A stretch of 50,280 nt of DNA from Nocardioidaceae bacterium (GTDB taxonomy: Bacteria > Actinomycetota > Actinomycetes > Propionibacteriales > Nocardioidaceae): assembly GCA_025934895.1 (NCBI GenBank), contig JAICWH010000006.1, positions 1-50,280 on the forward strand. The letters run 5' to 3'. Below, piece by piece: positions 1 to 50,280 of this stretch (its first letter is position 1; every line of letters begins with the position of its first letter). The notes beneath the pieces were generated by a model, which searched no databases, had not been told where the DNA came from, and worked only from the letters and a program-made list of their open reading frames with translations. The position numbers and the translations under genes were made by a program.

Positions 1-707
1 CCGGACCCCGGGGGCCACAGGTCCTTCTCGATCCGGTGCCAGCCGGTCCACTCCTGGTCCTGCGAGAGGTCGGCCTCGCGCAGGTCCATCCGCGGGTCGA
101 GGTCGCCGAAGGACTCCGCCACCGGCTCGATCCGCTCCCAGTGCACCCGGGTCTCGGCGTACAGCCGGCGGGCCCGCGCATCGTCGCCGGAGGTGTACGC
201 CGCCAGGAACCGCTTCGTCCCGGTCAGCAGCAGGTCGGCCTGGTCCGCGACGTACGCCTTGTACTGCACGGTGGCGGTGGCGATCTGGCGGCTGCCGGCG
301 CCGGCGACGCCCCTCTTCTCGCCGGAGTCGGTGACCGTGAAGGTGCTGCGGATGCCCTTGCCGAGCATGCCCGGCTTGCAGGCAGGTACGTACCTGCCGG
401 GTGGCACGTCGAGGACCAGGTCGCGCGACAGGCCCGGCCCGACGTTCTCGACCTCGCCGACGACGCGCCGGCCGTCCGCGGCGTAGAGGTAGAACTCGGT
501 GACCGTGGTGCCCTTGTTCTTGACCGTGTAGACGAGGTTGCCGGACGGCGCCTCGTGCCGGGAGAGGGTGCACGACGTGTCGGTGGACGTGACGCTGATG
601 GTGCGGGAGTCTCCCTTCCTCGCCGTGGCCGAGTTGTCCGTGCACGCGGCCAGGGCAGGCAGCGCCAGGGCGCAGACGACCGCAACGGCCGGTGCGGGGT
701 GCTTCAC
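1..707 (-). CDS. efeO: EfeO, periplasmic iron-uptake lipoprotein (3' part cut by window edge)
   Basis: The reading frame starts at a GTG, with an AAGGA ribosome site about 8 bases upstream, and runs off the window. The N-terminus is a lipoprotein signal ending in a lipobox (LAAC, Cys22). A cupredoxin-like domain follows, roughly residues 30-130. Then comes the start of the M75/imelysin-type helical domain, with the HxxE-type motif seen as HRIE in GWHRIEKDLW. EfeO proteins bind iron outside the membrane and deliver it to the EfeU permease. The gene lies 37 bases downstream of efeU on the same strand, so the two are surely cotranscribed; an efeB peroxidase would be expected beyond the edge. The C-terminal half cannot be judged. 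Confidence 0.88.
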   Translation of the reverse strand, partial: MKHPAPAVAVVCALALPALAACTDNSATARKGDSRTISVTSTDTSCTLSRHEAPSGNLVYTVKNKGTTVTEFYLYAADGRRVVGEVENVGPGLSRDLVLDVPPGRYVPACKPGMLGKGIRSTFTVTDSGEKRGVAGAGSRQIATATVQYKAYVADQADLLLTGTKRFLAAYTSGDDARARRLYAETRVHWERIEPVAESFGDLDPRMDLREADLSQDQEWTGWHRIEKDLWPPGS

Positions 708-744
708 GTGGGCGTCCTTCGGTGGGGGAGAGGGGAGCCGCAGA

Positions 745-1593
745 TCAGGAGCGTGAGCCGGCGGGCTCGCGCGGTATCGGCGCCGGTCCGTGGCTGTGGC
801 GGATCACCCGGAAGAACACCGTCATCGTGATCGCCACGTAGGCCACCCACACGACCGCCTGGAGCCAGGTGGTCGCGGGGGAGAAGTTGAGCGTGCCCTT
901 GAGCAGCGTCCCGGCCACCGACCCGGGGGGGATCGCGTGGCTCACGTCGAAGGCGAGGCCGTTCAGGCCGGGCAGCACGCCGGCCTCCTGCAGGTCGTGG
1001 ACGCCGTAGCCGAGCACCCCCGCAGCAACCACGATCAGGATCGCGCCGGTCCACGTGAAGAACCTGCCGAGGTTGATCTTCACGGCCCCCTTGTAGAACA
1101 GGTAGCCCAGCACCACGGCACTGATCAGTCCGAGCGCTGCCCCGACCAGCGCCAGAGGCGTCGAGGTGGCGGCCTGGGTGGCCGCCCACAGGAAGAGCGC
1201 GGTCTCCAGCCCCTCCCGCCCGACGGCGAGCATGGCGACGACCACCAGGCTCACGCCGCCGGCCGCGGCCGCCTTGTCCACTGCACCCTTGAGGTCACCG
1301 GACAGGCTGCGGGCCGAGCGAGCCATCCACATCACCATCCAGGTGACGAACGCGACGGCGATGATGGACAGCGACCCCCCCAACGCCTCCTGGGCCTCGA
1401 AGGAGAGACCGCGCGGGCCGAAGGTGAGCAGGGCGCCGAACGCCAGCGAGACGAGGACGGCGGCCGCGACCCCGGCCCAGATCCGTCCGAGGAGCTCACG
1501 GCGGTCGGACTTGACGAGGTAGGCCACCACGATGACCACGACCAGGGTCGCCTCTAGCCCCTCCCGGAGCCCGATCAGATAGTTCGCCAGCAT
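745..1593 (-). CDS. efeU: EfeU, FTR1-family ferrous/ferric iron permease
   Basis: A 282-residue polytopic membrane protein with about seven hydrophobic segments. It carries both signature iron-binding REGLE motifs of the FTR1/EfeU family: REGLEA near residue 10 and REGLET near residue 130. The ATG at 1593 is chosen because MLANYLIGLREGLEA is the normal N-terminus of the family; a further in-frame start 23 codons upstream would add a charged non-family extension and run into the probable iron box. It is the first gene of the efeU-efeO operon and should import iron across the cytoplasmic membrane. Length and motifs look complete. Confidence 0.93.
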   Translation of the reverse strand: MLANYLIGLREGLEATLVVVIVVAYLVKSDRRELLGRIWAGVAAAVLVSLAFGALLTFGPRGLSFEAQEALGGSLSIIAVAFVTWMVMWMARSARSLSGDLKGAVDKAAAAGGVSLVVVAMLAVGREGLETALFLWAATQAATSTPLALVGAALGLISAVVLGYLFYKGAVKINLGRFFTWTGAILIVVAAGVLGYGVHDLQEAGVLPGLNGLAFDVSHAIPPGSVAGTLLKGTLNFSPATTWLQAVVWVAYVAITMTVFFRVIRHSHGPAPIPREPAGSRS

Positions 1594-1608
1594 GGAGTCC
1601 CTCAGGTG

Positions 1609-1627
1609 AAGTAAGGCTGCCCTAACT
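1609..1627 (-). promoter_or_regulatory. Possible DtxR/IdeR-type iron box upstream of efeU
   Basis: A 19-base imperfect palindrome, AAGTAAGGCTGCCCTAACT on the plus strand, sits 16 bases upstream of the efeU ATG. It resembles the TTAGG/CCTAA half-sites of actinobacterial iron-dependent repressors, and a further TAGGCTAA half-site lies at about 1632-1640. Iron repression of efeU is expected for the family. The match is imperfect, so this is an inference from sequence likeness and position. Confidence 0.5.
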
Positions 1628-1669
1628 AAGCGTAGGCTAACACTGTCCTGCCGCTTCGCCACCAGAGGG

Positions 1670-1688
1670 CGTCCCGGAGGCCGGGACG
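1670..1688 (-). terminator. Hairpin after the hydroxyacid dehydrogenase gene
   Basis: Perfect 8-bp stem CGTCCCGG/CCGGGACG with a 3-base loop, 12 bases beyond the stop codon at 1700. There is no U-tract, as is common for GC-rich actinobacterial terminators. It also lies between this gene and the efeU promoter region. Confidence 0.5.
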
Positions 1689-1699
1689 GGTCTCGTCGC

Positions 1700-2560
1700 T
1701 CAGTGGGTCAGGTAGGTCGCGGACAGGTCCTTGTCGCCGTGCCCCGCGTCGACTGCCCGCGCGAAGTGCTGCTGGACGACCTCCACCAGGGTCACGTCGG
1801 CGCCCGCCGCGCGGGCCGCCTCCAGGATCAGGGAGGCGTCCTTGGCGGCACCGTCCAGACCGAAGGACGGCGTGAAGTCACCGGCCAGCATCGAGGCGCC
1901 CTTGAGCTGGACGTACGGCGCGTCCATCGCGCCGCCCTTGACGACGTCGAGGAACTGCGCCGGGTCCACCCCCAGCGACCGGGCCAGGGACAGGCACTCG
2001 GCGATGCCCTCGACGACGGTCAGCACCCAGGAGTTCGCCACCAGCTTGAGGCGGCTGCCCTGGCCCGCCTCGCCCAGCCACACGGTGCGCGAGCCGATCG
2101 CCTCCAGCACCGGTTGCACCACCGCCTGCGCGTCCTGCGGCCCGGAGGCGAGCACGACCAGGGCTCCGTCCTCGGCCGGCTTCTTGGTGCCGAGCACCGG
2201 AGCGTCGACGTAGATGAGCCCGAGTTCGTCGGCCAGCCTGCCCAGCTCCGCGGCGCCGTCGACGCCGACGGTGGACTGCTGCAGCAGGACGGTGCCCCGA
2301 CCGGTCAGCCCCTCCCTGGCCTCCTCCAGCGCCGAGCGGACCGACGCGGTGTCGAACAGCATGGTGAGCACGACGTCGGCGCCACGGACCGCCTCGGCGG
2401 GGGAGTCGGCGACCTGGGCCCCGACGTCGGCGAGCGGCTCGGCCTTGGCCCTCGTGCGGTTCCAGACGCGCAGCTCGATGCCGGCGGCGGCGATGTTGCG
2501 GGCCATCCCGGCCCCCATGGTTCCAGTGCCCAGCAGGGCGACGGTCGGCTGGTCGGTCAC
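1700..2560 (-). CDS. NAD(P)-dependent beta-hydroxyacid dehydrogenase (3-hydroxyisobutyrate dehydrogenase family)
   Basis: A 286-residue protein. The N-terminal Rossmann fold has the GTGTMGAGMA nucleotide-binding loop (residues 11-20) and a WNRTRAK segment after beta-2; Arg there suggests NADP could be accepted. The substrate motif appears as DAPVLGTKKPAEDG. The catalytic Lys lies in GSRLKLVANSW, matching the family GxxxKxxxN motif, and is followed by the all-helical C-terminal domain. The start is a GTG with GAAGGA 8 bases upstream. Family members oxidise 3-hydroxyacids or reduce small aldehydes or imines; the substrate cannot be read from sequence. It stands alone, with hairpins or other genes on both sides. 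Confidence 0.88.
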   Translation of the reverse strand: MTDQPTVALLGTGTMGAGMARNIAAAGIELRVWNRTRAKAEPLADVGAQVADSPAEAVRGADVVLTMLFDTASVRSALEEAREGLTGRGTVLLQQSTVGVDGAAELGRLADELGLIYVDAPVLGTKKPAEDGALVVLASGPQDAQAVVQPVLEAIGSRTVWLGEAGQGSRLKLVANSWVLTVVEGIAECLSLARSLGVDPAQFLDVVKGGAMDAPYVQLKGASMLAGDFTPSFGLDGAAKDASLILEAARAAGADVTLVEVVQQHFARAVDAGHGDKDLSATYLTH

Positions 2561-2683
2561 GAGCGAGTTCCTTCGGGTGCGAGATGCGTCGCAGGATGCA
2601 TCGAGGTGGTCTCGGGTCCGGGCCCGTACCCGGCCCGTCGTACGTTCATCCCTGGGCGGTGGGCCGTGGGACGGGACGCGCGA

Positions 2684-2712
2684 AGGCGCCGGGCACGATG
2701 TGCCCGGCGCCT
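2684..2712 (-). terminator. Strong hairpin terminator after the EEP-family gene
   Basis: A perfect 12-bp stem (AGGCGCCGGGCA and its complement) with a 5-base CGATG loop, 65-93 bases downstream of the stop codon at 2777. It lies between two minus-strand genes, so it should insulate the dehydrogenase from read-through. No long U-tract. Confidence 0.68.
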
Positions 2713-2776
2713 CCCCGTGCTGCTGCGACTGGTGGAGCGGGTGGTCAGCCCTCGCGCGTGGTGCCCACGTCCGCTC

Positions 2777-3880
2777 TCAGGGGAGCACGATGGTGGCGGC
2801 CAGCATGTTGTGGTCGGACGGCATGGTGCCGGTGACCTGCAGTGTCCGGGGGTTGTAGTCGATGACCATCTCGAACCGCTTCACCCGCAGGGCGTTCGAG
2901 GCGAAGATGTAGTCGATGCTGTTGCCTGTCTTGCTGTGGTTGTTGGGGTAGCTGTAGCTCGGGATGTTGCGGCTCTCGCGGTTGTTGGAGTTGATCCAGC
3001 CGTTGACGACCGACTCGGCGCGCACGCCTCGGCTCGGGTTGACCCGGTACTGCTGGTTGAGGACGTCACCGACGCCGGCGTTCCTCATCATGGGGAGCAT
3101 CGTGCGGGCCATCGGGTCCATCTTCTGGGTGTTGAAGTCGCCGACGCTGACCACCGGCATGTTGCGACGGATCCGCTTGATGTTGGAGACCATCTGCCTC
3201 CACTGCGCGGCTCGCACGGAACGGTTCGGCGGGTCGAGGTGGGTGCTGGTGAACAGGAAGAGGTGACCGTTGCGCCTCGACCGGAGCATCACCCACGCCA
3301 TGCCCATGCCCTTGGCCGAGGCGCTCTGGCGGGTGTACTTCACGAAGCCGCGGTGCATCAGCAGCATCGTGCTGGTGTTGTACAGGATCCGCTCGCTGTT
3401 CGAGGCAGCGCGGTTGCGCGGCTTGCAGTGGTAGGTGGACGCGGGGTTGAGGCAGTTGGCGGCAGCGTTGCTGTTCAGCGCGAAGTGGCCACCGCGCCGG
3501 TTGAGACCGTTGCGCAGGTCGAACATCTGGTTCGTCCCGTCCACGAGCCGGTTCCGGAACACGTTGCTGGGGTTGACCTCCTGGGCCCCGATCACGTCGG
3601 TGTGCTCGCGCAGGATCTGCGAGATCACGGTCGATCGGCGCTGCCTCCAGGGAAGGCGGTTCCCGTCCCTCTTGTCCACACCCACGCTCTGCACGTTGAA
3701 GCCGGCGACATGCACGTCGACCCCGGGGGCGGCCCGGGGAGCGACCGCGGCACGGGCCGTCACGGCGGTGGAGGTCGGGGTGACGGCCGACGACGGTGAT
3801 TCGGAGGTCATCGTGACGACCAGCGCGCAGGTCAGCGCCGATCCAGCCAGCTGCACGACGGTCTTCGTGGGGAAGCTCAT
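2777..3880 (-). CDS. Secreted endonuclease/exonuclease/phosphatase (EEP) superfamily protein
   Basis: A 367-residue protein starting at an ATG with GAGGAG about 10 bases upstream. An in-frame start 33 codons earlier is rejected because it lacks a ribosome site and would bury the export signal. Residues 1-30 form a signal-like hydrophobic stretch, followed by a Ser/Thr/Ala-rich linker. The EEP core is clear: FNVQS, GAQEV (metal-binding Glu), STHLDPPN, VGDFNTQ (GDFN motif), SIDYIFAS and terminal SDHNML. Such enzymes hydrolyse phosphodiesters in nucleic acids, inositol phosphates or sphingolipids. Export suggests extracellular nucleic acid or phosphodiester scavenging, but the substrate is not determined. 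Confidence 0.85.
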   Translation of the reverse strand: MSFPTKTVVQLAGSALTCALVVTMTSESPSSAVTPTSTAVTARAAVAPRAAPGVDVHVAGFNVQSVGVDKRDGNRLPWRQRRSTVISQILREHTDVIGAQEVNPSNVFRNRLVDGTNQMFDLRNGLNRRGGHFALNSNAAANCLNPASTYHCKPRNRAASNSERILYNTSTMLLMHRGFVKYTRQSASAKGMGMAWVMLRSRRNGHLFLFTSTHLDPPNRSVRAAQWRQMVSNIKRIRRNMPVVSVGDFNTQKMDPMARTMLPMMRNAGVGDVLNQQYRVNPSRGVRAESVVNGWINSNNRESRNIPSYSYPNNHSKTGNSIDYIFASNALRVKRFEMVIDYNPRTLQVTGTMPSDHNMLAATIVLP

Positions 3881-4031
3881 TACGGTGGTCTCCTCATGGC
3901 GGTCAGCGAGACGAGGACGCTGCTGACAGTGCTGGCGTAAAACGGTCACCAGGTGCCAAAACACCCCGGTTCCGCCCATGTCATCGACGCTTCCCGCGTC
4001 GCACTTGAGGGCTGGGGCCGTTTCACCCGTC

Positions 4032-4090
4032 GGGTCGAGCGCGGGTCGAGCGCGGGTCGGGTCGAGCGCGGGGTCGAGCGCGGGTCGTAT
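4032..4090. repeat. Short degenerate tandem repeat (GGGTCGAGCGC)
   Basis: Four to five copies of an 11-12 base word GGGTCGAGCGC, with one-base spacing differences. It immediately precedes the first 32-bp array and shares its GGGTCGAG edge, so it may be a degenerate offshoot of that array. Confidence 0.7.
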
Positions 4091-4102
4091 CGCCCCGGTG
4101 CC

Positions 4103-4186
4103 GAGTCGGCGCGTCCGCAGGCCGGATCCGGGTCGAGTCGGCGCGTCCGCAGGCCGGATCCGGGTCGAGTCGGCGCGTCCGCAGGC
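4103..4186. repeat. 32-bp tandem array A (2.6 copies)
   Basis: Two exact 32-base copies (4103-4134, 4135-4166) and a 20-base partial copy (4167-4186). Read on the minus strand the unit contains CGGCCTGCGGA followed by GCCGACTCG, which is also the core of array B at 4428-4666. The two arrays are therefore one family in opposite orientation. No gene covers the array. Confidence 0.9.
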
Positions 4187-4427
4187 GACGACCGTGTCCA
4201 GTCGGCCGGACGAGCTGGGTCGGTTACGAGAACCGGGGCGCTAACAGACCGGCGTGGCGCAGGAGAACGGCCACGACCGGTCACCACGACCGGTCATGGC
4301 GCCCCCGGTCCGGGATCGGAGCGCTCCTGAACGAGCCGGAGCCGCTGCCGCCAGACCGAGCCGACTCCCTGCCGCAGCGAGAGACCGCCAACAACCCAGG
4401 AGCGCGGCCCGACCTTCCTCAGACTTT

Positions 4428-4666
4428 GCCGACTCGGCGAGCTCCCGGCCTGCGGATGGGGGCCGACTGGGCGAGCTCCGGACCTGCGGATGGGCCGACT
4501 CGGCGAGCTCCCGGCCTGCGGATGGGCCGACTCGGCGAGCTCCCGGCCTGCGGATGGGCCGACTCGGCGAGCTCCCGGCCTGCGGATGGGGGCCGACTCG
4601 GCGAGCTCCCGGCCTGCGGATGCGCCGACTCGGCGAGCTCCGGGCCTGCGGATGGGCCGACTCGGC
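4428..4666. repeat. 32-bp tandem array B (7 copies plus a partial)
   Basis: Copies begin with GCCGACT at 4428, 4462, 4494, 4526, 4558, 4592 and 4624, with a partial at 4656. The spacing is 32 bases, with two 34-base units that carry two extra G. Each unit contains GCCGACTCGGCGAGCTCC, then CGGCCTGCGGA. Units differ by a few substitutions. The period is not a multiple of three, so the open frames crossing it are not credible genes. It is the inverted relative of array A, 240 bases away. Confidence 0.92.
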
Positions 4667-4716
4667 AGGGTTCGTGCTTCTACACCATCCAGCTGGGGCG
4701 GAGCGTTTCAGACGTC

Positions 4717-4759
4717 ACCGGCCGGGGTGACCGGCCAGTTGACCGGCCGGGGTGACCGG
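4717..4759. repeat. Direct repeat pair with internal dyad
   Basis: The 18-base word ACCGGCCGGGGTGACCGG occurs at 4717-4734 and 4742-4759. The surrounding GTCACCGG/CCGGTGAC-type words also make it partly palindromic. It lies just downstream of the stop codon of the small minus-strand gene ending at 4776, so it could act in termination; this is a guess. Confidence 0.6.
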
Positions 4760-4775
4760 TCAACCGGCCTGAGGA

Positions 4776-4967
4776 TCAGGCGGATGCCCGCCGGGCGGCT
4801 CCGCGCTGTCGGGGGACGGTCAGGTCCGGATCGTTCTGATAGGCGAACATCGACTCGAGCGTGGTCATCGAGGGGTCGCTGCGCAGGGAACCCGTTGGGG
4901 TGGTGGGGACCGGGAGTGCCTCCCGTCGTGCCACCAGCAGCTCCCTGAGCCGTCGTACGAGCGCCAT
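4776..4967 (-). CDS. Small protein of unknown function, 63 residues
   Basis: The ATG at 4967 is preceded by GGAGGTGACG, an excellent ribosome site. Longer in-frame starts up to 5084 are rejected because they would ignore it. The product begins MALVRRLRELLVARREALP, an amphipathic basic helix, followed by a Pro/Thr/Ser-rich stretch and a basic tail. I do not recognise a family. It stands alone between the repeat region and the kai remnant, which is transcribed the other way. Confidence 0.5.
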   Translation of the reverse strand: MALVRRLRELLVARREALPVPTTPTGSLRSDPSMTTLESMFAYQNDPDLTVPRQRGAARRASA

Positions 4968-5068
4968 CGTCACCTCCAATGTCGGTGCACAGGCTAGATC
5001 CCCGATCGGCGGACGAGAGGTAGCGACACTGCTACATTCGACAACCAGGTGACCCGGCGCCGGCTCCG

Positions 5069-5239
5069 GTGAGAGAAGTGACAACGCGGCAGATCGGCTC
5101 GCTCATCGACACCTGGATGATCGGCCGATCTCGAGGAGGGTGACGGGATCCGGCACCGGGTACTCGCAGGACGTCCGCGACTTCGCGCTCAGAGCTGCGG
5201 GTCACCGACGTCCTCCGCGATGGCGCGGCGAGGAGATGA
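5069..5239 (+). pseudogene. Remnant of the C-terminus of a kaiC-like gene
   Basis: No open frame spans this stretch, but three pieces in two frames match the order of the KaiC C-terminus. QIGSLIDTWMI (about 5090-5122) resembles the SSLxDTWI motif. GTGYSQDVRDFALRAAG (frame of 5140) resembles the RGMxHSxQxREF motif. LRVTDVLRDGAARR ends in a TGA at 5237. That TGA overlaps the ATG of the following kaiB remnant (ATGA), as in genuine kaiC-kaiB operons. A stop codon at about 5141 and at least two frame changes show that it is dead. The bulk of kaiC, including both ATPase domains, is absent upstream. The assignment rests on motif recall and gene order, without an alignment. Confidence 0.62.
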
Positions 5240-5534
5240 CCGAGGCGCAGGCAGTGTCCGAGGCAGAGACCTGGTACATGCGGCTGTACGTCGCCAGGAC
5301 CTCGCCCACATCGCTGACCACGTTCGCGGGATCTCGAACGGCTCTGTGACCAGCACCTTGACCACCCCTACGAGGACGAGACAGTCGACCCGCTCCAGCA
5401 CCCGCGGGGCGCACGCGGTGACGGCGATACCCACGCTCGTACGTCGTCCGGCGGCGCCGATACGCAACATCATCGGGGACCTCTCGGACACCGACCGGGT
5501 CCTCGTCGGGCTCCAGCCGAAGGGAGCGAGATGA
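5236..5534 (+). pseudogene. Frameshifted kaiB-like pseudogene
   Basis: Pieces of a KaiB fold appear in order in three frames. ETWYMRLYVARTSPTS is in the frame of 5236, HIADHVRGIS in the frame of 5307, and RLCDQHLDHPYEDETVDPLQHP in the frame of 5339. Then AIPTLVRRPAAPIRNIIGDLSDTDRVLVGL is again in the frame of 5307, ending with TGA at 5532. The last piece closely parallels the AAPTLIKERPLPKRMLVGDLSDTARVLLAL segment of the intact gene next door. At least three frame changes are required. The terminal TGA overlaps the start of the next gene (ATGATG), so the operon architecture outlived the reading frame. Confidence 0.8.
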
Positions 5535-5884
5535 TGGACGAGACCACCACGCGGTCCGAGGAGCAGCCCCCCGCCGACCAGGAGGCGACCTACGCCCTGA
5601 CCCTGTTCGTGACCGGAGCCTCCGAACGGTCCGGCCGGGCCATTGACAACGTGCACGCCCTGTGCGAGGAGCATCTGGCGGGTCGCTACACGCTCGACGT
5701 CGTGGACGTGCTGCGTGACCCGTCCCTGATGTCGGCCTACGACGTGGTGGCCGCGCCTACCCTGATCAAGGAGCGGCCGTTGCCCAAGCGCATGCTCGTC
5801 GGGGACCTCTCCGACACGGCCAGGGTGCTGCTGGCCCTGGACGTCCGCGGGTCCGTTCCCGCCACCGGGGTGGGCAGGGCCTGA
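5531..5884 (+). CDS. KaiB-like thioredoxin-fold protein
   Basis: A 117-residue protein with an acidic 20-residue leader and then a KaiB domain: YALTLFVTGASERSGRAI, a CEEHL helix, YTLDVVDV, and the conserved APTLIKERPLPKRMLVGDLSD followed by a helix. The domain has the usual KaiB length of about 90 residues. In cyanobacteria KaiB binds KaiC and SasA/CikA. Outside them, KaiB homologues pair with KaiC-like ATPases and sensor kinases in poorly understood stress circuits. Here the kaiC and first kaiB upstream are ruined. The gene overlaps its downstream neighbour (TGATG), which suggests translational coupling. GGGAGCGAG precedes the start. Confidence 0.85.
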   Translation: MMDETTTRSEEQPPADQEATYALTLFVTGASERSGRAIDNVHALCEEHLAGRYTLDVVDVLRDPSLMSAYDVVAAPTLIKERPLPKRMLVGDLSDTARVLLALDVRGSVPATGVGRA

Positions 5885-7704
5885 TGTCGGCTACGAGCCG
5901 GGTGCTGGAGGTCGAAGCGCTCAGGGCCAGGCTCGCGGACGCCGAGGAGACACTGCGGGCCATCCGCCACGGTGAGGTGGACGCGCTCGTGGTCGGAGCG
6001 GTGCTGGGTCAGGAGCGACTGTTCACCCTGGACAGCGCCGACCGGACCTACCGCAACTTCGTCGAAGGCATGTCCGACGGCGCTGCCACCGTGTCCGCGA
6101 CCGGCGTCGTGCTCTACGCCAACCAGTCCCTCGCCGACCTGGTCGCCTCCACCTGCCAGCGCATCGTCGGGCAGCCGGTGTCGAACCTGGTGGCCGAGTC
6201 CAGCCGCGCCCGGCTGAGCAGCCTGGTGGCTGCCGAGGTGCCCGTGGGCTCCGTCGAGGCCGTCCTGAAGACCACCGAGGGCCATCTGGTGCCGGTGCTG
6301 CTCGGCTCCTCGAGCCTGACCGTCGAGAGCGACCACATCACCTGCCTGACCTTCACCGACCTCACGAGCGAGCGGGAGGCCGAGGCGGCGCTGGCCCACA
6401 GTGCCCAGCACGATGCACTGACCGGGCTTCCGAACCGCACCCTGCTCAGCGACCGGATCCAGCACGCTCTCGAACGCAGGGCCAAGGGTCCGGGTCTGCT
6501 GGCGCTCCTGTTCTGTGACGTGGACGGCTTCAAGAACATCAATGACGCGCACGGACACCAGGTCGGGGACAGCGTGCTGCAGACCGTGGCGTCGCGGCTG
6601 ACGGCGGCGGTGCGGCCCGAGGACACGGTTGCCCGGATCGGCGGCGACGAGTTCGTGGTGCTGTGCGAGGAGCTCGCCGACATCGACGCCGCGTCGATGG
6701 TCGCCACCAGGCTCGGCAGCGCCGTCGCGATGCCGATCTCGACGCGCATCGGCATGGTCGAGGCCACGATGAGCGTCGGCGTCGCGGTGGCTACCCACGG
6801 TGAGCGCGCCAGCACGGACACCCTCCTGCGCGACGCCGACGAGGCGATGTACAAGGCCAAGCGCCAGGGCCCCAACGTCATCGAGCTCTTCGACGAGGAC
6901 CTGCGGACGGTGGCGGCCTCCCGGCTGCAGCTGATGACCGAGCTGAGGGGGGCCACCGGCAACCGCGAGCTCAGGCTGGTGTACCAGCCCGTGCTGGATC
7001 TCGGCGCCGAGCGCATCGTGGGCGTCGAGGCGCTGTTGCGCTGGAAGAACCCCACGCGCGGCCTGGTCCAGCCCGACGCGTTCATCCCGTTCGCGGAGCG
7101 CAGCGGGCTGATCGTCCAGATCGGGGCCTGGGTGGTGCACGAGGCCTGCCGCCAGGGCGCGGCATGGCTCGCGGCCGACGGGGACGGCCGGCCGTTCACG
7201 ATGTCGGTCAACGTCTCGGGCCGACAGCTCACGCCCGCCGCGAGGTTCCTCGACACGGTCCGGGCGGCCCTCGCCGAGTCGGGCCTGATGCCGAGCGCAC
7301 TGATCCTCGAGGTGACCGAGAGCGCGCTGATGGAGGACGCCGAGGCCGCTCTGCGTGTCGTCAACGAGCTGAAGGCGCTGGGTGTGCGCATCGCGATCGA
7401 CGACTTCGGGACCGGCTACTCCTCCCTGCTGTACCTCAAGCGATTCCCGGTCGACCTTCTCAAGATCGACCGGTCCTTCGTCGCGGGGCTCGGTGGGAAC
7501 CGGGAGGACAGTGCCATCGTCCGCAGTGTGATCGACCTCGCCCAGGCCTTCGGCATCTCCTCGGTCGCCGAGGGGATCGAGACCGCCGAGCAGCTCGCCG
7601 ACCTTCGCAGCCTGGGCTGTCACTACGGCCAGGGCTTCTTGTGGAGCCCCGGCCGGTCCGCTGCCGAGCTCGGCGACCTGCTGGACGCCGCGCAGGCCGG
7701 TTGA
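5884..7704 (+). CDS. PAS-GGDEF-EAL protein (cyclic di-GMP turnover)
   Basis: A 606-residue soluble protein. An N-terminal helical segment (EALRARLADAEETLRAIRHGEVDALVV) of the kind found on Kai-linked sensor proteins is followed by a PAS domain at about 55-170. The GGDEF domain has an intact GGDEF at 253-257, and the EAL domain has EALLRW at 382 and DDFGTGYSS at 506. Both catalytic signatures are intact, so it could make and degrade cyclic di-GMP, though one activity usually dominates. There are no membrane segments. Its start overlaps the KaiB-like stop codon, so the KaiB-like protein is a likely partner or input. It ends the kai-derived operon. Confidence 0.93.
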   Translation: MSATSRVLEVEALRARLADAEETLRAIRHGEVDALVVGAVLGQERLFTLDSADRTYRNFVEGMSDGAATVSATGVVLYANQSLADLVASTCQRIVGQPVSNLVAESSRARLSSLVAAEVPVGSVEAVLKTTEGHLVPVLLGSSSLTVESDHITCLTFTDLTSEREAEAALAHSAQHDALTGLPNRTLLSDRIQHALERRAKGPGLLALLFCDVDGFKNINDAHGHQVGDSVLQTVASRLTAAVRPEDTVARIGGDEFVVLCEELADIDAASMVATRLGSAVAMPISTRIGMVEATMSVGVAVATHGERASTDTLLRDADEAMYKAKRQGPNVIELFDEDLRTVAASRLQLMTELRGATGNRELRLVYQPVLDLGAERIVGVEALLRWKNPTRGLVQPDAFIPFAERSGLIVQIGAWVVHEACRQGAAWLAADGDGRPFTMSVNVSGRQLTPAARFLDTVRAALAESGLMPSALILEVTESALMEDAEAALRVVNELKALGVRIAIDDFGTGYSSLLYLKRFPVDLLKIDRSFVAGLGGNREDSAIVRSVIDLAQAFGISSVAEGIETAEQLADLRSLGCHYGQGFLWSPGRSAAELGDLLDAAQAG

Positions 7705-7791
7705 CCCGTGCTGCACAATGCTGTTCGTGCTGCACCTGCGAGGCGACCAGAGGCCAGCCCCCACGCACGCGCACCCCGGCGGGGGTCTGCG

Positions 7792-9015
7792 ATGACCTGG
7801 CTGACCGCGCCGGCGCACGCCCGCTGGCTGGAGGCCGAGGGTGACCGGCTGCTCGACTTCGGACGGGCCTCGCGACTCCCCGGCCACGGGTTCGGCTGGC
7901 TGGACGACGACGGCCGTCCCGAGCCGGACCGCCCGGTCGAGCTGTGGGTCACCGCCCGGATGACGCACGTCTACGCACTCGGCCACCTGATGGGCCGACC
8001 GGACTGCGCCTCCCTGGTCGACCACGGGGTCGCCTCCCTCACCGGGCTGCTGCACGACGACGTGCACGGGGGCTGGTTCCCCCAGGTCGGTGCGGACGGC
8101 CCGACCGTCACTGACAAGACCGCCTACGAGCATGCGTTCGTGGTGCTCGCCGGAGCGGCGGCAGCCGCAGCGGGACGACCGGGCGGCGCCGACCTGCTGC
8201 ACGAGGCGCTGCGGGTGCTGCTCGAGCGTTTCTGGGACGACGAGCACGGGATGGTCGTGGAGCAGTGGGACGAGTCGTTCTCGACCCTCGACGGCTACCG
8301 CGGGGTCAACGCCAACATGCACACGGTCGAGGCGCTGATGTCCGCCGCCGACGTACTGGACGACAGCTCCCTGCGTGACCGGGCAGCGCGGATCGTGACC
8401 CGGGTCGTGCACCAGCTCGCGGCCGGCCATTCGTGGCGGATCCCCGAGCACTTCGACGACACATGGACTCCGGTCCTCGACTACAACGTCGACGAACCGG
8501 CGCACCCGTTCAGGCCCTTCGGCGCCACCATCGGCCACTGGCTGGAGTGGTCCCGACTGGCCCTGCACCTGCGCGCCGGCCTCGGAGCGGATGCCCCCGA
8601 GTGGCTGCTCCCGGACGCCCGGTCGCTGTTCGCGGCGGCCGTCGCCGAGGGCTGGGCCGTCGATGGCGCGGACGGGTTCGTCTACACCGTCGACTGGCAG
8701 GGGGCGCCCGTCGTACGCGAGCGGATGCACTGGGTCGCCGCGGAGGGTACGGCGGCCGCTGCGGCCCTGTTCGCAGCCACCGGAGACCCCTCCTACGCCG
8801 GTTGGTACGAGACCTGGTGGCAGCACATCGCAGACCACTTCCGGGACCCCGAGCGCGGGTCGTGGCGCCACGAGCTGTCCCCGTCCAACACCCCGAGCCA
8901 CCAGACCTGGGCGGGCAAGCCGGACACCTACCACGCGTTCCAGGCGACGCTGGTGCCCCGGCTGCCTCTGGCCCCGATGCTGGCGGCGGCGCTGAGGGAC
9001 CACCAGCTGCCCTGA
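7792..9015 (+). CDS. AGE-family sugar epimerase/isomerase
   Basis: A 407-residue soluble protein of the N-acylglucosamine 2-epimerase superfamily ((alpha/alpha)6 barrel). Recognisable barrel segments include ELWVTARMTHVYALG, KTAYEHAFVVLA, GYRGVNANMHTVEAL, FGATIGHWLEWSRL and GKPDTYHAFQATL. The His residues in NMHTVEA, GHWLEW and TYHAFQ fit catalytic positions of the family. The pattern looks closest to D-mannose isomerase/YihS-type enzymes that act on free hexoses, but sulfoquinovose isomerase or cellobiose epimerase activity is possible. The ATG at 7792 is preferred over an in-frame start at 7708, because a GGCGGGGG stretch lies upstream of it and the domain begins at once. Confidence 0.87.
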   Translation: MTWLTAPAHARWLEAEGDRLLDFGRASRLPGHGFGWLDDDGRPEPDRPVELWVTARMTHVYALGHLMGRPDCASLVDHGVASLTGLLHDDVHGGWFPQVGADGPTVTDKTAYEHAFVVLAGAAAAAAGRPGGADLLHEALRVLLERFWDDEHGMVVEQWDESFSTLDGYRGVNANMHTVEALMSAADVLDDSSLRDRAARIVTRVVHQLAAGHSWRIPEHFDDTWTPVLDYNVDEPAHPFRPFGATIGHWLEWSRLALHLRAGLGADAPEWLLPDARSLFAAAVAEGWAVDGADGFVYTVDWQGAPVVRERMHWVAAEGTAAAAALFAATGDPSYAGWYETWWQHIADHFRDPERGSWRHELSPSNTPSHQTWAGKPDTYHAFQATLVPRLPLAPMLAAALRDHQLP

Positions 9016-9103
9016 GGACACCCGGGAAGTTCTTCGTCGCTGGGCTCAAGTCTGGCATTGCAGGTCCCGATACTCCTGTCATCGAGGGCATTGGGAGGCC
9101 AAG

Positions 9104-9370
9104 ATGACGAGCATGCTCGAAGCAACCGACATGATGGTCGCGAAGCAGTCGACCGAGGCTCCGGCGCCGTACCGGTGCGGGGACCGGATCTGCGCGACCA
9201 GTCCGGAGGGCACCCGTTACCTCGCTCGCGTGGAGGCGGTCAAACGGACCGCCGCGGGTGAGTTCACCGTGCTGGCGGCGGTGACGGAGCCTCGACGCTT
9301 CCGCAGCCACCTGCTCACCGCCACCGTCGGTGCCGATGGCTACGGCCCCGCTGTCCGTCCCGCCGCCTAG
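9104..9370 (+). CDS. Small conserved-looking protein of unknown function, 88 residues
   Basis: The ATG is preceded by GGGAGG at a good distance. The protein looks like a compact beta-rich domain (residues 22-75: YRCGDRICATSPEGTRYLARVEAV, then EFTVLAAV), with no signal or membrane segment. Codon use matches its neighbours. I do not recognise a family. It lies between the AGE-family gene and the glycosyltransferase gene in the same direction, with gaps of 88 and 147 bases. Confidence 0.55.
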   Translation: MTSMLEATDMMVAKQSTEAPAPYRCGDRICATSPEGTRYLARVEAVKRTAAGEFTVLAAVTEPRRFRSHLLTATVGADGYGPAVRPAA

Positions 9371-9517
9371 GCACCTGGACTGCCGCCAGCCGGCCGGCCC
9401 CCGCGGCATCCGCCCCGCGCCCCCGACATCCGGGCGCGGCGTCGGCCGGTCCACGCGGTATCGTGCCGGCTCCCGCGGCGCCCGCACGGGCGGCGCGCAC
9501 GAGGTCAGGGGAACCAC

Positions 9518-11308
9518 ATGGTCCGGGCGGTCGGCCGCAGGGTCCTCGCCGGCGCCAGGCGCGTGCGTGCGGGGCTGCGCACGTCCCCAGGACCGCTGCG
9601 GCCCGGCCCCGCCCCGGCGTCCCTGGTTGCGGCCGCACGGGCGGCGGGCTGGCGGCCGACGGCTGCGACGCGCGCCTTCTTGAGGGACCTGGAGGCGCAC
9701 CTGGCCGGGCGTCGACACCCGAGGGTCGCGGTGCTGACTGCTCGGGTCCGTCCCCGTGAGCCCGGTGGCCTGGCTGCGCTCCTCGCGGCTCAGCCCCGTC
9801 TCCACGTGGTCACTGTGGACCCGGCTCTCGGAGCCTCGCAGGCGCACGCCCGGCTGACGGCGGGGGGCCGGTTCGACGTGATCGTCCTCGACCCGCCGTC
9901 AGGCGCACCTGCTCTGCAGAGGCTCCCGGACCTCCTGTTCCACCTGAGGCGCGGTGGAGCCGCCCTGGTGAGGCTGCCACGGAGCAGCGCCACCCCTCAC
10001 GGCGGGCGGGACTGGGCCTCGCTCGCGGGCTTCCTGGACCTGGTGACCGGAGCCCAGCATCCGCCTCACAGGGCATCCGAGCAGGTCCGCTACGACCGCC
10101 GGATGCTGTCGGAGGCCGTCGGACGGCTGGTCGTCGGGCCGGGGCACCTCGTCGTGGTCAACCGCGTCCCCGCGCTCGCCAAGATGCGGGAGGACGAGAT
10201 GGACCTCGTCCTTGCGGCCCGGTCCGGGCACTCCGGCCGGGTCGTCGAACGACTGCCGGGCGGTGAGTTCCCGTCCCGCTGCGTCCGGCGCCAGAGCACG
10301 ACCCTCGCCGACGACCTGATGTACACGACCTTCGACGCACCGGCGGTCTGCCTACGCGAGTACACCTCGGTGACCTGCGTCCCCCAACAGGTGGCGGTCC
10401 AGCGGAACCTGCTGCTGCCCGACAGCTACCGCAAGAACCAGGCGCCCCGCCTGCAGCACACCCGCCTGCAGGAGCTCGGGGAACGGTTCGTCCGGCCCCC
10501 CGCCGTCGGGTCTCCTCAGCGGCTGGCCGGCGCCTACTTCTACCTCGACACCGAGTTCCCCGGGCACTTCGGCCATGCGATGACCGAGCAGCTGTCCCGC
10601 CTGTGGGCCTGGCGCCAGGCCAAGCAGCAGCACCCGGACCTGCGAGCGCTCGTGTCCCGTCGTACGACGGGCCGCGCGCTCAGCGCCGTCGAGCGACAGC
10701 TCTTCACGGCCGCGGGTGTGCCGGAGCAGGACATCGTCATGGTGGACTCGCCGGTGCGCGTCGAGCTGCTGCTCGCTGCGACGCCGTTGTTCTCCACGCC
10801 CGACTACGTGCATCCGGCGATCGGCGAGCTGTGGCAGGAGATCGGGGACGTCCTGGTCGCGTCGGCGCCGCATCACGACTACCCGACCAGGGTGTTCTGC
10901 TCGCGTCCGAGGGGGCGCCGGGAGTGCCACAACGCCGCGGACGTGGAGGCCAGGTTCGCGGCCCACGGCTTCACCGTCGTGCGGCCGGAGACGCTCCCGC
11001 TCGCCGAGCAGGCCACGATGTTCAGGCAGGCCGACGTGGTCGCCGGGTTCGCCGGCAGCGCGCTCCTCAACCTGGTGTTCACGGTCTCGCCGAAGCGGGT
11101 CATCGTGCTCTCACCCGAGTCCTACACGGCCCGCAACGAGTATCTCATCTGCTCCGTGCACGGCCACGAGCTCGACGTCGTGTGGAGCGTCCCGGACCTC
11201 CCCCAGCCGGCGGGTGGGTGGGACCCTGAGGCCAACCGTTCCGGGTTCACCTTCGACTTCGAGCGTGAGGGACACTACCTCGAGCAGGCGCTGGCCTCGC
11301 TGGACTGA
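9518..11308 (+). CDS. GT61-family glycosyltransferase with N-terminal extension
   Basis: A 596-residue protein. The C-terminal half (about 330-590) is a GT61/DUF563 catalytic domain: YFYLDTEFPGHFGHAMTEQLSRLWAW, then RVFCSRP, and FRQADVVAGFAGSALLNLVFT followed by VIVLSPE. The N-terminal 220 residues look like a Rossmann-type unit (VAVLTARV, VVTVDPALG, FDVIVLDPP, GGAALVRLP) reminiscent of a SAM methyltransferase lacking the glycine-rich motif I. A GGGGA ribosome site precedes the ATG. GT61 enzymes add sugars to surface polysaccharides. It converges with a polyprenyl glycosylphosphotransferase gene 26 bases away, so a role in an envelope or exopolysaccharide is likely. Confidence 0.82.
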   Translation: MVRAVGRRVLAGARRVRAGLRTSPGPLRPGPAPASLVAAARAAGWRPTAATRAFLRDLEAHLAGRRHPRVAVLTARVRPREPGGLAALLAAQPRLHVVTVDPALGASQAHARLTAGGRFDVIVLDPPSGAPALQRLPDLLFHLRRGGAALVRLPRSSATPHGGRDWASLAGFLDLVTGAQHPPHRASEQVRYDRRMLSEAVGRLVVGPGHLVVVNRVPALAKMREDEMDLVLAARSGHSGRVVERLPGGEFPSRCVRRQSTTLADDLMYTTFDAPAVCLREYTSVTCVPQQVAVQRNLLLPDSYRKNQAPRLQHTRLQELGERFVRPPAVGSPQRLAGAYFYLDTEFPGHFGHAMTEQLSRLWAWRQAKQQHPDLRALVSRRTTGRALSAVERQLFTAAGVPEQDIVMVDSPVRVELLLAATPLFSTPDYVHPAIGELWQEIGDVLVASAPHHDYPTRVFCSRPRGRRECHNAADVEARFAAHGFTVVRPETLPLAEQATMFRQADVVAGFAGSALLNLVFTVSPKRVIVLSPESYTARNEYLICSVHGHELDVVWSVPDLPQPAGGWDPEANRSGFTFDFEREGHYLEQALASLD

Positions 11309-11334
11309 GGACCGGGATGCGGAGGCATCACAGG

Positions 11335-12975
11335 TCAGTACGCGCCGTCCTTGGAGACCACGGCGCGGAAGGTGCGGACCACGATCGCGGCGTCGGTGCC
11401 CGGGGACCAGTTGTCGACGTAGTCCAGGTCGAACCCGATCGACTCGTCCCAGGTGAGGCGTGATCTCCCGCTGACCTGCCACAGACCGGTCATTCCCGGC
11501 TTCACGGCCAGCCGTCGGCGTGCCACGTAGTCGTACATCTCCACCTCGAGCGGAAGTGCCGGGCGCGGCCCGATCAGGGACATCTGGCCTCGGAGCACGT
11601 TCACGAGCTGAGGCAGCTCGTCGAGGGACGTCTTGCGCAGCACGTGCCCGATGCGGGTGATCCGCGGGTCCGCCTCCATCTTGAACAGCGGCCGGTCGGC
11701 GCCGTGCATGTTCAGCTCCTGCATGTCGCTGAGCTGGTCCTCCGCGTTCAGAGTCATCGTCCGGAACTTGTACATTGTGAACGTCGCGCCACCCTCCCGC
11801 ACCCGGGTCTGCCGGAACACGGCCGGTCCCTCGGAGTCGAGACGGATCACGGCGGCGACCGCCACGAGCAGGGGCGTCGAGACGAGCAGCAGGACGGCCG
11901 CCACCACCCTGTCGAAGACGCCCTTGAACAGCGCCTGCGTTCCGTGCGGACTGGCCGACCCGACCCTGATCATCAGCCGCCCGTCCTGCTGGATGACATC
12001 CACCCGGTGCGGCGCGATGCCGTCCAGGTTCGTGCTGATCACCATGTCGATGCCGGTGCCCTCCAGCAACCAGGAGAGCTCGCGCAGCTGGGGCTGGCCC
12101 CAGCTGTCACCGGGTACGACGGTCACCCGCTCGGCTCCGCACTCCAGCGCGGTGCGCACCACCCGCTCGACGACCCCGGCGGGACCGCCGCGCTCCCCCC
12201 GCTCGTGGCGCTTGTCGAGGCCGATGGCGAGATGGTCGCCGCTGCGCCGCAAGGAGGACCCGTCCCGGTGTGCCGGGTCGGCGCGGGTCACCACGAGGAT
12301 CAGCTCTCCCGACGCCACAGCAGGAGCCCGCCGTACGGCGTTGCCCTCGAGGGCCTGGGGATCGCCGACGATGAGCCGCCTGCGCAGGCCGAGCCCGTGA
12401 CGCGTCGCTAGTGCCGGCAGCCGGCGGAGCAGCACGCGAGGCAGGACCAGGACGACACCCATGAGCGCGGCACCGACCAGGATCTGGCGTCCGTCGGCGC
12501 GGGAGCCGAGGGTCGCGTTCAGCGCAGACGCGGCGCCGCCGACGAGTGCCACGACCTTGGCCACGGCCCTGATAGCTGTGATCGACCGGGGACTGTCCGC
12601 GGCGCAGACGTGCGCGATGACGGTCAGTGCCACCCAGAGCGCCATCACCGTGGCCACTCCATGGCTGGTGGCAAGACCGATGCCGGCGACGCCCACCAGC
12701 AGCACGCCGTCACCGAGCAGCACCAGACGTCGCAACGCCATGATCCGACGCCGGCGGGCGAGCAGCTGACCGGACACGGCCTGGGACGCCGGTGCGGGTC
12801 GGATGCTCGGCGGCGTGGCCGACTCCACGACGCCGGACGGCTGCTCGATCTCCGTGGTCGACACACACGCTCCTGGACTGACTGTCGCGGGCTGCAGATC
12901 GGGGGCGCCACCCGCACGGGTGGGCGCTCGGGGGTCGAGCGCGACGGCCCACGACACACCCTGTGGACTACTCAT
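11335..12975 (-). CDS. Polyprenyl glycosylphosphotransferase (undecaprenyl-phosphate sugar transferase)
   Basis: Up to 546 residues. Several transmembrane helices lie between about residues 75 and 200, then a degenerate nucleotide-binding middle region. The C-terminal bacterial sugar transferase domain begins at a membrane-dipping helix (FDRVVAAVLLLVSTPLLV). Family motifs are clear: GPAVFRQTRV, TMYKFRTM, LRKTSLDELPQLVNVLRG, MSLIGPRP and KPGMTGLWQVSGRS. It should start a lipid-linked repeat unit by moving a sugar-1-phosphate onto undecaprenyl phosphate at the inner membrane. The ATG at 12975 is chosen; a GTG at 13026 is an equally open alternative, and neither has a strong ribosome site. Confidence 0.9.
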   Translation of the reverse strand: MSSPQGVSWAVALDPRAPTRAGGAPDLQPATVSPGACVSTTEIEQPSGVVESATPPSIRPAPASQAVSGQLLARRRRIMALRRLVLLGDGVLLVGVAGIGLATSHGVATVMALWVALTVIAHVCAADSPRSITAIRAVAKVVALVGGAASALNATLGSRADGRQILVGAALMGVVLVLPRVLLRRLPALATRHGLGLRRRLIVGDPQALEGNAVRRAPAVASGELILVVTRADPAHRDGSSLRRSGDHLAIGLDKRHERGERGGPAGVVERVVRTALECGAERVTVVPGDSWGQPQLRELSWLLEGTGIDMVISTNLDGIAPHRVDVIQQDGRLMIRVGSASPHGTQALFKGVFDRVVAAVLLLVSTPLLVAVAAVIRLDSEGPAVFRQTRVREGGATFTMYKFRTMTLNAEDQLSDMQELNMHGADRPLFKMEADPRITRIGHVLRKTSLDELPQLVNVLRGQMSLIGPRPALPLEVEMYDYVARRRLAVKPGMTGLWQVSGRSRLTWDESIGFDLDYVDNWSPGTDAAIVVRTFRAVVSKDGAY

Positions 12976-13077
12976 CGTCGTGTGCGCACCGGAACTTGAG
13001 TGCCGATGACCGATGGCAGCCGACACGCCACGACCCGCACCAGGGGGACCAGCCGGACTATGCGACGGGTCGGGACA

Positions 13078-13662
13078 TCACACATCGGCACCCGGTCGAC
13101 GGTGGGTCAGGAGGGGCACGAAGCGATAGCTCCCGTGCCGGGTGACGGTCCGACTCTCGCCGCGTCTCACCACCAGCAGCAGCGTCCCGGCGACGGGGAT
13201 GACGAGTCGGCCGCCGTCACCGAGCTGGTCCACGAGCTCCTCCGGGAGGCTACGGGCCGCCGCCGACACCAGGATCCGGTCGAAGGGAGCACGGTCCGGG
13301 CTGCCCAGCGTGTCCCGGGCCGCCGGCTCGACCGACACCCAGGGCATTCCGAACGCCCGCACGTTCTCCGCGCCGAGGGTGACGAGGTCCGGCCGGATCT
13401 CGAGGCCCAGGACACTGCCGGTCGGCCCCACGAGCTGCGCCAGCAGGGCCGTCGTCCAACCGGACCCCGACCCCACGTCCAGCACCCGGTCCCCGGGTCG
13501 CACCTCGAGCAGCCGCAGCATGTTCTCCACCGTGCGGGGCTGGGAGTTCGTCTGCCCGTGCCCGATCGGGATCGGGCCGTCGTACGACGCGCGGTGCGCG
13601 GCCGACCTCGGCAGGAAGCCGGCACGGGGAATGGCTGCGAAGGCCGCGTCCACCGCGTCCAC
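13078..13662 (-). CDS. pcm: Protein-L-isoaspartate O-methyltransferase
   Basis: A 194-residue SAM-dependent methyltransferase with the isoaspartyl methyltransferase signature. The substrate loop PIPIGHGQTNSQP is followed by motif I, VLDVGSGSGWTTALLA, then VLGLEI and FDRILVSAA. It repairs isoaspartyl residues in aged proteins, or acts as a related peptide methyltransferase. The start is a GTG at 13662, with a second GTG three codons later; GAGGT lies close upstream of the pair, so the second may be used. The gene is divergent from the DUF309 gene. Confidence 0.87.
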   Translation of the reverse strand: MDAVDAAFAAIPRAGFLPRSAAHRASYDGPIPIGHGQTNSQPRTVENMLRLLEVRPGDRVLDVGSGSGWTTALLAQLVGPTGSVLGLEIRPDLVTLGAENVRAFGMPWVSVEPAARDTLGSPDRAPFDRILVSAAARSLPEELVDQLGDGGRLVIPVAGTLLLVVRRGESRTVTRHGSYRFVPLLTHRRPGADV

Positions 13663-13776
13663 ACCTCGACGCTACCGGCCCAGTCGTCCTGCGTCACGCC
13701 GCGGCATCAGCGACGCGGGGCGGGCTACCTGCGTACGGTGGACCGTGTCGACGAGCCAGGGCGAGGAGGTCCGCGG

Positions 13777-14268
13777 GTGAGCGGGAGCAGGGATCGAGAC
13801 GCCGCGGGACGCGCGCGGCAGGGGCGGCCGAGGGACGCGCTGGGTCGCCCACTGCCGTACGGCTCGGTGGGCGTCGAGCCGGTGCCCGAGGAGCCGCTCG
13901 ACGCCGAGCCGACGCTGGCGCTGGCTCGGAGACTGGTCGAGGAGGGCCGGCCGTTCGCCGCGCATGAGGTGCTCGAGAACCGCTGGAAGACCGGCCCGTC
14001 CGTGGAGCGCGAGCTCTGGCAGGGACTGGCCCAGCTGTGCGTCGCACTGACGCACGCCGCGCGCGGCAACGCTGTCGGAGCAGCGCGGCTCCTGGAGCGC
14101 GGGACCGGACGCCTCGAGCGGTACGCCGCCCAGGGAGGTCCGACGTACGGGCTCGACCTGCACCACGTCGTGGACAGCGCCAGCAAGCGCATAGAAGGCC
14201 AGCGCATCGGACAGCAGCGCATCGAGCAGCAGCGCATGGACCAGGGCCGCGTCGACGGGGACACCTGA
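13777..14268 (+). CDS. DUF309-domain protein
   Basis: A 163-residue protein. The GTG at 13777 has a perfect GAGGAGG ribosome site 7 bases upstream, which decides the start although the frame stays open far upstream. The DUF309 helical hairpin domain is visible as FAAHEVLENRWKTGP, then ELWQGLAQLCVALTHAARGN, including the HEVLE motif. The last 25 residues are a Gln/Arg-rich repeat (QRIGQQRIEQQRMDQ). The family has a helical fold of unknown biochemical role. Confidence 0.85.
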   Translation: MSGSRDRDAAGRARQGRPRDALGRPLPYGSVGVEPVPEEPLDAEPTLALARRLVEEGRPFAAHEVLENRWKTGPSVERELWQGLAQLCVALTHAARGNAVGAARLLERGTGRLERYAAQGGPTYGLDLHHVVDSASKRIEGQRIGQQRIEQQRMDQGRVDGDT

Positions 14269-14288
14269 CCCAGCGCTCACGATCGCTG

Positions 14289-14747
14289 CTACAGCTGGAC
14301 GCCCCGGGTCAGCGCGCCGTCGACGACCAGGTTGGTTCCACTGACCCGGGCGGCGCGGAGACTGGCCAGGAACACCACTGGCGCCGCCACCTCCTCCGGG
14401 GTGCCCAAGTGGCCGGTGGGGTTCAGCCCTACGGCCGTCTCGAAGAGCTCGGGGTCGCCGCTCTCGATGCTCGCCCACACGCCGCCCTCGACGTAGGTGT
14501 TGCCGGGTGAGACGACGTTCGCACGGACCCCCTTGCCGGCAAGCTGCATGGCGAGGCCGTGCACGTATCCGACGATGGCGGTCTTCGCCGTGCCGTAGGG
14601 GCCGGAGGCGAAGTCCGACTCCGGCCCGGACACGCTGGAGATCGCGATGACCGAGCCGAAGGCGGCGCTCCAGGTGGGGCAGGGCCGCCCGCACCAGCCG
14701 GACGGTGTGCATCAGGTCGACGTTGAGGCTGAGCTGCCAGTTCTCAA
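14289..14747 (-). pseudogene. SDR-family oxidoreductase pseudogene (5' end lost, frameshifted)
   Basis: The C-terminal two thirds of a FabG-type short-chain dehydrogenase: WQLSLNVDLMHTVRLVRAALPHLE, a frame change near 14674, then AAFGSVIAISSVSGPESD, the PYGTAK catalytic Tyr/Lys motif, VRANVVSPGNTYVEGG and SGTNLVVDGALTRGV. One extra C after the GAG codon of HLE explains the shift. The cofactor-binding half is missing: upstream of about 14747 the sequence changes to the head of another gene. It cannot make an active enzyme. Confidence 0.85.
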
Positions 14748-14795
14748 GGTATAGGCGTACTGCTCGTGGGTGGGCGTGTACTCGATGACGTCCAT
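14748..14795 (-). pseudogene. N-terminal stub of an acetamidase/formamidase-like gene
   Basis: An ATG 15 bases downstream of the oxidase stop codon opens MDVIEYTPTHEQYAYT, which looks like the first 16 residues of acetamidase/formamidase family proteins. The next residues should be FGG, but at about 14747 the sequence switches into the SDR remnant. The spacing to the preceding gene is that of a normal operon. The assignment from 16 residues is tentative. Confidence 0.45.
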
Positions 14796-14810
14796 GCTGG
14801 GCAAACTATC

Positions 14811-15164
14811 TCAAGCCGTCCGCATTCGTACATGGTCGCGTCGCAGGTCGCGCACCGCGGGGACGCCGAGCAGGCCGAGCGTCCCGGTGATCTCCGTGGT
14901 GAGGATGTCGGCCGCTCTCTGCACACCACGCTCGCCGCCGGCCATCAACCCGTACAGGTAGGCCCGGCCCACCAGGGCGGCCCGGGCACCGCTCGCCACC
15001 GCGGCGACCACGTCGGCGCCGGACATGACGCCGCCGTCGACATAGACCTCCACGCGCTCACCCACCGCGTCGACCACTGCCGGCAGCACCTCGATCGGCG
15101 TGGGTGCACGGTCCAGCTGGCGAGCTCGGACCAGCGGGGCCAGTGACGCGTTGGCATCCTGGAG
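14811..15164 (-). pseudogene. C-terminal fragment of an FMN-dependent alpha-hydroxyacid oxidase/dehydrogenase
   Basis: The fragment reads RQLDRAPTPIEVLPAVVDAVG, then EVYVDGGVMSGADVVAAVASGARAALVGRAYLYGLMAGG, GVQRAADILTTEI and LLGVPAVRDL. This is the C-terminal third of an LldD/MftD-type FMN enzyme, including the FMN-phosphate-binding DGG and GR motifs. Everything before the NHGGRQLD region, including the active-site segments, is gone. The piece upstream of about 15122 (LQDANASLAPLVRA) is only weakly family-like. It is a truncated, surely inactive copy. Confidence 0.85.
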
Positions 15165-15282
15165 TTCTACACGACGCCGCTACATGCAGCGCGTGACGGG
15201 CCGGAGGGAGACGACCTCGGCCACGGACACCCTGACGAGCCGGCCCCGAAGAGACGCAGGTCCGCCCGCGTCGGTGTCCTCC

Positions 15283-16545
15283 TCAGCCAGCTTCGTCGCT
15301 TCGATCCCGGCTCGCCGCGGGTGGCACCGGCGAACCGCCCGGCTGGCCGGGCACCAGGCCAGCCGGCCCGCCGTCCGACCCTGCGGCCGGCACGGCGTTC
15401 ACGACGGCGGCCGGAACGGCGTTCACGACGGCGGACGGAACGGCGTTCACGACGGCCGTCGACCCGGCTGTCGCCCCGGCTGTCGACCCGGCTGTCGCCC
15501 CGGCTGTCGACCCGGGGCGCGAGTCGTGTCGCGTCGGGCGGGTGACGGTGCGCTCCGGCCGGGACGCCGCCGTGGTCTTCCCTGGTGCCGCGTCGAGCAG
15601 GGTCTGTGCGCGCCGGTCGATGAGCCCGATGAGCAGCTGCTGGGCGACACCGAACCCGAACGCGTAGGCCAGGATCTGGTCCTGCGAGTCGAGCGCGGAG
15701 AACCCCGGGATGAAGTCGCCGCGGATCAGGAGCAGGCCGCCGATCGCACACAGGGCGCCCAGCGGCATCTTCAGCATGGCCAGGGCCTGCGGGACGTCGT
15801 AGGCGAGTGAGGTACCCCGCACGTTCCTGATCGACACGATCGCGGAGAGCAGGCCACCGAGCACCCCGAGCAGGCTGATCGTCAGCACGTCGTGGGCGCC
15901 CGGACCCGCAGACCCCGACGGGCACACGGGTCCCTTGCCCGACGGCGTGAAGCAGAACGACACCTCCGTCGGGTTGAGGCTCACCCAGGCGACGAAGACG
16001 ACGAGAGTCACGACCAGCGCGATGGTGCTCGCCACGACCGCGTTGCGGAAGCTCCGCAACCGCGAGTGCTCGAGGTCGGAGGACCCGAAGCCCACCTCCA
16101 CGGCCTTGCGGAGCCGCTGCCGCCGGCCCGGGTCGGCCGGGGAGCCCTCGAGGAGGTCGAGCGCGGCGATCCGTCGCGGGTCGTCGCGCCCGAGGCCCGC
16201 CTCGATCCGGGCGACCGCCTCGGGGATCTCCGCCTCGACGTCCTCCGGGTTGTACAGATCGACGATCAGGGACTCGGCCGCGTGCAGGTTCTGGTAGGCG
16301 GCCTCGATCAGGGTCCCTCGCCACCAGTTGCTGACCCTGCCGGGCAACGGGTCGACGCGCAGGGCTGCGTTGCGGGCCGCCGTCAGCCGATCGCGCACGC
16401 CCGCCGCGAGGGCCTCCCTGTCGACCCGGTCGGCGACCGCTGACGGATCGCCGGTCAGAGACGCCAGCCTCGCTTCGAGCACGTCCGCGCTCACCTTGAC
16501 GTCCTGCGCCCAGATCCGCTTGTTGCGTGGCGAGCGTTCAAGCAT
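15283..16545 (-). CDS. Membrane protein of unknown function with repetitive C-terminal tail
   Basis: A 420-residue protein. The first 185 residues are soluble and mostly helical (VLEARLASL, RIEAGLGRDDPRR). Three to four hydrophobic segments follow between about 188 and 320 (VVASTIALVVTLVVFVAWVSL, VLTISLLGVLGGLLSAIVSI, MPLGALCAIGGLLLI, ILAYAFGFGVAQQLLIGLI). A predicted loop holds two Cys (FCFTPSGKGPVCP). The last 100 residues are low complexity, with GSTA/GATA and VVNAVPxA repeats. A GGAAGGGTGG sequence precedes the ATG. No enzymatic motif is recognised. Intact, single gene. Confidence 0.75.
   Translation of the reverse strand: MLERSPRNKRIWAQDVKVSADVLEARLASLTGDPSAVADRVDREALAAGVRDRLTAARNAALRVDPLPGRVSNWWRGTLIEAAYQNLHAAESLIVDLYNPEDVEAEIPEAVARIEAGLGRDDPRRIAALDLLEGSPADPGRRQRLRKAVEVGFGSSDLEHSRLRSFRNAVVASTIALVVTLVVFVAWVSLNPTEVSFCFTPSGKGPVCPSGSAGPGAHDVLTISLLGVLGGLLSAIVSIRNVRGTSLAYDVPQALAMLKMPLGALCAIGGLLLIRGDFIPGFSALDSQDQILAYAFGFGVAQQLLIGLIDRRAQTLLDAAPGKTTAASRPERTVTRPTRHDSRPGSTAGATAGSTAGATAGSTAVVNAVPSAVVNAVPAAVVNAVPAAGSDGGPAGLVPGQPGGSPVPPAASRDRSDEAG
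15394..15513. repeat. Coding tandem repeats in the tail of the membrane protein
   Basis: Three 24-base units starting at 15394, 15418 and 15442 (core GGCGTTCACGACGGC) encode VVNAVPxA. They are followed by 12-base units to about 15513 encoding alternating GSTA and GATA. Both periods are multiples of three, so copy number can change without breaking the frame, as in length-variable surface tails. Confidence 0.85.
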
Positions 16546-16953
16546 GGAGGGAACACCACCCTTCCTCCTGCCGCGACACAGGCATCGTCCGCCGGCAGAC
16601 GCGATCGATACTGCTCCCGCTGCCCATGCCTGTCCAGGCAGCGGGACGTCTTCTGCTCGCGGATGAGCCCGACCACCTAACAGATGTTCAGGGCCAGCGT
16701 CACCGCCTGACTCGTCGCGGCGAGCGCACTAGCCCGACGGGGCCATTGCCGAGCCGGGCCCGGCGGTGCCAGCGTGGCAGCGGCACCTCCGGGGGCCGTG
16801 TATCACAGCACTACCTCACCTGTCCTTTGTTCTGGACGCTTTTCCGCCGACGCGACCAGCGAGTGGAAGGCTTCCCGCCACCCTCGGCGGACGCGGCTGG
16901 CACCAGCCATCCGCGGACGGCTGCTCACCCGTAGCTCTGGAAGGAGCTGGACC
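16546..16953. other. Intergenic region between divergent genes
   Basis: About 400 bases between the membrane protein and the M4 protease, which are transcribed away from each other. It must hold both promoters. I see no gene, hairpin or convincing operator in it. An open frame reaches from the protease back to 16774 but lacks a ribosome site there. Confidence 0.5.
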
Positions 16954-18045
16954 ATGATCTCCGCACCTCGCCCGACGCCACACCCCGCCTGCTCGATCGC
17001 CCCACCCGACCTGCTCTCCCGCCTTGCCTCCCAGGGCACTGCCGAACAGCGGGACGCGGCCCTCTCCGCGCTGGCGGCGTCGGCGTCGATGCGCACCCAG
17101 CGCTCGATGCTGAGCCAGGTGCGGCGTCGGCTGGGCAATGAGGTCGCGAACCAGCTGGCCGGACTGGATGTCACCCCGGAACGCCGGCAGACCATCTACG
17201 ACAACCAGCGCCAAGGCCGGTCATTCCTCCCGGGTGTCCGGGTCCGCGGCGAGGACGACCCGCCGACCGCCGACGCCGACGTCAACGGCGCCTACGACGG
17301 GAGTGCAGCGACCTACGACTTCTACCGTGACGTGTTCAACCGGGACTCCCTCGACGGACAGGGGATGGAGCTCGTCTCGTCGGTGCACTACGGCGTCGAC
17401 TTCGACAACGCGTTCTGGAACGGCGCGCAGATGGTCTACGGCGACGGCAGCGGACGCGTGTTCGTGAAGGGTGCGCTGGCGCAGTCCATCGACGTGGTCG
17501 GGCACGAGCTCACCCACGGCGTCACGTCGTTCACCGCCAACCTCGCCTACAGCAAGCAGTCGGGTGCGCTCAACGAGAGCTTCTCCGACGTGTTCGGCTC
17601 GCTCGTCAAGCAGCGTCACCTCAACCAGACGGCCGACCAGGCGGACTGGCTGATCGGCGCCGGGACCCTGGTCCCCGCCCTCGGCAAGGCGCTGCGGTCG
17701 ATGAGCGCGCCTGGCACGGCGTACGACGGCGACCGTCAGCCGGACCACATGGACGGCTACGTCGACCTGCCCGACGACAACGACCCCCGCAACGACAACG
17801 GCGGCGTGCACATCAACTCCGGGATCCCCAACAAGGCCTTCTACCTCGTGGCCTCCGCCCTGGGTGGTCAGGCGTGGGGCACGGCAGGAGCGATCTGGTT
17901 CCACACCCTCACCGAGCGGCTGCAGTCCAAGGCGCAGTTCGTGGATGCCGCGGAGCAGACCATGCAGGTGGCCAAGGAGATGTTCGGGGACACCGCGCAG
18001 TCGTCGGTGGCGAGCGCCTGGCAGCAGGTGGGCGTCATTTCGTGA
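16954..18045 (+). CDS. Protealysin-like M4 metalloprotease precursor
   Basis: A 363-residue protein starting at an ATG preceded by AAGGAG. There is no signal peptide. The short N-terminal propeptide contains PPDLLSRLA, matching the PPxxL motif of protealysin-like M4 precursors rather than the long thermolysin propeptide. The catalytic domain has VGHELTHGV (zinc ligands H184 and H188, catalytic E185) and NESFSD (third ligand E208). The downstream GGVHINSGIPNKAFY contains the region of the catalytic His. It is a zinc endopeptidase that should self-process its propeptide. Location may be cytoplasmic or non-classically secreted, as proposed for protealysin. The stop codon overlaps the start of its probable inhibitor. 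Confidence 0.92.
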   Translation: MISAPRPTPHPACSIAPPDLLSRLASQGTAEQRDAALSALAASASMRTQRSMLSQVRRRLGNEVANQLAGLDVTPERRQTIYDNQRQGRSFLPGVRVRGEDDPPTADADVNGAYDGSAATYDFYRDVFNRDSLDGQGMELVSSVHYGVDFDNAFWNGAQMVYGDGSGRVFVKGALAQSIDVVGHELTHGVTSFTANLAYSKQSGALNESFSDVFGSLVKQRHLNQTADQADWLIGAGTLVPALGKALRSMSAPGTAYDGDRQPDHMDGYVDLPDDNDPRNDNGGVHINSGIPNKAFYLVASALGGQAWGTAGAIWFHTLTERLQSKAQFVDAAEQTMQVAKEMFGDTAQSSVASAWQQVGVIS

Positions 18046-18350
18046 AGGTGTCCGTCGTCCGCGGCGGGGGGCTGGCAGGGATCACGACGCGGACCGAGGT
18101 GAGCCGCAGTGCCCTGCCCACCGCCGCCGCCGGGATCCTGGATCGCCTGGTCGAGGAGGCCGGCGTGCGTGAGCCGCCGGCCCCCTCCAGTCCGTCGGGC
18201 CCCGACCAGATGCTCTACGAGGTGGAGATCTCCGACGACGACGGGACGGTGCGCGTCCGGTTCACTGACGCCGACCTCCCCGACGGGGTCCGCAAGCTCA
18301 TCGAGTGGGTCGACTCACGGGCGGAGAAGATCCACCGACTCGACGTCTAG
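18042..18350 (+). CDS. Emfourin-like inhibitor of M4 metalloprotease
   Basis: A 102-residue protein whose GTG overlaps the protease stop codon (GTGA), so the two are translationally coupled. It begins KVSVVRGGGLAGITTRTEV and ends YEVEISDDDGTVRVRFTDADLPDGVRKLIEWV, the pattern of the emfourin family. The founding member is encoded beside protealysin in Serratia and inhibits it tightly. Gene order and size fit, so a protease-inhibitor pair is the natural reading; inhibition itself is inferred. There is no signal peptide, consistent with keeping the enzyme silent inside the cell. Confidence 0.82.
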   Translation: MKVSVVRGGGLAGITTRTEVSRSALPTAAAGILDRLVEEAGVREPPAPSSPSGPDQMLYEVEISDDDGTVRVRFTDADLPDGVRKLIEWVDSRAEKIHRLDV

Positions 18351-18383
18351 GTCCCGGCGGCCACACTTCCGGCGAGGGGCCGC

Positions 18384-20642
18384 TTGCTGTACAACAAGCA
18401 CATGGTCGACGCGCGCCCACGACCACGGGCCCGGCTGGCGTCTGGCGCTTACCAGGCGTTGGTGACGGTCTACCTCGCGGGACTCGTCGGCTGGCTGGTG
18501 CTCGGGGTCGTCCCGTCGCTCGCGGAGGCCGTTGGGCCGTGGCACCGAGCCCTGGTGTCCGCCGGTGCCGGGCACGGCCCGTTCGCGTCGTACGCCCGAC
18601 GGGTCACCGACTCCGCGATGATGATGCCGGCCCCGGCCTGGGTCGCCCTGGCCTACCTCTTCAGCCTGCTGAACCTGGCCCTGGGCGTCCTGCTGATGCT
18701 GAGACGGCCGAACGACCTGGTGCCGAGGCTGCTCGCTCTGGCGTTCATGGGCACGGCTGCGACGTTCAACTCACCCAGCCACGCGGTCTTCCACGTGCTC
18801 GGTGAGCCGCCCGTGATCAAGGGCTTCCACTTCGCGTTCCACGTCGTCTCGGGCAGCGCCTACCTCCTGGCGGTGGTGCTCTTCCCGCACGGGCGGCTTG
18901 CGCTGGGCTGGGGGTCGGGGCCGGTGGTGCGCCGCGTGTTCGTCGGGGGCCTCACCGCCGTCGTCGCGCTCGTCTGCTGGCGAAGCAGCTTCATCGCGCA
19001 TCCGCCGTTCTTCGTGGTGTTCTTCGGGGTGCTGATCTCTCTGGTCGGGATCGCCGCGCAGTCCGTGCACCTGCGCGAGCCCGATGCCGACGTGCGCAGC
19101 TCCGAGCAGGCGCGGCTGCTGCGGGCAGCACTGCTGCCTGCCTTCGGGGCCGCGCTCGTCTGGATGGGCGGCCATGCCATGGCCGTCCTCGGATGGGACG
19201 GAGGATCGGGCCTGCGGGTCGCGGCGGGGATCGACCAGGTGTTCCCGGCCGTCTTCGCCGTCGTACCGGTCGTGCTGTTCGTGGCCATCGTGCGGAACCG
19301 GCTCTGGGATATCGACCTGGTCGCCAGCCGCGCGCTCCTGATGGCGAGCCTGCTCAGCTTCCTCACCCTGCTCTACGTCGCAGTGGTGGCCTGCACCGGG
19401 CTGCTGCTCGGCGACCGCGGATGGGCCGCGCTGGCGCCGTTGGTCGTCGTCGCGTGCGTTGCCGAACCGGTCCGCGAGCGCTGTGAGGCGGTCTGCAACC
19501 GGGTCGTCTTCGGTCAGCGGATGTCTCCGAGGGACGCGGTCCGGTCGCTGGTGGACCGCTTCTCAGGGATCGGCGACGTGGACGAGCTCACCGAGCTGAC
19601 GCGGGTGGTGGTGGCGAGCACGCGCGCCACCCGAGCGGAGATCTGGCTGGCGGCTCCGGACGAGCTGGTCCTGCTGGCGCGGCATCCGGTGGACGCGTCC
19701 GCACCCGCTCGCCGACAGCTGTCGGCGTTGACCGTCGACGCATGCCGGGAGACCCTGCACCCGGCTCAGTCGTGGCCGGTGCTGCACGAAGGGGTCCTGC
19801 TCGCGGTGATCGCGGTGTCGACCCCGCGGGGGACATCCCTGGGTCGCCAGGAGCACCGACTGCTCAGCGACCTGTCGCACCACGCCGGTCTCCTGGTCCG
19901 CAACGCCCAGCTCACGGTCGACCTCGAGCGTGAGCTCGAGGTCGTCCTGGCCCGGGCCGCGGAGCTCGAGACGTCGCGCCAGGCCGTGGTGGACGCCCAG
20001 GACCGGCAGCGCCGACGGCTCGAGCGGGACGTCCACGACGGGGCGCAGCAGCAGCTCGTGGCGCTCCTGATCATGCTGCGTGGCCGCGTGCGTCGGCTGC
20101 GCTCCGATCCCCGGACCCCCATGGACGTCACGGACCTGCGCTCGTTGCTCGAGGAAGCGGCCGGGACGCTGTCGCGACTGGCACGCGGCGGCGTTCCCGC
20201 GGTCCTCGTGGACGAGGGACTGACGAGCGCCCTCGAGCAGGCCGGGGCCGGTATCCGCCGGCTGGGCCCCGAGGTGGAGCTGCGCTCGAGCGGGCCCTGG
20301 CGCGGCAGCGTCGAGGTCGACGCGGCTGTGTACTTCTGCTGCCTCGAGGCGTTGCAGAACGCCGTGAAGCACGCCGGTGCGACTCACATCGAGGTCCTCC
20401 TCGAGCCGCTCGAGGACTGCCTCAGGTTCACTGTCCGCGACGACGGCCGCGGCTTCGACGCCGGTGGCGCCGCATCGGGCTCCGGGCTGGGCAACCTCGA
20501 GGCACGGCTGGCTCCCCTCGGCGGCAAGGTGAGTGTCTCGTCTCGTCCTGGCAGCGGTACGACGGTCCGCGGCGAGCTGCCTGCGCCGCGACCGAGCGGT
20601 CCGCACACCGCACCCGCACCGTTGACGAGTGTGGTGACATGA
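18384..20642 (+). CDS. Membrane sensor histidine kinase (NarL/HisKA_3 type)
   Basis: A 752-residue protein. About ten hydrophobic segments fill residues 15-345. A GAF-like domain follows (about 385-510), then a coiled coil, the HisKA_3 dimerisation helix RRRLERDVHDGAQQQLV with phospho-acceptor His, and a complete ATPase domain (N box EALQNAVKHAG, G1 DDGRGF, G2 GSGLGNLEARL). It should sense a membrane or intracellular cue and phosphorylate the LuxR-type regulator two genes down. The TTG at 18384 has GAGGGG upstream; an ATG at 18402 is the alternative. It overlaps the next gene by ATGA. Confidence 0.9.
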   Translation: MLYNKHMVDARPRPRARLASGAYQALVTVYLAGLVGWLVLGVVPSLAEAVGPWHRALVSAGAGHGPFASYARRVTDSAMMMPAPAWVALAYLFSLLNLALGVLLMLRRPNDLVPRLLALAFMGTAATFNSPSHAVFHVLGEPPVIKGFHFAFHVVSGSAYLLAVVLFPHGRLALGWGSGPVVRRVFVGGLTAVVALVCWRSSFIAHPPFFVVFFGVLISLVGIAAQSVHLREPDADVRSSEQARLLRAALLPAFGAALVWMGGHAMAVLGWDGGSGLRVAAGIDQVFPAVFAVVPVVLFVAIVRNRLWDIDLVASRALLMASLLSFLTLLYVAVVACTGLLLGDRGWAALAPLVVVACVAEPVRERCEAVCNRVVFGQRMSPRDAVRSLVDRFSGIGDVDELTELTRVVVASTRATRAEIWLAAPDELVLLARHPVDASAPARRQLSALTVDACRETLHPAQSWPVLHEGVLLAVIAVSTPRGTSLGRQEHRLLSDLSHHAGLLVRNAQLTVDLERELEVVLARAAELETSRQAVVDAQDRQRRRLERDVHDGAQQQLVALLIMLRGRVRRLRSDPRTPMDVTDLRSLLEEAAGTLSRLARGGVPAVLVDEGLTSALEQAGAGIRRLGPEVELRSSGPWRGSVEVDAAVYFCCLEALQNAVKHAGATHIEVLLEPLEDCLRFTVRDDGRGFDAGGAASGSGLGNLEARLAPLGGKVSVSSRPGSGTTVRGELPAPRPSGPHTAPAPLTSVVT

Positions 20643-21856
20643 GGTCCCGGCGCGTCGACCTGGTGTGGGTGGCGGTGGTCACCGCGGTGCGCGCGGCCTT
20701 CGTCATGGTCGTCGGGGGCGCCGCGCTGGTCGTCGCCGGCTCGATGAGCTCGCCGACGGGGCGTGCCGGGTTGTGGCTCGGGGCGACGGTCCTGGTGGCC
20801 GGCTGCGTGATGGCGTCCCGGTCGACGGTGGAACGGTTGGCAGATCGCGTCGCCTACGGTCCGGACGGCGACCCCTACTCCGCCCTGTCAGCGTTCGTGC
20901 AGCGGGTCTCGGACACCGTCGCCGTCGACGAGGTGCTGCCGCGGGTCGCGCAGACAGTCACCCAGGCGACGCACACCTCGGTCGGTGAGGTGCGGCTGTG
21001 GCTCTCCGACGGAGCCGAGCTGCGGGAGGCCTGGCCTCCGGTGCAGCCTCCCGAGGCGGCCGCCATGCTCAGCGTGCCCCTGCAGCGACGCGGCGAGCAG
21101 GTCGGCATCCTGGGTGTGGGACCGGACACGGTGGCGATGACGGAGAACACCAGGGCCGTGCTCGACCGGTTGGCCGGTACCGCGGGGCTGGCGCTGGCGA
21201 ACGTCCGGCTCACCTACGACCTGCGGCACCGGATCGCCGAGTCGCGTGAGCTGGCGGAGCGCCTGCAACGCTCGCGACAGCGCCTGCTCGATGCGGCGGC
21301 GGGACAGGCGGCGGAGTTCTCGCACCTCGTCGACGCTCGCGTCCAGCGTCGGCTGTCGGCCGCCGACCAGGCGCTCTCGCACGTCGAGCAGGGTGACCCG
21401 GCCGCGCTCGAGGACACGGTCGCCGAGGTGACCGCCGCGCTCGAGGAGCTCCGCGACATCGCGGCGGGGATCTTCCCGCCCACCTTGGCCGACAACGGTC
21501 TGGGGGTGGCTCTCGAGACGTTCGCGCTCCGCTACGACGGACGGGTCCGGGTCTCGCACCGTGGCCTCGAGCGTCGCGTGGCGGCTTCCCTCGAGACGGC
21601 TGCGTACTTCTGCTGCGTTCGCCTCGTCGAGGACTCTGTCGACACCGGGAGTATGGCCCGCGTGGACGTCCACCGGGAGGTCGATCCCCAGCCTGCGCTG
21701 ACGATCCGGGTCAGCTGCGACAACCCTCCGACGCCGGCGACGGTGCAGCTCGTCCAGGACCGGGTGGAGGCGACGCACGGCGTGCTCGCCCGTCGTACGA
21801 CCGCAGGCGGAGCGGAGCACCAGGTGCTCATCGGCTGGACCCTGGGCGGGTCATGA
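20639..21856 (+). CDS. Degenerate histidine-kinase homologue (no phospho-acceptor His)
   Basis: A 405-residue protein. Two membrane segments (about 10-60) are followed by a GAF-like domain (about 75-190), a coiled coil and a HisKA_3-like helix. Where kinases have LHDGAQQRL it reads LVDARVQRRL, so the phospho-acceptor His is Val. The C-terminal domain keeps the fold (AAYFCCVRLVEDSV) but has lost the Asn of the N box and has no DxGxG or GLGL box. It therefore cannot be an ordinary kinase. Sitting between an active kinase and two receivers in one overlapping operon, it may be a regulatory subunit. Codon use is normal and the frame intact, so it is not a pseudogene. Confidence 0.82.
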   Translation: MRSRRVDLVWVAVVTAVRAAFVMVVGGAALVVAGSMSSPTGRAGLWLGATVLVAGCVMASRSTVERLADRVAYGPDGDPYSALSAFVQRVSDTVAVDEVLPRVAQTVTQATHTSVGEVRLWLSDGAELREAWPPVQPPEAAAMLSVPLQRRGEQVGILGVGPDTVAMTENTRAVLDRLAGTAGLALANVRLTYDLRHRIAESRELAERLQRSRQRLLDAAAGQAAEFSHLVDARVQRRLSAADQALSHVEQGDPAALEDTVAEVTAALEELRDIAAGIFPPTLADNGLGVALETFALRYDGRVRVSHRGLERRVAASLETAAYFCCVRLVEDSVDTGSMARVDVHREVDPQPALTIRVSCDNPPTPATVQLVQDRVEATHGVLARRTTAGGAEHQVLIGWTLGGS

Positions 21857-22521
21857 AGACCAGACTGGTGCTCGGCGAGGACAACGCATTGCTGCGTGAG
21901 GGGATGCGTGGCCTGCTGTCGGCCACCGACGAGGTCGAGGTGGTCGCGGCATGTTCCGACCTGGACAGCATCCTGGAGAGCATCGACACGCTGCGGCCCG
22001 ACGTCGTTCTGACCGACATCCGAATGCCGCCGACCGGGACCGACGAAGGGGTCCAGGTCGCGCGGCACTGCCGGTCCCGCCACCCGTCCACGGGTGTGAT
22101 CCTGCTCAGCCAGTACGTCGACCCGGCGTATGTGCGGTCCCTTCTGGAGAGCGGCTCGGCCGGCAGGGGCTACCTGCTCAAGGAGCGCGTCTCGGATGTG
22201 GAGGAGCTGATCAGGGCAGTGACGGCCGTGGCTGCAGGCGGGTCGGTGGTCGACCCCCAGGTGATCGAGCACCTGGTGAGGACCGGAGTGAGCCGCGGCA
22301 ACGCGAACGTCGCCCGGCTGAGCCCGCGAGAGCTCGAGGTGCTGGCGGAGATGTCGAGGGGTCGCAACAACACCGCCATCGCCGCCTCGCTGTTCATCGG
22401 TCAGCGGGCGGTCGAGAAGCACATCAACTCGATCTTCGCCAAGCTCGGTGTCGGGGTCGGTGACGAGTCCCACCCGCGGGTGCGCGCGGTTCTGCTGTAC
22501 CTCTCGGGCAGCGTGTCGTGA
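21853..22521 (+). CDS. NarL/LuxR-family response regulator
   Basis: A 222-residue protein. The receiver domain has acidic residues at GEDNALL, the phospho-acceptor Asp in VVLTDIRMPP, and the conserved Lys in YLLKERV. The C-terminal LuxR-type helix-turn-helix reads LSPRELEVLAEMSRGRNNTAIAASLFIGQRAVEKHINSI. It is the obvious DNA-binding output of the upstream kinase. It overlaps both neighbours by four bases, so all four genes of this operon are probably cotranslated. Its targets cannot be inferred. Confidence 0.93.
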   Translation: MKTRLVLGEDNALLREGMRGLLSATDEVEVVAACSDLDSILESIDTLRPDVVLTDIRMPPTGTDEGVQVARHCRSRHPSTGVILLSQYVDPAYVRSLLESGSAGRGYLLKERVSDVEELIRAVTAVAAGGSVVDPQVIEHLVRTGVSRGNANVARLSPRELEVLAEMSRGRNNTAIAASLFIGQRAVEKHINSIFAKLGVGVGDESHPRVRAVLLYLSGSVS

Positions 22522-22946
22522 GCGGTCCTGCTGCGTCCGAGCGCCCGACCGGCATGCCGGTGGGAGCGACGCCTCGCAGCGTCCTGCTGGTCGATGACCA
22601 CCGTGGGTTCCGGGTGGTGGTCCGGTCGTTGCTGGACGCGGAGCCGGGTTTCGAGGTGGTGGGGGAGGCGCGGGACGGGGAGGAGGCCGTGGAGCTGGCG
22701 GGTCGGCTGGGCCCGGACCTGGTCGTGATGGACGTGCGGCTGCCGGGGATCACGGGGATGGAGGCGACCCGACGGATCGTGGGTCGGGACCCGTCGGTGG
22801 TGGTGGTGCTGGTCTCCACGGTGCGACGCGAGGATCTGCCTGCGGACCTGTTGGGGTGTGGGGCGGTGGGGTTCGTGCAGAAGGAGGCGCTGGATCCGTC
22901 GGCGTTGGCGGAGCTGGTCGCGGGGGCTGAGGGTGGGGTGGGCTGA
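22518..22946 (+). CDS. Stand-alone receiver-domain protein
   Basis: A 142-residue protein starting at a GTG that overlaps the previous stop codon (GTGA). It is a complete receiver (VLLVDDHRGF, phospho-acceptor in LVVMDVRLPGITG, Lys in GFVQKEAL) with a 20-residue leader and no output domain. Single-domain receivers usually act in phosphorelays, as phosphate sinks, or by binding partners. Here it most likely competes with or bridges the LuxR-type regulator and the two kinase-like proteins. Confidence 0.88.
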   Translation: MSGPAASERPTGMPVGATPRSVLLVDDHRGFRVVVRSLLDAEPGFEVVGEARDGEEAVELAGRLGPDLVVMDVRLPGITGMEATRRIVGRDPSVVVVLVSTVRREDLPADLLGCGAVGFVQKEALDPSALAELVAGAEGGVG

Positions 22947-23009
22947 GGGTGGCCACCGGGACGCCGGGTTGCTGGTGCCGCTGGTGCTGCTGTGGGTGTC
23001 TGGTGCTGG

Positions 23010-23588
23010 TCAGCCGAAGTTGACGCGGGCGGCGAGGGGGGTGGTGTTGACGTACTGCTGGCGGGTGACGGGGTGGCGGCTGGTGCCGGTGCCGGTCTGG
23101 GTGGTGGGGAGCAGGCTGGTGGAGAGCTGGGCGCTGGTGAAGGCGCCGGAGGTGATGGTGCCGGCCAGGGTGTAGGGCTGGTTGGTGGCGGTGCGGCGGA
23201 GGGTGACGGTGGCGTTGGAGGGGTTGAGCCCGGAGCCGGTGGGCCAGTTGATGGTGAGGGTGCCGCTCTGGGTGGTGGCGGTGAGGCTGGAGGTGCCGGT
23301 CAGGATGGCGGTGACGGTGCCGGTGCCGGCCTGGGGTCCGTTGTAGCCCGAGCAGCCGGTCAGGGCGCCGGTGAGCACGGCCTGCTCGGTGCGGGTCTTG
23401 GTGGTGAGCAGGCCGGGGGTCCAGCTGATCGATCCGCTCAGGCCGGTGCAGGACTCGACCGAGCTGTACCCGTCGGGGTGGATGCCGGTGGCGTGGGCGG
23501 TGCCGGCGCCGGCCAGTGAGGCGGCCAGCATGGTGCCGCTGGTCAGGGTGAGCAGGGCTGCGCGGCCGAGGTGCGTGCTGGTGAGCAT
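23010..23588 (-). CDS. Secreted protein of unknown function
   Basis: A 192-residue product. The ATG at 23588 has GAAAGGAA 9 bases upstream; longer open frame to 24059 is rejected because it would bury the signal peptide. Residues 1-33 form a signal peptide ending in AGTAHA. The mature protein is rich in Thr, Ser and Gly with alternating beta-strand patterns (GSISWTPGLLTTKTRTEQAVLTGALTGC, SGTLTINWPTGSGLNP) and two Cys that could pair. It resembles many actinobacterial exported beta-sandwich proteins, but I recognise no named family. Confidence 0.72.
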   Translation of the reverse strand: MLTSTHLGRAALLTLTSGTMLAASLAGAGTAHATGIHPDGYSSVESCTGLSGSISWTPGLLTTKTRTEQAVLTGALTGCSGYNGPQAGTGTVTAILTGTSSLTATTQSGTLTINWPTGSGLNPSNATVTLRRTATNQPYTLAGTITSGAFTSAQLSTSLLPTTQTGTGTSRHPVTRQQYVNTTPLAARVNFG

Positions 23589-23820
23589 GGCGGAGGGTTC
23601 CTTTCGTGGCCGAGGACGGTGGTCCTCGCGGGTGGTTGCCGGTGGTTGTTCCGACACGAGGAACGATCCCGTTTCGGCACCCCCCGGCCCCAGGGTGCAG
23701 GCCCCCCAACCCGACAGGTGGTGCCGGCACCACCCCACCGGACCACGCCGATGTCGGCCGGTCACCCAGCATCGGACGCCTCGACGACCGGTCAGGGTCC
23801 GGTCGCACCGACAGACGTGG

Positions 23821-23857
23821 GGCCCCGCCCGCGAAGTGGGGGGTGAGGGGCGGGGCC
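23821..23857. other. Inverted repeat, 10-bp GC stem
   Basis: GGCCCCGCCC at 23821-23830 pairs perfectly with GGGCGGGGCC at 23848-23857 across a 17-base loop. It lies about 230 bases upstream of the secreted-protein gene. It could be a terminator for transcripts coming from the ABC operon, or a leader structure. Confidence 0.45.
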
Positions 23858-24072
23858 GACGCACACGCCGGGGGGAGACGCGTGCTCCACAACGCCAATG
23901 TTGCCACCTCGACGCGGCTTGTTGAACTGTTTCCGCTCCTGCCGGACAGTGGTCTGAACATCTCGATGGCCCTGCTTGTTGATCGTTCACGGATCGGCGT
24001 ATCGTCCGAGACGGAGTGGGAGAGCGAGGGGCCACCGGAGGGGGCGGCACAGACACCACGCTCGGACAGGAT

Positions 24073-24101
24073 CACCCCCGGCATCCCGAGTGCCGGGGGT
24101 G
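24073..24101 (-). terminator. Strong hairpin, probable terminator of the ABC transporter operon
   Basis: Perfect 11-bp stem CACCCCCGGCA/TGCCGGGGGTG with a 7-base loop, about 220 bases beyond the permease stop codon. No U-tract. Orientation is assigned from the upstream minus-strand operon. Confidence 0.5.
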
Positions 24102-24318
24102 GTTCTCCGTTCTGCGGCGCTAGGTGCAGCCGTGGTCCACGACGAGCCGCAGCCGGTCGGGCTAGCCCCGGGGGATGCCACCTCCCGGTCGCGACCCGGC
24201 TCCTTCGCGATGTACAAGGTGGTGTCCGCAGCCGCTTCGTGCTCGCCTCGGAGGGCCACCGATGAGCGCGCCCGCGACGGCCAGCACGAGCGGGAGCCCT
24301 GGTCAGCCCGAGGCCGGG

Positions 24319-25167
24319 TCAGCTGGTGATGTCCTTGGCCATCAGCCGTGCCCAGCCGGCCAGCCAGAAGACCAGTGCGTAGGCGGCTGCGACATAGGTG
24401 CCGTGGACCACGCCGTGCCAGGCGACCGGGTCGCGGAACAGGTCCCCGAAGGTGAACCAGTTGTGGGTGATCAGGAAGGGGTGCAACCAGGCCACCTGCG
24501 GGATGGTGTCGAGGATGAAGCTGGCCGTGCTGAAGATGACCACCGCGATCATCGCCGCGACGGGCTGCTCGGTGAGCGTGGAGACGAACAGGCCGACAGC
24601 CCCGAGCGATGCGATGCACAGACCGAGGTATATCGACGCGGCGACCACCCTGAGCAGCCCGTCGGCGAAGCTGGTCTGGGTTCCCGACAGCAGTGTCATC
24701 GGTCCGCCGCCGAAGAGGGCGAGCCCCATCACCAGTCCGGTCCCGGTCACGGTGAAGGTCGCCACGAGGGAGAAGATCACGATCGCGGCGTACTTCACGG
24801 CAAGCATGCGGGAGCGCTGCACGGGGACGGTGAGCAGGTAGCGCAACGTCCCGATGTTGGCTTCTCCGGCTACGGAGTCGCCCGAGATCACGGCAACTGC
24901 CAGCGGGAGGAACAGCCCGAGCTCGAGGGTGAGGGACGCCAGCGCGACGAACAGTCCGTTGTCCGTGATGGAGCTGAAGAAGTCCGGGCCGCCGCCCGAT
25001 CCGCCGGAGAGCTTCACCGACACGGAGATCAGCACGGGCACGCCGGCCAGCACCAGCAGACCGGCGAGGTTGCGCCGACGCCGGAAGATCAGCCTGAGCT
25101 CCGAGCGCAGGAACCTGCTGGACACCATCCGCGGACGGCGTACGGCGAGCGCATCAGCTGCTGACAT
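24319..25167 (-). CDS. ABC-2 type transporter permease
   Basis: A 282-residue protein with six predicted membrane segments and the organisation of ABC-2 exporters: a cytosolic basic start (SSRFLRSELRLIFRRRRN), a large first loop containing SGGSGGGPDFF, then ISGDSVAGEANIGTLRYLLTVPVQRSRMLAVKY, typical of drug or lipid ABC-2 permeases. Its start overlaps the end of the ATPase gene by 14 bases. With that ATPase it should form an exporter; the substrate is unknown. Confidence 0.88.
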   Translation of the reverse strand: MSAADALAVRRPRMVSSRFLRSELRLIFRRRRNLAGLLVLAGVPVLISVSVKLSGGSGGGPDFFSSITDNGLFVALASLTLELGLFLPLAVAVISGDSVAGEANIGTLRYLLTVPVQRSRMLAVKYAAIVIFSLVATFTVTGTGLVMGLALFGGGPMTLLSGTQTSFADGLLRVVAASIYLGLCIASLGAVGLFVSTLTEQPVAAMIAVVIFSTASFILDTIPQVAWLHPFLITHNWFTFGDLFRDPVAWHGVVHGTYVAAAYALVFWLAGWARLMAKDITS

Positions 25168-26083
25168 CGAAGCCCTCCCCGGTCAGCGAGACGAACACGT
25201 CCTCGAGCGAGGGGGACTCCACGCGGAAGCCGACGACGGGCACCCCTTGGTGCACACAGGCCGCGACGATCTTCTCCGGTGCGATGGCGCCCACCACCCC
25301 GGTGGCCGAGCCCGCAGCAACGCGGACGTCGAGGAGTCCCAGCTCGCGCATGATCCGGGCCGCCTCCCGGGGTTGGTCGGTCTCGACGACGGCCTCCGGC
25401 TCCGTGCCTGCTCGCAGCTCCGCGCTGGTCCCCTGGGCGACGAGCCGACCTACGTGCATCACCCCGATGTGCGTGCACATCTGCTGCACCTCCGACAACA
25501 GGTGGCTGGAGACCAGGACCGTCGTGCCCTCCTCGGTCAGTGAAGCGACCAGGGACCTGACCTCTCGCGTGCCCTGCGGGTCCAACCCGTTGGTCGGCTC
25601 GTCGAGCACCAGGAGGTCGCGGTGCCGCAGCAGGGAACCGGCGATCGCCAGCCGCTGCCGCATGCCGAGCGAGTAGGCGCGGTAGCGCTTGGTGGCAGCT
25701 GCGAGCAGCCCGACGCGGTCCAGCGCACCGTCGATCCGGACCCGCGCCGTGCGGGGGTCCGTGGTGCGGTCCGCCGCGTCGAGGCGGCCCAGGTTGTCAC
25801 GCCCGGACAGATAGGGATGGAACGCCGGTCCCTCGACGAGGGCTCCCACCCGGGCGAGCACGTCGGAGGCAGCGGCCGGCATCGGCCGGCCGAGCAGCTC
25901 CACCCGACCGGCCGTCGGCGTCACCAGGCCGAGCAGCATCCTGATGGTCGTCGTCTTGCCGGACCCGTTCGGGCCGAGGAAGCCGTAGACCGCGCCGGTG
26001 GGGACGAGCAAGTCCACCGAGTCGACGGCCAACTGGTGACGGAACCTCTTCGTCAGGCCGGCCGTGGAGACGGCAGCGGTCAT
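25154..26083 (-). CDS. ABC transporter ATP-binding protein
   Basis: A 309-residue protein with all nucleotide-binding motifs: Walker A GPNGSGKTTT, a Q-loop region, a signature helix written as YSLGMRQRLAIAGSL (the common variant in drug-type ABC-2 ATPases), Walker B LLVLDEPTNGLDP and switch His in VSSHLL. The last 85 residues form the regulatory tail typical of DrrA/CcmA-like ATPases. It overlaps both neighbouring genes by four to fourteen bases, the mark of a tightly coupled operon. Confidence 0.93.
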   Translation of the reverse strand: MTAAVSTAGLTKRFRHQLAVDSVDLLVPTGAVYGFLGPNGSGKTTTIRMLLGLVTPTAGRVELLGRPMPAAASDVLARVGALVEGPAFHPYLSGRDNLGRLDAADRTTDPRTARVRIDGALDRVGLLAAATKRYRAYSLGMRQRLAIAGSLLRHRDLLVLDEPTNGLDPQGTREVRSLVASLTEEGTTVLVSSHLLSEVQQMCTHIGVMHVGRLVAQGTSAELRAGTEPEAVVETDQPREAARIMRELGLLDVRVAAGSATGVVGAIAPEKIVAACVHQGVPVVGFRVESPSLEDVFVSLTGEGFDVSS

Positions 26084-27213
26084 CGGCGACCCAGCGCCCG
26101 GTAGAGCTCGCCGGGGCGTACGGCGCCGACGGCGACCCGACCGTCATGCGTGAGCACCGCCGAGAACAGCGCGCTCCGGAGCAGGACTCCAGAACCCCAG
26201 GCCCCGCTGACCTTCGGCAGCACCGCGAGCATCCTGATCAACGAGCCGGCTCCGGCGGTCGCACCGGGTGGCACCTGGGCCACCACCACCGACGTCCAGC
26301 CCTTCCCGACGATCCGTGGCTCGCCGCCGGGCCTACGGCCCGTCCTCGGGTGAGCCTGGTGCTGCTCGGCGCCGACCTTGGGTGAGCCGGGGATCTCCGG
26401 CCGGCCGGCCTGGGTGACCTTGGTGTGGGGCGGCACCCGGAAGGCGAACACCGAGGCCGCCGGCTGGGAGGGGTCGAAGGAGGTGAAGCCGACCTCGATC
26501 GCGGGCTTGGAGGCGTTGTCGGCGAACACCTGGACGCGAGTGGGCACGTGGGTCTTGGCGTCGACCGCGATGCGGACCGACTCGACCAGCGAGCGGCTGT
26601 CGCGTGGCCGGAGGAGCAGCTCGTAGGCGGACCGGCCGGCCACCACGGCGGTGCCGTCCACGCTCACCTTCGTGGTGGGGGTGAGGGCCGCCAGGGCCGC
26701 GTCAGCCGCCCGCTGGGGGGTCATCGGCGACATCGCCGCGAGGCTGTCGGGTCGGTCCGCACCGGTGGTGGGCACGGTGCGGTGCACCGCCGACTTCTTC
26801 GCGCTCGACCAGATCCAGAGGTCCTTGCCGTTGCGAACCAGGTCTGACTCGCCGAGGGTGCCGAGCAGCGAGACCCGCATGCGGTTCGGCCCCGCGTACC
26901 ACAGCCGCATGGTGTGCGAGCCGGACACCAGGGATGTCATGTCGGAGCTGCCGCTGCCGGACCCGCCTCCACCGGAGGCGATGCCCGGCAGGCTGGGCAG
27001 GCCGAGGTCGGCGTTCTCGACGATGGTGCCCGAGAGCCCGTCCAGTCGCGCCTTCTGGACGTCCACGAGAAGCTGGGGGGCGCTGCGGTGCGGGAGCCCG
27101 TCCCGCGCGGTCGCGGCGATCACGCCAACGGCGGACCCGCCCGCGCCGAGCACGGCCGCAACGACCAGGGGGACTGTCCACCGCAGGGTGGGTCGGTGCT
27201 GGAAGACGTTCAT
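26080..27213 (-). CDS. Exported LolA/RseB-fold protein
   Basis: A 377-residue protein. One N-terminal hydrophobic helix (VPLVVAAVLGAGGSAVGVIAA) anchors or exports it. The body looks like the LolA/LppX/RseB superfamily that binds lipid or lipoprotein: LDGLSGTIVENADLGLP, HTMRLWYAGPNRMRVSLLG, GKDLWIWSSAKKSAVHR, AYELLLRPRDSRSLVESVRIAVD, and PTRVQVFADN. The ATG at 27213 follows GAGGTC; a start eight codons earlier is less likely. It leads the ABC-2 operon, so it may accept or sense the exported molecule. It is divergent, with 80 bases between starts, from a two-component system that probably controls the operon. Confidence 0.75.
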   Translation of the reverse strand: MNVFQHRPTLRWTVPLVVAAVLGAGGSAVGVIAATARDGLPHRSAPQLLVDVQKARLDGLSGTIVENADLGLPSLPGIASGGGGSGSGSSDMTSLVSGSHTMRLWYAGPNRMRVSLLGTLGESDLVRNGKDLWIWSSAKKSAVHRTVPTTGADRPDSLAAMSPMTPQRAADAALAALTPTTKVSVDGTAVVAGRSAYELLLRPRDSRSLVESVRIAVDAKTHVPTRVQVFADNASKPAIEVGFTSFDPSQPAASVFAFRVPPHTKVTQAGRPEIPGSPKVGAEQHQAHPRTGRRPGGEPRIVGKGWTSVVVAQVPPGATAGAGSLIRMLAVLPKVSGAWGSGVLLRSALFSAVLTHDGRVAVGAVRPGELYRALGRR

Positions 27214-27293
27214 GACCTCAGCATGCGCCGTGGCCACTGTGAGATCACTGAGAACCCGGTGGGCCCGGTCGGGGTCCGTGCCACGCTGGGGAC

Positions 27294-27950
27294 ATGCGGC
27301 TTCTCGTGGTCGAGGACGAGGCCCGGTTCGCGCACGCCCTTCGCCGAGGCCTGGTGGCTGACGGGTTCAACGTCGAGGTGGCTTCCGACGGTGCGGCCGG
27401 TCTCGAGCTCGCCCGCTACGGTGACTTCGACGCCGTGGTGCTCGACGTGATGCTGCCGCGGCTCTCCGGCTACGACGTGGTCCGCACACTCCGGCAGGAA
27501 GAGAACTGGGTGCCGGTCCTGATGCTGTCCGCGAAGGACGGCGAGCACGACCAGGCGGACGGGCTCGACGTCGGCGCCGACGACTACCTGACCAAGCCGT
27601 TCTCCTACGTGGTCCTGCTCGCGAGGCTCCGGGCCCTGTTGCGCCGGGCACCGGATGCCCGCCCCACGGTGCTGGCCGCCGGCGACGTACGCCTGGACCC
27701 AGCCACCCGAAGCGTGACCGTGGGCGAGCAGCCGGTGACGCTGACTCCTCGGGAGTTCGGGCTCCTGGAGTACCTCCTGCGCCGCCCCGGTCGGGTGATC
27801 ACCAAGATCGAGATCCTCGACCACGTCTGGGACGCCGCGGCCGAGGTGAACCCCAACGCGGTCGAGGTCTACGTCGGCTACCTGCGTCGCAAGCTCGGTC
27901 GGCACCTCGTGGAGACCGTGCGCGGCGTCGGCTACCGGGTCGAGCCGTGA
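27294..27950 (+). CDS. OmpR/PhoB-family response regulator
   Basis: A 218-residue protein. Receiver: VVEDEARF, phospho-acceptor Asp in AVVLDVMLPRLSG, and Lys in YLTKPF. The winged-helix DNA-binding domain reads LTPREFGLLEYLLRRPGRVITKIEILDHVWD, then NAVEVYVGYLRRKLG and ETVRGVGYRV. GGGGA precedes the ATG. The gene is followed after 10 bases by its sensor kinase. The divergent ABC operon begins 80 bases away, and likely operators lie in that short gap. Confidence 0.94.
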   Translation: MRLLVVEDEARFAHALRRGLVADGFNVEVASDGAAGLELARYGDFDAVVLDVMLPRLSGYDVVRTLRQEENWVPVLMLSAKDGEHDQADGLDVGADDYLTKPFSYVVLLARLRALLRRAPDARPTVLAAGDVRLDPATRSVTVGEQPVTLTPREFGLLEYLLRRPGRVITKIEILDHVWDAAAEVNPNAVEVYVGYLRRKLGRHLVETVRGVGYRVEP

Positions 27951-27960
27951 CGACCGGGTC

Positions 27961-29388
27961 ATGACGAGCCTGTGGCAGCGGCTCAGCCTGCGGGCGCGGC
28001 TGATGGTTATCGGCGTCTCGGGCGTCGCGGCCGCTCTCGCGATCGGCAGCATCGCCCTGTACGCCGTGCTCTCCGTGGTGAGCTACCGCAGCCTGGACGA
28101 CGCCGGCGCCGCCACGGCCGCCGACGTGGCAACCCTCGTGGATCAGGGTCGGCTGCCCGATCCGATTCCCGTCACGGGCGACCAGATCGTGCAGGTCGTG
28201 GACTCCCGGGACCGGGTGGTGAGCGCATCGGTCAACGGCGACCGGCTGACGGCTGTCCTGCTTCCGCACGAGATCGCCGACACGTTGTCCGGGGCGCACC
28301 TGGAGGTGTCCGGTTCCCGAGTCGGCCTGGACTCGCCCCTGCGGGTGAACGCCCTGCGCGCCGGGCCGCAGGGGGCCCGGCGGACCGTCATCGTCGCGCA
28401 GCGGTTCGACGACATCCAGGGCAGCCAACGGACCCTGCGGCTCACGCTGCTCGCCACCTATCCCTTGCTGCTGGCGGTCCTGGCGTTGATCGCCTGGCGG
28501 GTCGTCGGAGCGACCCTGCGGCCCGTGGAGGCACTCCGCTCGACCGCGGAGCGCATCTCGGGAACGGGCCAGGACACGCGGCTGCCGGTGCCGGCGTCCC
28601 GGGACGAGGTGCGCGCGTTGGCCGTGACTCTGAACTCGATGCTGGACAGGCTGACAGCCTCGCGAGCCCGACAGCGCTCCTTCGTCGCGGACGCCGCACA
28701 TGAGCTGCGGAGCCCGCTCGCATCCATGTTGACGCAGCTCGAGATCGCCGAGCGCCTCGGCGAGGGGAGCGAGGTGACCCGGGACCTGCACGCGGAGGTG
28801 CTGCGGATGACGACCCTCGTGGAGGACCTGCTGACGCTGGCTCGGCTCGACGCGGACGTCCCGCTGCCGCGGACGGCTCATCCGGTGGCGCTGCGGCCCC
28901 TCCTCATGGAGGTGGCGCAGCGCTACGCCGGGGCACGCGTGCCGGTCACCACGTCCTTCGTGGAGGAGGCGTTCGTGGTCGGCCGCGCGGACGACCTGCG
29001 ACGGGTGCTGTCGAACCTGGTGGACAACGCGGTCCGGCACGCCACCACGTCGGTGCACCTCTCCGCACGTGCGAACGGCCCGGAGGTCGAGGTCACCGTG
29101 TCCGACGACGGGCTCGGGATCCCGCCCGCTGAGCGCGAGCGGGTCTTCGAGCGGTTCACCCGCCTCGACGACGCGCGGGCCCGGGACGCCGGTGGCAGTG
29201 GGCTCGGTCTGCCGATCGTGCGTGAGCTGGTCCGTCGTACGGGCGGTGAGGTCCGGCTCGAGGAGGCTCCCGGAGGAGGCCTGGTCGCCCGCGTCGTGCT
29301 GCCCCGGACCACGGACGTGAGCGCGTCAGGCGACGCTGCGGCCCGGCTGACCACGGTGTCGGACCCCTCCCGCACCTTGACTGAGTGA
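27961..29388 (+). CDS. Membrane sensor histidine kinase (HisKA type)
   Basis: A 475-residue protein. Transmembrane helix at about 15-38, a periplasmic sensor region of about 130 residues, a second helix at about 160-182, a HAMP domain, then HisKA with phospho-acceptor in FVADAAHELRSPLASM. The ATPase domain is complete (N box NLVDNAVRHA, SDDGLGIP, FTRLDDARAR, GSGLGLPIVRELV). It surely pairs with the preceding OmpR-type regulator. Since the locus is divergent from an ABC-2 exporter plus a LolA-fold protein, an envelope-stress or antimicrobial-peptide signal is a reasonable guess. Confidence 0.93.
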   Translation: MTSLWQRLSLRARLMVIGVSGVAAALAIGSIALYAVLSVVSYRSLDDAGAATAADVATLVDQGRLPDPIPVTGDQIVQVVDSRDRVVSASVNGDRLTAVLLPHEIADTLSGAHLEVSGSRVGLDSPLRVNALRAGPQGARRTVIVAQRFDDIQGSQRTLRLTLLATYPLLLAVLALIAWRVVGATLRPVEALRSTAERISGTGQDTRLPVPASRDEVRALAVTLNSMLDRLTASRARQRSFVADAAHELRSPLASMLTQLEIAERLGEGSEVTRDLHAEVLRMTTLVEDLLTLARLDADVPLPRTAHPVALRPLLMEVAQRYAGARVPVTTSFVEEAFVVGRADDLRRVLSNLVDNAVRHATTSVHLSARANGPEVEVTVSDDGLGIPPAERERVFERFTRLDDARARDAGGSGLGLPIVRELVRRTGGEVRLEEAPGGGLVARVVLPRTTDVSASGDAAARLTTVSDPSRTLTE

Positions 29389-29400
29389 AGGCGCCGCATC

Positions 29401-29450
29401 CTGCGGCCCCGCCGGGGAGGCGTCGGCCGCTTCGGCTCCGACGGCCGCAG
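29401..29450 (+). terminator. Nested hairpin after the two-component system
   Basis: Outer stem CTGCGGCC (29401-29408) with GGCCGCAG (29443-29450), and inner stem CGTCGG (29421-29426) with CCGACG (29438-29443). The two share one base, so only one full form is possible at once. It starts 13 bases after the kinase stop codon, which suggests a terminator. Confidence 0.45.
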
Positions 29451-29521
29451 GGGTGCCGGGGAGCGCACAGTCAGGTGGCGGTCAGGTCGACCACGCACGA
29501 TGGTGGCATGAAGGAGTTTCG

Positions 29522-30274
29522 ATGAGGACCGTCGTCGTCGTTCCGACCTACAACGAGGCGGACGGCATCGTCGCACTTCTTGACCGGGTCCTCCGCCTCG
29601 CGGCCGACGTCGACGTGCTGGTCGTCGACGACAGCAGCCCCGACGGCACCGCCGCCGTCGTGGGAGCGCACCCCGACCACGGTGGCCGGGTCCAGCTGCT
29701 GGTTCGTCCCGGCAGACAGGGGCTCGGCCCTGCCTACCGAGCCGGGTTCGCCTGGGCGCTGGATGCCGGCTACGACGCGGTGGTCCAGATGGACGCCGAC
29801 CTGTCCCACCCACCCGAGCGGCTCCCGGCGCTGCTCGCGGCGCTCGAGCACGCCGACGTCGCCATCGGCTCACGCTACGTGCGGGGTGGAGGTGTCCGGG
29901 ACTGGCCACTGACCCGCCGCGCGATCTCCCGGGCCGGCAACCTCTTCGTGCGGATGGTGCTGGGGACGACAGTCAACGACACCACCTCCGGGTTCAAGGC
30001 GTTCCGCAGGGGCGCGCTCCTGCGGGTCATGTCCGCGCGCTCGGAGTCCAACGGCTACTGCTTCCAGATCGAGACCTTGTGGCGCGCCGACCGGATCGGT
30101 CTGCACGTCACCGAGGTACCGATCACCTTCACCGACCGCACGCTGGGGGAGTCCAAGATGTCTGCGACCATCGTCGGCGAGGCGATGCTGCGGGTGCTCA
30201 CCTGGCGTTGGCGAGAGCTCCTGGAGCCGACGGTGTTCGGGACCCCGGAGGACCGGCACCGTGTCGGCGCCTGA
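29522..30274 (+). CDS. Polyprenol-phosphate mannosyltransferase-like GT2 enzyme
   Basis: A 250-residue protein whose ATG follows AAGGAG. It is a GT2 family member of the dolichol/polyprenol-phosphate mannose synthase group: VVVPTYNEADGI, LVVDDSSPDGTAA, the metal-binding MDADLSHPPE, IGSRYVRGG, TSGFKAFRR and the C-terminal EVPITFTDRTLGESKM motif. There is no C-terminal membrane domain. It should transfer mannose (or another hexose) from its GDP/UDP donor to a lipid phosphate on the cytosolic face. It overlaps the GtrA-family gene downstream, which probably moves the lipid-sugar across the membrane. Confidence 0.92.
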   Translation: MRTVVVVPTYNEADGIVALLDRVLRLAADVDVLVVDDSSPDGTAAVVGAHPDHGGRVQLLVRPGRQGLGPAYRAGFAWALDAGYDAVVQMDADLSHPPERLPALLAALEHADVAIGSRYVRGGGVRDWPLTRRAISRAGNLFVRMVLGTTVNDTTSGFKAFRRGALLRVMSARSESNGYCFQIETLWRADRIGLHVTEVPITFTDRTLGESKMSATIVGEAMLRVLTWRWRELLEPTVFGTPEDRHRVGA

Positions 30275-30749
30275 CGGTCCGCTGTCGCGCTTCGTCAACC
30301 GGCGGATGCTCACGTTCCTCGCCGTCGGCGGCACCGGCTACGTCGTCGACGTCGCGTCGTTCAACCTGCTGCGATCCACCCCGTGGCTGGGAGGCGTCGA
30401 CCCGTCGTACGCCCGGGTCGCTGCCGTCGCCGTGGCGATGGTGGTCACCTACCTCGGCAACCGACTGCTCACCTGGCGCGGCGAGAGCGGGGACGACCGT
30501 CGACGCGAGGTGTCCCTGTTCGTCGTCTTCAACGTGATCGGGCTCGGCTTCTCGGTCGCTTCGCTGGTGGTGTCGCACGACCTGCTCGGCCTGACGAGCA
30601 GGCTGGCGGACAACATCTCCGCCAACGTCGTCGGGCTCGCGCTCGGCACGGTGTTCCGCTACTGGTCCTACAGCCGCTTCGTGTTCGCGCCCACGTCCCC
30701 ACCTGCTCGAACCGACGACCCGGCCGACCGCCTGGCGGGCGTGCGGTGA
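30261..30749 (+). CDS. GtrA-family membrane protein (probable lipid-linked sugar flippase)
   Basis: A 162-residue protein starting at a GTG inside the end of the GT2 gene (14-base overlap). It has four transmembrane helices with the GtrA pattern: FLAVGGTGYVVDVASFNLL, AVAVAMVVTYLGNRLLTW, LFVVFNVIGLGFSVASLVV and FRYWSYSRFVF. GtrA-like proteins usually flip polyprenyl-phosphate sugars made by the adjacent GT2 enzyme; this gene order is the standard one. The sugar finally decorates teichoic acid, arabinogalactan-like or other envelope polymers. Confidence 0.9.
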   Translation: MSAPDGPLSRFVNRRMLTFLAVGGTGYVVDVASFNLLRSTPWLGGVDPSYARVAAVAVAMVVTYLGNRLLTWRGESGDDRRREVSLFVVFNVIGLGFSVASLVVSHDLLGLTSRLADNISANVVGLALGTVFRYWSYSRFVFAPTSPPARTDDPADRLAGVR

Positions 30750-30831
30750 AGGTCCCGACGAGAGTCTCCCCTTCCGCACGGTGGTCCCGGCGAGGGGTCG
30801 GCGGTGTGCTGATCGACCTCCACGCCGCCGG

Positions 30832-32379
30832 CTAGCTGCGGAGCCAGGTGCGGAGCTTCTTGCGCGGCAGGCGGTCCCAGGCCTCGACGAACCTGCGTTC
30901 GGCGTGGTCGGCGTGCACCTGCTCGAGGGCGTGAAGCCGACCGAAGGTGAACCCGTTCTCACCGCTGAGGTGGGTCTGGGCGCCGTACTCGCGCAGCTTG
31001 TGGCGGGCGAGGACGGCGTCCTGGTGCTCTCCGAGCGCTTCTTGGACCCTCTTGGCTGCAGCGGCCAGCTTCTTGGCCCGGGCGGGGAACAGCGGGATGG
31101 CTGACTCGGCGGCGTAGCGGAGCCGCTTCGCCTTCTTGCGGGCATCGTGGAGCGCCGCGTCGTGGTCCTGCCGGCTGTCGGCGCGGTCGATGTTCCGCAC
31201 CGCCCGGCGCAGGCGCTTGGCATCGCGCTGCAGCAGGCCGGGGAGTACGTCACCGGCCCATGCCTGGGCCGTGCCGGCGAAGGGCGGACACTCCACCAGG
31301 TCGTCAAGGGCGTCGAGCAGGCGGTAGTACCGCTCGGTCTCCAGGGCCTCCAAGGCCTGCTCGCGTCCGGCCCGGAACGCGGCGCTCAGGTCGTCGTCGA
31401 TCCGCTGGGAGACCGGTCCCAGCACCAGCTCGACCGGTTCGGCGGCCACCAGCCGGCGCAGCCTCTCCCGCATCACCTGCGCGTCCCTGGCCGGGCTGAG
31501 CACCTGCCCGAGCCAGCGCAGCTCCTCCCCGACGCCACTCACGGCGTCAACGGAGTGCGACGCGAGCAGCGGCCTGTAGGTCTTGAGCGCGGACCGCAGC
31601 CGGCGGACGGCGATGCGCAGCTTGTGGATCGAACCGCGACGCCCTGCGCGCAGCCGCGCATCCTGTTCGTGGAGCTGCTCGATCTGTCCCGCCAGGTGCG
31701 CCACCACCAGCTGCCCGGCGCTGCCCCGCGACAGCTGCTTGGGTGAAGCGCGGCCCGCGGGAGTCTGCGGAGCCACAACGCCCAGGGCCCGACGCAGCTT
31801 GGACGACACCGACGCCGGCACCGCGCCGGCCTCGAGCAGCCGCTGCTCCACGCCCTCCATCAGGCGCCTGTCTCCGTGGACCAGCTCCACCTCCCACTCT
31901 CGCCAGTCCTCCACCTTCGCTGCACCGTGGAGCCGCTCCGCGTGGACCTCGTCGTCGCACACCTGCGCGAGCACCGTCGCGTCGCTCCCGAAGAGCTCAT
32001 ACTCCAGCCGCCGGGTGCTCAGCCGGGCGACTGGAGCCAGTGGCCGGTCGCGAACCACGGCCCGCACCGGCGTGAGCAGCTGGACCGGAACCGTCTCGGT
32101 GGCCCGGCCCGAAGGCAGCCGAACCTCGGTGCGGGTGTCCTTGCTCCCACGTGGCAGCTTCAGGTGCCACCCCTCGTCGTAGCCACCGGTACGTCGGCGC
32201 AGCGTGATCCCACGCCGAGCGAGGTCGAGGTTGGAAGTGTCGAAGTAGACCGCCACCAGCCTCGTCTCCGTCGACTGACCCACCCTCGACACCCCGTCCA
32301 GGTCAGTCAGGATGGGCAGGACCGTGCTGGTCCCGACGTCGTACTTGCGCTCGACCTCATCCTGCCGGGACGCATCCAT
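30832..32379 (-). CDS. CYTH-CHAD domain protein
   Basis: A 515-residue protein. The ATG at 32379 places the CYTH signature ExExK (EVERK) at residues 8-12; longer frames upstream are rejected. The CYTH barrel (about 5-205) has YFDTSNLDLARRGITLRRRTGG and HLKLPRG, and keeps charged residues of triphosphate tunnel enzymes. The CHAD domain (about 230-510) is rich in conserved His/Arg/Lys helices: IHKLRIAVRRLRSALKTYRPLL, LGQVLSPARDAQVM, LHDARKKAKRLRYAAE and LGEHQDAVLAR. CHAD modules bind inorganic polyphosphate granules and CYTH domains act on triphosphates, so polyphosphate metabolism is likely. It stands alone. Confidence 0.92.
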   Translation of the reverse strand: MDASRQDEVERKYDVGTSTVLPILTDLDGVSRVGQSTETRLVAVYFDTSNLDLARRGITLRRRTGGYDEGWHLKLPRGSKDTRTEVRLPSGRATETVPVQLLTPVRAVVRDRPLAPVARLSTRRLEYELFGSDATVLAQVCDDEVHAERLHGAAKVEDWREWEVELVHGDRRLMEGVEQRLLEAGAVPASVSSKLRRALGVVAPQTPAGRASPKQLSRGSAGQLVVAHLAGQIEQLHEQDARLRAGRRGSIHKLRIAVRRLRSALKTYRPLLASHSVDAVSGVGEELRWLGQVLSPARDAQVMRERLRRLVAAEPVELVLGPVSQRIDDDLSAAFRAGREQALEALETERYYRLLDALDDLVECPPFAGTAQAWAGDVLPGLLQRDAKRLRRAVRNIDRADSRQDHDAALHDARKKAKRLRYAAESAIPLFPARAKKLAAAAKRVQEALGEHQDAVLARHKLREYGAQTHLSGENGFTFGRLHALEQVHADHAERRFVEAWDRLPRKKLRTWLRS

Positions 32380-32415
32380 GACCCGATTATCCCTGGTGCA
32401 GCGGTGACCGTCGGG

Positions 32416-32451
32416 GTCGCCCTCCTCTGCGAAAACGGCCGGGAGGGCGAC
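32416..32451 (-). terminator. Hairpin after the TIGR03118 gene
   Basis: Perfect 10-bp stem: GTCGCCCTCC (32416-32425) with GGAGGGCGAC (32442-32451), 16-base loop. It lies 14 bases past the stop codon at 32465 and between two minus-strand genes. No U-tract. Confidence 0.5.
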
Positions 32452-32464
32452 GCCCGGGGTCGGC

Positions 32465-33568
32465 TCAGTGCCGGGCGTGCAGCATGCCCAGCAGGCCGTG
32501 CGACTCGCCGTCCGGACCGGCGCTGAACCACACGTCCGACGTCGATCCACTGACGCCGTTGCCGGGCAGCAGGGCCCAGAGACCGTCGATCACGACGGGA
32601 CGTCCGGAACCGTTGCGCAGCGTCGCGACCACCCGGCCGGTGCCCCGGTCAACGACGTGGATGCGCCCGTTGCCGAAGTTGCCGACCAGCAGCCTCCCGG
32701 CGAGCCCGCCGAACCCGCGAGGTGCGACCGCCAGGCCCCAGGGCGAGTCGAGCGGCCCCCGGCGTACCAGCGTGCGCAGGAAGTGCCCGCGGGACCCGAA
32801 GACGCTGAGGAACCCGTGACCCCGCCCGGCGACGTCGTCATGACGCGCCGAGTCCTGCTTGGCGTAGGTGACGTACACCCGGCCGTCGAGATCGGCGACG
32901 TTGAACGGTGCGTAGCCGCGGGGGATCCGGTGGCTGCGGAACGCGCGGGGCATGGACACCCGATGGAACTTGCTGTCGAACACGTCGACGCGACCGTGGT
33001 GGAAGTCGGTAGCCAGCAGGTAGGGCTCGCCGTCCATCGTGACCATCGTCAGGCCCTTGAAGACGGCGTTGCGCACGTGCGCGACCGTCACCGCCCGGGT
33101 CGGGTCGCCGGAGGAGTTCCAAGCCGTGATGGAACCGGTCTCGGCGGCGAAGATGAACAGCGCCGGTCCCGTCTTGCCACCGCTGCCCAATGCGAACCCG
33201 GTGGTCGGGTTGAACACGACGCCTGTCGGCGCCCCCCCGGCCGGGATCTTCACTACGAGCGGGACCTGAGTGATCGACGGGCTCGGCGAGGTCGCCCCGG
33301 TGTAGAGCGTGGACGTGCTCGTGCCGTTGTTCGACACCCACAGCGGACTGGTCGGCGAGAACGCCAGCCCCCAGGCGTTGACGAGGTTCGGGTCGGTGGT
33401 CTGCGCCTTGCCTGGCTGGTCCGCAACCAGCCGGGCGACGCGGAAGCGGTTGACGTCGTCGTGGTCCCGGGCCTGGGCCGGCGTGGCCGTGGTGAGCCCT
33501 ACAAGGGCCCCGACGAGCGAGACGACGGCCAGCAAGGTCGACGATCGCGATTGGGACAGTCTTGGCAT
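32465..33568 (-). CDS. Secreted TIGR03118-family beta-propeller-like protein
   Basis: A 367-residue protein starting at an ATG with GGAGG upstream. Signal peptide: basic start, hydrophobic core TLLAVVSLVGALVGLTTATPAQA, cleavage after AQA. The body matches the TIGR03118 pattern: DPNLVNAWGLAFSPTSPLWVSNNGTSTSTLYTG, GAPTGVVFNPTTGFAL, FIFAAETGSITAWN, FKGLTMVTMDGEPYLLATDF, GRVYVTYAKQD, PLDSPWGLAVAPRGFG, and IDGLWALLPGNG. The family looks like a secreted NHL-type propeller; no function is known. Single gene. Confidence 0.9.
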   Translation of the reverse strand: MPRLSQSRSSTLLAVVSLVGALVGLTTATPAQARDHDDVNRFRVARLVADQPGKAQTTDPNLVNAWGLAFSPTSPLWVSNNGTSTSTLYTGATSPSPSITQVPLVVKIPAGGAPTGVVFNPTTGFALGSGGKTGPALFIFAAETGSITAWNSSGDPTRAVTVAHVRNAVFKGLTMVTMDGEPYLLATDFHHGRVDVFDSKFHRVSMPRAFRSHRIPRGYAPFNVADLDGRVYVTYAKQDSARHDDVAGRGHGFLSVFGSRGHFLRTLVRRGPLDSPWGLAVAPRGFGGLAGRLLVGNFGNGRIHVVDRGTGRVVATLRNGSGRPVVIDGLWALLPGNGVSGSTSDVWFSAGPDGESHGLLGMLHARH

Positions 33569-34415
33569 GGCGCCTCCACGCGTGTCGCGCGATGTGACTC
33601 GGACGGCACATCGCTGCTGTCGCTTGCGACTACGGGTGACGAGGTGCGGGGGTTCAACGGTGGGCGGATGGTCTAGCCACCCACGGCTCGTCCTTTGCGA
33701 GTCCAGCGGGGAAGTTAGGTGACCTCGCATGACCGGCTTCCCTCGCGCCGCGCAGACCGCTTCGCAGAACCCGTCGCCGTCAGTTTCGGAACGGGTGCGT
33801 AGTCGACGTCCCTCGGGTCGGCCAGGCTAGCGGTTGGGAGGGAGTGACCCAACGTCCCTCTCAACCACCTCCGGAGCCCTCGGGTCGAGATGGATCGACC
33901 GCGTCGACGGCTGCTAGTGTGCGCTGGTGCCCCCGTCACGCAGCCCCTTGTCGATCAGCACGAGGCACGGCAGCCGAGCGACTGGTTGGTTTCCCCCGCC
34001 GAGGTGATGCTGATGACGACATGAGCATCAGAGCCGGCGAGCTGCTCAGCGACGAGGACCGCAAACCAGGAGACCCACCCCCGCGCCGACGACCGCCACC
34101 TCGACTCCGTCACGTTCGTGACCTCATACCGCGGTGTGGAAGCAGGACTACCCCGGGGTGGCAATGGTTGTGCCCGGATGCCGACGGGAACGAGAGATGT
34201 CCGCGTCCGGGTCGAGCATTCCCACTGCCGGCACCGCCACCGCAGTGCCTACCTCGACATCACGATGAACCGCTCGGCGCAACGGTTCACGCCTCCCTCC
34301 CGCCGCGTCGCCACGCTGCCTGAGGCGTGGACCGCGGCGTCCGCGGCGGTTCTGCCGACTGCTCGTGTCCTCCACGGCAGTTCACCCGTTGGTCCATTCG
34401 ACTGGAGGGGACCTC
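33569..34415. other. Region of about 850 bases without a credible gene
   Basis: All long frames here overlap one another on both strands, and none shows a family motif, ribosome site or signal peptide. The promoter of the downstream two-component system should lie in the last 150 bases, with GGAGGGG just before 34416. Sequence before that could be decayed coding DNA, but I could not identify a source. Confidence 0.5.
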
Positions 34416-35153
34416 ATGCGCGTGCTCGTCGCTGAGGACGACGTCCGACTCGCCGACATCCTGGAGCAGTCGCTGTCCGAGGCGGGCTGGCAGGTGCGCG
34501 TCGAGCACGACGGTCGGAGGGCGTTCGATGCCGCGCTCACTGCCGGCGTGTCACGGGCAGGCGCGGCGGTGGGCTTCGACGTGTTGCTGCTGGACTGGGG
34601 ACTACCGTCGATGGACGGGCTCACGGTCTGCGGCCGACTGCGCAGCCTCGGTGTCCTCACCCCGATTCTGATGCTCACTGCTCGCGGAGCCACACCGGAC
34701 AAGATCGTCGGGCTCGACGCCGGGGCTGATGACTACCTCGCGAAACCGTTCGACCTCGACGAGCTGTTGGCGCGGCTGCGGGCGCTGCACCGACGTATCC
34801 GGCCTGAGATCGCCGACAACCAGCTGCTGCAGGTGGGAGACCTGATGCTGGACCCGGAGGAACGTCGGGTGAGCAGAGCCGGGACCCAGATCGAGCTGTC
34901 GGTGCGAGAGTTCGACATCCTGCGGCTCCTGATGGAACGCGCTGGCAAGGTCGTGAGCCGCTACACCATCCTCGATGAGGTGTGGGACGGCGAGACCGAC
35001 CTGCGCAGCAACGTGATCGATGTGCACGTCGGGAGCCTGCGAGCCAAGATCGACCGGCCGTTCGGGACTACGACCATCAAGACCTTGCGCGGCGCGGGCT
35101 ACCGAGTCGAGAAGTCGACGACTGACGGTGCGCCGGACGCTGGGGCACCGTGA
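34416..35153 (+). CDS. OmpR/PhoB-family response regulator
   Basis: A 245-residue protein. The ATG at 34416 has GGAGGGG 5 bases upstream, so an in-frame start at 34365 is rejected. Receiver: VLVAEDDVRLAD, phospho-acceptor Asp in VLLLDWGLPSMDG, and Lys in YLAKPFDLDELLARL. The receiver carries an insertion (about ten residues, TAGVSRAGAAVG) before the phospho-acceptor strand. Winged helix: LSVREFDILRLLMERAGKVVSRYTILDEVWDG, then NVIDVHVGSLRAKID and TLRGAGYRVE. It overlaps the kinase gene by four bases. Confidence 0.93.
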   Translation: MRVLVAEDDVRLADILEQSLSEAGWQVRVEHDGRRAFDAALTAGVSRAGAAVGFDVLLLDWGLPSMDGLTVCGRLRSLGVLTPILMLTARGATPDKIVGLDAGADDYLAKPFDLDELLARLRALHRRIRPEIADNQLLQVGDLMLDPEERRVSRAGTQIELSVREFDILRLLMERAGKVVSRYTILDEVWDGETDLRSNVIDVHVGSLRAKIDRPFGTTTIKTLRGAGYRVEKSTTDGAPDAGAP

Positions 35154-36640
35154 CTCGAGTCGGGCGCGGCACCCGCGGGCGGATCTCGCGGATCCCGTTG
35201 CGACGCCGGCTCGTGGCGGGGTTCGCCGCCACCATGGTGGTGCTTCTCACCGGAGCCGGAGCTTTCGTCTACTGGCGGGTCCAGTTCGCGCTGGACCGCA
35301 GCCTCAACCGCGATCTGGACGGTGCTGCGGCGGTGCTCACCCCGATGGTCACCGCTACCGGTCAGCTTCCCGCTGACTCCGCCACGCTGGCCCGCATCGA
35401 CGGGTTCCAGGTACTCGTCCCCTCGGGCCGGGTGCTGGACCAGGACGGCAAGCTGGGCTCCACCTCCGCCTTGACGACGGCGCAGCTGCGTGAAGCGGCC
35501 GTGTCCCCGATACGACGCGACACCGGTGACCTGCTGCCGGTGACCCGGCGCCCGTTCCGCCTGTACGCGACCCCGGTGCGGGTCGAAGCCTCTTCGCGGT
35601 CGACACCGCGGCAGCTGGTGCTGGTCATCGCGATCCGCAGGGATCAGCACGACGAGGCGCTGCGCGAGCTGCTGCTTCAGCTGACCGCCGCGGGGCTGGG
35701 GACCTTGGTGCTCACCTCGCTCGTCGGTGACCTGCTGGCCCGGGCCGCGCTGCGGCCGGTGGAGATGTACCGCCGCCGAGCCGCTGACATCGCCGCCGGT
35801 GCCACCGACCTCCGCCTCCAGGTCCCGACCGGTCGAGACGACGAGATCACCCGGCTCGGGCACACCCTGAACGGGATGCTCGCCGCCCTGTCTGCGGCCC
35901 TGGAACGTGAACGGCGGTTCATCAACGACGCCAGCCACGAGCTCAGGACACCGCTGACGTTGATCACCAGCCGGGTCCAGCTGACCCAGAGCCGTCCCCG
36001 GACCGTCGAGCAGCACGAGTCCGCCCTGGTGGAGATGAGACACGACCTGGCCCGGATGACCCGGATGGCTGATGAGCTTCTCGAGCTCGGAATGAGCCAG
36101 GGCCGTCAAGACGGTGCGGAAGCGCACGACCTGGTGACGGAGGCATGGGCCGCGGTCCAGGCCCGGACCGCTCTCGCGTCCCCGGGGACGGTCTACAGCC
36201 ACCCCCGGGCGTTGACCCTGGAGTCGGAGGGCCCAGTGTCGGTCCAGCTGGACTCGGTCACCCTTCGACGCGTCCTGGACAACCTGCTGGACAACTCTGC
36301 GCTGCACGGCGCCGCACCGGTGCAGGTGACCGTCGACCAGGTCGACCGATGGGCGCGGCTGCAGGTCAGCGACAGCGGGAAGGGGATGCCGCGGGAGCTG
36401 TTGGCCACCGCCACCGAGCGGTTCGCCCGGTCGGCTGAGGCCCGCAGCCGACCAGGTTCCGGCCTGGGGCTGTCGCTGGTGGCCGCGATCGTGACGGCCG
36501 CCGGCGGGCAGCTGCGGTTGTGCTATGACGGTCACCACCAGGCGGTGGGCCTTCAGGTGCCGACGCCCTGCGCCCATGGCGGCGCGATGACCGTCACCGT
36601 GCTGCTCCCAGCCGTGACCGAGATGCCTGCACGCAGCTGA
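35150..36640 (+). CDS. Membrane sensor histidine kinase (HisKA type)
   Basis: A 496-residue protein starting at a GTG overlapping the regulator stop. Helix one lies at about 20-45, a periplasmic domain of some 125 residues follows, then helix two (LGTLVLTSLVGDLLARAAL) and HAMP. Phospho-acceptor motif: FINDASHELRTPLTLI. The ATPase domain is intact (NLLDNSALHGAA, DSGKGMP, FARSAEARSRPGSGLGLSLVAAIV). The cue is unknown. It converges with the DedA-PAP2 operon. Confidence 0.92.
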   Translation: MTRVGRGTRGRISRIPLRRRLVAGFAATMVVLLTGAGAFVYWRVQFALDRSLNRDLDGAAAVLTPMVTATGQLPADSATLARIDGFQVLVPSGRVLDQDGKLGSTSALTTAQLREAAVSPIRRDTGDLLPVTRRPFRLYATPVRVEASSRSTPRQLVLVIAIRRDQHDEALRELLLQLTAAGLGTLVLTSLVGDLLARAALRPVEMYRRRAADIAAGATDLRLQVPTGRDDEITRLGHTLNGMLAALSAALERERRFINDASHELRTPLTLITSRVQLTQSRPRTVEQHESALVEMRHDLARMTRMADELLELGMSQGRQDGAEAHDLVTEAWAAVQARTALASPGTVYSHPRALTLESEGPVSVQLDSVTLRRVLDNLLDNSALHGAAPVQVTVDQVDRWARLQVSDSGKGMPRELLATATERFARSAEARSRPGSGLGLSLVAAIVTAAGGQLRLCYDGHHQAVGLQVPTPCAHGGAMTVTVLLPAVTEMPARS

Positions 36641-36710
36641 CTCTCCGAGGGTGGCGAGTTGGCGCAGGGGGAAGACGCAATGTCGCCCGCAGATGACGGT
36701 GTCGTGCAAG

Positions 36711-36747
36711 CAGCACAGGGCATCATCCAGCAGCACAGGGCATCATC
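36711..36747. repeat. Short direct repeat, 20-bp spacing
   Basis: The 17-base word CAGCACAGGGCATCATC occurs at 36711-36727 and 36731-36747. It lies in the gap between two convergent operons. Function unknown; a small tandem duplication is the simplest explanation. Confidence 0.7.
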
Positions 36748-36899
36748 ACCCGGGTAAGGCACCGCGCTGCACCTGGCGTGCACCGGCTGCGAACCAGTCG
36801 ACCTCCCGATCTCGAAACGCTCGCCGCATGCTGCCGACTCGCTACGGCGGCTCGGCGCGGGTTGATGTGGCGAGGGTTGATGTGGCCTCGACTCGAACA

Positions 36900-38339
36900 T
36901 CAGACGTCGATGTGACCGGTGCCCGTCGGGTCTCCCGACGAAGCGTGCGCATCGTCGGGAGGCAGGTAGGCCGCAGCGGCCTCGGTGAGGCCACGTCTAT
37001 CAGCAGTCAACCGGATGACCCCCCAGACCGCTAGCAGCGCCAGACCCAGGCTCATGGAGCCCAGCACGTCGGTGAGCCAGTGGACCCCGAGATAGACGCG
37101 GCTGGCAGCGACGGCGACCACGATCGCCGCGTAGGCACCGGTCAGCATCGTCTTGGTCCGCTTCGTTCGTCCAGGGGTAACCAGCACCAGCAGCACACCG
37201 TAGGCGACGGTCGCCTGGATCGTGTGACCCGAGGGGTAGGACCAGCCGCTGGCGCCCGTCAACCAGTCGGCGACCGGTGGCCGATGTCGGTGCACCAGCT
37301 CCCCGACCCCGGCGTGCAGCAGGAGGGTGGCGGCGTACACCACTCCCACCGCCACCGCGGGCCTCCACGAGCGACGCGAACGGCACGCCAGAACGGTTGC
37401 GGCCACGAGCAGCGGCACGACCATAGCGTTCGAACCCAGCCAGGTCACAACCTGGAAGAGGTGAGTCAACCAGCCCAGCCGGTGAGCCAGAGCCCAGGCG
37501 TGGGCACGGGGATCGAGCAGGGCGAGCTCCTCCCGTGCCACGACGTCTTGGGTGATGCCGAGGAACATCCACGTGGTGGAGACCGCGACGGCCGTCATGA
37601 ACGTCACGGGCAGGCCGGTCCGCGACCCCGGGTCGAGCCGACGGCCGGTCCAGGCCACGGTGCCGGGGAACCGGGTGACCAGCAGGTCCGCGGCTCGGCT
37701 GTGGCGGATGCGGTCCATCTGGCGCTGCCCCCAGCCGCCGCGGCTGCGGCGCAGCAGATAGCCTCCGACGAACCCGAGCAGGACGACGACGAGCGCTCCG
37801 AGCCCGATCCGGGAGGCCAGGTGCTCGACGTGCCGCCAGCTGCTTCCGCCGAGGTATCCGAGCAGGACACACATCGTTCCCCAGGCGGCGCCGCCGGCGA
37901 CGTTGTACAGCGCGAACTTCGGGTAGTGCATCCGGGACATGCCGGCCAGGCCCGGGATCATGACCCGCAGGGCCGCGGTGAACCGGCCGAAGAACACCGC
38001 CTTGCCGCCGCGGTCGGCCAGGTATCGTTGGGCGCGGTCGAGATGCTTGTGGTTGATGAACCGGCCCAGGGTGCCTTCGAGCAGCCCCCGTCCGTAGCGG
38101 CGCCCGACCAGGTAGCCGATCGAGTCCCCGATGACGGCGCCGAGAGTGCCGGCGGCGAGAACCGCGAGGAGCGGGATGCGCCCTTCGTAGGCCAGGACGC
38201 CGCCGAGGATGAGCGCGACCTCGCCAGGGAAGATGAAGCCGACGAACGCGGAGGACTCCAGGGCCGGGACGACGAAGACCAGCAGCAGCGCCACCCAGAC
38301 CGGGAGGGCCAGGATGTGCGCGGCGACTGCGTCGATCAT
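36900..38339 (-). CDS. DedA-PAP2 fusion membrane protein
   Basis: A 479-residue protein. The ATG at 38339 overlaps the stop codon of the upstream phosphatase gene and has GAGGAG at a good distance. The N-terminal DedA/SNARE-associated half (about 1-205) shows ALESSAFVGFIFPGEVALILGG, GDSIGYLVGRRYG, FFGRFTAALRVMIPGLAGMSRM and FALYNVAGGAAWG. The C-terminal half (about 245-450) is a PAP2 phosphatase with the three-part motif: HRHRPPVADW, PSGHTIQA and SRVYLGVHWLTDVLG. DedA proteins move undecaprenyl phosphate or phosphatidylethanolamine across the membrane, and PAP2 enzymes remove lipid pyrophosphate. The fusion suggests one protein for carrier dephosphorylation and recycling. Confidence 0.92.
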   Translation of the reverse strand: MIDAVAAHILALPVWVALLLVFVVPALESSAFVGFIFPGEVALILGGVLAYEGRIPLLAVLAAGTLGAVIGDSIGYLVGRRYGRGLLEGTLGRFINHKHLDRAQRYLADRGGKAVFFGRFTAALRVMIPGLAGMSRMHYPKFALYNVAGGAAWGTMCVLLGYLGGSSWRHVEHLASRIGLGALVVVLLGFVGGYLLRRSRGGWGQRQMDRIRHSRAADLLVTRFPGTVAWTGRRLDPGSRTGLPVTFMTAVAVSTTWMFLGITQDVVAREELALLDPRAHAWALAHRLGWLTHLFQVVTWLGSNAMVVPLLVAATVLACRSRRSWRPAVAVGVVYAATLLLHAGVGELVHRHRPPVADWLTGASGWSYPSGHTIQATVAYGVLLVLVTPGRTKRTKTMLTGAYAAIVVAVAASRVYLGVHWLTDVLGSMSLGLALLAVWGVIRLTADRRGLTEAAAAYLPPDDAHASSGDPTGTGHIDV

Positions 38340-38989
38340 CGGTGCGTCTCCTCGTGCCATGGCCTGAGCGGCTCGCGGCCGGAGTGCAGCAGGCGTCTGG
38401 CGGGGGTGCGCGCGAGACGGCTGACCACGAGCTTGAGGACGCGATGGAGGACGACGTACCCGAGGAGGGTGACGACTGCTCCGAAGATGAGCCCGATGGC
38501 CACGTCACCGGGGTAGTGGGCGCCGACGTAGACGCGCGTGAACGCCATGAGCAGCGCCGCGACGGTGGCGAGCAGTCCCAGGCGGCGGCTGACCAGCCAG
38601 ACGCCGGCGGCGACGGCACCGGCCATCACCGCGTGGTCGCTGGGGAAGGAGAAGTCACTGGTGCGGGCCACCAGGACCTCGACGTGCCGGAGGCTCGTGT
38701 AGGGGCGCGGCTCGTGGACCCAGTTCCCCAACGGCTGGTTGAGCCCGACGGCGATCAACGTCCCAACGGGCGCCCACAGCGCCGCAGCCATGGTCGCGAG
38801 GTCGCGCCGGCCGCGTGCGGTCCACCACGACCAGACCAGCAGGGCGGCGAACAGCACCACGCCGTACAGCGCGTATGCCCGAAGCGCGTCATGGAGCCAG
38901 GGCGTCGCCCGTGCGAACGAGTTCACGTGCAGGAACCACGAACGGTCCAGCGGCAGCTGCCCGAGAGACGTCGATGTGAGTGTAGGCAA
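38336..38989 (-). CDS. PAP2-family membrane phosphatase (undecaprenyl-diphosphatase-like)
   Basis: A 217-residue protein with five to six membrane helices and a full PAP2 motif: NQPLGNWVHEPRPY (first part, KxxxxxxRP-like with the Lys not obvious), PSDHAVMAG (second) and RVYVGAHYPGDVAIG (third). The size and motif layout match BcrC-type undecaprenyl diphosphatases. The start is a TTG with GGAG upstream. The gene sits 12 bases after the GT39-like gene and overlaps the DedA-PAP2 gene, so the three form an operon for lipid-carrier handling. Confidence 0.88.
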   Translation of the reverse strand: MPTLTSTSLGQLPLDRSWFLHVNSFARATPWLHDALRAYALYGVVLFAALLVWSWWTARGRRDLATMAAALWAPVGTLIAVGLNQPLGNWVHEPRPYTSLRHVEVLVARTSDFSFPSDHAVMAGAVAAGVWLVSRRLGLLATVAALLMAFTRVYVGAHYPGDVAIGLIFGAVVTLLGYVVLHRVLKLVVSRLARTPARRLLHSGREPLRPWHEETHR

Positions 38990-39001
38990 GGGAGGAATCT
39001 C

Positions 39002-40546
39002 CTAGGACGAGCTGGCGGGTGAGGACACGGAGTAGCTGGGACCGCATCCCTCGGGCAGGACGGGCAGTGATCGGTGGACGCCCCGGAGCAGCCACACGGG
39101 GTGTCCACAGACGACCGCGACCTCGCGGTAGCGCGTCTGGAGCGCGTGGCTGACGTGGTCCTGTGGGTCGAGGCCCCAGGTGTGCGGCGCGTCCCAGCGC
39201 ACCACCCAGGTCGGGGCACCGTGGAGTCGGGTGAGTGTGTGGGTGAGCAGGTTCAGGCCGGGGTCGAGGGTGCGGACCGGCAGGCTCCAGGAGTATGGGT
39301 ACGGCGAGGAGAGCCCGGATTCGTCGATGACGTTGGGATGGGTGAACGGCACCACGACCGTGTCGGTGCCCTTCGCGGAGGATGCCAGCCACCGACCGAC
39401 CTGGTAGGAGTGGCTGCGGTAGCTGTGCACCGCGACGGCGTCAGCTGGGGCAGCGACCATGGTGGTGAGCACCGCGAGGAGCGCTACGAGCTGGGTCCCG
39501 TGTCGTGCTCGCCGGACCCGCGCCGGGACGGGATGACCGGAGAGCGGGCGGCCGGCGGCGAGGCCGGTGACCAGGGCCAACATTGGGATCAGGGCGATCA
39601 GGTAATGCGGCCAGTAGTTCCCTCCGAGCAGCACCCCGACCAGCTCGACGGCTGCTGCGCCGGTGACCGCCCACACGACGGGGCTGGGGTGGAACAGAGC
39701 GCGCCACTGGCTGAGCGCCAACTGGGTGACCAACAGCCCGATGCCGCTGGCGAACGCCAACTCGACCAGGGTCCCGAGCCGGGCCTCCGGCGCGGCCAAC
39801 GAGTGCATGGCGATGACGTCGCCGGCGTCGCTACGGAACCCGTACATCGCATACACCAGCGCTCGGATACCGGCACGCGAGGTCGCCCACCAGGCGGCCG
39901 CACCCACCGGAATTGCAGCTCCCGCGACGAGACCGGTGGCCAGCAGCAAGGCGCGCTGGAGTGGGCCTCGGCGCGGGATCACGCTGCTGAGCAGGAAGAT
40001 GCCTGCGAAGACCAGGCCGTCGACGAAGTTCTGCTTCACCAGCACGGCACTCGCTCCGGCCGCACCCGAAACCAGTCCGAGCAGCAACGTGCGGGTGGGT
40101 CTGGAGCTCCGGTACAGGGCGTGCAGCGCAGCCGCCGACGTGAGCATCACCAGCGGCGCTGCGATGAGCTCACCGTTGAGCTGGTAGGCGCCCAAGAACG
40201 GGGAGGTCGCCAACGCGAACGCCGTCCACGCCGACCAGGTCGCTGCCCGGCTGCCGCCGATGGCACCCGCCGCCCACGCAGCCGCGGCGACCAGTGCGGT
40301 GGCGCAGATGCCGGCCATCAGCCGGACCCCGAACGGACCCAGCGCCTGAGCCGCCTCGAACACCACGAGCAGCCCCGGCGGCCGGTCCACCCACTGGGCG
40401 CCGTACAGGTAGGGGCCCGTAGCCCGCCAGCCGCGGGCGACCATCGCGAACCCGCCTTCGTCGGAGGTCAGCTCGCGCGAGAGGAACAGCAAGTGCAGCC
40501 CGAAGGTCAGCAGGCAGGCCACCTGCACCGACCTGCGTGCGTCCAT
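39002..40546 (-). CDS. GT39/ArnT-like membrane glycosyltransferase
   Basis: A 514-residue protein with about ten to eleven transmembrane helices. The first loop has the acidic pair of GT-C enzymes (SRELTSDEGGFAMVARG, Asp-Glu catalytic candidate) and the family-typical WVDRPPGLLVVFEA, resembling YHKPPL of ArnT/PMT enzymes. A C-terminal periplasmic domain carries GNYWPHYLIALIPML and a globular tail. It should move a sugar from a polyprenyl-phosphate donor to an acceptor outside the membrane. The ATG at 40546 is chosen; the frame remains open to 41107 but that part has no membrane segments. It is the first gene of the operon. Confidence 0.82.
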   Translation of the reverse strand: MDARRSVQVACLLTFGLHLLFLSRELTSDEGGFAMVARGWRATGPYLYGAQWVDRPPGLLVVFEAAQALGPFGVRLMAGICATALVAAAAWAAGAIGGSRAATWSAWTAFALATSPFLGAYQLNGELIAAPLVMLTSAAALHALYRSSRPTRTLLLGLVSGAAGASAVLVKQNFVDGLVFAGIFLLSSVIPRRGPLQRALLLATGLVAGAAIPVGAAAWWATSRAGIRALVYAMYGFRSDAGDVIAMHSLAAPEARLGTLVELAFASGIGLLVTQLALSQWRALFHPSPVVWAVTGAAAVELVGVLLGGNYWPHYLIALIPMLALVTGLAAGRPLSGHPVPARVRRARHGTQLVALLAVLTTMVAAPADAVAVHSYRSHSYQVGRWLASSAKGTDTVVVPFTHPNVIDESGLSSPYPYSWSLPVRTLDPGLNLLTHTLTRLHGAPTWVVRWDAPHTWGLDPQDHVSHALQTRYREVAVVCGHPVWLLRGVHRSLPVLPEGCGPSYSVSSPASSS

Positions 40547-40942
40547 ATCCGTCCAGCCGGGACGTCTCCACCGACCGGCGCGCCCACCGCGGCCGAGCCG
40601 GCGCAGCCGACGTAGCCGTGTGGGAGGCGGGCTGGCCCCAGCGGGTGGTGAGGTCTTCACGATCGGCCGGATGACGCCCGCGTCGGAGTGCAGACGGTGG
40701 TTCACGTCTTGGACGCTACGGATCACGGATGAAGCCAGGATGAAGGTCTGCCGAGACTGCTCGGCTGATGTATCGGCGCCCTCGCGGACCCACGCCCCGC
40801 AAGGTCGAACGACGGGCAGGAAAGGGGTCTTGACGGCCCGCCCACCGTCGGGACGCCTCGCCGGTCCTCGAGCCGGTCCCCACGTTCGGCACAATCTCTC
40901 CATGCCCGTCCCATCACCCGTTACGGCTGGGGTCCCCCGGCG
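40547..40942. other. Intergenic region between divergent genes
   Basis: About 400 bases separating the GT39-like gene from the MFS gene, which point away from each other. Promoters for both must be here. I see no further gene, clear dyad or repeat. Confidence 0.45.
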
Positions 40943-42262
40943 ATGAGCAACGGTCCAGCACGCGAACCAGCCCGGACGCCCCGACGAGAGTCCGGCAGCA
41001 CGGGTCTGAGCCCGTGGCGGTTCGTGGTGTGGTTCGGTGTCGTCGCGCTGCTCGGCGATGTCGTCTACGAAGGCGCACGCTCGATAACGGGGCCGCTGCT
41101 CGCTCACCTGGGTGCCAGCGCCTTGGTCGTCGGCCTCGTCACCGGGATCGGCGAGACGGCCGCTCTGGCCCTACGACTGGTGTCGGGTCCACTGGTCGAC
41201 CGCAGTGGCCGCTTCTGGGACTGGACCATCGCCGGATACGCCGTGACGATGCTCAGCGTGCCGGTGCTCGGACTCGCCACCGCCCTCTGGCTGGCCTGCT
41301 CACTCGTCATCCTCGAGCGCGTCGGTAAAGCTGTCCGCTCACCCGCCAAGGACACCTTGTTGTCCCATGCGACCGCTTCGACCGGCCGAGGGAAAGGGTT
41401 CGCCGTTCATGAGGCCCTCGACCAGATCGGTGCGCTGATCGGTCCGCTGGTCGTCGCAGGGGTCCTCGCCGCCACGCAGGACAACTACACCCCGGCGCTC
41501 GCGGTCCTGGCGGTCCCGGGAGCGGGTGTTCTGGTGCTGGTCATCTGGCTGCGGACCCGCGTTCCCGATCCTGCTGCCTATGAGCAGGCATCCCAGCCAA
41601 CGCCGAGCCGCAGCCGCCGACTGTCTCCAGATGAGGTACCGAAGCTCCCGGGTGTGTTCTGGGCCTACGCGATCTTCACCGGTCTCACGATGGCCGGCTT
41701 CGCGACCTTCGGCGTTATCTCCTTTCATCTGGTCACCCGTCACCTACTCACCCCCGCCGCGGTACCCGTCCTGTACGCCACGGTCATGGTCATTGACGCC
41801 GTCGCCGCTCTGGCCACCGGCTGGGGGTACGACCGGTTCGGCACCAAGGTGCTCGTCACGCTCCCGGTCGTCGCAGCCGTCGTTCCGGCGCTCGCGTTCA
41901 GCGACTCGGTCGGGCTCGCCGTCGCGGGCGCGTTGGCGTGGGGGACGGTGCTCGGCATCCAGGAGTCGACGCTCCGGGCGACGGTTGCTGACCTTGTAGG
42001 GCCACAGCGGCGGGCCACTGCCTACGGCGTGTTCGGCGCCGTCGTCGGGATCGCGGCCGCCGTCGGCGGGACCCTCGCCGGTGCACTGTACGGCTGGTCC
42101 GTCCCCGCCCTGGTGATCATCACCACCGGAGTGCAGGCGACGGCCCTCGTGACACTGCTTCTCACCATGCGTTCGATCTCGGGCGGTCGTCGCTCGCAGG
42201 GACGCACCGACGTGACCCCCAGCACGGGCCCGGGAGACTCCACGGAGACCGAGCAGCGATGA
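40943..42262 (+). CDS. MFS transporter
   Basis: A 439-residue protein with about eleven to twelve membrane helices. The MFS loop 2-3 motif is seen as RLVSGPLVDRSGRFWDWT. A second copy, TGWGYDRFGTKVLV, follows in the second half, as expected for the two-fold repeat. The loop after helix four, ERVGKAVRSPAKDTLLSHA, is typical of a subgroup of uncharacterised actinobacterial exporters. Substrate unknown. It is the last chromosomal-looking gene before the decayed island; its stop is 79 bases from the tRNA-like 14-mer. Confidence 0.88.
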   Translation: MSNGPAREPARTPRRESGSTGLSPWRFVVWFGVVALLGDVVYEGARSITGPLLAHLGASALVVGLVTGIGETAALALRLVSGPLVDRSGRFWDWTIAGYAVTMLSVPVLGLATALWLACSLVILERVGKAVRSPAKDTLLSHATASTGRGKGFAVHEALDQIGALIGPLVVAGVLAATQDNYTPALAVLAVPGAGVLVLVIWLRTRVPDPAAYEQASQPTPSRSRRLSPDEVPKLPGVFWAYAIFTGLTMAGFATFGVISFHLVTRHLLTPAAVPVLYATVMVIDAVAALATGWGYDRFGTKVLVTLPVVAAVVPALAFSDSVGLAVAGALAWGTVLGIQESTLRATVADLVGPQRRATAYGVFGAVVGIAAAVGGTLAGALYGWSVPALVIITTGVQATALVTLLLTMRSISGGRRSQGRTDVTPSTGPGDSTETEQR

Positions 42263-42341
42263 TGGTTCCCGCAGCGCTGCGCCGAGGCGTGCCTCTGGGG
42301 TCGAGATGTCATGTGGCCCTCGGGTGTGGTGTCCCCGGCAC

Positions 42342-42355
42342 GGTGCCCCCGGCAG
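42342..42355. other. Possible attachment-site remnant (copy of the tRNA-Arg 3' end)
   Basis: GGTGCCCCCGGCAG here is identical, in the same orientation, to 50140-50153, which is the 3' end of the tRNA-Arg gene including part of its CCA. The identity stops exactly where the IS481-like element starts (TGTCC at 42356), so a longer duplicate may have been interrupted. Fourteen bases in GC-rich DNA is weak on its own. Confidence 0.45.
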
Positions 42356-42700
42356 TGTCCGGTTCCAGGACATAGTTGACACCTGTCTCGGGACATAGTT
42401 GACACCTCTCCTGTCCTGGAGGTGCCGGCCATGTCCAAGGGCCGACTAATCATCACCGCTGTGGTCCTCGAGGGACGCTCAAAGGGCGAGGCCGCCCGCG
42501 ACTACGACGTCTCCTGCCAGTGGGTCCATCACCTCGTCACCCAGTACCGAGCCGAGGGGGAGGCCGCGGAGGCCCGCTCGCGGCGCCCACATACCAGCCC
42601 CGGGGCGGTCTCGGCGGACCTCGAGGATCGGATCGTGCGGCTCCGCAAGGAGTCCCGGCAGGGACTGGACGTCGGCGCTGTGCCGAGCACGGGTCCCACA
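42356..42700 (+). mobile_element. IS481-family remnant (left end and N-terminus of transposase)
   Basis: The left end carries the word GGACATAGTTGACACCT twice (42368-42384, 42391-42407), a typical IS481-type terminus. The transposase starts at 42431 (MSKGRLIITAVVLEGRSKGEA). Its helix-turn-helix reads ARDYDVSCQWVHHLVTQYRAEGEAA, then RSRRPHTSPGA and IVRLRKE, as in IS481 transposases. At about 42680-42700 the similarity ends and sequence of another element begins. The DDE catalytic domain and right end are absent, so it cannot move by itself. Confidence 0.85.
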
Positions 42701-43053
42701 TCGGATCTACGCCGAGCGGCTGCTCGACGACGCATGCCCTGGACCCGGATGCGCGCGGTCTACCGGCTCCAATCCGCCGCTACGCCCCCGACCCGGTCGA
42801 CGCGGCCTGCAAACGGTCCTTGGACCTCGACATCGTGTCCGTGTCGACGATCGCCGCGATTCTCGAACGCGCTACCGAGCACCACACGCCGGTGTGGCCG
42901 CCACAGCCGGCTCATCAGGCACCAGCCGGAGGGGTCGGTTCGCCCGCGACCCGGGCGAGTACCCACCGCATCCAGCAACAGGCCCAGCAACGGCCGCCGG
43001 AGCGTGCAGATCACGCTCATCCCCGCCGGCGATACCAGCGAAGGAGAACACCG
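42701..43053 (+). mobile_element. IS21-family istA remnant (C-terminal part, frameshifted)
   Basis: Pieces in different frames match the C-terminus of IS21 IstA transposases: RIYAERLLDDA, then MPWTRMRAVYRL, IRRYAPDPVDAACKRSLDLDIVSVSTIAAILERATE, and finally RFARDPGEY (frame of 42894). GAAGGAG followed by an ATG at 43054 looks like the old istB start, but the istB-like frame does not continue convincingly. At least two frameshifts; not functional. Confidence 0.7.
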
Positions 43054-43234
43054 ATGACGATGACGACCTCCACCGGCTCGCCACCCGGTTCCGTACGGCG
43101 CGTTCCCGGACGGACGGAACTGACGATCGTCTCCAGTGGTACAGGGGTTCTCTGTCGGTCGGGAAAGGTGCACAATGACGCTAGGTGCTGTCGGCGCCGG
43201 TGGTCGACGCCGCGCCGCCCAGGTGGTGACAAAC

Positions 43235-43696
43235 ATGGAAGAGCGCAACCAGACCGAGCGGAACAAGGCAGTGATCAGGCGGTTCGTCGCGGAAGTTCAG
43301 AACGGCAAGGACTTCGACGTCTACGACGAACTCAACGACCCGGATTTCGTCAACCTCAGCAGCCCTCCGGGTGTCCCGCCGGATCGGGAAAGTGGCAAGC
43401 TGTTTCTTCAGGCGTTCGCCCAGGCTTACCCCGACGCAACGTTCACCGTCGACGACATGATCGCCGAGGGCGACCAGGTCGTGACCAAGAAAACAATGTC
43501 GGGTATCAATACCGGAGATTTCGCAGGCGTTCCAGCGACGGGCAGGCGCGTGACCTTCCAATACGTCGACATCATGCGCGTGCGCGACGGGCGGATCGTC
43601 CAACACTGGAACATCATCGACCAGCTCAGCTGGCTAACCCAGTTGGGCGTAATCCCGGCGCCGTCCAGCGTGGACACCGGGACATCAGCAGGTTAG
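43235..43696 (+). CDS. SnoaL-like ester cyclase-type protein
   Basis: A 153-residue protein. The ATG at 43235 follows AGGTGGTGA. It has the NTF2/SnoaL fold pattern: NKAVIRRFVAEVQNG, VYDELNDPDFVNLSSPPGVPP, FLQAFAQAYPDATFTVDDMIAEGDQVVTK, and the C-terminal VTFQYVDIMRVRDGRIVQHWNIIDQLSWLTQLG. These proteins are small cone-shaped enzymes or binding proteins; most members near mobile DNA have unknown substrates. Lower GC than its surroundings (several AAC/AAG/AAT codons) and IS remnants next door suggest horizontal arrival. Intact. Confidence 0.85.
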   Translation: MEERNQTERNKAVIRRFVAEVQNGKDFDVYDELNDPDFVNLSSPPGVPPDRESGKLFLQAFAQAYPDATFTVDDMIAEGDQVVTKKTMSGINTGDFAGVPATGRRVTFQYVDIMRVRDGRIVQHWNIIDQLSWLTQLGVIPAPSSVDTGTSAG

Positions 43697-44047
43697 TCGC
43701 CAACAACACGTGCAGCACCCGATGCCGACAGAGTTGTGAGAGCAAACTTGAGCGAGTAAGGGAAGTGCAGCGAGTAAGGAAAGCTCTCACGAGGCGCCTT
43801 CAAGGCAGTCACATGTCCTCCTGACTTCGGCAAACACCTGTTGGCCCTTGTCGGCGCTTTACGGCCCTTCTCCGGCTGGCGCGTACAGAATGTGTACAGA
43901 ATCGCGATCTTCGGTTTCCAGATCCATCACTTGGCCGTTGTCTGACCAACGACAGAGTCCGGCTCGAGCTGGTCGCGGTACGTGGTCTCGTGGCGGATGA
44001 TGTTCCCTCGGAGGTCTGTTTCCGGGTCTGGTTGGAGGTTGATGGTG
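43697..44047. other. Region of 350 bases with no recognised gene
   Basis: It contains a short imperfect duplication of GCGAGTAAGG (about 43754-43782) and the words GTACAGAATGTGTACAG near 43890. Neither forms a recognised site. No frame shows family motifs. It probably is island debris plus the promoter of the next operon, with GGAGG at 44034. Confidence 0.4.
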
Positions 44048-44356
44048 ATGGGCGGAAGACCGGCGTTGCGCATACACGGTTCGGGCGAGCACTTTCGTCT
44101 GCGAGTGAGGCAGTCACCGGATCCTTTGGCGACGGTCCGAGAGTCCTGCCGGGCGGCTACGGCGGTGGACAAGGCTCTGGGTGAAGCCATCAGGGAGGCA
44201 GTCGCCTCCGGTCACACCTGGCGCGAGATCGGGGCGGCGATGTCACGGAGTCCCGCCGCCACCGATTCGCGGGGGGTGCTGGACGACTATGCGGCCGCGA
44301 GGCGATCGACCTGGCGTCGCTTGTGGGGTCTTGGGGAGACCGACGATGAGGGTTGA
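44048..44356 (+). CDS. Small helix-turn-helix-like protein
   Basis: A 102-residue product. The ATG at 44048 lies 9 bases after GGAGG; an ATG six bases earlier is too close. The middle reads LGEAIREAVASGHTWREIGAAMSRSPAATDSRG, which has the spacing of a helix-turn-helix (sigma-70 region 4-like/Trp-repressor-like), preceded by a helical segment with a Cys (VRESCRAATAVDKA). The family is not named. It overlaps the downstream DF-family gene by 11 bases, so it could be the regulator of this three-gene operon. Confidence 0.65.
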   Translation: MGGRPALRIHGSGEHFRLRVRQSPDPLATVRESCRAATAVDKALGEAIREAVASGHTWREIGAAMSRSPAATDSRGVLDDYAAARRSTWRRLWGLGETDDEG

Positions 44357-44645
44357 ACTGCTTTACTTTGAGGGCTGTCCGAGCTGGAAGGTGACGGAGG
44401 AGCGTCTTCTAGTCGCCTTGACTCGTACCGGGCACGGTGACGTCGTGGTGCGGCGGACGAAGGTGGAGACTCTGGCGCAGGCCGAGGATCTTGGATTCGT
44501 CGGTTCGCCCACCGTGCTCGTCGACGGGCACGATTCGCTGAGTCGTGGCGATGAGGGTGGGGCCTTCGCATGTCGGGTGTTCCAGACGCCGGGGGGTCTC
44601 GCCGGGTCACCCACCATCGAGCAGCTGTCGGAGGCGCTCGCATGA
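44346..44645 (+). CDS. DF-family thioredoxin-like protein
   Basis: A 99-residue protein beginning MRVELLYFEGCPSWKVTEERL. It has the thioredoxin-like beta-alpha-beta start with a single Cys (Cys11, GCPSW), the cis-Pro loop VGSPTVLVDGHDSL, and a second Cys (FACRVFQTP) before the terminal helix GLAGSPTIEQLSEAL. It matches the group annotated as DF-family (seleno)proteins or alkylmercury lyase-like proteins, often found near metal or redox genes. Overlaps at both ends with its neighbours indicate an operon. Confidence 0.8.
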   Translation: MRVELLYFEGCPSWKVTEERLLVALTRTGHGDVVVRRTKVETLAQAEDLGFVGSPTVLVDGHDSLSRGDEGGAFACRVFQTPGGLAGSPTIEQLSEALA

Positions 44646-44857
44646 CTCGCATCAAGCGTCTGCTCGTCATCTTGGTTCGGTTGTACCTGCTGTTCGCGGT
44701 GATCGGCCGATTCGTGGAGCGCATGGGCGCGGTCGAGTGCGGGTGCGGTGACGACTGTTGGTGCAAGCGACCTGGCTTAAGCCTGTTCCGTTGGGTCTTC
44801 CCGTTCAGACATCGCTGCCGCGCAGTTCGCTCGACCACAACTGCCCCGTCCCCCTGA
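44642..44857 (+). CDS. Small Cys-rich membrane-anchored protein
   Basis: A 71-residue protein whose ATG overlaps the preceding stop (ATGA). Residues 7-22 are a hydrophobic helix (LLVILVRLYLLFAVIG). It is followed by ECGCGDDCWCKRPG, four Cys in nine residues, then a basic tail. The Cys cluster could bind a thiophilic metal or exchange disulfides with the DF-family partner. No family recognised. Confidence 0.6.
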   Translation: MTRIKRLLVILVRLYLLFAVIGRFVERMGAVECGCGDDCWCKRPGLSLFRWVFPFRHRCRAVRSTTTAPSP

Positions 44858-45197
44858 CAACCAGCCCGCACTCGGTCATCGGTCGGTGGGTCAGGGTTCG
44901 AGCTTGCTCGCTCGCGGAGCGACGCGTGAGCGACCTTGACGCTCCGGACGTTGATCGGATCATTCAACGTCAGGAGGATGGGATTGCGTACTGGTGAAGC
45001 TGCTCGAACAGGCGCTTGCTCTTGTCCGGGTTGGCGGCCGAAGGCCGCCATTAAAAAAGCGGAGAGAAGAAAGTTCCCACCAGGGCCTCGTCCCCATGAG
45101 CCTCGCGTTTAGCGGGTTTGCCGATGAGAGTAACCGTTCGGCGAAGCATGACGAGACGTTGACGCGGCGCGAGGTGATTGGAACCCAGGCACAGTGG
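44858..45197. other. Region of 340 bases with no recognised gene
   Basis: Short frames occur here, including one with an AGGAGG site before an ATG near 44981 (44 codons, no family). A 7-bp hairpin GGCGGCC/GGCCGCC lies at 45033-45049, followed on the plus strand by ATTAAAAAA, so it does not form a normal terminator in either direction. Composition is lower in GC than the neighbourhood. Confidence 0.4.
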
Positions 45198-46070
45198 TCA
45201 TGGTCGTCCACCTGCCCGTGAGCCTCGCCCTGACGCCAGATGGGCAAGTCGAACGATCGCCAGGGCCATGGCGCTGATACCGATGACTTCAAACGTGACC
45301 GCGGCCGCCTCGGTGGAGAGCTCCTCACCGAACGCCCACACCGCGACGATGATCGCGACGATGGGGTCGGCGATGATCAACGGTGGCAACGCACCTGCCA
45401 ACGGACCGGCTTGGTACGCGGCCTGGCTGAGCACGATGCCCCCGGCCCCGACCACGAGCAACGCGTAGACCGGCCACTCCAGGAACAGGTGCCAACCCTC
45501 GGCACGAGCCAGCGCAACGGTGTACTTGATCAGCGACGCCATCAGTCCGTACATGATGCCGGTGGCGAGCCCGAGCAGAACGGCTCGGTGGCGCCGGCCT
45601 GGACCGCGACCAATCGCGGCGGCGGACACCGCCACCGCAGCCGCGACACCACCCACCAGCAGCAGCGGGCCGTCACGAGGCAGGGCCGGTCCCGTCCCGG
45701 GCTGAGCCGCCCTCAGGAACACGGCCAGGCCAGCGACGAGCAGCAGCGCCCAAGCCCACTCGACAACGCTCGGGCGCCGCTTCTCCAAGAGCACACTGGC
45801 GGGCAGCGCGAACAACAACGCACACACAAGCAGCGGCTGAACCAGCGCCAGCGGACCTGCCGCGAGCGCCAGTGCCTGCAACGTCACCGTGCCCACCGCC
45901 GCGACCAGACCACCAAGCCACATCGGACGAGCCAGCAGACTGGCCAGAAGACTGAGGTGCAACCCACTTCCCTTGGGCGCCCGGGACGCGCCTCGTTGCT
46001 GCAACACACTCGCGACGGCGAAGCACAGCGCAGAACCAAGCGCAGCGCCGACCGCCAGACCGGTAGTCAC
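45198..46070 (-). CDS. DMT-superfamily (EamA/NIPA-like) transporter
   Basis: A 290-residue protein with about nine to ten hydrophobic helices in two similar halves, typical of drug/metabolite transporters. It starts LAVGAALGSALCFAVASVLQQRGASRAP, close to the NIPA-like magnesium/unknown-substrate group of Actinobacteria. The second half has VLLGLATGIMYGLMASLIKYT and IVLSQAAYQAGPLAGALPPLIIADPIVAIIVAVWAFGE. The frame is intact. Substrate unknown. It is one of the few apparently functional genes within the decayed island. Confidence 0.85.
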   Translation of the reverse strand: MTTGLAVGAALGSALCFAVASVLQQRGASRAPKGSGLHLSLLASLLARPMWLGGLVAAVGTVTLQALALAAGPLALVQPLLVCALLFALPASVLLEKRRPSVVEWAWALLLVAGLAVFLRAAQPGTGPALPRDGPLLLVGGVAAAVAVSAAAIGRGPGRRHRAVLLGLATGIMYGLMASLIKYTVALARAEGWHLFLEWPVYALLVVGAGGIVLSQAAYQAGPLAGALPPLIIADPIVAIIVAVWAFGEELSTEAAAVTFEVIGISAMALAIVRLAHLASGRGSRAGGRP

Positions 46071-46236
46071 CGGCGCAAGGGGCGGTTGGCCGGAGGTCGA
46101 TCAAGGTGAGATCGGCGCACAACCGGCAGGCTATCGCTTCAATCGCCGGCGCAGTTGGGTCCCGCCCGGCTGCGCGAACTCGTTTTCGTGACATGCAGTC
46201 CTGATCGACGAACGTCCGGAGCCGCGTTGGGCGCGG

Positions 46237-46719
46237 CTACCCTCGCCGGGACTGGGCCGCAAGAGTGCAGCGATCTCCTTCAGCCGGGAGCCCCGAAGCC
46301 TCAGCGAGCGATGCCGTGAGGTCGGCTGGCAATGTCAACCTGACTTGGCCCCAGGGTGACGGGGCCAGTCGGCCGTGCTCCAGGTAGCGAGAGTGTTGAT
46401 CGGCCTTGGCGTCGAGCGCGGCGCTGACTCGGCGAGTGAGTCTTTCATTCAGAACCGCGGCTCGTTCCGCCCGGTCGAAGTAGCGGACGTCTGACAGCTC
46501 GGCGGACTCCAGTTCGAGCTGCGCATGGCCATCCTCGTCGATGACGCCCCCGTCGAAGATGAACAAGACCTTGTCACCTTCGTTCCGTGAGGGCGACCAG
46601 TCCACGACTAGAAGAGCTCCGACGGTACGGCCGAGACCAAGCTCCTCCTTGATCTCGCGGACACAAGCTTCGGTCGGCGTCTCCCCGGGTTCCACGTAGC
46701 CGCCGGGGTGGGCGAGTTG
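46237..46719 (-). pseudogene. Headless Nudix hydrolase fused to the XRE remnant
   Basis: The Nudix box is clear: GGYVEPGETPTEACVREIKEELGL. Downstream strands follow (ALLVVDWSPSRNEGDKVLFIFDGG) to a normal C-terminus. The strands that should precede the box are missing. Instead the same frame reads IRTQRGKSSHRLAQLAH, the C-terminal tail of the XRE-type regulator described next. A deletion has therefore joined the regulator's last codons to the middle of the Nudix gene. A GTG at the start of VEPGETP could allow translation of a truncated piece, but it would lack part of the fold. Confidence 0.75.
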
Positions 46720-47901
46720 CGCGAGCCGGTGGCTTGACTTGCCGCGTTGGGTGCGGATCCCAGGTCTGGACGAGATTGCGGCTCAGGAAGTGGTAGCGCA
46801 CCTGCTCGGGTGCGAGGAGCTCGGCTTCGAGCAGGGTTGCCAGGGCCTCGTCCCGCTTGTTGGTGCTGCTGAGCGCGCGGGAGACCTCCAAGGCGTGGCG
46901 GGCTCGTCGCTCGGTCGGAACGGCGCTTGTGTCGAGCCCTAGGCCGATATCGATGGCGACTTGGACGTCGCCGAGCTCCATTGCCGTGGATACTCGGTGG
47001 ATGGCGACGTTGGTTGGTCCGAACGCGGTCTAGAGTCAGTTCGAGTCGTGTCCAAGGCGACGGGCTGCGACGCTCGCCTCCTCGAGGAACTCTCGTGCGG
47101 CGGCTCGGTCGTCGTGTCGAGCGGCTGCCATTGACCAGGACAGAGGGTGTGTGCCGTACACCGACAGCATCGTGGGCGAGGGCTTGGCAAGGTGCGGTTC
47201 GTAGAAGTCGACTGCGTCGCGGGTGAGCCGGATTGCTTCGGCGTAGTCGCCGGTCGAGAGCAGCGAGTGCGCGATCGATCGCAGCAAGCGATCCGATCAC
47301 CACTGGATTCTCGTTGCGCTGCCTTCCACACCTCGGTCTGACGCGGTCCAGACGAGATCCGGTTCGCCGAGCTTGGTGAGTGTGCTCGCGGCAACGTAGT
47401 ACGGCAGAGCGAGCCGCCCAAACGCCAGCATTTGCTCGTCGCCCGTGTAGGTGTGGGTCGCGACCTTGAATGCCGGGATGAGGCGCACGAGCTGGTGAGT
47501 CACGTACCCGAACCGGGACTCCTGGTAGGCGCTCCACGCGTGTCGACATCGAGCTTCAGCCTCTGAACGGTGGGTGCCTCGCCCAGATGCTGGTGGCGAG
47601 CGAGGTCGGTGACTTGGCGATAGTCCATCAAGACGGACCGGAGACCAGGGACCGTGACTCGGCCGCTGTCATGGGTCCGCTCCATCAGGGACGGCTCGTC
47701 GATCAAGTCGCCAAGTGCAACGTCGAGCGCGTTCGCCAGGGATCGGAGGACGGAGATCCGGTCAAGCGCGATCCGACCGTTCTCCACCTTGCTGAGCCAG
47801 TCAGTTGTGCGGCTGACGAGGCCCGCCAGGACCTCCTGGGACATGCCCCGTCGCCAGCGGTACGACGCGACGCGCTCGCCGATGGTGAGTGTGGATGTCA
47901 T
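46720..47901 (-). pseudogene. XRE-family regulator with TPR-like C-terminal domain, multiply broken
   Basis: The start ATG at 47901 opens a good helix-turn-helix domain (TIGERVASYRWRRGMSQEVLAGLVSRTTDWLSKVENG). It continues to about 47545, where the frame shifts to AWSAYQESRFGYVTHQLVRLIPAF. Further pieces follow in changing frames: WTASDRG, VWKAAQRE, NPVVIGSL, LLRSIAHSLLSTGDYAEAIRL, then two nonsense codons (47034-47036, 47028-47030), TAFGPTNVAIHRVSTAMELGDVQVAIDIG, and a last shift after SRNLVQTW. This is the layout of a roughly 400-residue regulator common in actinomycetes, often next to a Nudix gene. It cannot produce the full protein; the N-terminal 120 residues alone might still bind DNA. 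Confidence 0.85.
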
Positions 47902-48021
47902 CCCTCGCATGACCTGAGCGTCCCACCGCTCTCCGACAGGCCCCGGAGGATTTTCCGGGTCGTCTCGCTCCGTCGTACCTAGCGCCTCTGGCAAGACGAA
48001 GGTAGGCCGCCCCAGGGCTCC

Positions 48022-48443
48022 ATGGAAGGAAATGCGTGTCGGATTAATGGTTTGTTCAAGATTGATCGTGGTGAGCAGTTCCCGCATGGGTTGTTCGCGA
48101 TCGCGGTGAATGGCCAGCTGGACTTTGAGAAGTCGTTGGCGAAGGTGGAGGCCGCGCAGGCGCGGGACAAGGAGTCCGGGGAGCGGGTGTGGGTGCTCCG
48201 GGTGATCGATAACGACCCGGAGGCGCGGCAGAACGAGTTCAAGGTGAAGATCATCGCGCCGCACTGCCCTGCGCTGCCCGAGGTGGTGCTAGGGACAAAC
48301 TTCCGGCCGGTGGTGTTCCGGAACATGACGGTGACGCCGTATGTGGAGGAGACGAAGAGCGGCCGGGCGCGGGTGGCGTACAGCCTGCGGGCGACCGGGT
48401 GGAGGCTCCGGGTGAGTCCCGCAAGCCGGCCCGGGTCGCCTAG
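48022..48443 (+). pseudogene. Actinomycete integrative-element small protein, frameshifted near its end
   Basis: The frame reads FKIDRGEQFPHGLFAIAV, then VEAAQARDKESGERVWVLRVIDNDPEARQNEFKVKI and LPEVVLGTNFRPVVFRNMTVTPYVEE and AYSLRATG. I know this pattern from a conserved gene of AICE-type integrative elements and related plasmids, usually upstream of the transfer gene. After RATG one missing base (about 48395) shifts the frame; the old ending EAPGESRKPARVA and its TAG at 48441 are still visible in another frame. The start is uncertain. Confidence 0.65.
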
Positions 48444-48457
48444 GACGATGAGTCGTC

Positions 48458-48656
48458 TTGTCGGTGACGGCGGTCCTCGTGGTGCTTGGGGCGTTGCTGG
48501 TGCTGCTGATCAGGACTCGGTGGCTGCGGTTGTCCGGGGCGCTGGTCTGTGTGGTGTTCGGTCTGGGTGCTGGGAATGTCCCCGATGGGACCGGCGTCGG
48601 TCGAGGTGGTCGGGTCGGTCGGCCGCTGGGCCTACGACGCTCTGCGCGCTCTGTGA
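48458..48656 (+). pseudogene. Small membrane protein of an integrative element, frameshifted
   Basis: TTG or GTG start, then VTAVLVVLGALLVLLIRTRWLRLSGALVCVVFGL (two hydrophobic stretches). One extra G near 48562 shifts the frame. The original ending, MSPMGPASVEVVGSVGRWAYDALRAL, is preserved in another frame to the TGA at 48654. Such short membrane proteins sit between the previous gene and the TraSA/FtsK-like gene in AICEs. Confidence 0.6.
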
Positions 48657-48667
48657 GCGGGTGACCG

Positions 48668-49224
48668 ATGGGGGAGGCGAACGAGCAGGTCCGGACCGGC
48701 GCGATGTTCGGGGGGATGCGGGGGCAACCTCGTCCAGCGAGGTCCAGGTGATCACCCCGCCTCCCACGTTGACGTTGGTGCTCATGGTGAACCTGGCCCG
48801 GCTAACAGTGGTGCTGTGGCGGGCCGCGGGGAAGCATCCGGTGACGGCCACCGGAGTGGTCCTGGTCGCCATGGTGTGGGCCTGGACCGGGGTCATCGGG
48901 GCCGGGTGCGTGCTGCTGGTCGCGGTCGTCGCCCTGGTGGTGTGAGCGCGGCTTGGGCCGGAGTCGTGTCGGCGGGTGGTGGTGTCGCGGTGGCGTCGGG
49001 TGTGGCCCTACGGCCGGTGGTGGCAGCCCGCGATGGTGACCTGCGATCTGGCCCGGGAGGTCAACGGTCGGGAGTACCTGCCCCGGATCCGGAAGGTGAC
49101 CGCCGCCGCGTGTGTGGACCGGGTCCTGGTGGACCTGCTCTCGGGGCAGTCACCGGAGGACTTCGAACGGCACATCCTGCAGCTCGCGCACACCTTCTCG
49201 GTGAGGCGCCAGTTTGGGACCTAG
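48668..49224 (+). pseudogene. N-terminal remnant of a TraSA/FtsK-like DNA translocase
   Basis: MGEANEQVRTGAMFGGMRG is followed by a frame change, then VITPPPTLTLVLMVNLARLTVVLW and VVLVAMVWAWTGVIGAGCVLLVAVVALVV (membrane helices). A TGA at 48943 replaces an expected Trp codon. The same frame then continues with VVVSRWRRVWPYGRWWQPAMVTCDLAREVNGREYLPRIRKV, then LSGQSPEDFERHILQLAHTFSVRR. This is the N-terminus of the transfer protein of AICEs. The ATPase domain is gone: similarity ends at about 49212. Confidence 0.72.
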
Positions 49225-49276
49225 CGCGACGGAGGTACCCCCACAGGGACTGTGTGCGCCGGTGAGACGCCGAAGG

Positions 49277-49564
49277 TCAGCGGTTGGCGCGGTACGCATC
49301 CCGACGGTGAGCGATGTCGATGACCGTCACCGTTCGCTCCGCGTCATTGATGCGGTAGATGACGCGGTAGGTGCCTCGCCGGGCACTGTGCCGACCTTCG
49401 AGAGGTGCCTGGAGACGCTTGCCGACTCGCTGAGGATTGTCGAGCAGCGGCCCGACGATGAACTCGTGGGCGGCGAAAGCAACGGCCTCAGGCAGGTGCT
49501 GCGCAAGCTGACGTCGTGCCGTGGGTGTGATGGCGAGCCTGTAGCGGGCCGGGTTGTCGCTCAC
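49277..49564 (-). CDS. RelE/ParE-family toxin
   Basis: A 95-residue protein starting at a GTG that overlaps the antitoxin stop codon (GTGA). It has the compact RelE fold pattern: YRLAITPTARRQLAQHLPEAVAFAAHEFIVGPLLDNPQRVGKRL, then the basic core LEGRHSARRGTYRVIYRINDAERTVTVIDIAHRRDAYR. The Arg and Tyr residues in RRGTYRVIYRI and HRRDAYR fit mRNA-cleaving RelE toxins. It completes a standard antitoxin-toxin operon near the edge of the island. Confidence 0.9.
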   Translation of the reverse strand: MSDNPARYRLAITPTARRQLAQHLPEAVAFAAHEFIVGPLLDNPQRVGKRLQAPLEGRHSARRGTYRVIYRINDAERTVTVIDIAHRRDAYRANR

Positions 49565-49848
49565 GCACGCTGCCGGCGTGCGTTCATGGCCTGGGCGAGC
49601 TGCTCCTCGGACTCGACCTCGTCGCGCACGAGCTCTGCTTCTGAGGCGGCGAGACGGCTGAGGGTGTCGGGGTCGGACAAGATCGCGATGGTCTCCTCGA
49701 GGGACTCCAGGTCCTCGGTGGCGATGAGGACGGCCGAGGGCTTGCCGTGCACGGTCACCGTGACGCGCTCATGTTGGGTGTTCACGCGCCCCACGAGCTC
49801 GGAGAGATGTGACTTCACTTCCGCCAGCGACAAGACCGTCATGGTCAT
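49561..49848 (-). CDS. Phd/YefM-family antitoxin
   Basis: A 95-residue protein. It begins MTMTVLSLAEVKSHLSELVGRVNTQHERVTVTVHGKPSAVLIATEDLESLEET, the DNA-binding domain of Phd/YefM antitoxins. An acidic flexible tail (AASEAELVRDEVESEEQLAQAMNARRQRA) should wrap the toxin. The start may be any of ATG at 49860, 49848 or 49842; all lie inside or beside the operator palindrome. It should neutralise the RelE toxin and repress its own promoter. Confidence 0.9.
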   Translation of the reverse strand: MTMTVLSLAEVKSHLSELVGRVNTQHERVTVTVHGKPSAVLIATEDLESLEETIAILSDPDTLSRLAASEAELVRDEVESEEQLAQAMNARRQRA

Positions 49849-49860
49849 AAGTATGACCAT
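49841..49860 (-). promoter_or_regulatory. Palindromic operator at the antitoxin start
   Basis: ATGGTCATA and TATGACCAT form a perfect 9-bp inverted repeat around two central bases. Phd/YefM antitoxins bind such dyads to repress their own operon. Unusually, the palindrome includes the candidate start codons, so repressor binding and translation initiation use the same DNA; this suggests either a leaderless transcript or a start at the last ATG. Confidence 0.7.
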
Positions 49861-50138
49861 CTCGACGGCTCGGTTCAAGGCATTGACAACCGGATGAGTT
49901 AGCCGGCTCGGCGCGCGTTGTGGTCGCGCCACCGCGACTCTCAACCTTGACCCTGCTCCGGCCACGAGTTCGGGGACGAGCTCGACAGCGTGGCGACGCC
50001 CCTCGATCATGCCCCTCGATCAGGCGGTCCGCCAGGCGGTCCGCCAGGCCGGTGTGTAACGTGTACTCCGGACGATCTGACGCTGTTCGACGACGACGGC
50101 TCGGTGACCCAAAGTGCCGTCTGACCTGCGGTTTTGTG

Positions 50139-50214
50139 TGGTGCCCCCGGCAGGATTCGAACCTGCGACGCACGGTTTAGGAAACCGACGCTCTATCCCC
50201 TGAGCTACGGGAGC
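50139..50214 (-). tRNA. tRNA-Arg (anticodon CCT)
   Basis: Complete cloverleaf on the minus strand. Acceptor stem GCTCCCG/CGGGGGC with one G-U pair, D arm GCTC/GAGC, anticodon loop TTCCTAA with CCT, T arm GCAGG TTCGAAT CCTGC, discriminator A and an encoded CCA (50139-50141). The top pair of the anticodon stem appears as T-T, a small irregularity. Its 3' end faces the decayed island, as expected if an element had integrated there. Confidence 0.93.
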
Positions 50215-50280
50215 TTTCGTTGTGGCCCCGGGGACGGGGCGCAGTCACGATAATCCTTCGCGGCGCTGCGACGGCCGCTC

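Follow-up and report, generated by a model that had tools for sequence, protein, structure and literature searches.

The window, that is, the whole 50,280-nucleotide stretch of Nocardioidaceae DNA analysed here, carries a four-gene operon in which an active sensor histidine kinase (K1) is coupled to a kinase homologue that has lost its catalytic residues (K2), followed by two receiver proteins (R1 and R2). Since this pair recurs together with both receivers in about 30 loci of Actinomycetota, K2 probably serves as a functional regulatory subunit, which speaks against a gene in decay. The window is a single contig, and the named relatives nearest to its genome are MAGs of Nocardioidaceae. The genes of the operon and the convergent gene next to it are as follows:

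K1, 18384..20642, plus strand: active sensor histidine kinase, 752 aa, with 7–9 predicted transmembrane segments (TM), GAF, HisKA_3 DHp, and HATPase_c
K2, 20639..21856, plus strand: pseudokinase, 405 aa, with 1–2 predicted TM, GAF, a His-less DHp, and a degenerate CA lacking both the N box and the G1 box
R1, 21853..22521, plus strand: response regulator, 222 aa, with a receiver and a GerE/LuxR HTH (Pfam)
R2, 22518..22946, plus strand: lone receiver, 142 aa (Pfam)
Secreted-looking protein, 23010..23588, minus strand: 192 aa, signal-peptide-like N-terminus, convergent with the operon, without a Pfam match

The operon and its two kinases

Adjacent genes overlap by 4 bp at each junction (ATGA for K1/K2, ATGA for K2/R1, and GTGA for R1/R2), as described in the first-pass annotation of this DNA. 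The start codon of K1 is TTG, with an alternative ATG at 18402; the TTG start is backed by Y3, N4, and M7, which are invariant across four orthologues. Scanning of the operon for promoters and terminators revealed nothing exceeding chance. A mobile or phage origin of the operon was considered and rejected, with no phage match and only weak plasmid matches (24.8–33.3%). Upstream of the operon, at positions 16774–18350 of the plus strand, the window contains the gene of an M4 (thermolysin-like) protease and, after it, that of an emfourin-family protein, ending 34 bp 5' of K1; no M4 protease/emfourin genes were found upstream of the remaining operons of the same layout (type A, see below).

A collection scan identified 26 loci with related gene sets, and the addition of whole-genome loci allowed us to compare 30 K2 and 29 K1 sequences. 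K1 of the window matches the Pfam models HATPase_c (E-value 5e-12) and HisKA_3 (7e-5), its H551, N659, DxGxG, and GxG motifs are intact, and the H, N, G1, and G2 motifs are kept in all 29 K1 sequences, in agreement with its initial designation as the active kinase of the pair. Together with R1, it makes up a HisKA_3 kinase and receiver-LuxR regulator pair of the NarL/FixJ two-component type, as judged from Pfam matches.

For K2, no match to the Pfam HisKA_3 and HATPase_c models was obtained, and the GAF_2 match (8e-6) fell just below the curated cut-off. The GAF/HisKA_3/ATPase layout initially ascribed to K2 was recovered in two other ways: profile comparison aligned it to K1 across GAF, DHp, and CA, and the AlphaFold model displayed a predicted DHp hairpin and a CA-like fold (pLDDT 83). 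Comparison of the model with DHp-CA structures matched it to the VraS CA (Z 15.6), to DosS (14.7), and to DesK (13.6), which points to a DHp hairpin combined with a Bergerat-like CA fold.

The first-pass annotation had reported Val in place of the phospho-acceptor His in K2. The His is indeed absent; however, the helices of K1 and K2 align without a gap, and therefore the residue opposite His551 of K1 is Asp (SHLV-D-AR), while the Val is located one position away and pairs with Val550. The N box position reads EDSVDT and the G1 box is missing, so the ATP-binding boxes are lost, as was originally noted. The same loss is seen throughout the set: the His was found in none of the 30 K2 but in all 29 K1, both G1 glycines are missing in 30/30 K2, and the N box is lost, with an isolated Asn in 2/30. 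The Gln of the HDxxxQ motif, linked to phosphatase activity in the HisKA_3 kinase family, is present in every K1 (29/29) and in no K2 (0/30).

The composition and codon usage of the K2 gene are healthy (GC3 0.90), as was recorded at first reading for its frame and codons, and for the window type the dN/dS ratios, which are rough estimates at such divergence, were in the range of 0.31–0.71 for K2 and 0.32–0.49 for K1. These values suggest purifying selection on K2 close to the level of that on K1. Judging by the predicted structure, K2 appears to have retained the fold of a histidine kinase; its catalytic chemistry has been lost.

The receiver residues Asp10, Asp55, and Lys110 of R1 are invariant in 39/39 sequences. 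R2 also has an intact receiver site (D/D, Asp72, Ser100, and Lys122), with Asp72, Ser100, and Lys122 invariant in all 39 sequences, and it matches the Pfam receiver model, as expected from the earlier description of the fourth gene as a lone receiver. With this intact site and no output domain, R2 has what a phosphate sink requires, and it may act as such a sink or as a feedback arm.

Gene order, sensor placement, and neighbouring genes

Two relatives from the same genus (G006/L058 and G002/L059), whose K2 proteins share 65% and 54% identity, respectively, with that of the window, carry all four genes in the order seen here, as does a member of another family (G300, L114). Among all loci, three gene orders were distinguished. 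Type A (4 loci) has K1-K2-R1-R2 on a single strand. In type B (10 loci), R1 is located upstream on the same strand, followed by K1-K2, with a convergent R2 in nine loci; R2 was not found in the tenth (L043). In type C (12 loci), R2 and then R1 come after K1-K2 but lie on the opposite strand. Four truncated or deviant loci (L073, L075, L076, and L119) fall outside these types. The K2 start lies at −4 (10 loci) or +1 (19 loci) relative to the K1 stop, so that the two genes are coupled in 29/29 cases. Since the pairing of K1 and K2 remains tight while R1 and R2 shuffle their place and strand, the two kinases could form a stoichiometric complex.

According to the first-pass annotation, the operon looks like a regulatory or phosphate-sink arrangement and not simple decay, and an intact His and N box in relatives would point to recent loss in this strain only. 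Decay in one strain is ruled out, as all of the K2 relatives, spread across several families, lack the His. This absence, the invariable coupling of K1 and K2, and the co-occurrence of the four genes in three different orders argue for the regulatory half of the proposal. The phosphate-sink half agrees with the intact receiver site of R2, but R2 is not confined to loci with a pseudokinase (see below).

The types also differ in the placement of the sensor. Hydropathy analysis predicted 7–9 TM on K1 and 1–2 on K2 in type A, while in types B and C 6–10 TM were predicted on K2 and 1–3 on K1. The long TM sensors are homologous to one another and to the sensors of the kinase arrays described below (hhalign 96–100%). 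In the window type the full sensor belongs to K1, and K2 is therefore dispensable for input there, a point against the model favoured below. In types B and C, signal input and catalysis appear to reside on separate proteins, and K1 and K2 would therefore need to communicate; this split, as predicted from the sequences, is the strongest argument for K1-K2 communication.

Neighbouring genes offer candidates for the output of R1. An MMPL exporter is encoded near R1 in 9 of 10 type B loci (two of these exporters are only 40% alike), and in 11 of 12 type C loci and in L119 a MacB-like FtsX permease with an ATPase is encoded divergently from K1. The kind of exporter tracks the gene-order type, MMPL with B and MacB-like ABC with C (e.g., L060:1727–3937; L063:1380–3923). 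The 192-aa secreted-looking protein is encoded beside all four type A operons, convergently in three and divergently in L114, and at most one further weak match was detected among 117 genomes of the order. In addition, another contig of the window's own genome (L171; G000:C2, contig end at 11086) ends in 268 bp that duplicate the promoter and the first 26 codons of the 192-aa gene with 96.6% identity, which represents either an additional copy of the gene or variation between strains. The exporters and the 192-aa protein are natural candidates for R1 targets, and the secreted protein could alternatively be a signal partner. These neighbours suggest a role of the system in export or envelope stress.

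Kinase arrays and the origin of the pseudokinase

Searching 396 Actinomycetota genomes with a profile revealed tandem arrays in other classes of the phylum, in which two to nine HisKA_3 kinases are accompanied by a regulator resembling R1 and by the lone receiver R2. The longest, L159:1–17774, contains nine HisKA_3 kinases arranged in tandem with the same orientation, after which comes a convergent lone receiver; in one of these kinases (4882–6972) Arg replaces the His. Array members lacking the His have at this position Arg (L147, L151, and L159), Leu (L156), Glu (L146), or Gly (L157), and their N and G boxes are largely kept. The second kinase of L161 (6371–9274) presents the reverse of L147, L151, and L159: the His is kept (LIHEGVE), and the N and G boxes are lost. 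Arrays L150 and L153–L155 contain R2, and no pseudokinase was seen in them. R2 is thus not tied to the pseudokinase, since it is likewise found with arrays whose kinases are all active. Two receiver proteins with a C-terminal adenylate/guanylate cyclase domain (L151:15336–16613 and L154:1662–3002) are encoded beside kinase arrays.

The window's own genome also carries a paralogous set of receiver, kinase, and LuxR regulator in which there is just one kinase, an active one (L053:1043–4040, G000:C118). Within the same family, L044 (G032:C107) has two similar intact kinases in tandem; this pair possibly gives a picture of the state preceding the death of one copy.

On the combined phylogenetic tree, five array pseudokinases cluster with K2 (SH-aLRT 96). 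The full-core tree joined the window-type and other K2 proteins (99/97), while a tree of the GAF region by itself gave no clear grouping; long branches weaken both results. A duplication confined to the lineage of the window was rejected with the full core (AU p 0.013) but not with the GAF region by itself (p 0.26). A single clade of all His-less proteins was not rejected (p 0.84) and was a better tree that the free search had missed, again with long branches. The most fitting view of the window operon is that of a reduced and rearranged relative of the kinase arrays. More tentatively, it could be proposed that the pair is a split receptor kinase, in which an active kinase and an obligate pseudokinase share sensing and catalysis and the long TM sensor is movable between them, and that it descends by reduction from an ancient multi-kinase array of Actinomycetota, with as many as nine tandem kinases serving a single LuxR regulator and a single lone receiver, the dead kinases acting as regulatory subunits.

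Proposed mode of action of K2 and comparison with known systems

Taking into account the gene anatomy, the selection on K2, and the precedents of DivL, RocA, and ChrS/HrrS, we favour a model, with somewhat better than even confidence, in which K2 is a conserved subunit without catalytic function: joined with K1 in a mixed complex, it would set the balance between the kinase and phosphatase activities of K1 toward R1. A further argument is that DHp helix 2 is about as conserved in K2 as in K1, with relaxed H box, N box, and CA. K1 and K2 would be translated as a coupled pair and assemble in the membrane into a mixed sensor complex, in which the two proteins contact each other via the DHp helices and perhaps also via GAF and TM regions. 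K1 alone would be able to autophosphorylate and dephosphorylate, and K2 would pass or gate the signal, thereby setting the balance of the two activities. Phosphate would then be transferred from K1 to R1, the DNA-binding output, which probably controls an adjacent gene, namely, that of the secreted protein here and those of the MMPL- or MacB-type exporters in relatives. R2 may compete for phosphate or feed back onto the kinase complex. Alternatively to a mixed complex, K1 could form a homodimer, with K2 acting separately.

The main rival to this allosteric model, although rather unlikely, is a wiring similar to that of DivL, in which K2 would mainly read the phosphorylation state of R2: once R2~P has docked on its His-less DHp, K2 would alter K1, making R2 a feedback input and not a sink. 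The parts list equals that of CckA-DivL-DivK (active kinase, pseudokinase, and single-domain receiver), R2 adjoins the kinases in 29 of 30 loci and is convergent with the 3' end of K2 in types B and C, and DHp helix 2 is equally conserved in K2 and K1 (0.98 vs 1.14 bits). However, K2 is variable in helix 1 (1.48 vs 0.40 bits), which contributes to the usual docking surface. Moreover, this variant is weakened by the occurrence of R2 beside the pseudokinase-free arrays and the single active kinase of L053, which indicates that R2 did not arise as the partner of K2.

The combination of a preserved DHp fold with missing catalytic residues would also suit a role of K2 as a decoy or scaffold, which would buffer the concentration of R1 or R2 by non-catalytic binding and make no contact with K1, but this is improbable, as it leaves unexplained the strict translational coupling of K1 and K2, the sensor swap, and the conserved long TM sensor on the type B and C pseudokinases. 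Still less probable is a continuing part of K2 in phosphotransfer, with the CA of K1 phosphorylating a K2 residue or the Asp acting as a phosphomimic. Asp replaces the His in 5/30 K2 sequences, among them all four window-type ones, and the retention of the His without N and G boxes in L161 makes trans-phosphorylation of a subunit with a dead CA conceivable there; however, no single chemistry is conserved at this position, since 15 of the 30 K2 have Ala there, 8 have Ser, 5 have Asp, and the other two have Thr or Gly. The least plausible possibility, to which we attach very little weight, is that K2 is a K1 duplicate being lost: it evolves slightly faster than K1 (54 vs 60% identity to G002), and its H box, N box, and CA columns are relaxed, but it is consistently His-less in several families, with intact frames, signs of purifying selection, and constant pairing, and a lineage-private duplication was rejected on the full core, although not on GAF alone.

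Among known systems, the best reading, based on mode of action and a shared kinase fold, is that K2 works by analogy with DivL, RetS, or RocA. DivL needs no kinase activity and binds and reads phosphorylated DivK (PMC4211667), and in the DivL-DivK-CckA system of Caulobacter, as may be the case here, a His-less pseudokinase, an active kinase, and a single-domain receiver set one output regulator (PMC4211667, PMC9430884). DivL differs in its PAS sensors and in Tyr at the His position, where the window K2 has Asp and most relatives have Ala or Ser, while K2 is of the GAF/HisKA_3 type with a CA lacking the N and G boxes. The divL and cckA genes are not known to share an operon, unlike the coupled genes of K1 and K2.

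RocA is not known to have a paired receiver and belongs to a kinase family different from that of K2. It resembles K2 as a multi-TM pseudokinase acting on an active membrane kinase of Streptococcus, CovS, which it binds, and it works without its His (PMC7028121); however, the dispensable His is still at the site in RocA (PMC7028121), whereas K2 has none. In the RetS-GacS system of Pseudomonas, one kinase-like protein modulates another via DHp, and the fold of the K2 model resembles chain B in the structure of this complex (7n0e; Z 12.3, rmsd 7.1). RetS, by contrast, is a hybrid kinase that contains receiver domains, and its gene lies apart from gacS. An actinobacterial likeness is ChrS-HrrS of Corynebacterium, in which a catalytically null kinase steers phosphorylation by its paralogue: truncated ChrS acts via HrrS, and the native proteins heterodimerise (PMC9491836). 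That pseudokinase is a laboratory-evolved truncation with the His present, whereas K2 appears to be an ancient conserved subunit. The HisKA_3 kinases DesK, VraS, and DosS share the predicted DHp and CA fold of K2 but are nucleotide-binding and have the catalytic motifs that K2 lacks. Nothing specific on tandem or paired kinases like K1-K2 in Actinobacteria was found in the literature searched, the coverage of which was incomplete.

Pseudo-histidine kinases are known from only a few cases, such as DivL, RetS, and RocA. The loci described here add about 30 natural pairs of active and dead kinases with a swapped sensor, along with intermediates in which the His is lost and the ATP site kept, the ATP site is lost and the His kept, or both are lost, and this family makes testable both the control of a live kinase by a dead subunit and the existence of natural mixed histidine kinase complexes.
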